Positions 1-64,000 of a stretch of DNA of 64,000 bases are shown one piece after another. A program made the translations under genes and the position numbers. The stretch spans positions 352,501 through 416,500 of the forward strand of contig NC_091108.1 of NCBI RefSeq assembly GCF_024713975.1, in the 5' to 3' direction. Within the stretch, counting starts at the first letter, position 1; the number at the start of each line of letters is the position of its first letter. The stretch comes from Paralichthys olivaceus. Taxonomy: Eukaryota; Chordata; Actinopteri; Pleuronectiformes; Paralichthyidae. The notes beneath the pieces are model-generated. The model saw nothing but the letters and a program-made list of their open reading frames with translations. It had not been told where the DNA came from and did no database searches.

Positions 1-158
1 ATCTTTGTTTTTATTTATTCATTCAGATCAACATCACTTTTGACATCATTGTTAATTCGACCATTTTGTCTGATCTTCATTTTGTCTGTGACGTGATGTT
101 TCCCGTTGATCAAAATACAAAATGAAGAAATCAAGAGAAAGATTTTAGTCGTGCACAC

Positions 159-2332
159 CTTCATGAGGTCACGGTGATGCTCCAGCACGCTGCAGGTGGT
201 CTGCCAGGTGTCCTGGTAACACTCCCAGGGGTCCACCCTGACATCATCAAACACTGAGGTCATAACGAGGCTTCAACACAAACTTCACTGATTCATTTAC
301 CTCACAGCAGTGACATCCCTACTTCCTGCTAAAACTTCACATTAAAAGCCTTTTTTTCTTTTAAAGGATTTTCTTGATAATATCAATTATTCATGACAAA
401 ATAAGCAACAAAAAATAAAACTTATAGTTAGTATTTTTATTTTCTGAGTCTAAGAGTAAAAACTCAGTTGATTTTCCTTCTAATGTTAAAATCTGAGATT
501 TTACTGAGAAAGAAAAATCAGAAATAACACGCAATGTAAATAAACTCACCTGATCCAGTCAGACGACTGAACCGCCAGCTGACACATGGTGAGACGATGT
601 TTGCTGGACACCAGACCCTGCACGCACACACACACACAAAGTACACAAAGTACACATGGTCAGCTGGACAGAGACATCCAATCAGAGGTGGCAGAGTCTG
701 AGGAGGCGGAACCACAGCTCTGCACGGTTCTCGTTGGTATTTCAGTGTGAACTCAGTCACATGGTCGCGATTATAAAACTAAGTGTTCATCAAACATCAT
801 CAAATATCTCTCGTCAACAGGCTCATTAACAGTTTTATTAAAATGATCAAAACAAAACATTTCTTGTTCTAAAACATGGTTAGTGATGATGTCATTGTCA
901 GGGGTAACAGGAATACAACCAATCACAGTGGGACTTTCTGCATACTAATTAGTCAGAGGTCACATGTTCTCATCTGGAACTGCAGCTGTCAATCAACCTC
1001 TTCGGAGCAGCACTCGAGGTGAAAACTGCACGTGGTGAATGGTCAGTGGGCGGATCTATGACGGGCAGGGGGATGAACACGTATGACCAGTGATGTAATA
1101 ATAAAATCACGTCAGCATGAAGCTGCAGGTTCCCGCTGCGTCTCAGACTTTCTGTTCCATCTATTATTCATGTCCTGTGTTCGTACGGAGCCAGAGAAAG
1201 TAGGACAAGACTTCATTAATTCCAGCAGAGAAGAAACAGCAGCAGCTGCATGAGGCTCCATGTTCTCTGACTACATGTGAAACTCACGCTCTCAAACCAG
1301 ATCAAACCAATCAGCAACCAGCTCCGTACTGATTCCATCGGTACTTACAGGTTTCACGTAGGAGTCGTGCACTGGTGAGATGATGCCTCCGATCACGATG
1401 AAGCGTCCTGTTTTGTGCAGATACTCTCGGGCTTTTTCTGCAAACACACAAACGGGAAATGTGAAACAGACATAACACGAAACCTTCAGACGTCATGAGG
1501 TCGTGGTTAGGATGTGGGGAGACGTGTACGTGGTGTGGTGAGAACACAGCCGCTAAACAGCAACATGGACGCTAACAGCAACATGGACGCTAACATTGAC
1601 GATAAAGCCACATAGGCTAAGAGCTTAGCATGCTAGCAGAGAAAAAGCTGAGACCTGTCATAAAATTACAGAGAAAAACTGAGTACGAATATATTTTCCT
1701 CTCATCTTCAGTTTCCGTGGAACATTTAGCTCTGTTGTGTTGATGTGGGTGACGGATTATTGTTTGAATCTGTCTCAATATTAATGTCAGTGTCGTGTGT
1801 TTGTGGCCTTTACTCTTATTAATTTGATTCAGTTCTGTTTTTGATCAGGTCTGCAGGTACAACTTGATTTTTTAATAAACTCCATCTGTGATTGATCTGA
1901 ACATATAACATCATCAAATAGCTTGAAAGTCTTCTCGTCTTTGAATCATTGGTGTCTGTCGGCTCCTCTCTTCATGCCACTGAGCAAGGCATCAGTGTTC
2001 CACTTTCCTTTGACTCAGTGTGTTTTACAGCGTGTTTGTGCCTGAACCTCCAGGATCCCCGAGGATCCTGGAGTGCGTTTCTTTTCTCGGCTGCGCCACG
2101 AGGCCTGCGGTGCTTTAGCACGGAACACTTCCGCCTCCTGACCCGGGTTACATCATCGATGTCTCTTTTGTGTTTGGTCTCGAGCCGCCGATCATTTCAG
2201 CACCACCCTGCTGGACAGCGCGCGCGCACACACACACACACACTCACCGAACATATGGACGTGTCCTTTAGTGATGGGGTTGAAGCTCCCGCAGGACAAC
2301 AGGATGACGTGGGTTTTACTCGTTTCTGTCAT
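159..2332 (-). CDS. nmnat2: NMNAT2, first four coding exons (partial)
   Basis: Nicotinamide/nicotinate mononucleotide adenylyltransferase 2, which makes NAD+ from NMN and ATP and acts as an axon survival factor on Golgi and vesicle membranes. Four minus-strand exons are read: 2248-2332, 1349-1437, 550-617 and 159-237. All have AG/GT borders and phases that join in frame. Exon 1 starts with MTETSKTH and holds the nucleotide-binding motif [10 protein letters not shown]. Exon 2 gives [17 protein letters not shown], exon 3 gives [18 protein letters not shown] and exon 4 gives [19 protein letters not shown]. The [18 protein letters not shown] block is characteristic of NMNAT2 rather than NMNAT1 or NMNAT3. 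About 107 of roughly 307 residues are present; the palmitoylation segment and the C-terminal catalytic half lie left of the window. One possible oddity is SYVKP where the human protein has SYGKQ. Introns 238-549, 618-1348 and 1438-2247 hold nothing I recognise. In human, NMNAT2 is the neighbour of SMG7, as here. Confidence 0.95.
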
Positions 2333-2402
2333 GGTGCCTTTATTCGATAGATGTCCCGGCTCGGCTCGGTCCTGTGGTCCTGACTGTGTGATGAGCGGCC
2401 GC

Positions 2403-2560
2403 CGCAGAGAGAGAGGGAGGGAGAGGGGGAGAGAGAGAGAGAGGGAGGGAGGGAGAGGGAGGGGGGAGAGAGAGAGAGAGAGGGAGGGAGGGAGAGAGAG
2501 GGAGGGGGGGCAGTGAGAGAGAGGGAGAGGGGGAGGGAGGAGAGAGAGAGAGAGAGTGAG
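2403..2560. repeat. GA-rich purine tract in the nmnat2 5' flank
   Basis: About 160 bases of GAGAGGGAGG-type purine repeat begin some 70 bases upstream of the nmnat2 start codon, so they lie in the 5' UTR or core promoter region. The long reading frames on either strand here are repeat artefacts. Confidence 0.85.
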
Positions 2561-2593
2561 GCTGCAGCAGGATGGAGGAGGAAGAGTCAGACT

Positions 2594-2664
2594 TAAAGGG
2601 ATAGTTCACCCAAAAATGAAAATTCCCTCATTATCTCCTCATCACTATGATGGGGGGGGGGGGG
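2594..2664. repeat. Fragment of a teleost interspersed repeat plus a poly-G run
   Basis: The stretch starts TTAAAGGGATAGTTCACCC followed by AAAAATGAAAATTC, which I recognise as the end of a transposon-derived repeat common in fish genomes. A run of 13 G follows at 2652-2664. The other end of the element was not found. From 2665 to 3465 I see only unannotated intergenic DNA. Confidence 0.5.
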
Positions 2665-3468
2665 TGTGATTCTTCAGACGTGATCAAACAACAGAAAGAA
2701 ACACGACAGGCCTCCATCCTGTGATGTCCTCACATCATAGAGCTGAGCAGAGGAGGAGTGAAGCCCTTTGACCTCCTCTGTTCAGAGGTTTCACGTAGAC
2801 GACTTCTCCATCTGTCCTCCCTGGACAACGTGTGGACATGTTGTCTTCAAATGAACGTCCCTTGTCCTTCAGAGGTGGACGGCTGAGTCCTGCCCTGAGG
2901 AGCTGTCTGTCCTGTGCCATGTGTGTGTTCATTCAGCTGCATGTATGAGATGTGGTGTTTGTCGTCACCTGAAGTCCAGTTGACTGTTTTTAACTGTGTG
3001 TGTGTTTCTGTTGTCTTCATTTCACTTGTGTGTTTTTACTTTGTGACGCACTTTGGATCTTGGTTTTGAGAAGTGAACCAAATTATTATTCATTCTAAAA
3101 ATAAATGATTCTCTTTAAAAAACTGAGAAATGCATCGAGACGTTTCACAGTTTGTCTTATTCAAAACTGAATCCAGCGTTTTATTTCAACTGAGCTTCAT
3201 ATGAAACCTTGATCCAGAATCAAGGCACCACTGTGTCACCTGCTAACGAAGAACTTAACAAACTCATCTCGACATCAGAGACGGAAACATTTCCTCTCGC
3301 TGCTCTTTGAGTGAGCGTCACTGTCGATTTGATCAAAGCACATTTGTCTCAGTTGAAGTTTCTCACGGTCTGAAAGTTTTAACTGTCGTCGTGTTGTTGA
3401 AGTTAAAACTTTCAAACCCTCAAGAGAAACCACACAGCTCAACTGTCGACTGTTGTTTTTAAAAACCA

Positions 3469-3530
3469 CACACACACTCACACTCACACACACTCACACT
3501 CACACACACTCACACACTCACACACACACA

Positions 3531-3579
<49 letters not shown>

Positions 3580-3762
3580 ACGCACACTCTCACACACACT
3601 CACACACACACACACACACACACTCACACACACACACACTCACAAACTCACACTCACACACACACACACTCACACACGCACACTCACACTCACACACACT
3701 CACACTCACACACACACTCACATACACTCACACACACTCACACACACACACACACACACACA
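3469..3762. repeat. CA / CACACT microsatellite
   Basis: Nearly 300 bases of CACACA interrupted by CTCACA, in the intergenic space between nmnat2 and the TCR-gamma constant gene. The region 3763-4570 after it shows no gene. Confidence 0.95.
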
Positions 3763-4573
3763 GTGTCTGAGTATTAGCAGAACTACAATAATTAGACTAA
3801 AGTGTGTATTAATAAACAGATGATTGTTCAACAAGTGTTTCAACAATGAGTCGATCTCCATCGTACTGAAACACAGAAATAAAGAATCCGTCTTTTACTG
3901 TTTGGTTTTTCAAATCCTTTTATTTTGACGGACCAACTGCACCAAAACATCCTGTTTTCTTCTTCTCTGTTTGATAATCAGGCCAAATCCTGTTCCAACG
4001 ACTCCTGAAAGTTCAAACTAACTCTGAGTGAATATGAAGCGTGTTCAACCACTGGACTGGAACTGTGTACGCAGCACACGGCCTCTCGGAGAAATGATCG
4101 CACACGTTTTATAAGCATCAGAGATATTTTTTACTTGGACATTATCTGGATTTTAATTTGATCCACTGGATAAAAATCAAAGTTTTAACAGAGGAAATCT
4201 GTACTTTTGTAAAAATGACAGTTTATTAATTTCTGTCCTAGAGGATCAGATGTTGTACATGCTTCACTGTCAGCAAATACATGTATGTATGAAACCGTGT
4301 GGATTTAGAATCATACTGTGCTCATGTTATTTTTGTACTTTGTATTCAAACCATGTTTTCTTGTTCAGCAGAAAACACATTCAAACGTTTTTAACATGTT
4401 TAATAATAATTCATGCAACCGAGGCTGAATGATGATTTTAAGGAGCTTCATCATGTTCATTGAATTATTATTGATGCATATAGACGAGCGGTCAGTAACA
4501 TCAGATGTGAATGAGATGAGACTGAATAATCACTGTTTTATTTGTGAGGTTTAATCTTCAGCAAAACAAAACC

Positions 4574-4579
4574 TTTATT
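4574..4579 (-). promoter_or_regulatory. Poly(A) signal of the TCR-gamma constant gene
   Basis: AATAAA on the minus strand (TTTATT on plus), about 80 bases past the TRGC stop codon. A short 3' UTR ending here fits the gene. Confidence 0.6.
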
Positions 4580-4656
4580 TTATACTTTGCAAAGTTACCG
4601 TTCAGACAAATGTTACATTTGAAGTCAGAAGAGAAGCTCAGTGAACTCAGCAGGAG

Positions 4657-6456
4657 TCAGTGAGAAGTTGAAGCAGCTGGAGGAAGCTTGGTCCTCTTGT
4701 GTGCAGCAGGTGGACGCTCTCTGTTTCTGAGGATGTTGATCAGAGAGAGTCCACAGCAGTAAACCAGACTCTTCACCATCAGCACCGTGTAGAGCAGACA
4801 CAGCAGCTTCAGCTGCTGCTGAGACCAGGTCGGTGCTGGAGGCGTCGCTGATGGAGGAGGCGTTGATGGAGGCGTCGTTGATGGAGGAGGCGTTGATGGA
4901 GGAGGCGTTGATGGAGGAGGCGTTGATGGAGGTGGCGTTGATGGAGACGTCGCTGATGGAGGCGTCGCTGATGGAGGCGTCTTTGATGGAGACGTCCTTG
5001 ATGGAGGCGTCGCTGATGGAGGCGTCTTTGATGGAGACGTCTCTGATGGAGGCGTCTTTGATGGAGGCGTCTTTGATGGAGACGTCTCTGATGGAGGCGT
5101 CTTTGATGGAGACGTCTTTGATGGAGACGTCTCTGAAGTAGGCGTCTTTGATGGAGACGTCTTTGATGGAGGCGTCGCTGATGGAGGCGTCTTTGATGGA
5201 GGCGTCTTTGATGGAGACGTCTCTGATGGAGGCGTCTTTGATGGAGGCATCTTTGATGGAGACGTCTCTGATGGAGACGTCTTTGATGGAGACGTCTCTG
5301 ATGGAGGCGTCTTTGATGGAGGCGTCTTTGATGGAGACGTCTCTGATGGAGACGTCTTTGATGGAGACGTCTCTGAAGTAGGCGTCTCTGATAGAGGCGT
5401 CGTTGATGGAGATGTCGTTGATGGAGATGTCGTTGATGGAGGCGTTGTTGATGGAGGCGTCGGTGCTGGAAGTGCAGGAACCTCTGAAAGAATTCAAGAA
5501 GTCAGGCTCAGTCGTCTTCTCTCTCTGTCTCCACATGAGTTTTGTCCTCTCTGCTTCAGAATGTGGTCTTTCAGTTTGAGAGCAGGACGTATCTCCTCTT
5601 ATCGTTCATGTTCAGATTGTAAGATGCTTTCACTCTAAACCCCACATTCACACTCAAACAGCCCTGCTTGTGCTCTATGTGTCTGTGGCTCTGACAGCTG
5701 CAGCTCCAGCTTCTCCTCGTGTTCACGTTGTTCTGTGCACCTGAAACTTCTGCTCTCAGATTGATTTGTGTTTGATTTGTCCAAATGTCCCAACCACTAG
5801 AATTCCAGGTGTGATGTTGACAAATCAAGTTGTCTCGTCCTTGTGTGTGCGTTCGTGTCAACATCTTTGAGAGTGCTGGACCGGCAGCTAATTAACCCGG
5901 GTTCACGCACTCCCGCCCTGCACGGCTCCATCATGACACCGGCCTCCTGTCAGAGGAAAGCTAAAGCTGAGATCCTTGTTCTGACTCAGTCTGAGCACAA
6001 GCAGAGGCTTTCTGAGCGCTAGCGCAGGGTTTTGAACGAAAGCTTTCCAAAGTGTGAAATTAATAAGTCCTGCTCTCAAACTGAAAGACCACGCTCTGGA
6101 ATAAAGAGACACAGACATGAAGCTCAACACAGTCACCAAACCTCCTTCACCTTGCTCTGCCGCGGCCTCCACCCGGCCTCCCTCATGCCTGACGTTGCAG
6201 CGGTATTTGTACGTGTAGGATGCGTCCCGGTCAACCACCATGATGGCGGCGGTGCGTTCTGGCACCCTGAGCTCCAGCTGCTCTCCCTGAGCAGAGGTCA
6301 GGTCCTCCAGAGGACCACCCTCCTTCTGTCTCTTCCAGGAGAAGTGGACCAGAGGAGGAGACATGTTGGAGGCCACACACAGCAGGACGCTCTTCCCGTC
6401 CAGGGCTCTGGATGCTGCCGGGTACACGCTCACCACCGGCTTCACCACCTGCTTAT
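4657..6456 (-). CDS. TRGC: T-cell receptor gamma constant gene with expanded stalk
   Basis: Constant region of the TCR gamma chain, a membrane antigen receptor that pairs with delta and with CD3. Exon 1 (6456-6151, 306 bp) is a C1-type Ig domain starting DKQVVKPVVSVYP. It has the disulphide cysteines in LLCVASN and YRCNVRH and the core tryptophan in HFSWKRQ. Exon 2 (5483-4657, 827 bp) starts after TTCTTTCAG in phase 1. It encodes a Pro/Ser/Thr stalk of about 40 pentapeptides (PPSKT, SPSET, PPSAT) and then the transmembrane segment LLCLLYTVLMVKSLVYCCG. The segment carries the single lysine in a KSLVY context used for CD3 assembly. A short tail ends AASTSH and stop. The J splice (ACA G|AT) is in frame. 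The odd points are the very long stalk and the absence of any cysteine in it. A beta constant gene is the main alternative, but the transmembrane sequence fits teleost gamma better. Confidence 0.9.
4836..5460 (-). repeat. 15-bp coding minisatellite in the TCR-gamma stalk exon
   Basis: About 40 tandem copies of a 15-base unit (plus strand GATGGAGGCGTCTTT with variants). The unit length is a multiple of three. I followed the codons of the constant-gene frame from 4850 to 5483 and saw no stop or frameshift. Long open frames in other frames and on the plus strand (MLEASLMEEALME-type) follow from the same periodicity and are not thought to be genes. Confidence 0.95.
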
Positions 6457-7585
6457 CTGAACAACACACATGAACAGCAGCTCTTCACAGTCTGATCCTG
6501 GAAACACCTCATCAATACACCACATATAGATTCACCTGCTGTGCTGCACGGCATCGTTATATATTATTACATCATCAGAGACACAGTCACAGCCGTTCAA
6601 CTCCATTTGATCTGAAACAGATTTCATCACTGTTTCTATTGTAAATGTGTGTACATGTTCTCTTTAAATATAAATATAGATATAAATACTACAGGACTTT
6701 GTTGCTCATATACTTTGTTGATATTTATAATTACACAGTGTTTTTATATATTATACAATAATAATAATTTCTTCATATATAATTTTAAAAATATTTATTT
6801 TGTGTCGGTTTAGTTCTAAATATTTATAATTACATGATTCGTGTATTTACACTAAAAGTTCCGTCATTTAACTTTTAACAAATTCTACATCAAACCAAAT
6901 ATAATTGTGGACCAAGAAATATTCAAGTCATTTAAAGAATATTATCATAAAACAAATATTTGGGATATAATGAAAAACATAGAATCTATTTGTCTTTAAT
7001 TTATTCCAAATATATTTTTCATTATTGTGAATAAAAAATACACATTCACCATTAAAGAGCAATTACATTCATCAAAACATCTGTGACGTTAAATCCTACA
7101 TGTATTTACTGTGAGTCAGTAAAATACTTCATCGTATACATTGATATATATCAGCAGGCACTATATCAAAAACCTAAATATCAGGTTTAAACAACTTTTA
7201 CAATATTGAAGTGGATTTTTTGTTTTTGTGAAATGATGATTTCATGTAAAATATTTATCAGAGACAACAACTTTGTTAATTTGGTATTTTTGAAGTTCTA
7301 TTTAAAGTTTCAGGAGCTTGAATGTAAAGACTCGAAGTGGACGGAGCAGGAGAATGTTTGACGGCGTTGAAGTGTGAATTTATTTCAGGACGAGGAAAGA
7401 AAACTCTGATTCGTTCTGCAGCAGCTGAAGAGAATCCAGAAAACGTTTCAGACTTTTTAGAATCTGAACAAACCTGAAGCAGAAAAAGAGAATTTGTCCT
7501 AACGAGGAAAAATCTCCACGTTTAAACACTTTCAATCTGATTTCAACAATAAAACGAGTGAAGGGAAATAAAAGTGTTTTCTTAC
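6457..7585 (-). other. TCR-gamma J-C intron, AT-rich
   Basis: This is the intron between Jgamma (donor at 7585) and the constant domain (acceptor at 6457). The stretch 6640-7320 is strongly AT-rich. No further J segment or second constant exon was seen. A T-cell enhancer could lie here, but nothing in the sequence proves it. Confidence 0.6.
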
Positions 7586-7628
7586 CTGTTACAAACAGTT
7601 TAGTTCCAGAGCCAAAGAGCCAAAGATC
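7586..7628 (-). CDS. TRGJ: TCR-gamma J segment
   Basis: A 43-base joining segment reading DLWLFGSGTKLFVT plus one base, then donor GTAAG. The FGSGT motif is the standard J turn. It is flanked by a perfect 12-RSS. The last base joins the constant exon as G|AT. This is the only J seen between Vgamma and Cgamma. Confidence 0.93.
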
Positions 7629-7656
7629 CACAGTGAAAGAGACTCAGACAAAAACC
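7629..7656 (-). promoter_or_regulatory. 12-RSS of Jgamma
   Basis: On the minus strand the order is nonamer GGTTTTTGT (7656-7648), a 12-base spacer, and heptamer CACTGTG (7635-7629), directly against the J coding end. Heptamer and nonamer both match consensus exactly. This is the RAG recombinase recognition site. Confidence 0.95.
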
Positions 7657-8059
7657 ATCTGAGCTCAACGATGTTCACGCCAACACAACATTCATGTTCC
7701 CTCAGGATGAACCGCACCGACTCTGAGGAGCCTCAGACTCTTCATGTAGCGCCACCATCAGGTCAAACTTTCATTCTGTCCCATACTTTCAGAACTCAGC
7801 TGGTCTTTGTGTTCAGTGATTAGAAGCTAATATTAGCATGTTCGGTTCAGGTTGTAGGCGGGTATAGTCGACATGATGATGTCATGATGATGTCATAACA
7901 TTACATCACAAGTGTAGCGACCAATGAGACGCAGCTTTTCAGGATTAACCATCATTTCTCCCCATGTGCTAGAGATGATGATGAGGTCATTACTACGATA
8001 TGAAAAGTTAGCGATGTTGCTCCGGATGATTTTCATGTTTCACGTGATTTTATGAATTT

Positions 8060-8560
8060 AGTTACTTTTCTCTTCTTCTGGTTTCAGATCGTCCGTCTCA
8101 TCTTGCGAACACGATATCTCACGAATACCTCGACGGAATTTCTTCAAGTTTGCTACAAACCTTCACTTGGACTCAAGGATGACCTCACTAGAAGTTGGTG
8201 CTCGAAGGTCGAAGGTCAAGGTCACGGTGACCTCACAAAGCCCTCTTTGCCTCGTGAACACGTAATCTTCAGAACACCTTGAGATGATCCTTTTAGATTT
8301 GGCACAAACGTTCACTCAGATTTACAGATGAACTGATGAGATGTTGTCCTCGAAGGTCGAAGGTCACTGCGGCCTCACATCTGTAACACGATATGTCAAG
8401 TCTGTCCAGAGAACGTCTTCATGTTTTGACCAGTTATCACTGTCAGAGGTCAAAGGTCACAGCGAGCTCACATTGATGTGAATGTAAGATGTCGGGAACA
8501 GCTGGAGGGACTGAAGGTGTCCTGGTTGGTGGAGGTCTACGACCTCAGCACAGTGATTCT
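8060..8560. repeat. Interspersed repeat with AAGGTCGAAGGTCA motifs
   Basis: A teleost repeat recognised by internal similarity: the pattern of a surface-cleavage-like lead, 'GAATTTCTTCAAGTTTG', 'TTCACTTGGACTCAAGG', then GGTCAAGGTCACNGTGACCTCA. It recurs at 27330-27570 and 39640-39840. The frames here are not thought to be genes. The class is unknown to me. Confidence 0.7.
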
Positions 8561-8938
8561 AGTTCTTCTTGGTCCTCTCCTTCTCCACCAAGGTGAACCT
8601 GCTGTCGGTTAAACTAGCGAACGCGTTATTTGCAGAAGACTTGTTTTAATGGTCACGATGCACCGGTTGGTCTTATTGGTCGAGTTGGTCACGATTAACG
8701 TTGGCGGTTCTTTCTTCCAGATCAGCAAAGTGTTGGTGTGAGGGTTGAACTCAGATGAGACGCTCTGATTGGCTCTTTAAAGGGCGGTGATGGAGAAGGT
8801 TCGTCTGTGGAACGACAGCAAAGCTGCTGAAATGTCACTAAACGAGTCTTGAGAACATGAAGGTGGAGAACAACTGTCGGATGGAGGTGAAACAAGTGAA
8901 GCTGTGGTTTACTTCTCTCTTCCTCTGCTCCTCATGCT

Positions 8939-8976
8939 GCTTTTTGTTCAGGCTGCACAGATCATGTCTCACTGTG
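8939..8976 (-). promoter_or_regulatory. 23-type RSS of Vgamma
   Basis: Heptamer CACAGTG (minus, 8976-8970) directly follows the V coding end. A 22-base spacer and the nonamer ACAAAAAGC (8947-8939) come next. With the 12-RSS at Jgamma this satisfies the 12/23 rule for direct V-J joining. Confidence 0.92.
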
Positions 8977-9420
8977 TGCTACCATCTTTCAAACAGACGC
9001 AGTAGTACGAGGCTGAATGAACGGATTTAACTTTCTTTATCTTCAACTCATAGCTGTTGGGTTTTCTCTCAGCTGTGAAGTCGTCTTTCTGAGGATGACT
9101 GTAACCAAAATCAGTAGAACCATCCCTCTTTTCAACACGAAAAATCAGTGTGAATGTCCCTGTGTCTTTCTTCTGGTACCAGAATACATATTCATAACAC
9201 TGATCAGTTCCTCCACATCTGAACGAGGCCGTTCCACCAACACTGCTGGTCAATGAAAACTCGTCCTGAATCAGCTCTGCTGCCATGGTAACCAGCGCTG
9301 TGGACAGACAGATGGACGGAGGTGAGTGTGGCGGTGAGGTGGAGTTTGTTTGCTCCTGATTGGCTGGAAACACTCACCTGAACACAGGCAGCACAGAGCA
9401 GCCGCCGGGAGGAGAAGCAT
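8977..9420 (-). CDS. TRGV: TCR-gamma V gene
   Basis: Variable gene of the gamma chain, with two exons. The leader exon 9420-9378 encodes MLLLPAAALCCLCS, a hydrophobic signal peptide, and splices at CAG|GTGAGTG. The V exon 9297-8977 starts after TCCACAG. The V domain shows the first cysteine in ASFRCGG, the core tryptophan in YVFWYQKK and the second cysteine in SASYYCVC. It has no stop and ends directly at a 23-type RSS, so it looks functional. The same orientation as Jgamma and Cgamma, 1.3 kb upstream of J, makes a minimal V-J-C cassette. It is the only V gene I find in the window. Confidence 0.92.
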
Positions 9421-10730
9421 GTTGCGCAGACGTGTTTCCTCGGGTGAAGCTGAGGAGAAGTGGCGCTCTGATGCAGCCGAGGACAAACGAGGACGAGCTG
9501 TGAGATCAGACGGGTCCTCCAACCTCCCATCAGCCCCTGCGGCCACAGATGAGGCGGAAGCTGGTTGAGCTGTTGTGGTTTTCTGATGAGTGGAAGTTTG
9601 TCAAGAGGAAACAACATGAATCAACTTCAGCAGTGAAACGATCACGACAGGAACATTCTGAAACTCTTCAGTCTCTGACACGCAGCTTGTGTTGAAGCTT
9701 CAAATGTCTGCTGTTGAAAACAAGATGGAGGTTGTTGTGTATAAGTGTGTGAATATATTTCATCTTCTTTTAAATTCACTCTTTCACATTGTTTAGATTA
9801 AAGAGTGAACACAGTGAACGTGCCTCAGTACAGGACGTGAGCTGTTTCATTACAGTTCTCACTGTTGTCATCATAGTGTTGTTACTTTGTGTTATTGTCT
9901 CATTCTGATGATCAAGTGTCACAGTCGTTAAACACCATCATCTTATTGCTGTCAGGATTATAACTTTCCCAGTGCTGCCCCCTAGTGTCTGACTCCACAC
10001 TGTGAAAAATACATTTAGAAAACAAACAGGTTCCCGTAGTTGAACGTTGGTTCTCTCCTCCAGAGGGAAAATCAAAGACAATATCAAAGAACTTTTGTGC
10101 CTTTCATCTTTTACTAGTTTGAAAGATTTGAGATGTGTTCACCGTGTTTCAGATTTTCTTTCTCTCTCAGGTTAAACAGTGGTTGTTTTTCTGTTGTAGC
10201 CAGATGTTCAACCTGAAGGAACCCTGGCGCTGACGGCTCAACCTTGACCTCCGCATTTCACGTCTGGACGACTGCAAAACAAATCCACGAGCTGCTCTGC
10301 AAACCACAGGATGGTGTCGGCCGACTACAAGGTCGTTCATGACTGATCTCACTGAAAAAGCAAGTGGGCTCATCTGAAGGAGTTTCTGTGGATTAAAGCT
10401 CAGCTGTGGCTTGAACACAAACTATGACCATACGCGCACAACATGGAGCTCAGGTGAGTTTTGTGTTCTGGGAAATGGAACAAGCTCCCGACGAACTGAA
10501 TCTAACAGCCCAAAGCTCATCCAGCTGCCTCAAAGCACTGATGAGGCTCGACAGATACTTGTGTTAAAACAGCTCAAGTAAAAGTTCAGGCTCTACAATG
10601 TGCTGACAACACCTGTCACTGCTGCTCCCTTCACCTGTCAGACTTATTCTCTTCCATTCATGACTTAAACATTGGTTCACCTCCATTTATGTTGGACGCT
10701 GTGTTTTCTCATCACTGTGGTGAATCCTGT
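9421..10730. other. Flank upstream of Vgamma, no gene seen
   Basis: The stretch holds the presumed Vgamma promoter next to 9421 and otherwise featureless non-coding DNA. Short open frames here overlap the Vgamma exons in other frames or show no family resemblance. Confidence 0.5.
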
Positions 10731-10739
10731 TGTTGTGTC

Positions 10740-10900
10740 GATGTGTTCAGGTACACGCAGCTTCTGCTGTGCTTGTGTCCTGGAGACGGATCCTCACACG
10801 TGACTCTGAGCTTCAGTCACTGTTCATGAACTTTCTCTGGTAGTTTCACTCTTGTTGAGTTAAGAACGGAGACAAACTGTGATTTGTGAATATGTGATTT
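10740..10900 (+). repeat. LINE-type 3' tail fragment, copy 1
   Basis: It carries CTGGAGACGGATCCTCACACGTG-like sequence, then CTCTTGTTGAGTTAAGAAC and GTGATTTGTGAATATG. The same succession occurs at 45780-46010, where it ends in a TTGATTGATGATTGAT tail. I read both as 3' ends of one retrotransposon family. The stretch 10901-12260 shows no supported feature. Confidence 0.6.
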
Positions 10901-12269
10901 GTATATAAATCAAATTAGATCTCTACTATCTGTGTAAATCAAACTGAGGCTCATGTCACATCAATAAGACAGTTTGACTTTAACCACTTCAAATTAAAAC
11001 AACACGGATTAAAAACGGCTTAAAGCAAGAAAAGATTTGTGAGCATGAAAAATAACCCAGGAAGGGGAAATGTGTATAAAGTACAGTTACCTGATGTAAA
11101 TGTACTTTGACTTTGTAGTATCTGGACTTTCTGTTGAGGAAGAGATCTTAGTACTTGTTGCTTTTCTAGTCGAGGTATGACTGAACGGCTGGAGCGGAGC
11201 AGTGTGCTGCTGCAGCCACCAGAGGGCAGCAGTCTTCATTTCTGCAGCACATTTCAGTGAAGGTCTGCTCGGTGTGATTTACACTCAAATGTATCAAATT
11301 ATTCAATTACACAAGAAAACACAAGAAGAATCCGACGTGAGCGACGAGGAGAGGGTGGAGCCTGAAGCTGTGAGCTGTAGTCCTCGGAGACTTCCCCAGA
11401 CTTTGGTGTGAATCAGTTGATCCCAACAGAAAACATCAGTCACATTCAGTCCATCGAGTTCTTCATTCATCCAAACATGAATATGATTCTATTCAGTAGA
11501 TTGTTACAGTAGAACAAGTGTCAGGTACCTTCAACATATTCTGTGTTGCCCAGATCCCAAAGTCCGTTGTATCCGTCAGTAGTTTGTAAAGCATGGACAG
11601 TGCAGGACCTTCTCCAGACTCAGGAGGGACTCTTCAGGTGCCAGTGGCCTCTGTCGAGTTCATGTACGATAGTCGGGCTTTAACGTTGGAGCGTAGGATC
11701 AACGTGGAGTGTTAGGAATGTGTCTGAGTGTTTGCTGGTCACCATGTTCCACGAGCTTCCCCTCCACCCACACAGACCCTGAAGATGAATCAATGATCTA
11801 CATATTGATCCACCTGTGGGTGTTCGAGGATAACGTTGGGTGGAGATGTCAGAATATTCCTCAGAATGTCTCTTTAGATTTCATGGATAATATTATTAAC
11901 ATGTGGAGGATTGGTTAGTTTTTCATTTGATTTTAATTTATCTTCAGGGATTTTAATTTCTTTCCTTAAATGGTTTTTTTTTCAATTTTGTTGTGATTTT
12001 AATCAACAGAAAATAAAATGCAAGTTATTCAGACTTGATTTTATTAAGTTGACAGGAAAGATAAACTTATCTTATCAATTCAGTTTGTGTGTTTTAAGAA
12101 ATGATTTCACGTGTTCAGAGTATTTCAACATTTCATCCACACAGTACGTGACACTACTTTAAATATTGTTACTCTGCAGACAGATGTTTGACATTTCATA
12201 ATAAAAGCATGTGATGTATTCAGGTGAATAATCAGTGCAACAGTGTTTTGATGTGTGTAGAGAAACGTG

Positions 12270-12665
12270 TGGAACCTCCTCAGACAGAACAGAACTCTGC
12301 TGCCAGGACTTGAACCAGAGCAAACAGGTTGGAACACATCAGCCTGGTTTCAGCCTCTTCACACTGACTCTGAGCTTGAGAGGATTTGAAGCTTCTTCTA
12401 ATGACTTGAAAACTCTAAACGATCTGACTGCTCAGTTTATCACAGATCTTTAATCCTGGACATCCAGGAGACTTTGGACTGATCCAGATTCTCAGCTAAA
12501 CACGAAGACAGAGTTTGAGAAATAAGATTCAGAGACTGTGGAACAACCTGCCTGAGGACATACAGCCGGCTGAGTCAGTAACTTCCTTTGAGTCCAAACT
12601 TCAAACCTACTTTTATCAAACCACATTCCATGACTGTGATGTGTGGTCACACTTATCAGATCTTT
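12270..12665 (+). repeat. Non-LTR retrotransposon remnant (3' end of ORF2)
   Basis: A degraded frame at about 12535-12640 reads LWNNLPEDIQPAESVTSF, the typical C-terminal block of LINE reverse-transcriptase polyproteins of the L2/Rex type. Upstream, a shorter stretch (QVGTHQPGFSLFTL) may belong to the same element. There is no intact ORF. It lies just upstream of the MITE that borders the TRIM gene. Confidence 0.65.
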
Positions 12666-12872
12666 AAGATCATTTGTCCCCTTTTAAACAAGCTGTAGGC
12701 CTGGTGACAACACACACACATCAGAAGATATTTCAGTATTTTAACAAAGGACTAATGGATTTTATCTTTATGTATTTATGTATGTGACGATGGTTATGGG
12801 TTCTGTGTGATTACTGTTTGAAAACCAAATTGCCCCTCAGGGACAGAAAAGACGACCTTAACCTTAACTTAA

Positions 12873-13120
12873 AGCTCCAGTGTGTTAGATTCAGGTGAAA
12901 GGATCTATTGGCAGATATTTAATGTAGAATAATCCTCATGATGTTTTCACTCGTTCGTTTCATATAAATTATATGAATTGTAGTTTTCTTTACCCCAGAA
13001 AATACCCTTTATATTTAAATACTTTATATTTAAATACTTTATATTTACATGGAGGGGACCCTCTCTACAGAGGCCGCCATGTTTTTTACATTAGTCCAGA
13101 CTGAACAAACTAAAACCTTT
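12873..13120 (+). mobile_element. Truncated TTAA-flanked MITE at the 5' end of the TRIM gene
   Basis: It begins at TTAA (12869-12872) followed by AGCTCCAGTGTGTTAGATTC. It runs through AGGATCTATTGGCAG, ATTTAAATACTTTATATTT and GAGGCCGCCATGTTTTTTAC. It is the reverse complement of the complete copy at 49105-49479 and stops abruptly after CTAAAACCTTTT, where homology to TRIM coding sequence starts. The TTAA flank suggests a piggyBac-type, non-autonomous element. It supplies the first ATG of the TRIM open frame. Confidence 0.82.
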
Positions 13121-14605
13121 TTTAACCCTGTCCTGGTGAAAAGCACCATGTTAGCTGATTTAGTGGAGGAGCTGAAGAAGACTGGACTCCAAGCTGCTCC
13201 TGCTGATCACTGCTATGCTGGACCTGAAGATGTGGCCTGTGATTTCTGCACTGGGAGAAAACTCAAAGCTCTCAAGTCCTGTTTGGTTTGTTTGGCCTCT
13301 TATTGTGAAAAACACCTCCAGCCTCATTTTCAGTCACCTCCATTTAAGAAGCACAAGCTGGTGGAGCCCTCCGAGAAGCTCCAGGAGAACATCTGCTCTC
13401 GTCACGATGAGGTGAAGAAGATGTTCTGCCGCACTGATCAGCAGTGTATCTGTTATCTCTGCTCTGTGGATGAACATAAAGACCACGACACAGTCACAGC
13501 TGCAGCAGAAATGACTGAGAGGCAGAGAGAGCTCGGGCCGAGGAGACAAACGATCCAGCAGAGACTCCAGGACAGAGAGAAAGATGTGAAGCTGCTTCAA
13601 CAGGAGGAGGAGGCCGTCAACCGCTCTGCTGATAAAGCAGTGGAGGACAGTGAGAAGATCTTCACTGAGCTGATCCGTCTGCTGGAGAAAAGAAGCTCTG
13701 ATGTGAAGCAGCAGATCAGATCCCAGCAGGAAACTGAAGTGAGTCGAGTCAAAGAGCTTCAGGAGAAACTGGAGCAGGAGATCACTGAGCTGAAGAGGAG
13801 AGACGATGAACTGAAGCAGCTCTCACACACAGAGGATCACATCCAGTTTCTACTCAACTACCCCCCCTCACTGTCACTCAGTGAATCTACACACTCATCC
13901 AGCATCAGGATCCGTCCTCTGAGGAACTTTGAGGACGTGACAGCAGCTGTGTCACAGGTCAGAGGTCGACTACAGGACATTCTGAGTGAGACAGAGACAA
14001 AGATTTTACAGATTGTGTCTCAAGTGGATGTTTTACTGCCACAACCAGAGCCCAAGACCAGAGCTGACTTCTTCAAATACCCACAGGAAATCACACTGGA
14101 TCCAAACACAGCAAACAAAGAACTGTTATTATCTGAGGGAAACAGAAAAGTGACATTAATGAGAGAAGAACAGTTTTATTCTGATCATCCAGACAGATTC
14201 ATTGATTGGCCTCAGGTCCTGAGTAGAGAGAGTCTGACTGGACGTTGTTACTGGGAGGTGGAGAGAAGAGGAGGAGGAGTTAGTGTAGCAGTCACATACA
14301 AGAATATCAACAGAGCAGGGAGGTCAAATAAATGTGGATTTGGATTCAATGATAAATCTTGGAGGTTATATCATGATGGAAACAGTTATATCTTCTATCA
14401 CAACAGCATCCAGACTCCAGTGTCAGGTCCTCCGTCCTCCAGAGTAGGAGTGTACCTGGATCACAGTGCAGGTGTTCTGTCCTTCTACAGCGTCTCTGAC
14501 ACCATGACTCTCCTCCACAGAGTCCAGACCACATTCACTCAGCCTCTCTATGCTGGAGTTGGGGTTTATTATGGATCCTCAGCTGAGTTCTGTAAACTCA
14601 AATAG
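13049..14605 (+). CDS. TRIM16-like / finTRIM-like protein lacking RING
   Basis: A single-exon frame of 518 codons. Residues 64-93 form a first B-box-like zinc site (CDFCTGRK, SCLVCLASYCEKH). Residues 116-148 form a B-box 2 (CSRHDEVKKMFCRTD, CYLCSVDEHKDHDT). Residues about 155-285 are a Glu/Lys-rich coiled coil. The last 170 residues are PRY-SPRY (ITLDPNTANKELLLSEGNRK, GRCYWEVERRGGGVSVAVTY, GVYLDHSAGVLSFYS). Family members normally begin with a RING E3 domain; here it is missing. The first 24 codons come from a transposon fragment, and homology starts at about NPVLVKSTMLADLVEELKK. Translation could start at ATG 13049 or at M34 (13148), which is wholly within family sequence. The protein would be a B-box/SPRY factor without its own ubiquitin-ligase domain, or the gene may be a decaying copy. 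No internal stop is seen. Confidence 0.8.
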   Translation: MEGTLSTEAAMFFTLVQTEQTKTFFNPVLVKSTMLADLVEELKKTGLQAAPADHCYAGPEDVACDFCTGRKLKALKSCLVCLASYCEKHLQPHFQSPPFKKHKLVEPSEKLQENICSRHDEVKKMFCRTDQQCICYLCSVDEHKDHDTVTAAAEMTERQRELGPRRQTIQQRLQDREKDVKLLQQEEEAVNRSADKAVEDSEKIFTELIRLLEKRSSDVKQQIRSQQETEVSRVKELQEKLEQEITELKRRDDELKQLSHTEDHIQFLLNYPPSLSLSESTHSSSIRIRPLRNFEDVTAAVSQVRGRLQDILSETETKILQIVSQVDVLLPQPEPKTRADFFKYPQEITLDPNTANKELLLSEGNRKVTLMREEQFYSDHPDRFIDWPQVLSRESLTGRCYWEVERRGGGVSVAVTYKNINRAGRSNKCGFGFNDKSWRLYHDGNSYIFYHNSIQTPVSGPPSSRVGVYLDHSAGVLSFYSVSDTMTLLHRVQTTFTQPLYAGVGVYYGSSAEFCKLK

Positions 14606-15540
14606 TCTGGAGTCTTTAAAAGCAGTGATTTAGATTCTGTGTTTAAATCTTGAACTTCTTTTGTCTCCATGTTTGTTGCTCAAAGTTCGTCGTGGTGACG
14701 TTTCTGCTCCGCACAGAGATCAGCTGTCAATCAAACACTGGCCCTCCTTCATCCCAGATGTTCAGTCTCACTTTGTAAAGACAGAATCTATAATGACACT
14801 GACATGAATGTGTTTGAAAGAACTAATGTTGCTGTTGTTTTCTGAATCAATGTAGAAATAAGCTTCTGGGATGTTTTAGAACCTGTATTGATCCTGATCA
14901 TAATCAATGAGCTGATTATTTGTTGAAGCTGCTGAAGGTTTGTTTTTATCACGTCTCATCTTTGTAAAGTGTGAATCCACTCGTCCTCCTTGTATTCACA
15001 TATTTAGTGGACGGACGTGTTGATCTGCTGCTGTGTAGCTTTCTGTGCTTTTTGATTGTCTTGATCTGAACTAGCAGTTCATTGGAGAGCGTCCTGATCG
15101 AGTCCCTCTGAGGGTTTGTCCTCATCACGTCTGTTTCTTCTACATGTGTATTTACATTTAAATCTCTTATATATGTTTGAAGCAATAACAATCGAATGTG
15201 TGAAGAAGCTGAAAGTTGAAATAAAGAATAAATCCAGTCTGTTGTTTTGTCTTCATTCAAAGCTGATGGAGACAAAGTGAAAGTGATGTGAGACAACAAC
15301 TGAGACAGTTTCCTCCTGAAACACACAAACCACAGTGTTCCTGTTCAGTCTCTGTCTTTTCAGGGCCGATCCCAAAAATACTCAAGATCTGATTAAAGTC
15401 CTGCTTTTGACCAGTGCTCTTTTCAAATGACTCCTTGTACCAGACACATTTCTCATTGTCTGTAGTTTCAGATCTGAAGACACAACATCCAGATCATAGA
15501 CTGTTTATAAAGAGATCCAGATAGAATAGATCCAGAACCA
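14606..15540 (+). other. 3' UTR and flank of the TRIM-like gene
   Basis: Non-coding sequence after the TRIM stop, including an AATAAAGAATAAA pair at 15220-15232 that is the likely poly(A) signal about 615 bases downstream. No other gene is visible. The minus-strand frame at 14949-15326 has no family resemblance. Confidence 0.6.
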
Positions 15541-16525
15541 GTGTGTTACTGTGTGTGTGTGTGTTAGTGTGTTACTGTGTGTGTTACTGTGTGTGTGTGT
15601 GTGTTACTGTGTGTGTTAGTGTGTTTCTGTGTGTGTTAGTGTGTTACTGTGTGTGTTAGTGTGTTACTATGTGTGTTAGTGTGTTACTGTGTGTGTTAGT
15701 GTGTTACTGTGTGTGTTAGTGTGTTACTATGTGTGTTAGTGTGTTACTGTGTGTGTTAGTGTGTGTTACTGTGTGTGTTACTGTGTTACTGTGTGTGTTA
15801 CTGTGTGTGTTACTGTGTGTGTGTGTGTTACTATGTGTGTTACTGTGTGTGTGTGTGAATGTTACTGTGTGTGTTAGTGTGTGTGTTACTGTGTGTTACT
15901 GTGCGTGTGTGAGTGTTACTATGTGTGTTACTGTGTGTGTTACTGTGTGTGTTACTGTGTGTGTGTGAGTGTTACTATGTGTGTTACTATGTGTGTTACT
16001 GTGTGTGTTAGTGTGTTACTGTGTGTGTGTTACTATGTGTGTTATTGTGTGTGTGTTACTGTGTGTGTGTGAGTGTTACTATGTGTGTTACTGTGTGTGT
16101 GTTACTGTGTGTTACTATGTGTGTTAGTGTTACTATGTGTGTTACTGTGTGTGTGTGTGTGTGTGTGAGTGTTACTATGTGTGTGTGTTACTGTGTGTGT
16201 TATTGTGTGTGTTACTGTGTGTGTGTGTGTTACTATGTGTGTGTGAGTGTTACTATGTGTGTTATTGTGTGTGTTACTGTGTGTGTGTGAGTGTTACTGT
16301 GTGTGTGTGAGTGTTACTATGTGTGTTACTGTGTGTTATTGTGTGTGTTTCACTGTGTGTGTGTGAGTGTGTGAATGTGTTAGTGTGTGTGTTTCAGTGT
16401 GTGTTAGTGTGTGTGTGAGTGTTAGTGTGTGTGTGTGTGTTAGTTTGTGTGTGTGTGTGTTAGTGTGTGTGTTTCAGTGTGTGTGTGTTAGTGTGTGTGT
16501 GTGTGTGTGTGTGTTAGTGTCAGAC
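15541..16525. repeat. TG / TGTTACTGTG satellite upstream of smg7
   Basis: Almost 1 kb of TGTGTG interrupted by TTACTGTG, TTAGTGTG and TTACTATG. It ends only some 90 bases before the smg7 start codon, so it lies in the promoter or 5' UTR region. The Cys/Val-rich reading frames here are repeat artefacts. Confidence 0.95.
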
Positions 16526-16526
16526 T

Positions 16527-17200
16527 GGAACAACATGGCGCCGGCAGCAGCAGCAGCAGTAGCAGTAGCAGCGTTAGCTTCAGGACCAGTCGTTGTGTGA
16601 ATGTGACCCGGCAGGATGAACCTCTGTGCCCAGTACCTGAGGTAAGGTGTGAGCGGGTCCGCTCACCTGTCCGGACACGTGCACCTGGAGGATTAGATTC
16701 GGCAGGTGAATTGTTTGGTGGCTAACGCTAAAGCTAACAGGTTGGGGGACCACCCCCTCAGCTCAATGTTGGCGCTAGCTAGCAGCTAGCTTCACATATC
16801 AACAAACAGTCGGCGGCACGGTGTGCGGCTCCTCACGCACATCCCGCCGGGTGTTTGGGTCCAGTCCGTGCGGGTGTGAGTAGCATTGGTGATCGTTGTC
16901 TTTAATTTGTCTGAAGTTAAGGTTCCATCCGTGTTTACCCGCCATTGACAGACTCGATGTGTTATTGCTAGTTAGCTTTAGCCTCCTAGCGTCTTTCTGC
17001 GCACGTCGGGTTAGCATTAGCGAGCAGATGCGTCTCCGTGGTGAAGTTGTTCCTGGTGAACGCTCGGCGCCTGTGAGCTGAATAACAACCCGCCACAGGT
17101 GCTGAGCTGCGGGACTCTGCGGTCACAGGAGCGGCTGTTGTCCAGCAGTGCGGGGGGCAGGCTAACTGCTGGTTGTGTTTGGTCAGTTTGGATCCAGGTG
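16527..17200 (+). promoter_or_regulatory. smg7 5' end, GC-richer region
   Basis: The stretch around exon 1 and the start of intron 1 is richer in CpG than its surroundings (for example GTCGGCGGCACGG and GCGCACGTCGGG). An ATG at 16536 opens a short Ala-rich frame (APAAAAAVAVAAL) that ends before 16600; it would be an upstream ORF if transcribed. The exact start site cannot be seen. Confidence 0.4.
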
Positions 17201-17258
17201 TTAGTCAGAGCCCGGCCTCAGCAGCAACAGACCTGATCTGTTTCATGTAGAAATGAAG

Positions 17259-17299
<41 letters not shown>

Positions 17300-20200
17300 C
17301 TGTGTGTGTTTGTGCGTGTGTGTGTGTGTGTGTATCTGTGTGTGTTTGTGTGTGCGTGTGTCTGTGTGTGTGTGCGTGTGTCTGTGTGTGTGTGCGTGTG
17401 TTTGTGTGTCTGTGTGTGTTTGTGTGTGTGTGTCTGTTTGTGTGTAACCCTCTTTCTCTTCTCTTCCATGTGAACAGACAGGCTGAGGCCCTGAAGGCTG
17501 ACATGACAGGTCAGTATGATCACACTGTCTTCACTACATGTCCCTTTCCTCACTACATGTCCCTGTCCTCACTACATGTCCCTGTCCTCACTACACGTAC
17601 CTGTCCTCACTACATGTACCTGTCCTCACTACATGTCCCTGTCCTCACTGCATCTACCTGTCCTCACTACATGTCCCTGTCTTCACTACATGTCCCTGTC
17701 TTCACTACATGTCCCTGTCCTCACTTCATGTCCCTGTCTTCACTACATGTCCTCACTACACGTACCTGTCTTCACTGCATGTCCCTGTCTTCACTACATG
17801 TACCTGTCTTCACTACATGTCCCTGTCTTCACTACATGTCCCTGTCTTCACTACATGTCCCTGTCCTCACTACATGTACCTGTCCTCACTACATGTCCCT
17901 GTCTTCACTACATGTCCCTGTCCTCACTACATGTCCCTGTCTTCACTACATGTACCTGTCCTCACTACATGTCCCTGTCCTCACTGCATCTACCTGTCCT
18001 CACTGCATGTACCTGTCTTCACTGCATGTCCCTGTCTTCACTGCATGTCCCTGTCTTCACTGCATGTCCCTGTCTTCACTACATGTCCCTGTCCTCACTA
18101 CACGTACCTGTCCTCACTACATGTCCCTGTCTTCACTACATGTCCCTGTCCTCACTACACGTACCTGTCCTCACTACACGTACCTGTCCTCACTACATGT
18201 ACCTGTCCTCACTACATGTCCCTGTCCTCACTGCATCTACCTGTCCTCACTGCATCTACCTGTCTTCACTGCATGTCCCTGTCTTCACTACATGTCCCTG
18301 TCTTCACTACATGTCCCTGTCTTCACTACATGTCCCTGTCCTCACTACACGTACCTGTCCTCACTGCATGTACTTGTCTTCACTACATGTCCCTGTCTTC
18401 ACTGCATGTCCCTGTCTTCACTACATGTCCCTGTCTTCACTACATGTCCCTGTCCTCACTACACGTACCTGTCCTCACTACATGTCCCTGTCCTCACTAC
18501 ATGTACCTGTCCTCACTACATGTACCTGTCCTCACTACATGTCCCTGTCCTCAGTGGTATTATAATTAACCTTCCAGCTACCGTGGCCTGAAAGTAAAAG
18601 AAGTGTAGTTGGATGTCCCACAGTACAACATGTTGACAAAATGTCCTCAGTCATCGTCATGTGTGACAACAAAGAAATAACAAATTCTCACATTTAAGAA
18701 GCAAGGGACAGAAATATTTTCTTTGTTTGCCTTTAAGATTCTTTTCTGTCAAACAAATCTTGGACGGATCGTTGCAGATCTATTTATTTTCACTCAGAGC
18801 AGCGAGTCTGTGACGCCTGATGGTGTTTGACGTTGGTGTGAGTTGCTCGGTCCGACTCAGATCATTGGCTCATCCTGCTGTAGTCCACTTTAACTCAGGT
18901 GTTGGTCCACTTTTAATCTGGTCGGATCACCAAGGTTACCGGGATAGAGCACCGTGGTCACAGATACAGCAGGGCTAACCAGCTGTGGAGCTGATTAGCT
19001 TTAGAGGAGCAGAGTAGACTGATGGATGGACATGGTCATTATTTCTGATGAATAGTTTTCTCTATAAATGTGAGAAAACGCAGAGTCCAGAAAAGTGTCA
19101 GGACGCTCAGACTGAAGTAAAACTGTAAACAGTTTTACATCAGAAGAGTAGTGAGTGAGAACGTCTCTCAGTGGAGTTAATACCTCAGTCAGTCTGCACC
19201 AAATCACCCCCCCCCCCCCCCATAAATATCAATTCTCTAAACATGTCTAATTGTTTTCATTGTGATTTATTCTCTGAGAAATCATTGAAAATGTTCAAAA
19301 ATATTAAATCTTACAATGTTATTCAAACAAGTTCCTGGATTTGCCCCTGATCCACATAAAATGTGACGACCCAGAAAACATCCTCACCAAGTTTACTGGA
19401 GATCAGTAGATTTTGTGTGATCCTGCTAACTCACAAGTGAAAACGTCCCCAGAGTTAATCCATGCAGCTCTACTTGTTTCAAATCATTAGACTCTAGTGC
19501 AGACACTGCATCCAACTGAACAAGACTTTCTATACAACCAGTTATTACACAAAAACAAAAAATGTTCTGATCATTTGTGCACGAACTTTGTCTAAGAGCA
19601 GACAAACGTGTTGTCCACCACAGTGTTACCACGTCTCTACTCTGTTGTGTAGATTCAAAGCTGGGGGCAGCAGAGGTGTGGACGTCTCGGCAGGCCCTGC
19701 AGGACCTCTACCAGAAAATGCTGGTGACTGACCTGGAGTACGCTCTGGACAAGAAGGTGGAGCAAGACCTGTAAGCTGCTCAGCCTCCACCACACGTCCC
19801 AGAGAAACCTGCAGTTAGTTTAGTGTTACCGCAGAAGAGGGGGAATCTCTGTCTCCCTGTCGCCTCACTCCTGTGTCTCCCTGCAGGTGGAATCATGCTT
19901 TTAAGAACCAGATCACCACCCTGCAGAGCCAGGCCAAGAACCGAGCCAACCCCAACCGCAGTGAGGTCCAGGCCAACCTGTCGCTGTTTCTGGAGGCAGC
20001 AAGTGGCTTCTACACACAGGTAAGAGTCAGGTGGCTCTCAGAAGTCCATCCAACCCTGTGTAAACTAAATGACCTGTTTGCACCAGGAGTTTTCAGGATT
20101 CTTCAATTTAGAATCAAATCTGTCTTTGTAGGATTCGATTGTGCTCAGAACAACAACTCTGCTGGAAAATACTTCAGGATTATAAAAATAAGGAGTGAAT

Positions 20201-23200
20201 TTGAACTGGACGTGACTAAAATATAAACTTGTAACAGCACAATCAGGACAAGTTAGAGAGGAAGAACACATGCTCTGCTTTTTTAATGTTTCCTCTGAAA
20301 TGAGCTACTGCCCCCTTCAGCTCTCAAAGTTCCTTAAACTTTAGGATTCAAGACTCTTTCACACCTTGTTTGGTTTGGAAGCTGCTGTGCAAGTAAACTT
20401 ACTGAGTGTTTAAAAGACGGCTGCTCTTCTTCTGTTGTCTCAGTTACTGCAGGAGCTGTGCACTGTCTTTAACGTGGACCTGCCGTGTCGCGTCAAATCG
20501 TCTCAGCTCGGCATCATCAGCAATAAACAGAGCAACACCAGCGCCATCGTCAGCCCGCAGCCCAGCTCCTGCTCCTACATCTGCCAGCACTGCCTCGTCC
20601 ACCTCGGAGACATCGGTGAGAAACCTCCGCACTTTGTCCTTAAAATGTTAGAAAACTCTCTGAGCTCAAGGTAGACATGTTCAATACCATCAGCCAATAT
20701 CATACACAGGGTGAGTAGCATAGAGCGGTTAAAACGTTATAAAAGTTAATGTCAGTGTCAGAATAAGGAAGTTAAATGCTATGAGAGCATCTCTAGTTGT
20801 ATGTAAATCAGATTCATTTTCAATCAACTAATCAATTGATGGTCGATCATCTCTGCTCTGATATTATCACAGTGAACAGGACAGATTTGTTTAAGTCCTT
20901 TAAAGAAACAATCTTCCACTAGGCCAGTGGTTCCCAACCTTTTTTCCTTAAAGCCCCCCCTGCTTGTGTCCAAGACAAGCAAGGCCCCCTCACACCCTCC
21001 TCTCCCAGCTGCGACCCGTCTGCACAAATGCATCAAAAGAATGAAGTTATCAAGTCATTTATTTACAAAAAAACATCCGTTCCCTTTGTTCTACAATCAT
21101 TTTATGTCATCAAGTGTGTCATACACAATAAAACAACAACTGCAAGGACATAAAAATCTCTTTTCAAGAGAGCATTTAAACCTCATCGTTCATTTCATCA
21201 TCATTTAAACTTCAAACTTAACTTTCCTTCTGCCAAACAGATTCGAAATGAAATGAAATAGAGATTCATTGTCAGATATACATCAGATCAGAATACAGTT
21301 TTTTCCCCTTCTGTCACAAATAAATGTGAGCTTTTAAACATTAAAGTTAAACAGTTTTTCTTTAACAACTTAACACAGTGGGCATACACACCTTCTTACA
21401 TCAAGAAAAAAAATATTTTCAGATACTATCAGCAGCTCTGATCTGCTTAAGACAATTAACTGAAATGGGAGATTTGTGACAGTTTCTGACCCGACTACAT
21501 GTACTGTTCATGTACAACCATTACAATAACTAACATCCATAACAATAAACTTTTTATTTTCATTTTTTTTTCATTATTTTCATTTTTTTTTACTGTCAGT
21601 CTGTCCATAAACTAATGGCCACCTTGGGCTTGCATACCTCTGACCAGCGATGCCATGTCAGGTGTGATGGTTGTGACAGCCTAAAGTCCTGGTGGACATC
21701 GAGTTTGTTCCAGTCTTTTGTTTTTATTGTGACAAGGGCACTGAAGGCTGTCTCAGACAGGTAGGTAGTACTAAATGAGAGAATAACCCTTGTTACTGCG
21801 TGTTTGGCCGGGGTGGGAGCGACAGTGTGTCCTTTGACGATCCAAAACTGTTTGTATCCGTTTTCCTGGAAATATTTTTTTGACACAGAATCAGCTTGAA
21901 GGTCACAAAGTTCATCTTCACAGCCGAGGTACACCACGTCCTCAAGGCTGGAAATGTAGGGATCCATCACCCACATTTCCTTTGACAAATAGTCGTGGAT
22001 GTCGGCAAAGCGGCTCTTAATCTCCTCACGGAGCAGCTTCCTGTGCCGGGTGAACTCTGTAAATGGTAAATGGTTGTATTTATATAGAGCTGTTCTAGTC
22101 TTGAAGACCACTCAAAGCACTTTACACTACAGTTTTCCATTCACCCAGTCACACACACATTCATACATACAATGCTTCTATAGCTAGCACTTTTTGTTGT
22201 TCTATTGGGCAGTTTGGGGTTCAGTATCTTGCCCAAGGACACTTTGGCATGCAGATGGGAAGACTGGGGATTGAACTTCCGACCTTCTGGTTGGAGGACG
22301 ACCGCTTTCCCCCTCAGCCACAGCCACCCACAGCCGCCTCTGTGCATAAAGACGCACTGACGGTGCCATCAGACTGCTTCAGCAGAAGTGGAAAATGCTG
22401 CAAGTCCCCATTTGACATTTTTGCAGCTCTGTACTCTAGTTTGCGCACAAAAGCATCCAGAGCATCTTAGCCCTGCATGACGTTTGATTCGGGTCCCTGC
22501 ACCCGCTTGTGCGTCTCATTGTACAGTGTGAATGTGTCTGCCAGGTAAGCCGCTTTGATCCAAAACTCACCTGTCAGCTGTTCACACAGTGGTTGGTTGT
22601 GATGTTGCAAGAATTCTTTTATTTTTTTATTTTTTATTTTTATCTTGCAATTTCATAAAACGCACAAGCACTTGTCCACGCGACAACCATCTCACCTCCG
22701 TGTGAAGCAGTAATGTTTGATGTGCTTCATCCTCGCACAGTTGGGCAAAAAGTCTCTTATTAGTAGGGCGAGCTTTCATGAAATTTACAACTTTAACAAC
22801 AGTTGACAGGGTGTTGCTGAGGTCTGCTGAAAGTTTTTTACTGGCCAATGCATGGCGATGCAGCATGCAGTGAAAAATCGCGCACCCCGGTGTTTTTTCC
22901 TTCCGGCGCGTGTTAAATCCCTTGTTTTTGCCCATGATCGCTGCGGCTCCGTCAGTGCAACATGCGACCAGGTTTTCAAAGGGCAGACTGTGCGATGAGA
23001 AATATGAGTCCACGGCTCAAAATATATCCTGGCCTGTTGTTGTTGTTGTTAGATTTGTAGACATAAGAATGTCTTGTTTCAAGTCCCCACCTTCAACTTA
23101 CTGGACATACTGAGCACGGACTCCTCTGCCACTGGAGAAGTCTTAAGCTTCGCATGCCGCTGGTTTTGGCAGTCGTTCGCCATTTTATCAATTCTGTCTT

Positions 23201-26200
23201 TGACAGTGTTGTCAGATAGCGGGACAGTTCTCACTTTATCAGCAACCTGTGGTCCACACAGCCGCTCCACAATTTTCAGGCAGGCGGGCTTGATAAGCTG
23301 TTCTCCAATGTCGTGTGGCTTTTTAGCTTTGACAATTAATAGTGAACACTCAAATGATGCCTCCGCGGCTCTGTGTAAATCACTACCTGCTCTTTCAAAA
23401 GCTCTTCTAATGTCCGTAGATCTTCTTGATAGTGCCAGCTGCTTCTTCCTCTCAAAATATTCCCGACTTTCACCAGCAGGCTCGGGGTGTTTAGTCTCCT
23501 GGTTTGAGTTTGCTTGGCTTCATGCTGCCTTGTTTTTGTAACCGACTTCTTTTTTGATAGCGAGGACATCACTTTTTCGTTTCCCCGACATTTTGTGTGA
23601 TGCTAAACAATCGACCAGGTAACGTAGCCGGTAGTCCTGACGAGACTGAATGGAAGGTCAGAGGTCAAACATGTTGGTAATTTATATTAAAAAAATTAAT
23701 TGCAGACGAGAAATATGTTTACATTTTTTTGTGTCTTATTGGGATTTTTATAAAATTTAATATGCACAAATATATTTTTAATAACTTGACAACCTCAGAA
23801 CAGACAAAGCTCTGCGCACCCCCTGCAATCTCCCCCTGTGGGGGGCGCGGACCCCAGGTTGGGAACCACTGCACTAGGCTAACACTCCTATGTCATATTT
23901 TCATTTTCTGTGTTTCAGCGCGTTACCGTAACCAGACCAGCCAGGCGGAGTCATACTACCGACACGCAGCTCAGCTGGTTCCATCAAACGGTGAGTCTGT
24001 CCTCAAGCAGTCCTCTCCCCCTTCTAGTATTCTGTGCTAAGCTAGGCCTATGGCTATCTGACAGTGGTATTGGATACACTCACAAGGTGGGTGTGCTTAT
24101 CTGAAACCATCCATCCAGTGTCTTCCCCCTATCTGGGCTCAGGTCACTGAGGAGGTAACTAGCCAAGTGATTTCAGACGTCCCTCTCCCCAGCAACAGTT
24201 CCCCAGCTCTTTCTGGTGGATCCTGAGGCGTTCCCAGGCCTGATGGGATATGTAGTCCCTCCGATGAGTTCTGGATCTACTCTTGGGTCTCCTCCTGGTT
24301 GAGGGTCCTGGTAACCTCCAGTGAAAGGCACCAAGGAGGATCCGGACTAGATGCCCGAACCACTGTCCTCTAGGGCTGCACGATATTAGGAAAACATGTG
24401 ATATGTGATGTCATTGTTGAATATCCCGATGACGTATGACTTGTGCATACACTGGAAAAAAATGAAAAGAATAATTTCCATTCCAACAACGTGGTTTTAT
24501 TGAAAAAGTTCCACCTTGCTGCAGAAGCAGAGACCACAGACTTCTCCACTGCCCGAGGGAGAGGACGCACAGCCTGGCCACAGATCTACTCCGAGCTCCT
24601 CACCCTGTCTCTAAGACTGACCCCACACACCCGTCTCAGGCCCGTGTCCCCCTCACAGACACTTTAAGTCTTTTAACTGAAACCAAAGTTTTATATCTGA
24701 TGTCAGATCAAAAAAACAGACGTCTCATAGTATGAATTGTTTTAGTTTTACTGTTCCACAGTCAAAGTCACTGAGCTTGTTTCATCAGTTCTGCACAAAG
24801 TCAGATCTGTTATAAAAGTTGAAATGTGAACTCTTCCTGAGCTTGAAGCAGGTTTTCATCAGCAGCCATGTTTACAGTGAAGTGAAGCTGCTTGTCCTCT
24901 GCTGCAGGTCAGCCCTACAACCAGCTCGCCATCCTGGCCTCTTCTAAAGGAGACCACCTCACCACCATCTTCTACTACTGCCGCAGCATCGCGGTCAAGT
25001 TCCCCTTCCCAGCAGCCTCCACCAACCTGCAGAAGGCCCTGTCCAAGGCCCTGGAGAGGTAACGACACTACACACACACACACTCCGACCGACGAGGATG
25101 ACGACCTGAGCTCAGGCTGAAACATCTCTGATGTTCTCTCTTCTTTGTCTCTGTAGTCGTGACGAGGTGAAAACCAAGTGGAGTGTGTCAGATTTCATCA
25201 AGGCCTTCATCAAGTTTCACGGTCATGTCTACCTGAGTAAGAGTCTGGACAAACTCGACGCGCTGAGGGAGAAACTGGAGGAGCAGTTTCAGGTAATGAT
25301 GCCGACAGACTGGGGTTTGTGTCGTCCTGTAAGTTTACTGTCAATCACTCGACGGATCCAACAAACGTGACATGAAGTCTGATTGGAACCCACTTACATT
25401 TACAGAATGAAACAATAAAGGGAGACAGACCAGGATCAGTTGTGTAACCATCATATTCAGCTCTGACAGACTTCCTCTTATGATGAAAACAATAAGAGTG
25501 TAAATTATAAATGTAGAGTTGTTATTAATGACAGCAACAGTTCATTTAATGATGATAATTGTTGTCTTCTGGATCCTGCAGCACTCAAGTCAGAGATACC
25601 TGCAAAATATGAGAGAGAGAATCTATGGGAGACAATCACCTGGCCTGTGTCTATGTGTGTGTGTCTCTGTGTGTGTAGAGGCTGATCCTGCAGAAAGCCT
25701 TCAGTTCTCAGCAGCTGGTCCACATCACAGTCATCAACCTGTTTGAGCTCCACCACCTCAGAGACCTGACATGTGACGGTGGCGAGCAGGCCTACAGCAG
25801 CGAGCAGCAGATCAGCTGGTTCCAGCTGCTCGGACTCTTCAGTAAGAATCACACACTCCGTCTGAGTCTGATTGGTTGCTTCCTGGTGTCTGATGTCACT
25901 TCCTTTGTCCTCAGTGTCCTTCCTGGGTGTCATGTGCAGCCGTGTTCTGCTCAACAAGACCAGGGGGGAGGACATCATGGGGGAGTGTCCTCTGCCGGCC
26001 ATCAAAGTTTCCCTGGACTGGCTCAAACTGAGACCCAGCGTCTTCCACGAGGCCGCGGTCGACAAGAGGCAGCAGTAAGTCTGTCGCGCTGCGTCACTCA
26101 ATCAACACGGAGGTGAAACATTTGTCGTCTCTGTGGTTTGATTCATTCTGGGCTGAAGCTCGATCTTGTCTTCCTCCTCCTGTCCCTCAGTGTTTGGCCC

Positions 26201-29200
26201 TGGCTCGTCTCCATCCTCAACAGTTTCCAGCCCAAAGAGGACGACGTGTCCCGTCCCTCAGGTAGGACACCTGCTGCTATTGATCATATACAGAGCAACA
26301 GTTAATTGATCAGGTTCTTGATGGAGTTCACCGAGGTCAGCTTTGAGATGATTGAACAGTGATCAGGAACAAACGACTTTGTGTTGTGAGAGAACATCAG
26401 ATCATCGCTGTAGGTGGGATGTGTGGTATTTAGTGTCTTCTTCAGAATAAAAGCTTCGCTGCAGCGTCTCAGGGACACTTTTCATTCTGCCTCTACAACA
26501 AAGTCGGTGAGAGCTGTTGCAGCTGTCCATACATACGACCATACGTCTACATAAATACATCCATTGGTCCGTTTGTTTCGACCCTCGATCAACACCCATG
26601 AAATCCAGTTGTTTAAATTTGCTCTCTGGGGTGAATGAATGTGATAAAACTGAATTTCTACTTTAGTGTTGTTCGTTTGTTCCTTTTCTTCACAAAATGG
26701 AAACTTTTGAATGAGAGAGTCTCAGATGTCATCCCTGAAGGTCTGTTTGTGTTCCCCACAGTCACACCCCTGCCAGAGGAGTTTGAGCTGCAGGGTTTCT
26801 TGGCTCTCCGGCCGGCTCTGAGGTACAGAGTCACCTCCATCTTTGAGTGAGAGAGTCTTTGGTCGCTCGGTGTCTGAGCTGACTTCTGTTTCTGTTTCAG
26901 GTCTCTGGACTTCACCAAAGGTCATCAGGGAATCCTGGTGGACAGAGACGGCCCGCCAGTCCACACTCGACACCAGAGACTCATCAGTCTGGGTAAATGG
27001 GTGGCAGACAACCAGCCAGGGTGAGTGTTGGTGTGTGACTGCATCTGACAGCATTCACACTGTAGCAGCACAGAGAACACAGCAGGTGGCGCTCTGCGAT
27101 CAGTTTATGACGCTCTACATTAACAAAGCAGCTCGTTAAGTGAAGGTACACGGTGAGGAGACCTTTATGAACAGCAAGTCAAACAAATATTTTTTGACGT
27201 CATGTAAAATGAAAGTCGTTGCCATTTTTTCTCCTTGGATTAAGAAAATCATTTCAGATTAACAATAAAAACACAGAGTTGATATTATTAAAATCATGAG
27301 GCTCTTTATGTCTCTGCTCTGGCGACACCCAGTGGTTGGAGACATGTTTTCATGTTGTCCCTTCGTCCCATTCTTGTGAACTTGTGTCACAGGAACAGGA
27401 ATTTCTTCAAATTTGGTTCAAACATTCACGAAGACTCATGAATGAACAGATTAGATTTGAGTGGTCAAAGGTCACAGTGACATCATGTTGTGAATGGAAC
27501 ATGTCAGGAACATGTGGAGAACGTGAAACTGTAACTGGTTAGAACTGGAATAAAACCACAGGACGCTGATTCTAGTTTTCAAACCTGATGTGAAACTTCT
27601 CGTCACTGTTGCAGCTTCTCACGTGTTCTTTTACATGTTATTTTAAACTCTTCACATGACTACTCTCTGCGGTTCTGACGGTGTAACCATGAAAGCGATG
27701 AAGAGAAAGAGACGAGGTTTGACCTCAGCTCGTCCTCTCTGTCTCTACAGGCTCATTCAGTGCAGAGTGAGTGAGGAAGGTCTCCTCCTTTTCATCACCG
27801 ACATTCCAGAGCAGGCCATCGAGGAGCCGCAGGAGAGGGAGGCTCCAGTGCTGCAGGAGTCGTCAAACGGCGAACAGATGTCTAACGACGGCGGAATCTC
27901 CAGCCTGAAGTCGGTGCTGTCGGCGGGGAAGACGCAGAGCTCGTGGCCTGACGGGAGTGACAGACCCGTCGTCACTTTCAAGGAGAACATCAAACCCCGA
28001 GAGCAGAGCCGCGAAATGATGCGGAACCATCATCAGAAGGACGGCGGCAAAGAGCGCAGAGACTTCGGTAAAGGCAACGGGGCTGCTGGGAAAGGAGAGC
28101 TAAAGAGGGACGGGAAGAGGAAGAGCGAGCTGAAGAAAACCGGCCACGAGAAAACGACTGATGCTGTAAAACAGGTAGAGATGAATCCGTGTATCATTTG
28201 TTCTTTTCATATTCAGGTAAAAAACTAAATCAGAAAATTAAAAACTCGTCATTATTTCATTATTTATGAATCTGATACCAAAGAACAAAGAACGGTTTGT
28301 TTGTTTAGATCAAAGATGAAATGAGAAAACGGGTCACAGGCCGAACTTGATTTTGATATTTAATTAACATGAATTAATCCATGATGTCGGATCACGTCTG
28401 CGTGTCGCTCCGGTCATTTTATCACTGAGTCCTGACTGTGAGCGACTCGTGTTCAACTGAACGTGTTGACGAGTCGTTTACATGATGTTTAAATGAGTCT
28501 CATAAACTCTGGAATCAAACCAACACGGAGTGACTTCATGAACTGATCAGGTCCTGATAACTAGTGATGGTGTTAGTTAAGGTGAGAGCAGCTCAGAGAG
28601 GAGGAGGAAACAGAATTAACTAGTGATGGTGTTAGTTAAAGTGAGAGCAGCTCAGAGAGGAGGAGGAAACAGAATTAACTAATGATGGTGTTAGTTAAGG
28701 TGAGAGCAGCTCAGAGAGGATGAGGAAACAGAATTAACTAGTGATGGTGTTAGTTAGAGTGAGAGCAGCTCAGAGAGGAGGAGGAAACAGAATTAACTAA
28801 TGATGGTGTTAGTTAAGGTGAGAGCAGCTCAGAGAGGAGGAGGAAACAGAATTAACTAGTGATGGTGTTAGTTAGAGTGAGAGCAGCTCAGAGAGGAGGA
28901 AACAGAATTAACTAGTGATGAGTGTTAGTTAGTTAAGGTGAGAGCAGCTCAGAGAGGAGGAGGAAACAGAATTAACTAGTGATGGTGTTAGTTAGTTAAA
29001 GTGAGAGAAGGTCAGAGAGGAGGAGGAAACAGAATTAACTAATGATGGTGTTAGTTAGAGTGAGAGCAGCTCAGAGAGGAGGAGGAAACAGAATTAACTA
29101 GTGATGGTGTTAGTTAGAGTGAGAGCAGGTCAGAGAGGAGGAGGAAACAGAATTAACTAGTGATGGTGTTAGTTAGAGTGAGAGCAGCTCAGAGAGGAGG

Positions 29201-32200
29201 AAACAGAATTAACTAGTGATGAGTGTTAGTTAGTTAAGGTGAGAGCAGCTCAGAGAGGAGGAGGAAACAGAATTAACTAGTGATGGTGTTAGTTAGAGTG
29301 AGAGCAGCTCAGAGAGGAGGAGGAAACAGAATTAACTAGTGATGGTGTTAGTTAGAGTGAGAGCAGCTCAGAGTGGAGGAGGAAACAGAATTAACTAGTG
29401 ATGAGTGTTAGTTAGTTAAGGTGAGAGCAGCTCAGAGAGGAGGAGGAAACAGAATTAACCAGTGATGAGTGTTAGTTAGAGTGAGAGCAGCTCAGAGAGG
29501 ATGAGGAAACAGAATTAACTAGTGATGAGTGTTAGTTAAAGTGAGAGCAGGTCAGAGAGGAGGAGGTAACAGAATTAACTAGTGATGAGTGTTAGTTAGT
29601 TAAACCTGGATCGTGTGATCAAAACGCAGCTTTTATACATGTCTCTCTCTCTCAGGGTCTCTGTCCTTCGTCTTAAAGGAAATGTCTCTCTGTACGCGAG
29701 CATCGGCGACGAGCACAAGGCACCCATTCAAAATGTCTCGGCAGGAGAGATTTTCTAGTTATGGGTGCCTTGCCTACCAGCCCCATGCAATGCATTGCAC
29801 CCATAATAAACCTGGAATGTTCGAGGAATAATAATATAAGTGCCAATGCATTGCATGGGGCTTCGCCCCCAGCTGGCAAGGCACCCATAATAATAATAAT
29901 AACTGTATTTGTACAGCACTTATCTAAACAAAGTTACAAAGTGCTTCACAGGAAAAATAATAAAATCCGTGGCTAGAAAAAGAATAAGTTATAATAAAAG
30001 GTTTTCAGTTTAGTTAAAGGTTTTGGGACATGGAGCAGTTTAACCATCACTGAGCTCAGTAAGACTGGTTGTTGTCATGAAATAATAACTTCAATTGTAC
30101 GTTGGTGTCATCAAGTGTTTCAGCCTATTAATCACAATCGCATTGAGAGAGGCTAAAGGTCAATCTGACCACTAGCTTGTATAGCAGTGCTATGAAAGCC
30201 ACGTGGCCCGCTCAGTAGATCAGATGTCATTACCTCTGTGCCCTTTTTATTCTATTTATTTATTTGTTTTTAAACTAAATTGAACTAGATGACTTATCCA
30301 TGCTGTTCTCTAAATATCTAAATATCAAAATCAAGTTCGACCCGTGGCCCTTTTGGTATTTTTGGTATCAGATTCATAAATGAATAACGAAATAATGACT
30401 TGTTTTTATTGGTTTTCTCATTGAATATGAAAAGAACAAGTGATACACAGAGTGAGATGAAACCACTCAAGCTTCATACTGAGCAGCTCAGCAGGTGACG
30501 TGTTTGGCTTGTTTCCTGTGTCTCAGGTAAAGGCTCAGACTGAGCTGAGGAAGACTCCTGTGTCTGAGGTGAAGAAGACTCCTGTCACTCAAACTCAAAC
30601 CAGCTGCTCCTCCCAGTTCATCCCCATCCATCATCCTGGAGCCTTCCCCCCCCTGCCTAGCAGACCCGGTATATATACACACTATTTTGCATATTATTAT
30701 TTACATTTACATATAGGGCATTTAGCCGACGCTTTTGTCCAAAGCGACTTACAATAAGTACATTTGTCACAAGAGAGAAACCACAACATATCACCGTCGA
30801 TGGGGTAAAACAAAATATACAAACAATTGTCAAGCCCTTGTCTGAGGATCGTAACTGCTATTTGTGAAAGATTCTTTAAGTGCATAAGTGAAGTGAAATG
30901 CTAATCATACTAACGTACAAGTGCATACGTTTTTTTTTTTTGGCGGTGGGGGTTGGGAGGGAGTCATGCTATGCAGGGTCGAGGTGAAGTCTGAACAAAT
31001 TAGACTTTTGCAGAAGATGGAAAGCGATTCCACTGTCCTGACATTGGTCGGGAGTTCGTCCCACCACTGAGGTGTCAAAACAGAGTAGAGTCACGACTTC
31101 GCTGAGCAGGCTTTGTTTGCTGTCAGCGATGGGGGTACCAGTCGGCCAGCCGATGTAGATGAGCGAAGTGCTCTCGCTGGGGCATGTGGTCTGACCAGTG
31201 TTTGGAGGTAGACGGGTGCAGTTCCATTGACGGCCTTGAAGGCCAGCACCATCGTCTTGAATCAGATGCGGGCCCCAACAGGAAGCCAGTGGAGGTCACG
31301 GAGGAGGGGGGTGACATGGGAGAATTTGGGAAGATTGTAAAAGAGGCGCGCTGCAGCGTTCTGGATATGCTGCAACGTTTTAGTCGCAGAGGCTGGGAGT
31401 CCAGCCAAGAGGGAGTTGCAGTAGTCCAGGCAGGAGATGACCAGCGCGTGGACCAGGAGTTGTTGCGTCTTTTGTGAGGAAAGAACGGATCCTGCGGATG
31501 TTGTAGAGGGCAAACCTGCAGGATAGGGCCACAGCAGTGATGTTGGGGGCGCAGGACTGTCCATGGTCGAGGATTACGCTCAGGTTCCTTGCCATCGACG
31601 AAGGTGTTAGCGTGACGTCCTCGACAGTTACTGACAGGTCCATGTGAGGGCAGTCTTTCCCAGACATTCTGAGATGCACATCGCAACGTGGGTGCTGGAG
31701 GAGGATGTGGGAAAAGAGAGGAACAGTTGGGTATAACAGTAGTAAGAGAATCCATGCGATGTGATTGCAGAGCCTAGTGATCTAGGTAGTGAGGAAAGAA
31801 CAGTAGAGGAGAGAGCAGAGGGAGAGAGGGATTTCAGATTGCGGTGGGTGGTGACCGTGGGCAGCTGGAGTGGCAGTGATTTCTGGAGTGATCCAGGTCT
31901 TGGTAAGGAATACACTGTTGATACACATATACATACATACAGAAATCAGAATGTTTGTATTATTTTATTCTCCTGGATTCTTGTTCTGAGTTTGTTCCCT
32001 CATGGTTGATGCACTTATGGTAAAGTCGCTTTGGATAAAAGCTAAATGATATGTGATGATTTTCAGACATTGGTGAGATCCGTACTTTATTTTCTCTGTC
32101 AGTGATGTCAGTGGCAATTCTGCTCCTGATTGGTTTGTTTGTAGGTTTCCCACCCTCAGCCTATGTGATCCCTCCTCCGGTGGCATTCCCAGGGCTCCAG

Positions 32201-35200
32201 GTGAATCCAGGCTTCACCTTCTCCACCGGCGTGTCCGTCCCCGGAACGTTCCTCCAGCCAGCTGCTCACACTCAGGCTGGCACACAGGGTCAGGCCGGAA
32301 AGCAGTCCCACATTCCGTACAGTCAGCAGAGGCCCTCTGGTCCAGGGCCGGGTCAGGGCCCTGGGTCCATGAACCAGAGCGCCTCTCAGGGTCAGCAGCC
32401 CCTGCCCCAGCCGCCCTCCCAGCAGGCTTTGCAACAGTCGGTCCAGCTGCAAGTACAGGCGATGAGCCAGCAGCAGCAATCTCCTACCAGACCGGTCCAG
32501 CAGGTCGGGATCGGGAAGAGTCCACCTCACCTCCCAGGACTTCAACAGGTCAGGTCACAAAACACGAAACAACCACCTCACAATTAACTTTCAAACGCTA
32601 ACTCAGCACAGATAGTTTCAGGAGTTGTGTCTGAACATGTTCACATCCTGTGATGCATCTTTTAATATATTCAAACCTTCATATAAACAGACTGACCTCT
32701 AGTGGTGATAAGTAGACAGAACACCTGAGTCTGGTTGTGTCTGGTCTCAGTACATGCAGGTCCAGGACCAGCCGGCTCAGATGTGGAACCAGGCACAGGC
32801 GGCCCTGCAGAAGATGAATCCCATGCAGATGTCCATGAAGCAGCAGCCGTCACAGACCTTCTACATGGCGTCTCCAGATCCTCTCAAACTGTACGAGCAC
32901 CAACTGCAGACGCAGCCACAGCTGACCAACATGGACAAGAAGATCAAGTTCCCTGATGCCAAGATGCAGGACTTCTACTGGGAGCCGTCCTACAGGATGG
33001 GGGACGGTCTGGCTGTGATGGCAGACAGGATGAAGAGGCCCCCACCGGGTGGTATCTGCTCAGAGCAGGACGGCTCCAGCGGGCCCCGGGGGCCCCCATT
33101 TGAGGTGAGCAGCTCTCTGGAATCTGTTGGGAGGAGGTGGTCCTATCCTGATGCTTTTCTGTCTCTATGCTGACCTCTGTAATTTCCTTCTTTTCACCTC
33201 TGTCTCACTTGCTTGCTTTTCTTTTTTCTCCTTTTTTTTTTTTTTTTACCTCCGCTGTCCTTTTTCTTCTTCCTCTCTTCCTTCTCCTCTTCCTCTCACC
33301 AGGACAACAAGAGCTCGCCTCTCCTGCCTCCTGACCTGTTAAAAACTCTAGCAGATTTTGAGGAGGAGGAGGAGCTCGTCTTTTCTAAGCCTCCTGATTT
33401 CTTCCAGGCCTTGGCTGCTCCTCTTAGTTCTGCTCCTGGACCAAACATGTTTGTATGTACCCGCCCCTCTGCAAACAGTCCGTCCTTTTCTATAGCGCCA
33501 CACTCTGCTCATCAGTCTCCAGTCTCTCTCGTGTCAACCTGCAGAGCCTTTAACTTCTCAGAACAACGAGGGTTTTCATTGTTAAACATCTGTGTGAACA
33601 TGGTTCAGCTCAGTAAACCTCAGACACCTCACAGGTCTCTCTCTCATCATGTCTGTCCCTCGTCTCTGCAGCTGTCCAACCAGACCAGGATGGAGAGTGG
33701 CCCCGAGGTCATCAGCCAATCATCTTCTCTTCTGCCCATCTCTGGTTTCCCCATGCAGGTGAGACCAAAGAGACATGATTCACTTTTGTTCCTGTCTGTG
33801 TCACAACGCAAACACAGACATAGTCTCTGGGTCCAGGAAGTGAAGCCATTGCAGATGTGTCTGAACCTGTCTTCTGTGTAATGAACAGCAGGGAGCGGCT
33901 CCACAGGTAGTTTCTAACGAAGTCTATTGGAGACCACAGTGTGATTGACAGCTATTACCGTCTAATGGGTGTAGGGCGCAGGTGTAGGTGAGTGTGTCCT
34001 CGAGCTCTCAGTCAGGCTCCACCCCCTGCTCCTCCAAATATGGTTACCTCTTGTTTCAAAAAACCAAGATGGTGCTGAGCAACATGTGAAACTGAGGCTT
34101 CAGAACAGCAGCTCACAAACCAACGGGTGATGTCATGTCACATGCTGCATGGTGGACGAATAGAACATGGCAACTGCTCCTGAATGTTCCCATAGAAATG
34201 GCTGCTATGTGATGAGGAGGCCCTTTCTCGTTGCATTATTGGAAATGTCCGGTTGGTGTTTGGTTCTTGCACAGATGTGGATCATTGTGTTACAAACTAA
34301 ATCGAAGGTCTGCGGTTCGATCCTCAGTCTTCTCCATCTGCATGCCGAAGTGTCCTTGAGCAAGATACTGAACCCCTAAACCCTCACAGATGCTGAATGC
34401 GCTAATTGTAAGTCTTTGGATAAAACATTTGTCAAATGACCTGTAAAGAAGGAAACGAGTGTGGCAGTACCTCAGTTTATCCACCAGAGGGCAGAGTAGA
34501 TCAAACTCAGACCATCGTCTCTCAATGACGGTTTATTCACAAACAGACATTTGATCAATCACAGTCAGTCGCTGATCACGTCTCTGTCCTCATGTGATCA
34601 GGAGTACAACCAGAACAGCATCTTCAGTCAGGCGTACGGCAAGACCCTGCCGCCCAGCTCCAAGCCTGACGCTCCCATGATGCACCAGGAGCCGTCCCTC
34701 TACTCCCTGTTTGAAGGGACTCCGTGGTCCCCCTCCCTCCCTGCCAGCTCAGGTACGTCTCACCTGTAAAGACTCAAATGAAGCTGACGACTTTGATCGA
34801 CACGTCTCTGATGGAAGCTGTTTTCTCATTGGCAGACCACTCCACCCCGGCCAGCCAATCCCCTCACTCCTCCAACCCCAGCAGCCTGCCGTCCTCCCCC
34901 CCAACACACAACCACGGAGCCATGCCCTTCTCTAACTTCGGGCCCATCGGCACTCCGGACAGCCGCGACCGCCGGGTAGTGGACCGCTGGAAGGCCGACA
35001 AGACAGGTGAGGGAGGGGCGGGGTCCAGATTTAGAAAACGCAGGTGAAACGTGATGAAGAGTTTTACGAAGGAATGTTGCATCGTTGTTTTCCAGGAGCC
35101 GTCAGCGGCTTCGGTCTGGACTACCTGCCGGCTGCTGCGTCCTCTGCAGCTTCAGACACCAGCTGGCACCAGAGCGGACCACCCGGCAGCTCCTGGACCA

Positions 35201-35717
35201 ATCAGGAGTCTCCAATGGAGGAGTCGTCTTCCACTGTGCTGCTCGACAGCCTCAAGGTCCCTGAACGTCTCTTTAGTTTGAGTCGCTGTTTAATGAGAAC
35301 GTCATGTGACTTTAACAGCTGATGTAGTTTTATCTAATGAATTCTTTGATAGTTTAAACTTTATTTGTCTTTTGCTTTTATAATTATTAACTTTTTTAAT
35401 TTACTCAGTTTGAGTTTCTGACTTTACAAAGATTCACGATACACGTCACAGTTTGTTTTTTAACAGATCAATTTGAAAAAATGACTGAATCCACTCGATG
35501 TGTTGTTGGAAGGTTTTGATTGAATCATCATTGAGTTTCAGCTCTTTGTTTTTCAAACATGGATTCGTGCTCAGTCAGTTCTGATGCTGTGCTCTCTCTG
35601 CAGTCCATCTGGTCCAGCTCCATGATGCAGCCGGGCCCGTCGGCGCTGGAGCAGCTCCTCCTGCAGCAGAAACAGAAGCAGCAGCGAGGTCACGGCGCCA
35701 TGAACCCGCCTCACTGA
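16616..35717 (+). CDS. smg7: SMG7 (EST1C), nonsense-mediated decay factor, 23 coding exons
   Basis: SMG7 binds phosphorylated UPF1 through a 14-3-3-like domain and recruits mRNA decay enzymes in the cytoplasm. Exons: 16616-16641, 17478-17509, 19653-19770, 19887-20019, 20444-20615, 23919-23990, 24908-25058, 25157-25292, 25679-25841, 25915-26074, 26191-26261, 26762-26822, 26901-27020, 27751-28174, 30527-30668, 32145-32548, 32751-33104, 33303-33452, 33672-33758, 34602-34752, 34836-35006, 35096-35256, 35604-35717. All have AG/GT borders; phases join and lengths sum to 3573 bases (1190 residues). The start MNLCAQYLRQ aligns with human MSLQSAQYLRQ. The 14-3-3-like domain is about residues 1-230 (WTSRQALQDLYQKMLVTDLE), with phosphopeptide-binding residues equivalent to human K66 (AFKNQ) and R163 (ARYRNQ) both kept. 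A helical domain extends to about 480 (LLLFITDIPE after it). The C-terminal half is Gln/Pro/Ser-rich and ends QRGHGAMNPPH. Exon 18 (DNKSSPLLPPDLLK) matches an exon that is alternatively used in human. The gene looks intact and functional. Confidence 0.96.
17262..17447. repeat. TG microsatellite in smg7 intron 1
   Basis: GT repeat with TCTGTG and GCGTG interruptions, ending 30 bases before the acceptor of smg7 exon 2. The following CTCTTTCTCTTCTCTTCC is that exon's polypyrimidine tract. Confidence 0.95.
17520..18552. repeat. 19-bp minisatellite in smg7 intron 2
   Basis: About 54 tandem copies of CTGTCCTCACTACATGTCC with variants (TTCACT, ACACGTACC, GCATCTACC). The array starts about 20 bases after the donor of exon 2. 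The unit contains no stop in any plus-strand frame, so the 340-440-codon frames here are artefacts. Confidence 0.95.
18560..19640 (+). other. Unique part of smg7 intron 2
   Basis: Non-coding intron sequence with a run of 14 C at 19207-19220. No feature is supported. Confidence 0.5.
21596..23591 (-). pseudogene. Broken hAT transposase
   Basis: Minus-strand transposase remnants start near 23591 (MSGKRKSDVLAIKKEVGY) and meet an early stop near 23519. Recognisable blocks follow: IVERLCGPQVADKVRTV, LVACCTDGAAAIMGKNKGF, GCAIFHCMLHRHALASK, TEVRWLSRGQVLVRFMKL and, near the C-terminal end, SETAFSALVTIKTKDWNKL. They sit in different frames with stops between, and a 280-base repeat interrupts the 3' half. 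It resembles the ZBED/hAT transposases of vertebrates and cannot make a full protein. Confidence 0.88.
22059..22340 (+). mobile_element. Nested short interspersed element inside the hAT transposase
   Basis: It starts TGTAAATGGTAAATGG, with TATTTATATAGAGCTGTTCT, then CACTCAAAGCACTTTACACT, CTTGCCCAAGGACACTTTGG and GAACTTCCGACCTTCTGG, ending CCACAGCCGCCT. I recognise this as a very common teleost repeat. CTCTG occurs at both borders and may be the target duplication. It split the transposase gene after the hAT had inserted. Confidence 0.85.
24110..24650 (+). repeat. Interspersed repeat fragments in smg7 intron 6
   Basis: TCCTGAGGCGTTCCCAGGCC, then GGATCCGGACTAGATGCCCGA, and later CTACTCCGAGCTCCTCACC belong to one common fish retrotransposon-related repeat. 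It appears split near 24373 by a second repeat beginning TAGGGCTGCACGATATTAGG. The assignment is by recognition only. Confidence 0.55.
27330..27570 (+). repeat. Second copy of the GGTCAAAGGTCACAGTGAC repeat
   Basis: It lies in smg7 intron 13 and contains GAATTTCTTCAAATTTGGTT, AACATTCACGAAGACTC, GGTCAAAGGTCACAGTGAC and ACTGGAATAAAACCACAGGA. It is the same family as 8060-8560 and 39640-39840. Confidence 0.7.
28560..29605. repeat. 59-bp minisatellite in smg7 intron 14
   Basis: About 17 tandem copies of a unit that starts TGATGGTGTTAGTTAAGGTG and continues AGAGCAGCTCAGAGAGGAGG and AGGAAACAGAATTAACTAG. Variants include GTTAGAGTG for GTTAAGGTG and a 5-base GAGTG insertion. It is a likely length-polymorphic VNTR. 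Confidence 0.95.
29757..29892. mobile_element. Palindromic (fold-back) MITE-like element
   Basis: TTATGGGTGCCTTGCC at the left and its inverse GGCAAGGCACCCATAA at the right bracket two further inverted blocks (CCCCATGCAATGCATTG and CAATGCATTGCATGGGG). The 135-base unit can fold almost completely. A third short match to the terminus (CAAGGCACCCAT) lies at 29717. After it, AATAATAACTGTATTTGTACAG begins another common fish repeat (to about 29970). Confidence 0.6.
30690..31930 (-). mobile_element. L2-like LINE remnant in smg7 intron 15
   Basis: Antisense to smg7. Reverse-transcriptase C-terminal blocks are readable on the minus strand: LVHALVISCLDYCNSLLAGL, LQHIQNAAARLFYNLPKFSH and LLRDLHWLPVGARI. 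Upstream (about 31800-31880) there is HRNLKSLSPSALSSTVLSSL. The 3' end is at about 30710, where the inverse of AAGTCGCTTTGGACAAAAGC, the L2 tail, lies. The frames are broken. Confidence 0.8.
32005..32060 (+). mobile_element. Second L2-type tail, opposite orientation
   Basis: GCACTTATGGTAAAGTCGCT followed by TTGGATAAAAGCTAAATGAT is the plus-strand version of the LINE tail found inverted at 30710. The intron therefore holds two L2 3' ends pointing away from each other. Confidence 0.6.
34255..34445 (+). mobile_element. tRNA-derived SINE fragment in smg7 intron 19
   Basis: A B-box-like GGTTCGATCCTC (about 34315), then CATCTGCATGCCGAAGTGTC and CTTGAGCAAGATACTGAACC, ending in an L2-like AGTCTTTGGATAAAACATTTG. 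This is the usual structure of teleost SINEs that borrow an L2 tail. It is not a functional tRNA gene. Confidence 0.75.
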
Positions 35718-36834
35718 ACAGTAGCCCGGGGCGGTGCTTTGTGTCCGGATGTAAAAACAACCACGGCCAGGAGAAACGGGAGGAAAAAAGACAAAAGTTT
35801 GACGAAGACAAGCTCCGACAAAAATGGAAAATTAAACCGGTGAGAAACGGTGGAGGCCGGGGAGGTGACATGACCCCCTGACGAGGCTGAAACACCAACC
35901 CCACCCCCTCGGCCGTCGAGGAGCGGCGACGCCCCTCCTGGATCGGAGGGCGCGGGATCTCTTCAACCATGGTGCCACACGCCACGTCACCGCCGGGTTT
36001 CCTTCAACCCGCGGAAATCTGAACATTGAGGAACACAACCCCCCCCCTCACCACCACTGCCCCGGACGCCACATCTCCGCCGCTACGCTCTCATCTGGGA
36101 GAACTTCTTCTTCTAACAAAAAACAAAACCACCATCTGGACGTCTGCTCGGTCCTGGCGGAGCGCCTGTTTTTAGCGTCTCTGCCGCCGCAGACTGAAGG
36201 GAGGTGCCATGGGAGAGCGAGGTCTGTGTGGTGGTCAGGTTCATGGGGGAGGGCGTGAAGCAGCGGGAGACAAAATAACAGACTGGACTTTCTGCTTTCT
36301 CTGTTCATATTCATTACTGTGGAGGAGGAGGAGGAGGACACTCTGCAGCTGATTGGTCGAATGAAGGAAGGAAAAGGGTGACAGCTATATAAATATATAA
36401 ATAAATATATATTGCCATAGTTGGACTTCAAACGGGTCTCGTCTCTTAGCCGTGTTATGAGAACGGGGACTACGTCCATCCTTTTTGAGGGAAGAGCCGG
36501 GACACCTGAGGGGACGGCTTCTGCTGGAGAACATCACAGGGGAAAGAGGAAGTAAAAGGGAGGAGGGGCTAAGAACACGAGACCCCGCCAGCGTTAGGGA
36601 TCGTATCATCGTTAGAGATTTACAGATATGACTAAAAAACTGAGTGTTTAGTGATTTGTTTGTAGCAGTTTTAGCTTCACGCTGCGACGTGAACGCAGCT
36701 TTGTCTTTTAACTTCTTCTTCCTGTTTCTTCTTTAATGAACCAAGAAAAAATACAATGAAACTCTGATCGATTCAGTCAGAAACTAACCTGCTTCTAATG
36801 TTTCTGTTCATCGTCTGACGGTTTGGAGAAAATG

Positions 36835-36924
36835 AGACAGACAGACAGACAGACAGAGAGAGAGAGAGACAGAGAGAGAGAGACAGAGAGAGACAGAGAG
36901 AGAGAGACAGAGAGAGAGACAGAC

Positions 36925-36955
<31 letters not shown>

Positions 36956-36975
36956 GACAGATAGAGAGAGAGATG
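36835..36975. repeat. GACAGA / GAGAGA microsatellite
   Basis: Purine repeat of GAGAGA and GACAGACA units in the smg7 3' flank. Confidence 0.95.
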
Positions 36976-37397
36976 GACGTCCTCTGAAATCTCGTCTTTA
37001 GTTCTTGCTGCTCTGATTTTTTTTTTTTGCTCCTGAAGCTTCTTCTTCTTGTAAAACCTCAAAGTCACAGGAACCAAACTCAGGAACTCAGTGTTTGTTG
37101 TGGAGTCTCATGCTTCATCTCCTGGTTGTTGTTTGATGAACCAGGAAGTTGATAAGTGAGCGAACAATGATCGGTTCTTTCATTGGAATCATTTCTCGTC
37201 TCTGTTTAGAAAAGTTAAAAACGCAGTTTGGTCGAATCATTAATTAAGTTCAGAGAAAAGAAACTGGACGAACATTTAGCACCAAAATAAAAAACGGATT
37301 ATTGTCCTGCTGATGACTCACTGATCCAGGAACTGCTCAGACTCTGAGTTCCACCTGAGAGTTCCTGCTCCATCATGTCCGAGGTTCCTTTAGGCCC

Positions 37398-37700
37398 AAA
37401 AGGGCTGGTTCCTCTGGTTCTGTGGTTCCTCTGGTTCTGTGGTTCCTCTGGTTCTGTGGTTCCAGTGGTTCCTCTGGTTCTAGTGGTTCCTCTGGTTCTG
37501 TGGTTCCTCTGGTTCTAGTGGTTCCTCTGGTTCTTGTTGTTCCTCTGGTTCTGTGGTTCCAGTGGTTCCTCTGGTTCCTCTGGTTCTAGTGGTTCTGTGG
37601 TTCCTCTGGTTCTGTGGTTCCAGTGGTTCCTCTGGTTCTGTGGTTCCTCTGGTTCTGTGGTTCCAGTGGTTCCTCTGGTTCTGTGGTTCCTCTGGTTCCT
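37398..37700. repeat. GGTTCCTCTGGTTCTGT minisatellite
   Basis: Irregular tandem repeat of GGTTCCTCTGGTTCTGT with GGTTCCAGT variants in the presumed smg7 3' UTR. Confidence 0.93.
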
Positions 37701-38299
37701 GTTGTGACAGTTTGGGTTTTCTTTCTGTGGGTTCTACCTTGACGAGTGTTTACGTGCCGTCAGTACTGGTTCTTTTAGAGCCAATCAGGAAACCTTGAGT
37801 GACAGCTGGCCAGTGGGACACTGTGAGGCTCTGGCGCCCCCTTCAGGCTTCAAGCTGCTGCAGTTTAAAGACTATTTTCCATGGAGGTTGTTTTGTTCAG
37901 GCAGACGTCACAGACACGTCTGTTGTCTGTGATTGTGTCTTGTTGCATTAAGACGTGTTTGAAAATGAAATGTTGAATGTGGAGGAAGCGACTCACTCGC
38001 AGCTCGACGGCTTCTGTCGCCGTGTTTTTCTTTTTTCTGGACTCTGATGCGGCGATGACGTTCCTCTCTGAGATGTTCGGGAGGCGTCAGGCGGCTGCTC
38101 CTCATTGGTCAGAGCTGATGTTGTGATGGGAGACATCTGAAGAATCGGTGGATTGAGCCTTTAAATAAACTGAACTCTGTTCTCCTCAACACTGACTCCG
38201 TGTTTATCTGTTTTCAGCTTGAACAAGGATTCATGTAGTTCACACTCCTCACCAGCTGGTGGCGATAATGAGCTGATTTGTTTTCATCCACCAATAAAC

Positions 38300-39600
38300 C
38301 TGAAAAGAAGCAGAAGAAATCATTTGGGACGGAACATCAGTTCTTCATGTTGATAATATGAATGAGTGATGAGATGTCTCCTCTGATGTCATCAGACTGT
38401 CCATCGCTGCAGCCCCTCCCTTCAGCCCCCCCCCTCCTGATTAAAGCCCAGTCTGCTCTGATTGGTCGACAGCTCACAGTGGAGAAGGAAACCTCCTCCG
38501 TCATTGTGATGTCACAAAACAAGATGATGTCACATGACAGTATTATCATGTATCTGCGCCGGCGACACCTAGTGGCTGGAGGTGTTATGTTCTTGTTTGT
38601 CTGGAGAAGTAAACAAAAGGTGACGTCTGTTTGAACAATGACTTTTTATTTATAAGTTTCACTTTTTCATTTTGAGTTTTAAATTCTATTCTTTTTTTAG
38701 TTTGAGGACAAATTGTCCCGATAAAAAGAAAATGTGTTGAACTAACTTTCAGATTAAAATAATAATAATAATAATATTAGTAATAATATTAGTCACTGGT
38801 TTATTCGTGTTGATAAATTACAGCCGAGCAGGAAACTTTCAGTTTGACAGATTTTGAAGTGACGTTTGACCTTTGACCTCTGATGTCATCTTTAGATGAA
38901 TCTTTATTCAAACACTGTTTCTCTGCATCAGGTCACGTGACCCTCGTCAGATTTCTCTCACAAACATTTTTCTCTCTGATGTTGAACTCATCAGATAAGA
39001 CGCCGCGTCGCCACAGAGGGTTGATGGGTAAAAACCTCAGGCTGCGTTCAGCTGCGCTCACACAGAAACAGTTGAACAGTCTTCGAGCGAGTGTTTTTCG
39101 AGGTAACAGTGACTGAAGCCGAACTGACTGCTCTCCTCCGTGTTAGCAGATGGGACATGGACCAAACTAAAAACTCAGACGTTTAATGAGCGTTTGTCCA
39201 GGACGGTTTCTGTCACTTCGGGTCGTTGTGATCTCGCTGCTCACGGTTCATCGTGTTTGGTGGAAGGCAGGTAAGTAGGTGTGTCTTGGCCCCGCCCCCC
39301 AGCGCTGCGTTCACACAGTTACGGTTTTACAACAAAGAATCAGACGGATGTTAAAGTTCACGTTCATAAAACTTCAAGCTCTCTGATAACCAGCTGGTTA
39401 GGAGGTCTGCACGGAAACCTTGAGTTGAAGAACATGAGTCATGTCGAAGACAAAGAACGTTTACAGATGTGACGTGTCTGTGGCTCGAGGACGGCAGGAG
39501 CTCTAGTGACGTCGGACTTTCTCGTGTCCGGTCAGAAATAAAGAGTGGGCGGAGTCTCCCAGCGCCGACAGCCCGAGACACACGGCCGAACACTTTCCTC
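38300..39600. other. Spacer between smg7 and the TCR-delta cluster
   Basis: No gene is supported. A CCGGCGACACCTAGTGGCTGG motif at about 38560 is the lead of the repeat family seen at 39640. A signal-peptide-like stretch at 39186-39270 ends in GTAAGT but has no V exon behind it. Confidence 0.5.
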
Positions 39601-39609
39601 CTCTCGTCG

Positions 39610-39840
39610 TGTTGATGACACAGTTCTGGAGACCTCTAGTGGCCGGAGGCATCAAGTGTTCAGCCCGTCTTCTTGTGAACACGATTTCTCAGAAACACCT
39701 TCAGGGAATTTCTTCAAAATTGGTTGAAACGTTCACCGTGACTCCGAGATGAACTGATTAGAATTCACAGGTCAAAGGTCGAGGTCACATGACTGTGAAT
39801 TTAATCTGTCAGGAACATCTGGGGGGGGGGAGGGGCTGAA
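39610..39840 (+). repeat. Third copy of the GGTCAAAGGTC repeat
   Basis: ACCTCTAGTGGCCGGAGGC, GTGAACACGATTTCTCAGAAA, GGGAATTTCTTCAAAATTGG and GGTCAAAGGTCGAGGTCAC belong to the same family as 8060-8560 and 27330-27570. It ends in a G run about 50 bases before the first D segment. Confidence 0.7.
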
Positions 39841-39870
39841 CCTGACACAAACAACCACAGGACGACGAGA

Positions 39871-39950
39871 AGTTTTTCTACGAGACTTTTTCACTGTGGT
39901 GGGTGGGGTACCACAGTGATAGAAGATCCACACAGAGCTGAACAAAAACC
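39871..39950 (+). promoter_or_regulatory. RSS pair of Ddelta1 (12-RSS and 23-RSS)
   Basis: Positions and sequences are given with the D segment. Both heptamers are perfect. The 3' nonamer is perfect. The 5' nonamer departs from GGTTTTTGT at two positions. Confidence 0.93.
39899..39911 (+). CDS. TRDD: TCR-delta D segment 1
   Basis: A 13-base D segment, GTGGGTGGGGTAC, with RSS on both sides. The 5' side has nonamer AGTTTTTCT (39871-39879), a 12-base spacer and heptamer CACTGTG (39892-39898). The 3' side has heptamer CACAGTG (39912-39918), a 23-base spacer and the perfect nonamer ACAAAAACC (39942-39950). The 12-D-23 arrangement allows V(23)-D(12), D(23)-D(12) and D(23)-J(12) joins. Readings include VGG, WVGY and GWG. 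Confidence 0.93.
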
Positions 39951-39960
39951 TGCACCTCCT

Positions 39961-39962
<2 letters not shown>

Positions 39963-39999
<37 letters not shown>

Positions 40000-40220
40000 A
40001 TACACACACACACTCACACTCATATACACACACACTCACACACACAAACACACTCACACACAAACTCATAAACACACACACTCATATACACACACACACT
40101 CATATACACACTCACACACTCATACAGACACACTCACACACACACACACACACACTCACTCTCACACACACACTCACACACATACACTCACACACTCACA
40201 CACACAAACACACACACACA
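39963..40220. repeat. CA microsatellite between Ddelta1 and Ddelta2
   Basis: CACACA with CTCATACACA and CTCACA interruptions. A shorter version (40544-40565) sits at the same place behind Ddelta2, as part of the duplicated block. Confidence 0.95.
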
Positions 40221-40299
40221 GAGCCTGGAAACAGCTTCATGTCTTCTCGTCTCTCGAGCTGAAACATTTCAGATTCTCTCAGTAAACAGAAGAAATAGC

Positions 40300-40410
40300 T
40301 TGTCCTCCTCTTGTCCTCTCATCGTCCTCTTGTCCTCTCGTCGTCCTCTCGTCGTCCTCTCGTCTTCTTGTCCTCTCGTCCTCTGGTCCTCTCGTCGTCC
40401 TCTCGTCCTC
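40300..40410. repeat. TCGTCCTC short tandem repeat, first copy
   Basis: CTCGTCCTCTTGTCCTC-type repeat; a second array lies at 40643-40712. It is part of the Ddelta duplication block. Confidence 0.9.
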
Positions 40411-40457
40411 TCGATGGTCGTGGATCATTCAACATCTCACAGCTGCTCCGACTCTCA

Positions 40458-40534
40458 GGTTTTTCTACGAGACTTTTTCACTGTGGTGGGACTACCACAG
40501 TGATTGAAGATCCACACAGAGCTGAACAAAAACC
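40458..40534 (+). promoter_or_regulatory. RSS pair of Ddelta2
   Basis: 12-RSS upstream and 23-RSS downstream, as described with the D segment. The nonamer is preceded by ACTCTCA, the same bases that precede the Jdelta nonamer and not those that precede the Ddelta1 nonamer. Confidence 0.93.
40486..40495 (+). CDS. TRDD: TCR-delta D segment 2
   Basis: A 10-base D segment, GTGGGACTAC. The 5' 12-RSS has nonamer GGTTTTTCT (40458-40466), spacer ACGAGACTTTTT and heptamer CACTGTG (40479-40485). The 3' 23-RSS has heptamer CACAGTG (40496-40502), a 23-base spacer and nonamer ACAAAAACC (40526-40534). Spacers and flanks are nearly identical to Ddelta1, showing tandem duplication. Readings include WDY and GTT. 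Confidence 0.93.
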
Positions 40535-40752
40535 TGCACCTCCTCACACACACACACACACACAGCCTGGAAACAGCTTCATATCTTCTCGTCTCTCCAG
40601 CTGAAACATTTCAGATTCTCTCAGTAAACAGAAGGAATAGCTTGTCCTCTCGTCCTCCTCTTGTCGTCCTCTCGTCCTCTTGTCCTCCTCTTGTCCTCCT
40701 CTCGTCCTCTCGATGGTCGTGGATCAACATCTCAGAGCTGCTCTGACTCTCA

Positions 40753-40829
40753 GGTTTTTGTGCTGAGGCTGAAACACTGTGATCCTTTAACAATCGGAGA
40801 AGCCATCAAACTCAGCGTCCGTCCCCGAG
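40753..40829 (+). CDS. TRDJ: TCR-delta J segment with its RSS
   Basis: Nonamer GGTTTTTGT (40753-40761), a 13-base spacer and heptamer CACTGTG (40775-40781) precede the coding part 40782-40829. It reads PLTIGEAIKLSVRPR plus one base, then donor GTGAGT. The last base joins the delta constant exon as G|AT in frame. The usual F-G-x-G is replaced by I-G-E-A, so the J turn motif is incomplete, although the LSVRP end is typical of a J. The D segments upstream and C downstream make the identification secure; functionality is less certain. Confidence 0.8.
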
Positions 40830-41734
40830 GTGAGTCCACTCTGCTCATGAGACCAGTCTCAGTCTGAAAATGATCTAATTTGAATTCAGAGCCTGAAAAC
40901 TTTTTGAGTCTTAAACTAAATGTGCTGTAAAAATAATCATGTTGGTTATAAATGTATATTAATATATAATAAATAAATAGTGTTTAATATTCATGAACTT
41001 ATGACAGACTTAATATTTTAAATGTGTTGAAGCCAAAGCAGTTTTAAATATCCACAGAGAAATAATACTTTATGTCAAATACCAGTTTATAAATATGTAA
41101 ATACAGTACAAATTAAATTCAAATGTTAATACACCAATGTTTAAAATGTACAAACATTATTATTAATAAAGTTCATATTGAACGAGAAAAGAAAAATGTA
41201 CAGAAATTGATCCAATAAATGAGTAAAATAGATTTTTATTGTATAAATATCTGTGATGTAAAATTCCTCTTCATGCAGATGATACTAAGTTTGTTTGGAC
41301 AAAGGTTCATCGTTGTAATTATTAATATTTAAAGCTCATGATTATTAAATATTCATCAGTGATTCCAGATAAAGGAGAAAATATATTTGGTTTCACATGA
41401 AAAGCTCAGAAATATGGAATCAACCAGTTAAAACAGTTTTTCACACAGAAAGTTATAAACTTATATCTTAGATTATAGATTATTTATTAACTGAGACTCA
41501 GATATTCACTGAATCACTGAACAATTCACCAATACGATAAATATAAAATCCTGTGACAATAAATAAAACATGACATAATCGACATTTTCACATGAGAAGA
41601 CTTTTCATCAACTGACCGGTCGTTACCACAGAAACTTATCAAGTTGGATTCAGGACAAAATATATTTAATCATCTTTATGTAAAAATCAGATAAATGTTT
41701 GAACGTGTGAGCGATGTTTCTGTTTCCTGCTCAG
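40830..41734 (+). other. TCR-delta J-C intron, AT-rich
   Basis: About 900 bases of AT-rich intron. No second Jdelta with RSS and FGxG was found. A delta enhancer would be expected around here in other vertebrates, but I see no proof. Confidence 0.55.
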
Positions 41735-42294
41735 ATCTGTCTCCTGTGAAGCCGAGTCTGTCTGTCCTCAGTCCTCTGGACCCTGGGGGCCCGCGTGTTT
41801 GTCTGGCGGCTGGTTTCCGTCCACAGGAAGTTGCGATGGTTCTGAATGGTTCCAACTCTATAGACATCAGTGAAGAAGAAGCCGTCGCGTCCCTGCGACA
41901 CAACAGCTTCTTCTTCACTGGATTCAGTGACGGAGCCATTTCCTCCTGTGAGATGAACGACGTGTCTTCAAGCAACGACCACGGTACGAATTCAAACTTT
42001 TTAAACTGTTCTTAACTTTTTAAAACAGTTTTTTACTTTTTCAAACTGTTCCAGACTTTTAGAAACTTTTCAAATTGTTCCTAACTTTTCAAACTTTTCA
42101 AACTCTTCCAGACAGTTTTGAACCGTGTCACATGATCAGAAAGTTGTCCATCACTGATCAATAAGTTGTTTTTGTCCCGTTCAGAAAACGTCAGGTTCAA
42201 CTCGTACCTGCTGCTGTTGAACGCAGCTCGAGTGATGTTCACCAAGATCGTGGCGTTTACCAGCGTCCTGACCATCAGAACGCTGCTCGCATGA
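41735..42294 (+). CDS. TRDC: T-cell receptor delta constant gene
   Basis: Two exons. Exon 1 (41735-41983, 249 bp) encodes a short Ig constant domain: DLSPVKPSLSVLSPLDPGG, first cysteine in RVCLAAGFRPQ, second in AISSCEMND. It lacks the core tryptophan (MVLNGSN), as alpha and delta constant domains of fish often do. Exon 2 (42185-42294) starts ENVRFNSYLLLLN and holds the transmembrane segment AARVMFTKIVAFTSVLTIR. The R-x4-K pair is the basic-residue signature used by TCR alpha and delta chains to bind CD3. The protein ends TLLA. The family is alpha/delta by this signature. Delta is chosen because two D segments and one J lie just upstream and the alpha J cluster lies downstream, the normal vertebrate order. 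Confidence 0.9.
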
Positions 42295-42373
42295 CCACGC
42301 CTCCTATCAGCATCCGGTCACGCCCACTGATTTAAGTTTGATTTGTTTTATCACTTTTTTGTGACTTGATGCA

Positions 42374-42379
42374 AATAAA
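42374..42379 (+). promoter_or_regulatory. Poly(A) signal of TRDC
   Basis: AATAAA 80 bases past the TRDC stop codon (GATGCAAATAAAGTTGG). A second AATAAA is at about 42454. Confidence 0.65.
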
Positions 42380-42463
42380 GTTGGTGATTTACTTCAAGAG
42401 GATTTTCACTTGTTTGAATTATTGAGTGTAAAAAGAATTTCCCCTTGAGGGATTAATAAAGTA

Positions 42464-42690
42464 TCTCTTCTTCTTCTTCTCCTTCTCCTTCTTCTTCTCC
42501 TCCTTCTTCTTCTTCTCCTTCTTCTTCTTCTTCTTCTTCTCCTCCTTCTCCTTCTTCTTCTCCTTCTTCTCCTTCTTCTTCTCCTTCTTCTTCTTCTCCT
42601 TCTTCTTCTTCTCCTCCTTCTCCTTCTTCTTCTCCTTCTCCTTCTTCTTCTCCTTCTTCTCCTTCTTCTTCTTCTTCTTCTTCTTCTTCT
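42464..42690. repeat. CTT / CTCCTT polypyrimidine repeat
   Basis: More than 220 bases of TTCTTCTCC trinucleotide-like repeat directly behind TRDC. Confidence 0.95.
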
Positions 42691-42699
42691 ATTGTTCCT

Positions 42700-43085
42700 T
42701 TGTCACAATAAATCTCTTATTATGAAAATAAATATTTAAATGTAGATATAAATGTATTTATACACAAGAAATGTTTTATTTTGAAACAAATATCTGACAT
42801 TGTATTGAAACATTTGAGCAGAATTATTAAAATGTAGATTTGAAGTTTCCTGTGTGAATGTTCCGACTGTAAACGATGTTCGAGGAAGATTCACGTCTAA
42901 ACCTCAAATCTACAGTTTCCTGTTTATTGAAGTTGAACGAGGTTTTCGAGACGAGGAGCAGGATGTTGACAACGGTCTGTGGTCACATGTTCGCTGAGTC
43001 CGTCTGTCGTTTCTTCTGCTGCAGCTTCAACAGCTGGAAACCACAATTTAACAGAAGCTGCAGATAAAGATCATGAAGCTCAGGC
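42700..43085. other. Unassigned spacer
   Basis: AT-rich to mixed sequence between the CTT tract and the satellite. Nothing is recognised. Confidence 0.4.
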
Positions 43086-43089
43086 TGCG

Positions 43090-44065
43090 TTCAGCACATA
43101 CGTCAACACGCTAACACGCTACACATGTCAACACGCTAACACGCTATACATGTCAACATGCTAACACATTAACACATTAACACACTAACACACTAACACA
43201 TTAACACACTAACACACTAACACATTAACACACTAACACATTAACACATTAACACACTAACACATTAACACACTACACATGTCAACACGCTAACACATTA
43301 ACACACTAACACGCTACACATGTTAACACGCTAACACGCTACACATGTTAACACGCTAACACATTAACATATTAACACATTAACACACTATACATGTCAA
43401 CACGCTAACACATTAACACACTATACATGTCAACACGCTAACACATTAACACACTAACACATTAACACATTAACACACTAACACACTAACACATTAACAC
43501 ACTAACACACTAACACATTAACACACTAACACACTATACATGTCAACACGCTAACACATTAACATATTAACATATTAACACGCTAACACACTATACATGT
43601 CAACACGCTAACACACTATACATGTTAACACGCTAACACATTAACACACTAACACGCTAACACATGTTAACACGCTAACACATTCACACATTCACACACT
43701 AACACACATTAACACAATAACACACTAACACATTAACATGCTAACACATTAACACGCTAACACACTAACATATTAACACACTAACATATTAACACAAAAA
43801 CACATTAACACGCTAACACACTAACATATTAACATATTAACATATTAACACATTAACACACTAACACATTAACACACTAACAAATTAACACACTAACACA
43901 CTAATACATTAACACGCTAACACGCTAACATATTAACACACTAACATATTAACACAAAAACACATTAACACGCTAACACACTAACACACTAACACATTAA
44001 CACACTAACACGCTATACATGTTAACACATTAACACACTAACAAATTAACACACTAACACACTAT
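43090..44065. repeat. 8-bp TAACACAY satellite
   Basis: Nearly 1 kb of TAACACAC, TAACACAT and TAACACGC units, with a recurrent longer insert CTATACATGTCAACACG. Confidence 0.95.
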
Positions 44066-44860
44066 CAGATTAACTTCAGGTTTAATTCAGATTAACTTCA
44101 GGTTTAATTCAGATTAACTTCAGGTTTAATTCAGGTTTAATTCAGATTAACTTCAGGTTTAATTCAGATTAACTTCAGGTTTAATTCAGGTTAACTTCAG
44201 ATTAACATCAGGTTTCATTCAGATTAATTTCAGGTTTAATTCAGATTAATTTCAGGTTTAATTCAGATTAACTTCAGGTTTAATTCAGGTTTAATTCAGG
44301 TTTAATTCAGGTTTGATTCAGGTTAACTTCAGGTTTAATTCAGATTAACTTCAGGTTTAATTCAGGTTAACTTCAGATTAACTTCAGGTTTAATTCAGGT
44401 TAAATTCAGGTTTAATTCAGATTAATTTCAGGTTTAATTCAGATTAACTTCAGGTTTAATTCAGGTTTAATTCAGATTAACTTCAGGTTAACTTCAGGTT
44501 TAATTCAGGTTTAATTCAGATTAACTTCAGGTTTAATTCATATTAACTTCAGGTTTAATTCAGATTAACTTCAGGTTTAATTCAGGTTAACTTCAGATTA
44601 ACTTCAGGTTTAATTCAGGTTAAATTCAGGTTTAATTCAGATTAACTTCAGGTTTAATTCAGATTAACTTCAGGTTAACTTCAGGTTTAATTCAGGTTTA
44701 ATTCAGATTAACTTCAGGTTAACTTCAGGTTTAATTCAGGTTTAATTCAGATTAACTTCAGGTTAACTTCAGGTTTAATTCAGGTTTAATTCAGGTTAAC
44801 TTCAGGTTTAATTCAGGTTAATTTCAGGTTAACTTCAGGTTTAATTCAGGTTTAATTCAG
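44066..44860. repeat. 11-bp TTCAGGTTTAA satellite
   Basis: About 70 copies of an 11-base unit, TTCAGGTTTAA alternating with TTCAGATTAAC and TTCAGGTTAAC. It abuts the 8-base satellite without unique sequence between them. Confidence 0.95.
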
Positions 44861-44874
44861 AGTTTTCAGTCCCA

Positions 44875-45560
44875 TGAAGCTCGTTCCCTTGTTACCGGGT
44901 AAATCACCATGGTAACTTATGATGATCAGCTGACCGGCTCCAGGTTAAGTTGGAGATAAGAGATCAAACTGTATAAAAGCTCCGCCCACTGACCCCTCCC
45001 TTCCTTTGAACCATGACATCATGGTCTTATCGTGGAGCTGCTGTGGATCGTTCCGGTCTCTGAGGAGGACCAGGGTCTTCAGAGACCCACCAGATCCTCT
45101 GAGATCCTGTGAGGAGCTTCTGAAAGATCTGAAATGCCATGTGTTGTGTTCTCGGTGAAGGAAGTTGGTCTAAGGGTCTGAAGCCCATAGGTTCTGAGGA
45201 TTCGGAGGTCCATAAGTTAGGTTTTCAGAGGAGAACTGAATGTGGACATTAGGTCAAGGCTCTAACTATCACTCAAAATTTGAGCTGAGGCCTTCTTCTC
45301 TGTTCGCCGACAGAGGAGGTGGGCTCGTAATAAACCAGATGTGTTTTCTTTAGGTTTGTGAAAACAACTCTCGTATGTAAACGGGGAGTTGAAGCTGTCG
45401 GGCAGAAGAGATTCACATTGGCCTCAGATCTCTCTCCAGGCAGACTGCAGTGTTGTAGTGATGCTGAGCTTTTTGTAATAAACCTTTAATACAATCAAGA
45501 CGGTGTCATTGGAGATTCCTTCATCATCTTCACATCATCGCTGCCCCAATATACGACACT
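44875..45560 (+). mobile_element. LTR-like remnant
   Basis: A TATA box with flank (CTGTATAAAAGCTCCGCCC, about 44969), an AATAAA near 45478 (CTTTTTGTAATAAACCTTT) and a following tail (GACGGTGTCATTGGAGATTCC, CCAATATACGACA). The succession resembles the U3-R-U5 of a fish retroelement LTR. No internal coding region, primer site or second LTR is visible, so at best it is a solo LTR. The borders are uncertain. Confidence 0.4.
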
Positions 45561-45689
45561 AACTCACCCAGTGAATCTCAATCTCTCTGTTTCCAGATGC
45601 TCCGACTCGTCCTGTCACCAAAACACCAAATGCACCACTGGTGGGTCCACATGGTGGACGATGGTCACAGACAGATCAACAACATGTCT

Positions 45690-46015
45690 CCTCAGAGACT
45701 TCCTGACAGTAACTCCTCTCTTCATTCACCTTCCATCAAGCTTCTAACTGTTTCCTCTAACCAGTGCTGGAGCTACTCTTCTGTGTCTGACCTTCTCAGT
45801 TACACGTGGCGTCTACTGCACCTGTGTCCGTCCTGGGAGACGGGTCCTCACGTGTCTCTGAGGTCTCTACGTTCTTTTCCCTGTTGAAAGGTTTTTTAGT
45901 AGTTTTACTCTTGTTGAGTTAAGAACCGATGAGGTCACAGCTCGTTAACCCTATGAGACAAACGTGACAAATGTGATTTGTGAATATGAGCTGTACAAAC
46001 AACATTTGATTGATG
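45690..46015 (+). repeat. LINE-type 3' tail fragment, copy 2
   Basis: It shares GTGTCCGTCCTGGGAGACGG, TTTTACTCTTGTTGAGTTAAG and GTGATTTGTGAATATG with 10740-10900 and ends in ATTTGATTGATGATTGATG. This is a probable 3' end of a non-LTR element. Confidence 0.6.
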
Positions 46016-46383
46016 ATTGATGAAGTTACTTCAGGATCAAAGTATTAAAGTATGTGTGGTTGTGCTCCGCTAACACTCGCAGTACATCAGTATCAGTAAG
46101 TGAAGTAGAGGCAGACCGTCTGTACCAGGTTTTATTTTCACAAGTGAATTTCTAAAAGTTCATTTTCTCTCTTTGTGGATATGAAACTTTCAGAAAAACA
46201 TAAATATATGTATAAAAAAATACCTTTATATGTACTACTCACTGATATTACAACTATATGTACTATATATATAAGTACTATATATATAGTACTTATATAT
46301 GTATAGTTCTATTATCAGTGAACATGTGACCAAACAGAAAACACGTTCCATTGTGTTGTCTGTTGTACCCACTTATGTCCTGA

Positions 46384-46510
46384 GGGTGGCAGTAATGCAC
46401 CTGTAAGGTGTTTTCTGACCCGCCATTCAACCGAAGAAGAAGAAGAAGAAGAAGAAGAAGAAGAAGAAGAAGAAGAAGAGGAGGAGACCATCATCATCAT
46501 CATCATCTTC
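46384..46510 (+). repeat. GGTGGCAGTAATGCACC motif with GAA and CAT repeats
   Basis: GGTGGCAGTAATGCACC, then CCGCCATTCAACCGAAG, then (AAG)n and (ATC)n, about 180 bases upstream of the zinc-finger start codon. Related sequence occurs at about 49590-49650 and 50330-50390, the latter before the broken zinc-finger copy. Confidence 0.7.
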
Positions 46511-46689
46511 TTATAAAAAGATTTATCTCTTATTAATAATTGTAACTATGGAAACAGAAAGATATTTACCAGAGATTCACAGTGACGCAGACCGGAAGTG
46601 TTAGCATGGCTAGCTGTGTGGATGTGTGCAGCTGAAGACGATGGTGTCTTCGTGTCGCAGATGAATATTTGAGTGTTAATGAAGCAACA

Positions 46690-48294
46690 ATGTCTTCGGT
46701 TCAGTGTTTGAGAGAGTTTGTCAACGAGAGACTAACTGCTGCTGCTGAAGACATCTTCAGAGTCTTCGAGCAAACTATCGTCGAGTACGAGGAAGAGATC
46801 GATCGACAGAGAAGACTGTTGGACATCGTTTGGAAACCTGAGATCAAGCTACACAGGACAGGTGAGGACAAGCTGAATGGACTTAATGACACAGGACAGG
46901 TGAGGACAAGCTGAATGGACTGAATGACACAGGACAGGTGAGGACAAGCTGAATGGACTGAATGACACAGGACAGGTGAGGACAAGCTGAATGGACTGAA
47001 TGACACAGGACAGGTGAGGACAAGCTGAATGGACTGAATGACACAGGACAGGTGAGGACAAGCTGAATGGACTTAATGACTCAGGACAGGTGAGGACAAG
47101 CTGAATGGACTTAATGACACAGGACAGGTGAGGACAAGCTGAATGGACTTAATGACACAGGACAGGTGAGGACAAGCTGAATGGACATCATCACCAGCAG
47201 GGGGCGGTCTGAAGAAGAGTCAGCAGCATGTGATGAGCGGAGGTGTGACGGTGGAACATGTGTGACGGTGGAACATGTGTGACGGTGGAACATGTGTGAC
47301 GGTGGAACATGTGTGACGGTGGAACATGTGTGACGGTGGAACATGTGTGACGGTGGAACATGTTTGATGCCACACACACAATCACTCTGAAAAGAACCTG
47401 CTCGTCCATAACACTTTTTTTTTTCTGGTTTCAGGTCTTCACAGTCCAGAGCTCCCTCAGCAACATGTCTGTAAGGAGGAGGAGGAGGAGGAGGTTCTCA
47501 CTGACCAGGAGAGGAACCCCAGTCTGGACCCCCTTGGTCCAGAGCCTCCACACATTAAAGAGGAGCAGGAGGAGCTCTGCACCAGTCAGGAGGGAGAGCA
47601 GCTCGTGCTGAAGCAGGAGATCCAGACCTTTATGTTGACGTCTACTTATGAGGGAAGCGAGCACAGTGAACCAGAAGCAAACAGTGAGCAGCAGCTCCTC
47701 TGTCACAGCTCTGCTGGAGCTGAGAGCCAAGATCAGAGAGGACGTGAGCATGTGGACCCAGGAGCCACTGGAAATGAAGAGTCCCAGAGAAACAAGAGAC
47801 GTCATAGAGACAGTGGAGACAACTGTCCCCCAACCCTGAGTCCCTGCAACACTCACACAGGTAAGAAGACTTCAAAATGTGACACTTGTGGAAAAGCTTT
47901 TCGAAGTAACTCTGACTTGAAGAGACATATGAGGATCCACACGGGGGAGAGGCCGTATTCTTGTGAAATATGTGGGAATATATTTATTCAGAAAACAAAC
48001 TTGCAACAGCACATGAGGATTCACACGGGGGAGAAGCCGTACCTCTGCAAGAGATGCGGGAAAAGATTCAGACAAAATTCAGCGTACAGAATTCACGAAA
48101 GAATCCACACGGGTGAAAAGCCGTATACTTGTGACGTCTGTAGGAGGAGTTTCAGTCAGACATCACACTTAAAGAGTCACATGAGAATTCATACAGATAA
48201 GAGTCCAGTGTTCCCCCCTTCTGACTCTGTTCTGTCTCCAGCTCCTGAGGGATTCGCTGCTAAATGCTCAGCTGTGTTCACTGTTTCCTGCTGA
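46690..48294 (+). CDS. C2H2 zinc-finger protein with four fingers
   Basis: A probable nuclear DNA-binding protein. Exon 1 (46690-46861) reads MSSVQCLREFVNERLTAAAE and ends WKPEIKLHRT, a conserved N-terminal block of teleost zinc-finger genes (amphipathic helix EYEEEIDRQRRLLD). Exon 2 (47435-48294) joins as G|GT and first gives an acidic linker (CKEEEEEEVLTDQE). Four tandem fingers follow from about residue 206 to 310: CDTCGKAFRSNSDLKRH, CEICGNIFIQKTNLQQH, CKRCGKRFRQNSAYRIH and CDVCRRSFSQTSHLKSH, with TGERPY/TGEKPY linkers. If the first donor is used the protein has 343 residues. The donor of exon 1 is repeated nine times in a minisatellite, so the true donor is ambiguous; the first gives the expected sequence. 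The gene sits between TRDC and the alpha J cluster. It lacks a KRAB or BTB domain. Confidence 0.85.
46852..47190 (+). repeat. 38-bp minisatellite carrying nine splice donors
   Basis: The unit starts GTGAGGACAAGCTGAATGGA and continues CTTAATGACACAGGACAG, 38 bases. GTGAGG occurs at 46862 and then every 38 bases to 47166. Each unit repeats the end of exon 1 (CACAGGACAG) and its donor. Confidence 0.95.
47242..47361. repeat. 17-bp minisatellite in the zinc-finger intron
   Basis: Seven copies of GTGTGACGGTGGAACAT, about 75 bases upstream of the exon 2 acceptor. Confidence 0.95.
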
Positions 48295-48299
48295 GCCGT

Positions 48300-49095
48300 C
48301 GTGGACAGAAGCTTTTTTCCATCTTCTCTGAAAACAGCTGAAACTTGTGCTGCAGACTCAGCTCAGAATTCTCTTTGTCACCAGAGACACATCTGACATC
48401 ATTGTTCTCACATGGTCATCCAACAAATATTATATATATTATGTTATAGAATATGAACATGTCATGAGAGACACTGTGTAAATCACATGAGTCACTGGTG
48501 GCCACAGGAATTCAGCCTGAGGACGAACACTGAACTCCAAACGTTTGTACTTTCTTACCTTCATGTATTTTTCTGCATTACAGTTCAAATGAATGTATAA
48601 ATATGAAGTATGAATAAGTGTTTGTATGTCTTCTCCTCCGGCTGTTTGCCACGTAAGAATAACTGTCATGTGTTTCCTGGTTGGACGTTCTTTTCTTCAG
48701 AGTCGTGTAACGGACGTTTTTTCGATTTGTTGGCCACTAAGTGAAGTGAAGACGTCTGTGACGAGTATCTGTCATCACTTCTGAAGACTGAAGAGCTGTT
48801 GATGTGATTGACTCACGTGTCACAGATGAATCAGTTTGTTTACTCAGAAATATTTTTACACATCGTGACACAATGAATGACTTTGTGATGTTTGTGGAAA
48901 GAATCAGTGGAAATATTTTCTCATCACATTTGTTTGTTTATTAAACTGATACAAATCAAGTGCTTGAAGAAAGATGTGGATTTTATACCAAGAACTAAGT
49001 TCGAACATGTTCTAACAGAGAGAAGGGAACTGATCCTGAACCTTTCAGAATCAAAGTGAAGGTTCGATTTGTGCAATCTTATATAAAATGCTTCT
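48300..49095 (+). other. 3' flank of the zinc-finger gene
   Basis: Non-coding. No clear poly(A) signal could be tied to the gene, and no other feature is supported. Confidence 0.45.
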
Positions 49096-49104
49096 GTATC
49101 TTAA

Positions 49105-49479
49105 AGGTCCAGTGCGTAGAATTTAGTGACATCTAGTGGTGAAGTGTCATGTTGCAGCTGAACACCCCTCCCCTCCCCCTCTCCTTCCAAACATGAAGAA
49201 CCTGTGGCAGCTTCAGTCGTCATAAATCTCAAAAGGTTTTAGTTTGTTCAGTCTGGACTCATGTAAAAAACATGGCGGCCTCCGTAGAGAGGGTCCCCTC
49301 CATGTAAATATAAAGTATTTAAATATAAAGTATTTAAATATAAAGGGTATTTTCCAGGGGAAAGAAAACTACAGTTCATATAATTTAGATGAAATGAACT
49401 AGTGAAAACATCATGAGGATTATTCTACATAAAATTTCTGCCAATAGATCCTTTCACCTGAATCTTACTCACTGGACCT
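49105..49479. mobile_element. Complete TTAA-flanked MITE (piggyBac-like)
   Basis: TTAA target duplications at 49101-49104 and 49480-49483 bracket a 375-base element. It starts AGGTCCAGTGCGTAGAATTT and ends with the inverse ACTCACTGGACCT, so the terminal inverted repeat is AGGTCCAGTG. There is no coding capacity. TTAA targets are the mark of piggyBac elements. A truncated relative in opposite orientation lies at 12873-13120. Confidence 0.88.
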
Positions 49480-49489
49480 TTAAGAAAAC

Positions 49490-50380
49490 AAAACTGATGG
49501 AAATACTTTTATTTATGTTTTAATGTATTTTTATTTCTCTAATTTTGACAATGTTAAGTTAAATATTCACAGTTCACACTCAATACCAGTAGGTGGCAGT
49601 AATGCACCATAACATTGTTTGCTTATTGCCATAAACCACCAAGAAGAAGATTTTCACAGTGTGACTCTGCTATAGAAACAGTTTTTATGATCAGTGCTTC
49701 ATCAGCAGTTGAATAAAGAACAGTGACTTAACAAAGACATTCCTGAGACATCACTGAGTAAAATCTCTTTTTCTATTGTTTGTTGCTTCTGGTTTTTTAT
49801 TTTGTTTCTTCTTCGACACGTTTTACTGTGAAAGAAAATTTGGTCTTTTCTGCTGAAATTCCCTCGAATGAATGAAGAGAAAGTTTCTTTAAGATTTGAG
49901 CGTGTTCACGTTTTACATCAGTTAAAAAGTCTCATCTGTGAACGTCCTCCAGAAACTCTTATTTTGTAAATTTATATAGAAGCTGTGAAAGAGCTTTTAC
50001 TGTTCGACATTTTCTCTGATGTAATTTTTGACTTTAGAAACATTTAGTTTTTCTTCACCACAGTAACGAGGATGATGAGGTTTTTTTCCTCATGAATCTG
50101 AAGTTCACCATCAAAAATCATCACGTTTTGTTCATAACGGAACAAAAAGCAGTGAAAAGTGTTTCTGTATGAAATGTTTCATGTTTTAGATTTTCACTCT
50201 CACGCCTCCATTTATTCTTCTGTATTTTCTGTATTTTTTATTTTTGGATTTGTTCTTTTATTTCTTCTGGTTCTTTTCTGTGGATGATTCATTTCTGTTT
50301 CTCAGACGTAACGAGTGAACAGACACTGAAGGGGGCAGTAATGCAACACTGTGGCTGTGAGCTGCCGTCGAACTCCAGAG
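49490..50380. other. Spacer with a second GGTGGCAGTAATGCACC motif
   Basis: AT-rich spacer. AGTAGGTGGCAGTAATGCACC and CCATAAACCACCAAGAAGAAG at about 49590-49650 form the common fish repeat also seen upstream of the zinc-finger gene. Otherwise no feature. Confidence 0.5.
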
Positions 50381-50384
50381 AAGA

Positions 50385-50995
50385 AGCGCAGACCGGAAGT
50401 GTTAGCATGGCTAGCTGTGTGGATGTGTGCAGCTGAAGACGATGGTGTCTTCGTGTCGCAGATAAATATTTGAGTGTTAATGAAGCAACAATGTCTTCGG
50501 TTCAGTCGAGGACAAGCTGAATGGACTTAATGACACAGGACAGGTGAGGACAAGCTGAATGGACCTAAAGACACAGGACAGGTGAGGACAAGCTGAATGG
50601 ACTTAAAGACACAGGGCAGGTGAGGACAAGCTGAATGGACTTAAAGACACAGGACAGGTGAGGACAAGCTGAATGGACCTAAAGACACAGGACAGGTGAG
50701 GACAAGCTGAATGGACTTAAAGACACAGGACAGGTGAGGACGGGTTCAGAGAGGAAGTGAGCCTGTGGACCACAACTGTCCCAACACAGAGTCACTGCAA
50801 CACTCAGGTAAAAACACTTGATGTGATCGTAGACTGTACAGAAAGGGGATGAGTCACACAGAAGTCATGGTGGGGAAAGTTTCACACTTCCTGTTTCTTG
50901 AAGGATCACGTGATGAGTCACAGAGGTGAGAAGCCGTGCAACACACATTCATCCAGAAAGTCCCGGTGACCGACCTGGATGAGAGCAGGTCTGAC
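50385..50995 (+). pseudogene. Broken second copy of the zinc-finger gene
   Basis: 50385-50507 is nearly identical to 46587-46706: the same CGCAGACCGGAAGTGTTAGC leader and the start MSSVQ. Exon 1 is then cut after 16 bases and fused to the donor minisatellite (50508-50745, six GTGAGG copies). Fragments of exon 2 follow (AGAGAGGAAGTGAGCCTGTGG, ACAACTGTCCCAACAC, CTGCAACACTCAGGTAA). Last comes a trace of a finger linker (CACAGAGGTGAGAAGCCGTG). It cannot encode the protein. Confidence 0.85.
50508..50745 (+). repeat. 38-bp donor minisatellite, pseudogene copy
   Basis: Six units of the same 38-base repeat as 46852-47190, with AAAGACACAGGACAG variants; donors GTGAGG at 50544 and every 38 bases to 50734. 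Confidence 0.93.
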
Positions 50996-50999
50996 CTGT

Positions 51000-52000
51000 G
51001 GGATAACTGACTGTTAGATACACAAAGGTTTTCCTGGAGTGTTCCTTTGCATCGGAGGTGTTCAGGGTTAGGGTTAACGCAGGTGAAGTGGGTTCAGAAA
51101 CAGGTCACATCCCTTCTGCTGTTTCCTTCCTGCTGCTGCAGAAACCAAAACTACTCCCAGAGGAGCTCCCATCTGAGAGGAGGAGCCATGCCCCGGATCA
51201 TCCTCGTCAACTCTCTGCTGCTGCAGGACAAACAACGGAGACACAAGAGGGTGATGAAGGACCAGCGCCCCCTGCTGGTGACGCTGCTGCTGTTTAGTGT
51301 GTGTAGCTTTGTTGGGTGTGCAACAGGGATCTGTTGAAGGCCCTCTTCTGTTCACACGGTGATATCTGATCAGATGAGGCTGTTTTGTGTCGGACTCTGT
51401 TTCATTGTGTGAACAGTTTTTTGATGGAGAGGGAGCTGAGTTTTCTCTGAGAAGAAATGTTGAAAACTCAGGTCGTTCATTTCTCCATCCAACGTCTGTC
51501 ATAGCGTCTGCAAATAACTGGGAGAAGATTATTCTATCTGTTCTTTTTGTTTCTGTCCATCAGCTTTCAGGCAACAGAACCTAGAGGATCATGGGAAACT
51601 GAAGACAAACAAACTCATGAGATGTTTTGCAGAAGAGGACTGTGTTTGTCTCCTGAGCAGTGACGGCTGTGTGTCCGAGTTTAACGGAGACGGAATCAGA
51701 CGGCTGTGACGTCAGTGCTCAGAGCTGCTGGTGAGTTTCTTTTCAACTCTAAAAACAGACGCTTGTGTTTTCAATAAACTGCAAAAGAGTAGAAACTGGA
51801 TGATGAGTAAAAACTGACAGAAAAATATCATCATTAATGTTCAGTTTGTAGCTATGATTGTTATTAGAGCTCTACCAGTCAAACAGTGAGAAAAACAAGA
51901 AGACAAATGTGGACAGATATAAGATGATGCAGACGGAGGATTAGAAGACAGATGACGGGAGTTAGACAAAGATAAAATACAAAATAATAATCCTGCTTTC
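51000..52000. other. Spacer before the first alpha J
   Basis: I see no supported gene. A 96-codon plus-strand frame at 51047-51337 has no recognisable relation. AGGGTTAGGGTTAA at about 51064 is too short to be telomere-derived with any confidence. Confidence 0.4.
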
Positions 52001-52035
52001 TTTCGTCAGTATTTGTCACAGTGTGTGTTAGAGTG

Positions 52036-52098
52036 TGAACAGTCAGGGGACAGGAAAACTTTATTTCAGCCGTGGGAACAAAGTGACGGTTGAAACTG
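52036..52098 (+). CDS. TRAJ: TCR-alpha J segment 1 (FSRG variant)
   Basis: Reads NSQGTGKLYFSRGNKVTVET plus one base, then donor GTAAGA. RSS: nonamer AGTATTTGT (52008-52016), a 12-base spacer and heptamer TAGAGTG (52029-52035). The J turn is F-S-R-G rather than F-G-x-G. The phase and length (63 bases) match the other alpha J segments. Confidence 0.78.
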
Positions 52099-52444
52099 GT
52101 AAGAGATTAAGTTTTCACACCTTCATGTGGATAAAGCTTCTTTATCTGTGTTTTTAAATGAGACTTTCTTCTGTTTTTATAGTTTCACTGAGTCTGGACT
52201 CACTGCACACTGTTCAGTAGATACTGTCTATGACAAATGCAAGATTAAGACGAATTGAACAGTTAAACATGTACAAATGTGATTATAGTTTTATTTTGTA
52301 CATTTTCACAAAAATACAAATTCACAGGAGATAGAAAGGACAAAGTTTGTAGGACCATCACTTCCACAGACACCAAGAGAAACGTACTGCAGCATTTAAC
52401 GAATGAAAACATTTAAATATTTATATATATGAACTTGATATTCT

Positions 52445-52585
52445 GAGGTTTGTGTTGGTGAAAGTTTGTGTGAGGTTAGTGTGTTGGTTTGTGTACGGGT
52501 GTGAGGTTTGTGTGTTGGTGAAAGTTTGTGTGAGGTTTGTGTGTTGGTGAAAGTTTGTGTGAGGTTTGTGTACGGGTGTGAGTGT
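52445..52585 (+). repeat. Minisatellite of J-RSS nonamer-like units
   Basis: Tandem GAGGTTTGTGTGTTGGTGAA and AGTTTGTGTGAGGTTTGTGT units run directly into the RSS of the next J (GAGGTTTGTGTACGGG). Each unit repeats the GGTTTGTGT nonamer. A short Cys/Val frame here is a repeat artefact. Confidence 0.8.
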
Positions 52586-52590
52586 TTGTG

Positions 52591-52650
52591 TGTCTGGATC
52601 TGGAAACAAGCTGATCTTCAGTGGTGGAGTGAAGCTCGTGGTGTCCTCAG
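52591..52650 (+). CDS. TRAJ: TCR-alpha J segment 2 (FSGG variant)
   Basis: Reads SGSGNKLIFSGGVKLVVSS plus one base, donor GTCTGT. RSS: nonamer GGTTTGTGT (52563-52571), a 12-base spacer and heptamer GTTTGTG (52584-52590). The turn is F-S-G-G, and the donor is a weaker match than in the other J segments. Confidence 0.75.
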
Positions 52651-52810
52651 GTCTGTAAATGAATTCATAGATATTTATTATCACCATCGATCATGAAATC
52701 ACATATTGAATTAAACCGTCTGTCACAGCCACAGAGTACAAGTAAAGTTTTATTCAAAGGTATTTCAGTCCAGCGTGCGACCGGTTTTTGTTGAGCTGTG
52801 TGTCTGTGTG

Positions 52811-52875
52811 TGTGACTGGTCAGGGCGGATACACAACTGTGTTTGGAAATGGAACAAAGCTCAACGTGTACACCA
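52811..52875 (+). CDS. TRAJ: TCR-alpha J segment 3
   Basis: Reads VTGQGGYTTVFGNGTKLNVY then T, donor GTAAGT. Nonamer GGTTTTTGT is perfect (52783-52791), followed by a 12-base spacer and heptamer CTGTGTG (52804-52810). The GTG next to the coding end is kept but the rest of the heptamer is off consensus. The canonical FGNG turn is present. Confidence 0.88.
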
Positions 52876-53353
52876 GTAAGTAATACTACTGTGTGTGTGT
52901 GTTGTTACGGTGACCAAAGTAGTTTTACGGCAGCGAGTCAGATATTGAGATTCATTCAACTTCAGAATTTATTAAACTTGATCTGTGTCATTAACAAATC
53001 TAGGATTCTGTTTTTAATCTGAGATAAATGTTGATCTGATGGGAAGTGACTTTAAACTACGTGTACAACTTTCTGCTGATGAATATTCAGCAGTAAATAT
53101 CTTCAGAATGATTAGTGCAGTGGCTCCACTGTAGTAAATCTAATCTGTCATCTATATTTAACTCAATGGTGGAAACACAACATTGTTGAAAAGTGTCAAA
53201 TATAAAAAATACGTGAGAAAACTGGTTTTAATGATTGAGATTTGCTTTATATAAAATCTAATCTGAGCATTTAAACATTCGATGAATTGTGTGTTTTTTA
53301 CATGAAGTCTGGTTGAGGAGGTCACAGTTTGTGTTGGGATGTTTCATGTTGTG

Positions 53354-53416
53354 TGAATACTGGAGGTTATGAAAAGATCGTGTTTGGAAGTGGAACCAGA
53401 GTAATCATTGAACCCA
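53354..53416 (+). CDS. TRAJ: TCR-alpha J segment 4 (type A)
   Basis: Reads NTGGYEKIVFGSGTRVIIEP plus one base, donor GTGAGT. RSS: nonamer AGTTTGTGT (53326-53334), spacer TGGGATGTTTCA, heptamer TGTTGTG (53347-53353). It is the first member of the TRVIIEP family and stands at the head of the satellite array. Confidence 0.9.
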
Positions 53417-53917
53417 GTGAGTACTGAGATATATTTATATATATATATATATAATGTATATCTTTAAACACTAAGTATTATATATGAAGTGAACCAGAGT
53501 AATCATTGAACCCAGTGAGTACTGAGATATATTTATATATATATATATATAATGTATATCTTTAAACACTAAGTATTATATATATAAAGTGAACCAGGTT
53601 AATCATTGAACCCAGTGAGTACTGAGATATATTTATATATATATATATAATGTATATCTTTAAACACTAAGTATTATATATAAAGTGAACCAGAGTAATC
53701 ATTGAACCCAGTGAGTACTAAGATATATTTATATATATATATATAATGTATATCTTTAAACACTAAGTATTATATATAAAGTGAACCAGAGTAATCATTG
53801 AATCCAGTGAGTACTGAGATATATTTATATATATATATATAATGTATATCTTTAAACACTTAGTATTATATATAAAGTGAACCAGAGTAATCATTGAATC
53901 CAGTGAGTACTGAGATA

Positions 53918-53977
<60 letters not shown>

Positions 53978-54605
53978 GTATATCTTTAAACACTAAGTAT
54001 TATATATATATAAAGTGAACCAAGTAATCATTGAACCCAGTGAGTACTGAGATATATTTATATACATATATATATATAATGTATATCTTTAAACACTAAG
54101 TATTATATATATATATAAAGTGAACCAAGTAATCATTGAACCCAGTGAGTACTAAGATATATTTATATATATATATAATGTATATCTTTAAACACTAAGT
54201 ATTATATATAAAGTGAACCAGAGTAATCATTGAACCCAGTGAGTACTGAGATATATATATATATATATATATATAATGTATATCTTTAAACACTAAGTAT
54301 TATATATAAAGTGAACCAAGTAATCATTGAACCCAGTGAGTACATATATAGATTATATAACTCCCTTTATATGGAGGCTCTATGTTGTAATACATATCAT
54401 CAGTAATAGATTGTATTCAGTGTCTGTTATGTCACTGTGAGCATTTTATTTATAGCACACGATATTAGAAATGTTCTTCATGAAAACTAGCTTCAGATAT
54501 TACAGTTGTGATGTTCTGTTCATAGCGTTAAAGTAAAATTGTGTGTTTTTTACATGAAGTCTGGTTGAGGAGGTCACAGTTTGTGTTGGGATGTTTCATG
54601 TTGTG

Positions 54606-54665
54606 TGAATACTGGAAGTGATAAGATCGTGTTTGGAAGTGGAACCAGAGTAATCATTGAACCCA
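54606..54665 (+). CDS. TRAJ: TCR-alpha J segment 5 (type A)
   Basis: Reads NTGSDKIVFGSGTRVIIEP plus one base, donor GTGAGT. RSS: nonamer AGTTTGTGT (54578-54586), a 12-base spacer, heptamer TGTTGTG (54599-54605). It is one codon shorter than segment 4. Confidence 0.9.
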
Positions 54666-55142
54666 GTGAGTACTGAGATATATATATATATATTTATATA
54701 TATATATATAATGTATATCTTTAAACACTAAGTATTATATATATATAAAGTGAACCAGGTTAATCATTGAACCCAGTGAGTACTGAGATATATTTATATA
54801 TATATATATAATGTATATCTTTAAACACTAAGTATTATATATATATAAAGTGAACCAGGTTAATCATTGAACCCAGTGAGTACTGAGATATATTTATATA
54901 TATATATATAATGTATATCTTTAAACACTAAGTATTATATATATATAAAGTGAACCAGGTTAATCATTGAACCCAGTGAGTAGTGGTAAAAGTTATACAT
55001 ATTATTTATATGAATAATAAATACACCTAGTATTAGAATCTTTACTTTATTTATAGTCTAAATGTAAAATGGAATTTTTTAAATGAGGTTTGGTTTTAGA
55101 TCACATCACAGCTGAGTTTGTGTTATGAAGCTTCATGTTGTG

Positions 55143-55202
55143 TGAATTATGGAAATCAGAAGATGATCTTTGGAAGTGGAACCAGAGTAATCATTGAACC
55201 CA
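55143..55202 (+). CDS. TRAJ: TCR-alpha J segment 6 (type B)
   Basis: Reads NYGNQKMIFGSGTRVIIEP plus one base, donor GTGAGT. RSS: nonamer AGTTTGTGT (55115-55123), spacer TATGAAGCTTCA, heptamer TGTTGTG (55136-55142). The spacer and upstream flank differ from type A and define a second lineage. Confidence 0.9.
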
Positions 55203-56391
55203 GTGAGTACTGAGATATATATATATATAATCTATATCTTTAAACACTAAGTATTATATATATATATAAAGTGAACCAGAGTAATCATTGAACCCAGTGA
55301 GTACTGAGATATATATATATAATCTATATCTTTAAACACTAAGTATTATATATATATAAAGTGAACCAGAGTAATCATTGAACCCAGTGAGTACTGAGAT
55401 ATATATATATAATCTATATCTTTAAACACTAAGTATTATATATATATAAAGTGAACCAGAGTAATCATTGAACCCAGTGAGTACTGAGATATACAAATAT
55501 AATCTATATCTTTAAACACTAAGTATTATATATATATAAAGTGAACCAGAGTAATCATTGAACCCAGTGAGTACTGAGATATATAAATATAATCTATATC
55601 TTTAAACACTAAGTATTATATATATATAAAGTGAACCAGAGGAATCATTGAACCCAGTGAGTACTGAGATATATATATATATAATGTATATCTTTAAACA
55701 CTAAGTATTATATATATATAAAGTGAACCAGAGTAATCATTGAACCCAGTGAGTACTGAGATATACAAATATAATCTATATCTTTAAACACTAAGTATTA
55801 TATATATATAAAGTGAACCAGAGGAATCATTGAACCCAGTGAGTACTGAGATATATAAATATAATCTATATCTTTAAACACTAAGTATTATATATATATA
55901 AAGTGAACCAGAGTAATCATTGAACCCAGTGAGTACTGAGATATATTTATATATATATATATAATGTATATCTTTAAACACTAAGTATTATATATAAAGT
56001 GAACCAGAGTAATCATTGAACCCAGTGAGTACTGAGATATATATATATATATATATATATAATGTATATCTTTAAACACTAAGTATTATATATAAAGTGA
56101 ACCAAGTAATCATTGAACCCAGTGAGTACATATATAGATTATATAACTCCCTTTATATGGAGGCTCTATGTTGTAATACATATCATCAGTAATAGATTGT
56201 ATTCAGTGTCTGTTATGTCACTGTGAGCATTTTATTTATAGCACACGATATTAGAAATGTTCTTCATGAAAACTAGCTTCAGATATTACAGTTGTTCTGT
56301 TCTGTTCATAGCGTTAAAGTAAAACTGTGTGTTTTTTACATGAAGTCTGGTTGAGGAGGTCACAGTTTGTGTTGGGATGTTTCATGTTGTG

Positions 56392-56451
56392 TGAATACTG
56401 GAAGTTATAAGATCGTGTTTGGAAGTGGAACCAGAGTAATCATTGAACCCA
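56392..56451 (+). CDS. TRAJ: TCR-alpha J segment 7 (type A)
   Basis: Reads NTGSYKIVFGSGTRVIIEP plus one base, donor GTGAGT. RSS: nonamer at 56364-56372, a 12-base spacer, heptamer TGTTGTG (56385-56391). Confidence 0.9.
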
Positions 56452-56463
56452 GTGAGTACTGAG

Positions 56464-56495
<32 letters not shown>

Positions 56496-56824
56496 TGTAT
56501 ATCTTTAAACACTAAGTATTATATATAAAGTGAACCAGAGTAATCATTGAACCCAGTGAGTACTGAGATATATATATATATATATATATAAAATGTATAT
56601 CTTTAAACACTAAGTATTATATATATATAAAGTGAACCAGGTTAATCATTGAACCCAGTGAGTAGTGGTAAAAGTTATACATATTATTTATATGAATAAT
56701 AAATACACCTAGTATTAGAATCTTTACTTTATTTATAGTCTAAATGTAAAATGGAATTTTTTAAATGAGGTTTGGTTTTAGATCACATCACAGCTGAGTT
56801 TGTGTTATGAAGCTTCATGTTGTG

Positions 56825-56884
56825 TGAATGATGGAAATCAGAAGATGATCTTTGGAAGTGGAACCAGAGTAATCATTGAACCCA
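56825..56884 (+). CDS. TRAJ: TCR-alpha J segment 8 (type B)
   Basis: Reads NDGNQKMIFGSGTRVIIEP plus one base, donor GTGAGT. RSS: nonamer at 56797-56805, a 12-base spacer, heptamer TGTTGTG (56818-56824). It differs from segment 6 by Y to D at the second residue. Confidence 0.9.
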
Positions 56885-58569
56885 GTGAGTACTGAGATAT
56901 ATATATATATATATAATCTATATCTTTAAACACTAAGTATTATATATATATATAAAGTGAACCAGAGTAATCATTGAACCCAGTGAGTACTGAGATATAT
57001 AAATATAATCTATATCTTTAAACACTAAGTATTATATATATATAAAGTGAACCAGAGTAATCATTGAACCCAGTGAGTACTGAGATATATATATATATAA
57101 TCTATATCTTTAAACACTAATTATTATATATATATAAAGTGAACCAGAGTAATCATTGAACCCAGTGAGTACTGAGATATATATATATATAATCTATATC
57201 TTTAAACACTAAGTATTATATATATATATAAAGTGAACCAGAGTAATCATTGAACCCAGTGAGTACTGAGATATATATATATAATGTATATCTTTAAACA
57301 CTAAGTATTATATATATATAAAGTGAACCAGAGTAATCATTGAACCCAGTGAGTACTGAGATATATTTATATAATCTATATCTTTAAACACTAAGTATTA
57401 TATATATATAAAGTGAACCAGAGTAATCATTGAACCCAGTGAGTACTGAGATATATATATATAATGTATATCTTTAAACACTAAGTGTTATATATATATA
57501 AAGTGAACCAGAGTAATCATTGAACCCAGTGAGTACTGAGATATATATATATAATCTATATCTTTAAACACTAAGTATTATATATATATATAAAGTGAAC
57601 CAGAGTAATCATTGAACCCAGTGAGTACTGAGATATATATATATAATGTATATCTTTAAACACTAAGTATTATATATATATAAAGTGAACCAGAGTAATC
57701 ATTGAACCCAGTGAGTACTGAGATATATTTATATATATATATATATATATATATAATGTATATCTTTAAACACTAAGTATTATATATATATATAAAGTGA
57801 ACCAGAGTAATCATTGAACCCAGTGAGTACTGAGATATATAAATATAATCTATATCTTTAAACACTAAGTGTTATATATAAAGTGAACCAGAGTAATCAT
57901 TGAACCCAGTGAGTACTGAGATATATTTATATATATATATATATATAATGTATATCTTTAAACACTAAGTATTATATATATATAAAGTGAACCAGAGTAA
58001 TCATTGAACCCAGTGAGTACTGAGATATATATATATAATCTATATCTTTAAACACTAAGTATTATATATATATAAAGTGAACCAGAGTAATCATTGAACC
58101 CAGTGAGTACTGAGATATATTTATATATATATATATAATGTATATCTTTAAACACTAAGTATTATATATATAAAGTGAACCAGAGTAATCATTGAACCCA
58201 GTGAGTACTGAGATATATTTATATATATATATATATAAAATGTATATCTTTAAACACTAAGTATTATATATAAAGTGAACCAAGTAATCATTGAACCCAG
58301 TGAGTACATATATAGATTATATAACTCCCTTTATATGGAGGATCTATGTTGTAATACATATCATCAGTAATAGATTGTATTCAGTGTCTGTTATGTCACT
58401 GTGAGCATTTTATTTATAGCACACGATATTAGAAATGTTCTTCATGAAAACTAGCTTCAGATATTACAGTTGTGATGTTCTGTTCATAGCGTTAAAGTAA
58501 AACTGTGTGTTTTTTACATGAAGTCTGGTTGAGGAGGTCACAGTTTGTGTTGGGATGTTTCATGTTGTG

Positions 58570-58629
58570 TGAATACTGGAGGTTATAAGATCGTGTTTGG
58601 AAGTGGAACCAGAGTAATCATTGAACCCA
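58570..58629 (+). CDS. TRAJ: TCR-alpha J segment 9 (type A)
   Basis: Reads NTGGYKIVFGSGTRVIIEP plus one base, donor GTGAGT. RSS: nonamer at 58542-58550, a 12-base spacer, heptamer TGTTGTG (58563-58569). It is not followed by a type B partner. Confidence 0.9.
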
Positions 58630-59637
58630 GTGAGTACTGAGATATATATATATAATGTATATCTTTAAACACTAAGTATTATATATATATATAAAGTGAA
58701 CCAGAGTAATCATTGAACCCAGTGAGTACTGAGATATATATATATAATCTATATCTTTAAACACTAAGTATTATATATATATAAAGTGAACCAGAGTAAT
58801 CATTGAACCCAGTGAGTACTGAGATATATTTATATATATATATATATAATGTATATCTTTAAACACTAAGTATTATATATATATAAAGTGAACCAGAGTA
58901 ATCATTGAACCCAGTGAGTACTGAGATATATATATATAATCTATATCTTTAAACACTAAGTATTATATATATATATAAAGTGAACCAGAGTAATCATTGA
59001 ACCCAGTGAGTACTGAGATATACAAATATAATCTATATCTTTAAACACTAAGTATTATATATATATATAAAGTGAACCAGAGTAATCATTGAACCCAGTG
59101 AGTACTGAGATATATAAATATAATCTATATCTTTAAACACTAAGTATTATATATATATAAAGTGAACCAGAGTAATCATTGAACCCAGTGAGTACTGAGA
59201 TATATATATATATAATGTATATCTTTAAACACTAAGTATTATATATAAAGTGAACCAAGTAATCATTGAACCCAGTGAGTACTAAGATATATTTATATAT
59301 ATATATAATGTATATCTTTAAACACTAAGTATTATATATAAAGTGAACCAAGTAATCATTGAACCCAGTGAGTACATATATAGATTATATAACTCCCTTT
59401 ATATGGAGGCTCTATGTTGTAATACATATCATCAGTAATAGATTGTATTCAGTGTCTGTTATGTCACTGTGAGCATTTTATTTATAGCACACGATATTAG
59501 AAATGTTCTTCATGAAAACTAGCTTCAGATATTACAGTTGTTCTGTTCTGTTCATAGCGTTAAAGTAAAACTGTGTGTTTTTTACATGAAGTCTGGTTGA
59601 GGAGGTCACAGTTTGTGTTGGGATGTTTCATGTTGTG

Positions 59638-59697
59638 TGAATACTGGAAGTTATAAGATCGTGTTTGGAAGTGGAACCAGAGTAATCATTGAACCCA
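59638..59697 (+). CDS. TRAJ: TCR-alpha J segment 10 (type A)
   Basis: Reads NTGSYKIVFGSGTRVIIEP plus one base, identical in protein to segment 7. RSS: nonamer at 59610-59618, a 12-base spacer, heptamer TGTTGTG (59631-59637). Confidence 0.9.
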
Positions 59698-59709
59698 GTG
59701 AGTACTGAG

Positions 59710-59741
<32 letters not shown>

Positions 59742-60170
59742 TGTATATCTTTAAACACTAAGTATTATATATAAAGTGAACCAGAGTAATCATTGAACCC
59801 AGTGAGTACTGAGATATATATATATATATATATATAAAATGTATATCTTTAAACACTAAGTATTATATATATATAAAGTGAACCAGGTTAATCATTGAAC
59901 CCAGTGAGTACTGAGATATATTTATATATATATATATAATGTATATCTTTAAACACTAAGTATTATATATATATAAAGTGAACCAGGTTAATCATTGAAC
60001 CCAGTGAGTAGTGGTAAAAGTTATACATATTATTTATATGAATAATAAATACACCTAGTATTAGAATCTTTACTTTATTTATAGTCTAAATGTAAAATGG
60101 AATTTTTTAAATGAGGTTTGGTTTTAGATCACATCACAGCTGAGTTTGTGTTATGAAGCTTCATGTTGTG

Positions 60171-60230
60171 TGAATTATGGAAATCAGAAGATGATCTTTG
60201 GAAGTGGAACCAGAGTAATCATTGAACCCA
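60171..60230 (+). CDS. TRAJ: TCR-alpha J segment 11 (type B)
   Basis: Reads NYGNQKMIFGSGTRVIIEP plus one base, identical in protein to segment 6. RSS: nonamer at 60143-60151, a 12-base spacer, heptamer TGTTGTG (60164-60170). Confidence 0.9.
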
Positions 60231-61309
60231 GTGAGTACTGAGATATATTTATATATATATATATATATATATAATGTATATCTTTAAACACTAAGTATTA
60301 TATATATATAAAGTGAACCAGAGTAATCATTGAACCCAGTGAGTACTGAGATATACAAATATAATCTATATCTTTAAACACTAAGTATTATATATATATA
60401 TAAAGTGAACCAGAGTAATCATTGAACCCAGTGAGTACTGAGATATATAAATATAATCTATATCTTTAAACACTAAGTATTATATATATATAAAGTGAAC
60501 CAGAGTAATCATTGAACCCAGTGAGTACTGAGATATATATATATAATCTATATCTTTAAACACTAATTATTATATATATATAAAGTGAACCAGAGTAATC
60601 ATTGAACCAAGTGAGTACTGAGATATATAAATATATAATCTATATCTTTAAACACTAAGTATTATATATATATATATAAAGTGAACCAGAGTAATCATTG
60701 AACCCAGTGAGTACTGAGATATACAAATATAATCTATATCTTTAAACACTAAGTATTATATATATATATAAAGTGAACCAGAGTAATCATTGAACCCAGT
60801 GAGTACTGAGATATATAAATATAATCTATATCTTTAAACACTAAGTGTTATATATAAAGTGAACCAGAGTAATCATTGAACCCAGTGAGTACTGAGATAT
60901 ATATATATAATGTATATCTTTAAACACTAAGTATTATATATATATAAAGTGAACCAGAGTAATCATTGAACCCAGTGAGTACTGAGATATATAAATATAT
61001 ATTTATATATATATATAATGTATATCTTTAAACACTAAGTATGATATATAAAGTGAACAGGTTAATCACTGAACCCAGTGAGTACTGAGATATATATTAT
61101 ATAATGTATGTCTTTAAACACTAAGTATATATACATATATAATGTATATGTTTAAACACATTATATAACATGTACCTAAGTAAGAATCACGATCAACATA
61201 TAGACTCAAGTATTTTATACAGGCTCTTCTGAACAGAAAGCTCGATGACCTCCCTCATGTGATGTGTGTGTCAGTGCTTCAGGTTTGTGTTGGGATGTTT
61301 CATGTTGTG

Positions 61310-61369
61310 TGAATGTTGGTGTGAATAAGATCGTGTTTGGAAGTGGAACCAGAGTAATCATTCAACTCA
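61310..61369 (+). CDS. TRAJ: TCR-alpha J segment 12
   Basis: Reads NVGVNKIVFGSGTRVIIQL plus one base, donor GTGAGT. RSS: nonamer GGTTTGTGT (61282-61290), a 12-base spacer identical to type A, heptamer TGTTGTG (61303-61309). It is a diverged relative of type A outside the satellite array, possibly the older form (IIQL instead of IIEP). Confidence 0.9.
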
Positions 61370-61387
61370 GTGAGTACATATATACAT

Positions 61388-61905
61388 TATACGTGTGTCA
61401 TACGTGTGTGTTTCATACATGTGTGTTTCATACGTGTGCGTTTCATACATGTGTGTTTCATACGTGTGTGTTTCATACGTGTGCGTTTCATACGTGTGTG
61501 TTTCATACGTGTGCGTTTCATACATGTGTGTTTCATACGTGTGTGTTTCATACGTGTGCGTTTCATACGTGTGTGTTTCATACATGTGTGTTTCATACGT
61601 GTGTGTTTCATACGTGTGCGTTTCATACATGTGTGTTTCATACGTGTGCGTTTCATACGTGTGTGTGCGTTTCATACGTGTGCGTTTCATACGTGTGCGT
61701 GTCATGCGTGTGTGTTTCATGCGTGTGTGTTTCATACGTGTGTGTTTCATATGTTTGTGTCCACGTGTGCGTTTCATACGTGTGCGTTTCGTACGTTTCA
61801 TACGTGTGTGTTTCATACGTGTGTGTTTCATACGTGTGTTTCATACGTTTGTTTCATACGTGTGTGTCCACGTGTGCGTTTCATACGTGTGCGTTTCATA
61901 CGTGT
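61388..61905. repeat. 14-bp GTGTGTTTCATACG satellite
   Basis: About 37 copies of GTGTGTTTCATACG with GTGCG and ACATG variants, starting about 20 bases after the donor of J segment 12. The Cys/Phe/His/Val and Met/Lys/His/Thr frames on both strands are repeat artefacts. Confidence 0.95.
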
Positions 61906-61984
61906 TTACTCAGAAACTAAGAAACAGAAAAAAACTGGATGAAAATAGTGAAAACTTGAAAAAATCTGTTTTCGTAATTTAGGT

Positions 61985-62495
61985 TTTGTTTGTTGAGTTG
62001 TTGAGTTTGAGTTGAGTTGTTGAGTTTGAGTTGAGTTTGTGTTGAGTTTGAGTTGAGTTGTTGAGTTTGAGTTGAGTTTGTGTTGAGTTGTTGAGTTTGA
62101 GTTGAGTTTGAGTTGAGTTTGAGTTGAGTTTGTGTTGAGTTTGTGTTGAGTTTGTGTTGAGTTTGTGTTGAGTTGTTGAGTTTGAGTTGAGTTGTTGAGT
62201 TTGTGTTGTGTTTGTGTTGAGTTGTTGAGTTTGAGTTGAGTTGTTGAGTTTGTGTTGAGTTTGAGTTGAGTTGTTGAGTTTGTGTTGAGTTTGAGTTGTT
62301 GAGTTTGTGTTGAGTTTGTGTTGAGTTGTTGAGTTTGTGTTGAGTTTGAGTTGAGTTGTTGAGTTTGTGTTGAGTTTGAGTTGAGTTGTTGAGTTTGTGT
62401 TGAGTTTGAGTTGTTGAGTTTGTGTTGTGTTTGTGTTGAGTTGTTGAGTTTGTGTTGTGTTTGTGTTGAGTTGTTGAGTTTGAGTTGTGTTTGTG
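61985..62495. repeat. TTGAGTTTGAG / TTGAGTTTGTG satellite
   Basis: Half a kilobase of GAGTTTGAGTT, GAGTTTGTGTT and GAGTTGTT units. Many copies contain AGTTTGTGT, identical to the alpha J RSS nonamer. The Asn/Thr/Gln frames on the minus strand are artefacts. Confidence 0.92.
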
Positions 62496-62560
62496 TTGTG
62501 CTGCTTCACGTTGTGTGAACATGGACTCTGGTTCCTCATCGCTGAGACGAACGCAGCAGA
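62476..62560 (+). pseudogene. TRAJ: Decayed TCR-alpha J segment
   Basis: TGCTGCTTCACGTTGTGTGA at about 62497-62516 matches the spacer-heptamer-coding border of the type A J segments (GATGTTTCATGTTGTGTGA). A nonamer-like TTTGTGT precedes it at 12 bases. The following codons (NMDSGSS) are not followed by an FGxG turn or a J-type end, so only the RSS side survives. Confidence 0.5.
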
Positions 62561-62776
62561 AACATCAGCGTCAGTCAATGTTTGTACGTTTGAGCTTCAT
62601 TCCACTGAAGCAGAATCTGAACGAACATCAAACCTCAGGACTGTTTTCAACCAGACGACACGTTTATCGTGTTTATGTGGTTTAAAAAAACCTGAAGCCA
62701 AATACAAACTCATGTCTTTTAAAAAGAGTTCAGGAGAACCGTCTCTGCACTTATTGTTCGGGGCAGATTCACTGTG

Positions 62777-62836
62777 TGACTTCTGGAACTTATCAAATCC
62801 TCTTTGGAGCAGGAACCAAAGTAACAGTATACATCA
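62777..62836 (+). CDS. TRAJ: TCR-alpha J segment 13
   Basis: Reads TSGTYQILFGAGTKVTVYI plus one base, donor GTGAGT. RSS: nonamer ACTTATTGT (62749-62757), a 12-base spacer, perfect heptamer CACTGTG (62770-62776). Canonical FGAG turn. Confidence 0.92.
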
Positions 62837-63914
62837 GTGAGTATTTCAAATATTATTAAAGTCGCTCTGCGTCTTGACTTTAAGATAAACGAAGGACGAC
62901 GCTGGAATAATTCTACAAACGTCGTTTGAGAACAGAAATCTCATTTAATCAGGAAACAAAACAATCATCAACATTTGTTCATGATTGACAACTTCTTACT
63001 TCTGACCCTCTGTTGGTTCGGCTTCGACAAACGAAAGTTCTTCATTCACTTTACAAAGCTTTGTCTTGAAACTCAAGATGTGGACTGAACTCTGTGGAAA
63101 TGTGACATTTGATGAAATATCTGTACGAGTTCCGTTTCAATCCAGTTGAAGTCAAACTTTTCAAATGTTTGTCAGGTAGAAATCATTAAACCGAATCAGC
63201 AGAGTGAGGGGACGAGATTCAGGGTGGTGACGCTGTCGTTCGTTCTCAGTGAAGTAAAAACGTTGGTTCTTGAATCCGGTGAGTTTTAAGCGGCTGCTGT
63301 GTTTTGATCCTCGACAGATGAAAGTGACGCACGATGCTCCGACTTATTGTCTTTAAAACGTGCTCTTGTTCTGAAGACAAACCGTTTGATGGGATTCTCG
63401 TCTCGGTGTGAGGTGTGCAGCAGTTTAACTGTTGGTATCAGTGGGTTCATGTGTTCATGTGTTCATGTGTTCATGTGTTCAGCTCTTCACTTCAGATCTC
63501 TATTAATGCTGAAATATTATTTAGAATGTTTTCTCTGATTCCAGCAAAACAAATGACTTCTTAGTTTTAGTTAGTTTTATCATTTCTCCAATTCTTAAAT
63601 CTAATATATTATTGTACTGCAGAGAATGTGTCTCCTCTAATTTAACATTTACTTATTAAGTTCGTCTGCATTATGTCCATCCTCCATGTCAACTGTCTTT
63701 ACATGACGCATTTAAAACAGACACAAGAAGAAAACAGCAACACATCAAAATACCCACAGTGAAAATCCACTCAGCTGAAATAACAAACGTAGGATTTCAA
63801 GTGACAAACACTTTTATGTCCAACGTGAGTTTTGGATTTAATCAAAGGATTTTCACTTAAATAACTCTGAAGACTTTTGGTGTCAGTTGTAAAGACGTTG
63901 ATAAAGAAACGTGA
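62837..63914 (+). other. Spacer between alpha J segments 13 and 14
   Basis: About 1.1 kb with no further J (no FGxG with RSS), gene or long repeat. There is only a fourfold GTTCATGTGTTCAT at about 63445-63480. Confidence 0.6.
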
Positions 63915-63942
63915 GGTTATTGTTCAGATGAACTTCACTGTG

Positions 63943-64000
63943 TGACGGCGTCAGGAAACAGACGGCTGCTCTTTGGAGAAGGGATCGAAGTGTCTGTAGG
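63943..64000 (+). CDS. TRAJ: TCR-alpha J segment 14, cut by the window end
   Basis: Reads TASGNRRLLFGEGIEVSV to the window edge. RSS: nonamer GGTTATTGT (63915-63923), a 12-base spacer, perfect heptamer CACTGTG (63936-63942). The turn is F-G-E-G. The splice donor lies beyond the window, and the locus continues to the right. Confidence 0.88.

Follow-up and report, generated by a model that had tools for sequence, protein, structure and literature searches.

A J cluster of Paralichthys olivaceus carries a minisatellite whose unit is the 3' end of a J segment together with its splice donor, and the reading that best explains it, to which we give a probability of about 0.7, is that this locus-restricted minisatellite was seeded once at a J exon-intron border, that the array helped the J segments to multiply and that its donors are most probably passengers. 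The array lies in the window, i.e., the whole 64,000-nt stretch that was analyzed (contig NC_091108.1, C16 below, positions 352,501 to 416,500), where 59 truncated J tails were found between position 53417 and about position 61130, arranged in eight blocks that each begin at the donor of an intact J. Together with nine full-length Js, these tails make up 68 copies of a J 3' end with its donor in 53388-61380. The array is interrupted rather than continuous, with seven J-bearing segments inside it (four of 300 bp and three of 197 bp), and each block is flanked on the 5' side by the donor of its J and on the 3' side by the intron that leads to the next J. In window coordinates, the features are as follows:

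53354..53416, plus strand: J1 (NTGGYEKIVFGSGTRVIIEP), the first array J, with a 12-RSS, AGTTTGTGT-12-TGTTGTG, directly upstream
53417..54343, plus strand: array 1, the J1 donor and 9 truncated tails, the final tail leading into intron type A
54606..54665, plus strand: J2 (NTGSDKIVFGSGTRVIIEP), class A
54666..54982, plus strand: array 2, 3 truncated tails, the final tail leading into intron type B
55143..55202, plus strand: J3 (NYGNQKMIFGSGTRVIIEP), class B
55203..56129, plus strand: array 3, 10 truncated tails, the final tail leading into intron A
56392..56451, plus strand: J4 (NTGSYKIVFGSGTRVIIEP), class A
56452..56664, plus strand: array 4, 2 truncated tails, the final tail leading into intron B
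56825..56884, plus strand: J5 (NDGNQKMIFGSGTRVIIEP), class B
56885..58307, plus strand: array 5, 15 truncated tails, the final tail leading into intron A
58570..58629, plus strand: J6 (NTGGYKIVFGSGTRVIIEP), class A
58630..59375, plus strand: array 6, 8 truncated tails, the final tail leading into intron A
59638..59697, plus strand: J7 (NTGSYKIVFGSGTRVIIEP), class A, sharing an identical 300-bp upstream segment with J4
59698..60010, plus strand: array 7, 3 truncated tails, the final tail leading into intron B
60171..60230, plus strand: J8 (NYGNQKMIFGSGTRVIIEP), class B, sharing an identical 197-bp upstream segment with J3
60231..61130, plus strand: array 8, 9 truncated tails, of which the outermost (61051) is the most diverged and continues into intron-like sequence
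61310..61369, plus strand: J9 (NVGVNKIVFGSGTRVIIQL), an array-free relative whose intron begins GTGAGTACATATATA, like intron A

All 59 tails share the truncation junction AAGTG-AACC, where the corresponding J sequence is AAGTGGAACC, leaving the tails one G short; unit 61051 additionally lacks one C. Each tail begins within the FGSG codons, with the AT-rich intron part of the unit before it, and none contains an RSS or FGxG (0/59); the commonest tail sequence is matched exactly by 39 of them. A preliminary description of this DNA, which had every unit carrying a J tail minus one G and devoid of RSS and FGxG, is thus borne out in all 59 tails. Its further statement that the donor is intact in every unit holds for GTGAGTA, which is kept in 68/68 copies, but not for the longer 12-mer GTGAGTACTGAG, which is exact in only 57 of the 68; the remaining copies carry GTGAGTACATAT (n=5), GTGAGTACTAAG (n=3) or GTGAGTAGTGGT (n=3). 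In 53417-61100, where GC content is 25%, GTGAGTA occurs 67 times in sense and never in antisense orientation, as compared to a mean of 1.94 (maximum 6) in first-order Markov resamples. Among the 51 of 59 units that continue into another tail, unit length ranges from 86 to 138 bp with a mode of 90 bp (17 units). A minisatellite is defined by units repeated head to tail at one locus, each from tens of bases to about 100 bp long, and tandem units of this orientation at a single locus are what was found here. As a 7.7-kb AT-rich repeat is difficult to assemble, unit number or order could be an assembly artefact; this is very improbable, given that 42 distinct types among 67 units and the seven embedded J segments anchor the array and that misassembly would create neither the common junction nor the J variants.

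The nine full-length Js each have a 12-spacer RSS directly 5' with the heptamer TGTTGTG (9/9), of which only the TGTG end agrees with the RSS consensus; the nonamer is AGTTTGTGT in eight Js and GGTTTGTGT in one. All nine have FGSG and an open frame, with the F codon starting 34 nt before the donor, and the eight array Js are identical over the 46 nt from FGSG to GTGAGTACTGAG. At least 16 plus-strand Js were detected, a number that represents a lower bound because the scan for Js with low RSS scores covered C16:400000-460000. The array lies 3' of nine of these 16 Js and is carried by eight; none lies 3' of the other seven (window position 61336 onward), and the earlier view that each J has the array downstream therefore does not hold. 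Based on characteristic motifs, we take the stretch at window 41695-42012 to be a candidate TRDC and an exon starting at about C16:420416 to be a candidate TRAC, the two genes between which TRAJ segments are expected, in the same orientation. A Pfam search found no family above cut-off for the candidate TRDC, and neither a Pfam family nor a match in a PDB search was found for the candidate TRAC exon; a genome search with PF09291 gave no match at the locus, but also none in its 14 controls. C16:350001-352500 is N in the assembly.

Searches of the 588-Mb assembly located the unit at this locus. The J-tail pattern, allowing up to 3 mismatches, had 60 matches, all in the J cluster (59 in the array and one at J61336), and its reversed control had none. 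A pattern derived from the intron part also had 60 matches, including 59 here and one on C12 at 3 mismatches (control 0), and matches to a 271-base probe, in a search that omits simple repeats and scores the best candidates only, were confined to C16:405888-413885 (30 matches). The 12-mer was rejected as a sole marker, with 93 forward and 33 reverse occurrences genome-wide and 57 forward in the array; outside the array, its 36 forward and 33 reverse occurrences were no more than those of the reversed-pattern control (43 and 46). A dispersed satellite that Js merely interrupt was rejected, since the unit is found at one locus barring the weak C12 match to its intron part, rather than at the many loci or in the very long arrays of a dispersed or centromeric satellite. 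The preliminary description had named wide occurrence of the unit elsewhere in the genome, away from J segments, as one finding that would overturn its proposal, and the restriction of the unit to the J cluster, with the C12 exception, means that no such finding was made. Tandem-repeat content around the locus ranged from 0.4 to 48% across 14 bins of 20 kb (the last of 4 kb), compared with 1.3% in a baseline of eight 3-kb loci on C1 (24 kb in total), which is small and non-random because all of these loci surround 12-mer matches.

A J exon-intron border as the source of the unit is supported by the one junction, the single locus and the outermost unit, which enters intron-like sequence. The origin at a border, as proposed in the preliminary description, is thus upheld by the junction common to 59/59 tails at one locus; simple tandem duplication, which that description had assumed, is not the sole possible seed. 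The seed could have been a single tandem duplication with one end at the AAGTG within the FGSG codons and the other near intron position +60; alternatively, one J's intron could have been fused to a neighbour's tail by a deletion. Either event would have given a direct repeat of roughly 90 bp, which AT-rich slippage and unequal exchange may then have enlarged. In seven of the eight blocks the terminal tail leads into a different intron type (A or B), and later recombination or deletion-fusion of neighbouring Js is therefore needed. Since introns A and B after these seven blocks are no plain continuation of the unit's intron, the exact seed is ambiguous. A seed by deletion-fusion, in which one J's intron was joined to the next J's tail (J1-intron-tail2-donor2-intron2) and the resulting direct repeat expanded, is a possible though less probable account; it predicts the joining of tail and donor to another intron type in 7/8 blocks without later recombination, but the outermost 3' block terminates in the unit's own intron, as fits simple tandem duplication, and the observed joins could also be produced by exchange between arrays and other Js.

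The unit intron matched the outermost 3' flank only (score 85, reached by 0/500 resamples). Homology of the unit intron to intron A, intron B and the J61336 intron was rejected (scores reached by 293, 227 and 341 of 500 resamples, respectively), as was homology to the regions upstream of J53383 and J52842 (45 and 36 of 500). Introns A and B are alike near the next RSS, and the start of intron A resembles the outermost flank (1 and 2 of 200 resamples). By eye, the outermost 3' end seems to contain the intron element once more, in decayed form and lacking a J tail, and the "native" edge may therefore be eroded.

Because each unit holds a J tail and a donor, a working J tail can survive exchange of any unit with any J, or of one array with another; in this way, the array would have reached neighbouring Js and J-plus-array blocks would have multiplied. 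The upstream segments of class A Js (n=4) are 98.7-100% identical over 300 bp and those of class B Js (n=3) 99.5-100% identical over 197 bp, which points to probable recent duplication of J blocks. The J1 upstream segment is only 83-84% identical to those of class A, a poorer fit to recent block duplication. Between class A and class B, Js are 72.1-74.4% identical across the 164 bp up to the donor, with gaps scored as differences, and yet the 46 nt from FGSG to GTGAGTACTGAG are the same in all eight array Js. The final tail and donor are identical before intron A (4/4) and before intron B (3/3), while the preceding units differ between arrays in number and order; block identity therefore ends inside the arrays. 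Runs of unit types common to different arrays reached 8 units, as compared to a mean of 0.77 and a maximum of 6 in 1000 shuffles. With AT runs shortened, units differed by 4.83 edits between arrays and by 4.37 within arrays, a near-equality that exchange among arrays would give; within-array similarity was nevertheless somewhat above chance (the difference was reached in 43 of 2000 permutations), so that exchange between arrays has been incomplete.

Sequence features suggest that the donors in the array are, in all likelihood, passengers of the J-to-C intron that see little use, if any. The 59 extra donors could instead serve as U1-binding decoys or as a U1 platform, competing with J-to-C splicing or delaying it and so tuning the output of Js on their 5' side; we regard this reading as unlikely. 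The tail donor is the array Js' own donor, with predicted strength equal to it (predicted U1 pairing of -7.1 kcal/mol in 56 tails and -7.3 kcal/mol in 3), a pairing matched or exceeded by 3.2% of the 18273 GT sites in the 264 kb, and GTGAGTA is kept in 59/59 tails. In mouse, the available text of one study associates an hnRNPA1 site after Traj18 with J-to-C splicing (PMC10282035), suggesting that sequence just 3' of a J donor can matter. Against decoy function, read-through beyond the donor reaches a TGA stop, in frame and three codons downstream, in 8/8 array Js, and use of the array donors would therefore be destructive; moreover, the compared exon-plus-donor bases show no significant excess of conservation. 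In the 52 of 59 tails followed by the intron element, substitutions numbered 7/1352 in the last 14 exon and 12 donor bases and 9/1040 in a 20-base intron stretch (P = 0.32); outside this comparison were the AT tracts, the exon head, in which none of 8 bases varied, and the six middle exon bases (differences in 10/52 units). The first 8 donor bases alone had 0/416 changes versus 9/1040 in the intron, a borderline difference (P = 0.07) among units that are non-independent, which could be a weak hint of donors being kept.

Acceptors and poly(A) signals were also considered. A pyrimidine-tract acceptor pattern had 0 matches in the array, though shuffles expect just 0.2. The acceptor scan by pyrimidine fraction was dropped as evidence, the C exon's own acceptor (0.63) being inseparable from the best AG per unit (0.63; one TAG in intron A has 0.68). 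AATAAA occurs 3 times in sense orientation, all in intron B, and ATTAAA 0 times, compared to resample means of 10.7 and 8.7 from which repeats are expected to deviate anyway. Dozens of predicted donors, rarely separated by poly(A) signals, might load the J-to-C intron with U1 and change splicing rate or fidelity, but solely for Js that lie within the array or 5' of it, such that minisatellite length polymorphism would set J usage; we consider this rather improbable.

It is similarly hard to credit, and as doubtful as misassembly, that the AT-rich repeats are regulatory DNA, i.e., a promoter, boundary or origin-like element of the J cluster. The 25% GC of 53417-61100 and the placement within the J cluster would fit such a role, as would TATATAAAG, which we take to resemble a TATA-box consensus and which lies directly at the start of 58/59 tails (58 sense, 0 antisense). 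However, this motif belongs to the repeat unit itself and straddles the truncation junction, and its count therefore follows unit number; a looser TATA consensus is near-equal on both strands (492 and 467), as expected from AT runs, and the stricter TATA[A/T]AAG has 0 matches.

Under the favored reading of a minisatellite seeded once at a J border, this locus clearly exemplifies how an antigen-receptor J tail with its splice donor can become the unit of a minisatellite, of which literature searches for a J-tail minisatellite found no description. It also suggests a possible route to J multiplication: since every unit is homologous to the tail of each array J, Js could be gained or lost by unequal exchange with their tails and donors kept intact. 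Moreover, the locus provides a natural splicing test, since Js followed closely by 2 to 15 copies of their donor can be compared there with Js followed by none, in the same kind of transcript.

Gene-derived minisatellites and VNTRs typically have tandem units, a diverged edge unit, an AT-rich tract and growth by unequal exchange. The array described here is similar in its tandem units of 86-138 bp, its most diverged unit at the edge, its AT-richness and its apparent unequal exchange, but differs in that the unit is a J tail plus a 5' splice site and in that the array is broken by intact gene segments with tails homologous to the unit. Teleost TRAJ genes have been reported, in the available text, to form groups of closely related genes between TRDC and TRAC in channel catfish (PMC8656973) and salmonids (PMC8559430), and the cluster of closely related Js seen here is like these duplicated TRAJ genes. 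By comparison, the available portions of both accounts mention neither truncated J tails nor an array downstream of the donor, and the word "repeat" occurs 0 times in the text of the salmonid paper (PMC8559430). In the channel catfish TRG locus, a 2-kb repeat is present in 30 copies between V genes (PMC8656973); in the available text, this 2-kb unit is not described as derived from a J exon-intron border, but, like the array in P. olivaceus, it represents a tandem repeat that has expanded within a teleost T-cell-receptor locus.

The J 3' end with its donor is present in 68 copies, nine of which are full J segments and 59 of which are truncated tails that lack the RSS and FGxG and that form the array unit together with an AT-rich intron-derived part. 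As proposed in the preliminary description, one G of AAGTGGAACC is missing from every truncated tail (59/59). The description of an intact donor in every unit was correct for GTGAGTA, which is kept in 68/68 copies, but not for the full 12-mer donor sequence, which is exact in just 57 of 68. The tails are found in eight blocks, containing, in order, 9, 3, 10, 2, 15, 8, 3 and 9 truncated tails. Every block begins at an intact J's donor (J1 to J8). In seven blocks, the donor of the last tail is followed directly by an intron of type A (four blocks) or type B (three blocks), which leads on to the next RSS and J. The eighth block ends with the most diverged tail, followed by the tail's intron element and then by other sequence; past this element, an apparent decayed second copy of it was identified by eye. 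J61336 (61310-61369), located 3' of the eighth block, carries no array, and the start of its intron resembles intron A.

A whole-genome search with a J-tail pattern (up to 3 substitutions) yielded 60 matches, 60/60 in this J cluster; eight other copies are absent from these matches because of a one-base deletion, as only substitutions were allowed. An intron-derived pattern gave 59 matches here and one weak match on C12, and matches to a 271-base probe were confined to this region in a search skipping simple repeats. Therefore, the three genome searches did not reveal the wide occurrence elsewhere that the preliminary description had raised as an alternative.

The four class A Js (J2, J4, J6 and J7) are preceded by 300-bp segments that differ from each other at 0 to 4 sites; among the three class B Js (J3, J5 and J8), the preceding 197-bp segments show 0 or 1 differences. 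Identity between J1 and class A is lower (83-84%), and classes A and B share 72.1-74.4% across the 164 bp up to the donor. Despite this upstream divergence, the tail and first intron bases are identical among all eight array Js. The last tail and donor are identical before intron A (4/4) and likewise before intron B (3/3), while the units preceding the last tail differ in number and order from block to block. Units from different arrays resemble each other nearly as closely as units of the same array do, the within-array excess being small (43 of 2000 permutations). Taken together, the segment identities, common tails, last-tail/intron pairing and between-array similarity suggest that a single seeding event, by tandem duplication or by deletion-fusion of two Js, started the array, and that exchange inside the arrays would then have led to array spread and J-block duplication.

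An effect of the predicted donors in RNA is possible, although not the favoured reading; in mouse, one study suggests that J-to-C splicing can be influenced by an hnRNPA1 site 3' of a J donor (PMC10282035). Predicted U1 pairing of the tail donors equals that of the array Js' own donors. Poly(A) signals are sparse in the array (3 AATAAA, all within intron B), and the frames of all eight array Js, extended past the donor, reach a TGA three codons on. Among 52 tails compared, 7/1352 changes were found in exon-plus-donor bases, excluding six exon bases at which 10/52 tails vary, versus 9/1040 in intron bases, a difference that is not significant; the first 8 donor bases showed 0 changes in 416 (P = 0.07). 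By pyrimidine fraction, a non-discriminating measure, the unit's best acceptor site and the acceptor of the C exon itself both score 0.63, while 0.68 is reached by a TAG within intron A. Overall, the array donors are more probably passengers.

A scan for a 12-spacer RSS, GxG motif and donor identified 16 J segments on the plus strand, spanning window 52842 to C16:419775 (window, C16:352501-416500; assembly, 588 Mb in 25 contigs), which were called as TRAJ from RSS type, motif and order. A C-like exon, a candidate on the basis of its motifs, adjoins the cluster on its 3' side (acceptor at C16:420414). Neither Pfam nor PDB sequence searches supported its candidate identity, and it was unmatched in a PF09291 search whose own controls were likewise unmatched everywhere. 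Further 3' (C16:430000-460000), the same open frames occur several times over, as if a block were duplicated. The heptamer is TGTTGTG, not CACTGTG, in 9/9 Js at 53354-61369 (the eight array Js and J61336), and CACTGTG in 3/7 remaining Js; the TGTTGTG-heptamer Js possibly show low rearrangement. Other features of the window are:

5906-9373, minus strand: V-set exon, J and C1-set exon in V-J-C order; the J (7616) has a perfect 12-RSS
41695-42012, plus strand: Ig constant-like exon, candidate TRDC on the basis of position and motifs; Pfam, none over cut-off
46851-47186 and 50508-50741: minisatellites about 3.3 kb apart that share a near-identical 38-bp unit
61393-61905: second, unrelated minisatellite, 35 copies of 15-bp GTGTTTCATACGTGT, beginning about 23 bp 3' of the J61336 donor; the J61336 reading frame is open throughout

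No published description of a J-tail minisatellite was found in a thin literature search, with most subscription journals outside its coverage. The minus-strand V-J-C set probably represents a TRG mini-cluster located close to TRA/TRD, like that of Atlantic cod. In cod, TRG is reported to be separated from TRA/D, with its 21 alpha J genes, by about 80 kb (PMC13149839); similarly, about 43 kb separate the V-J-C set reported here from the J cluster.
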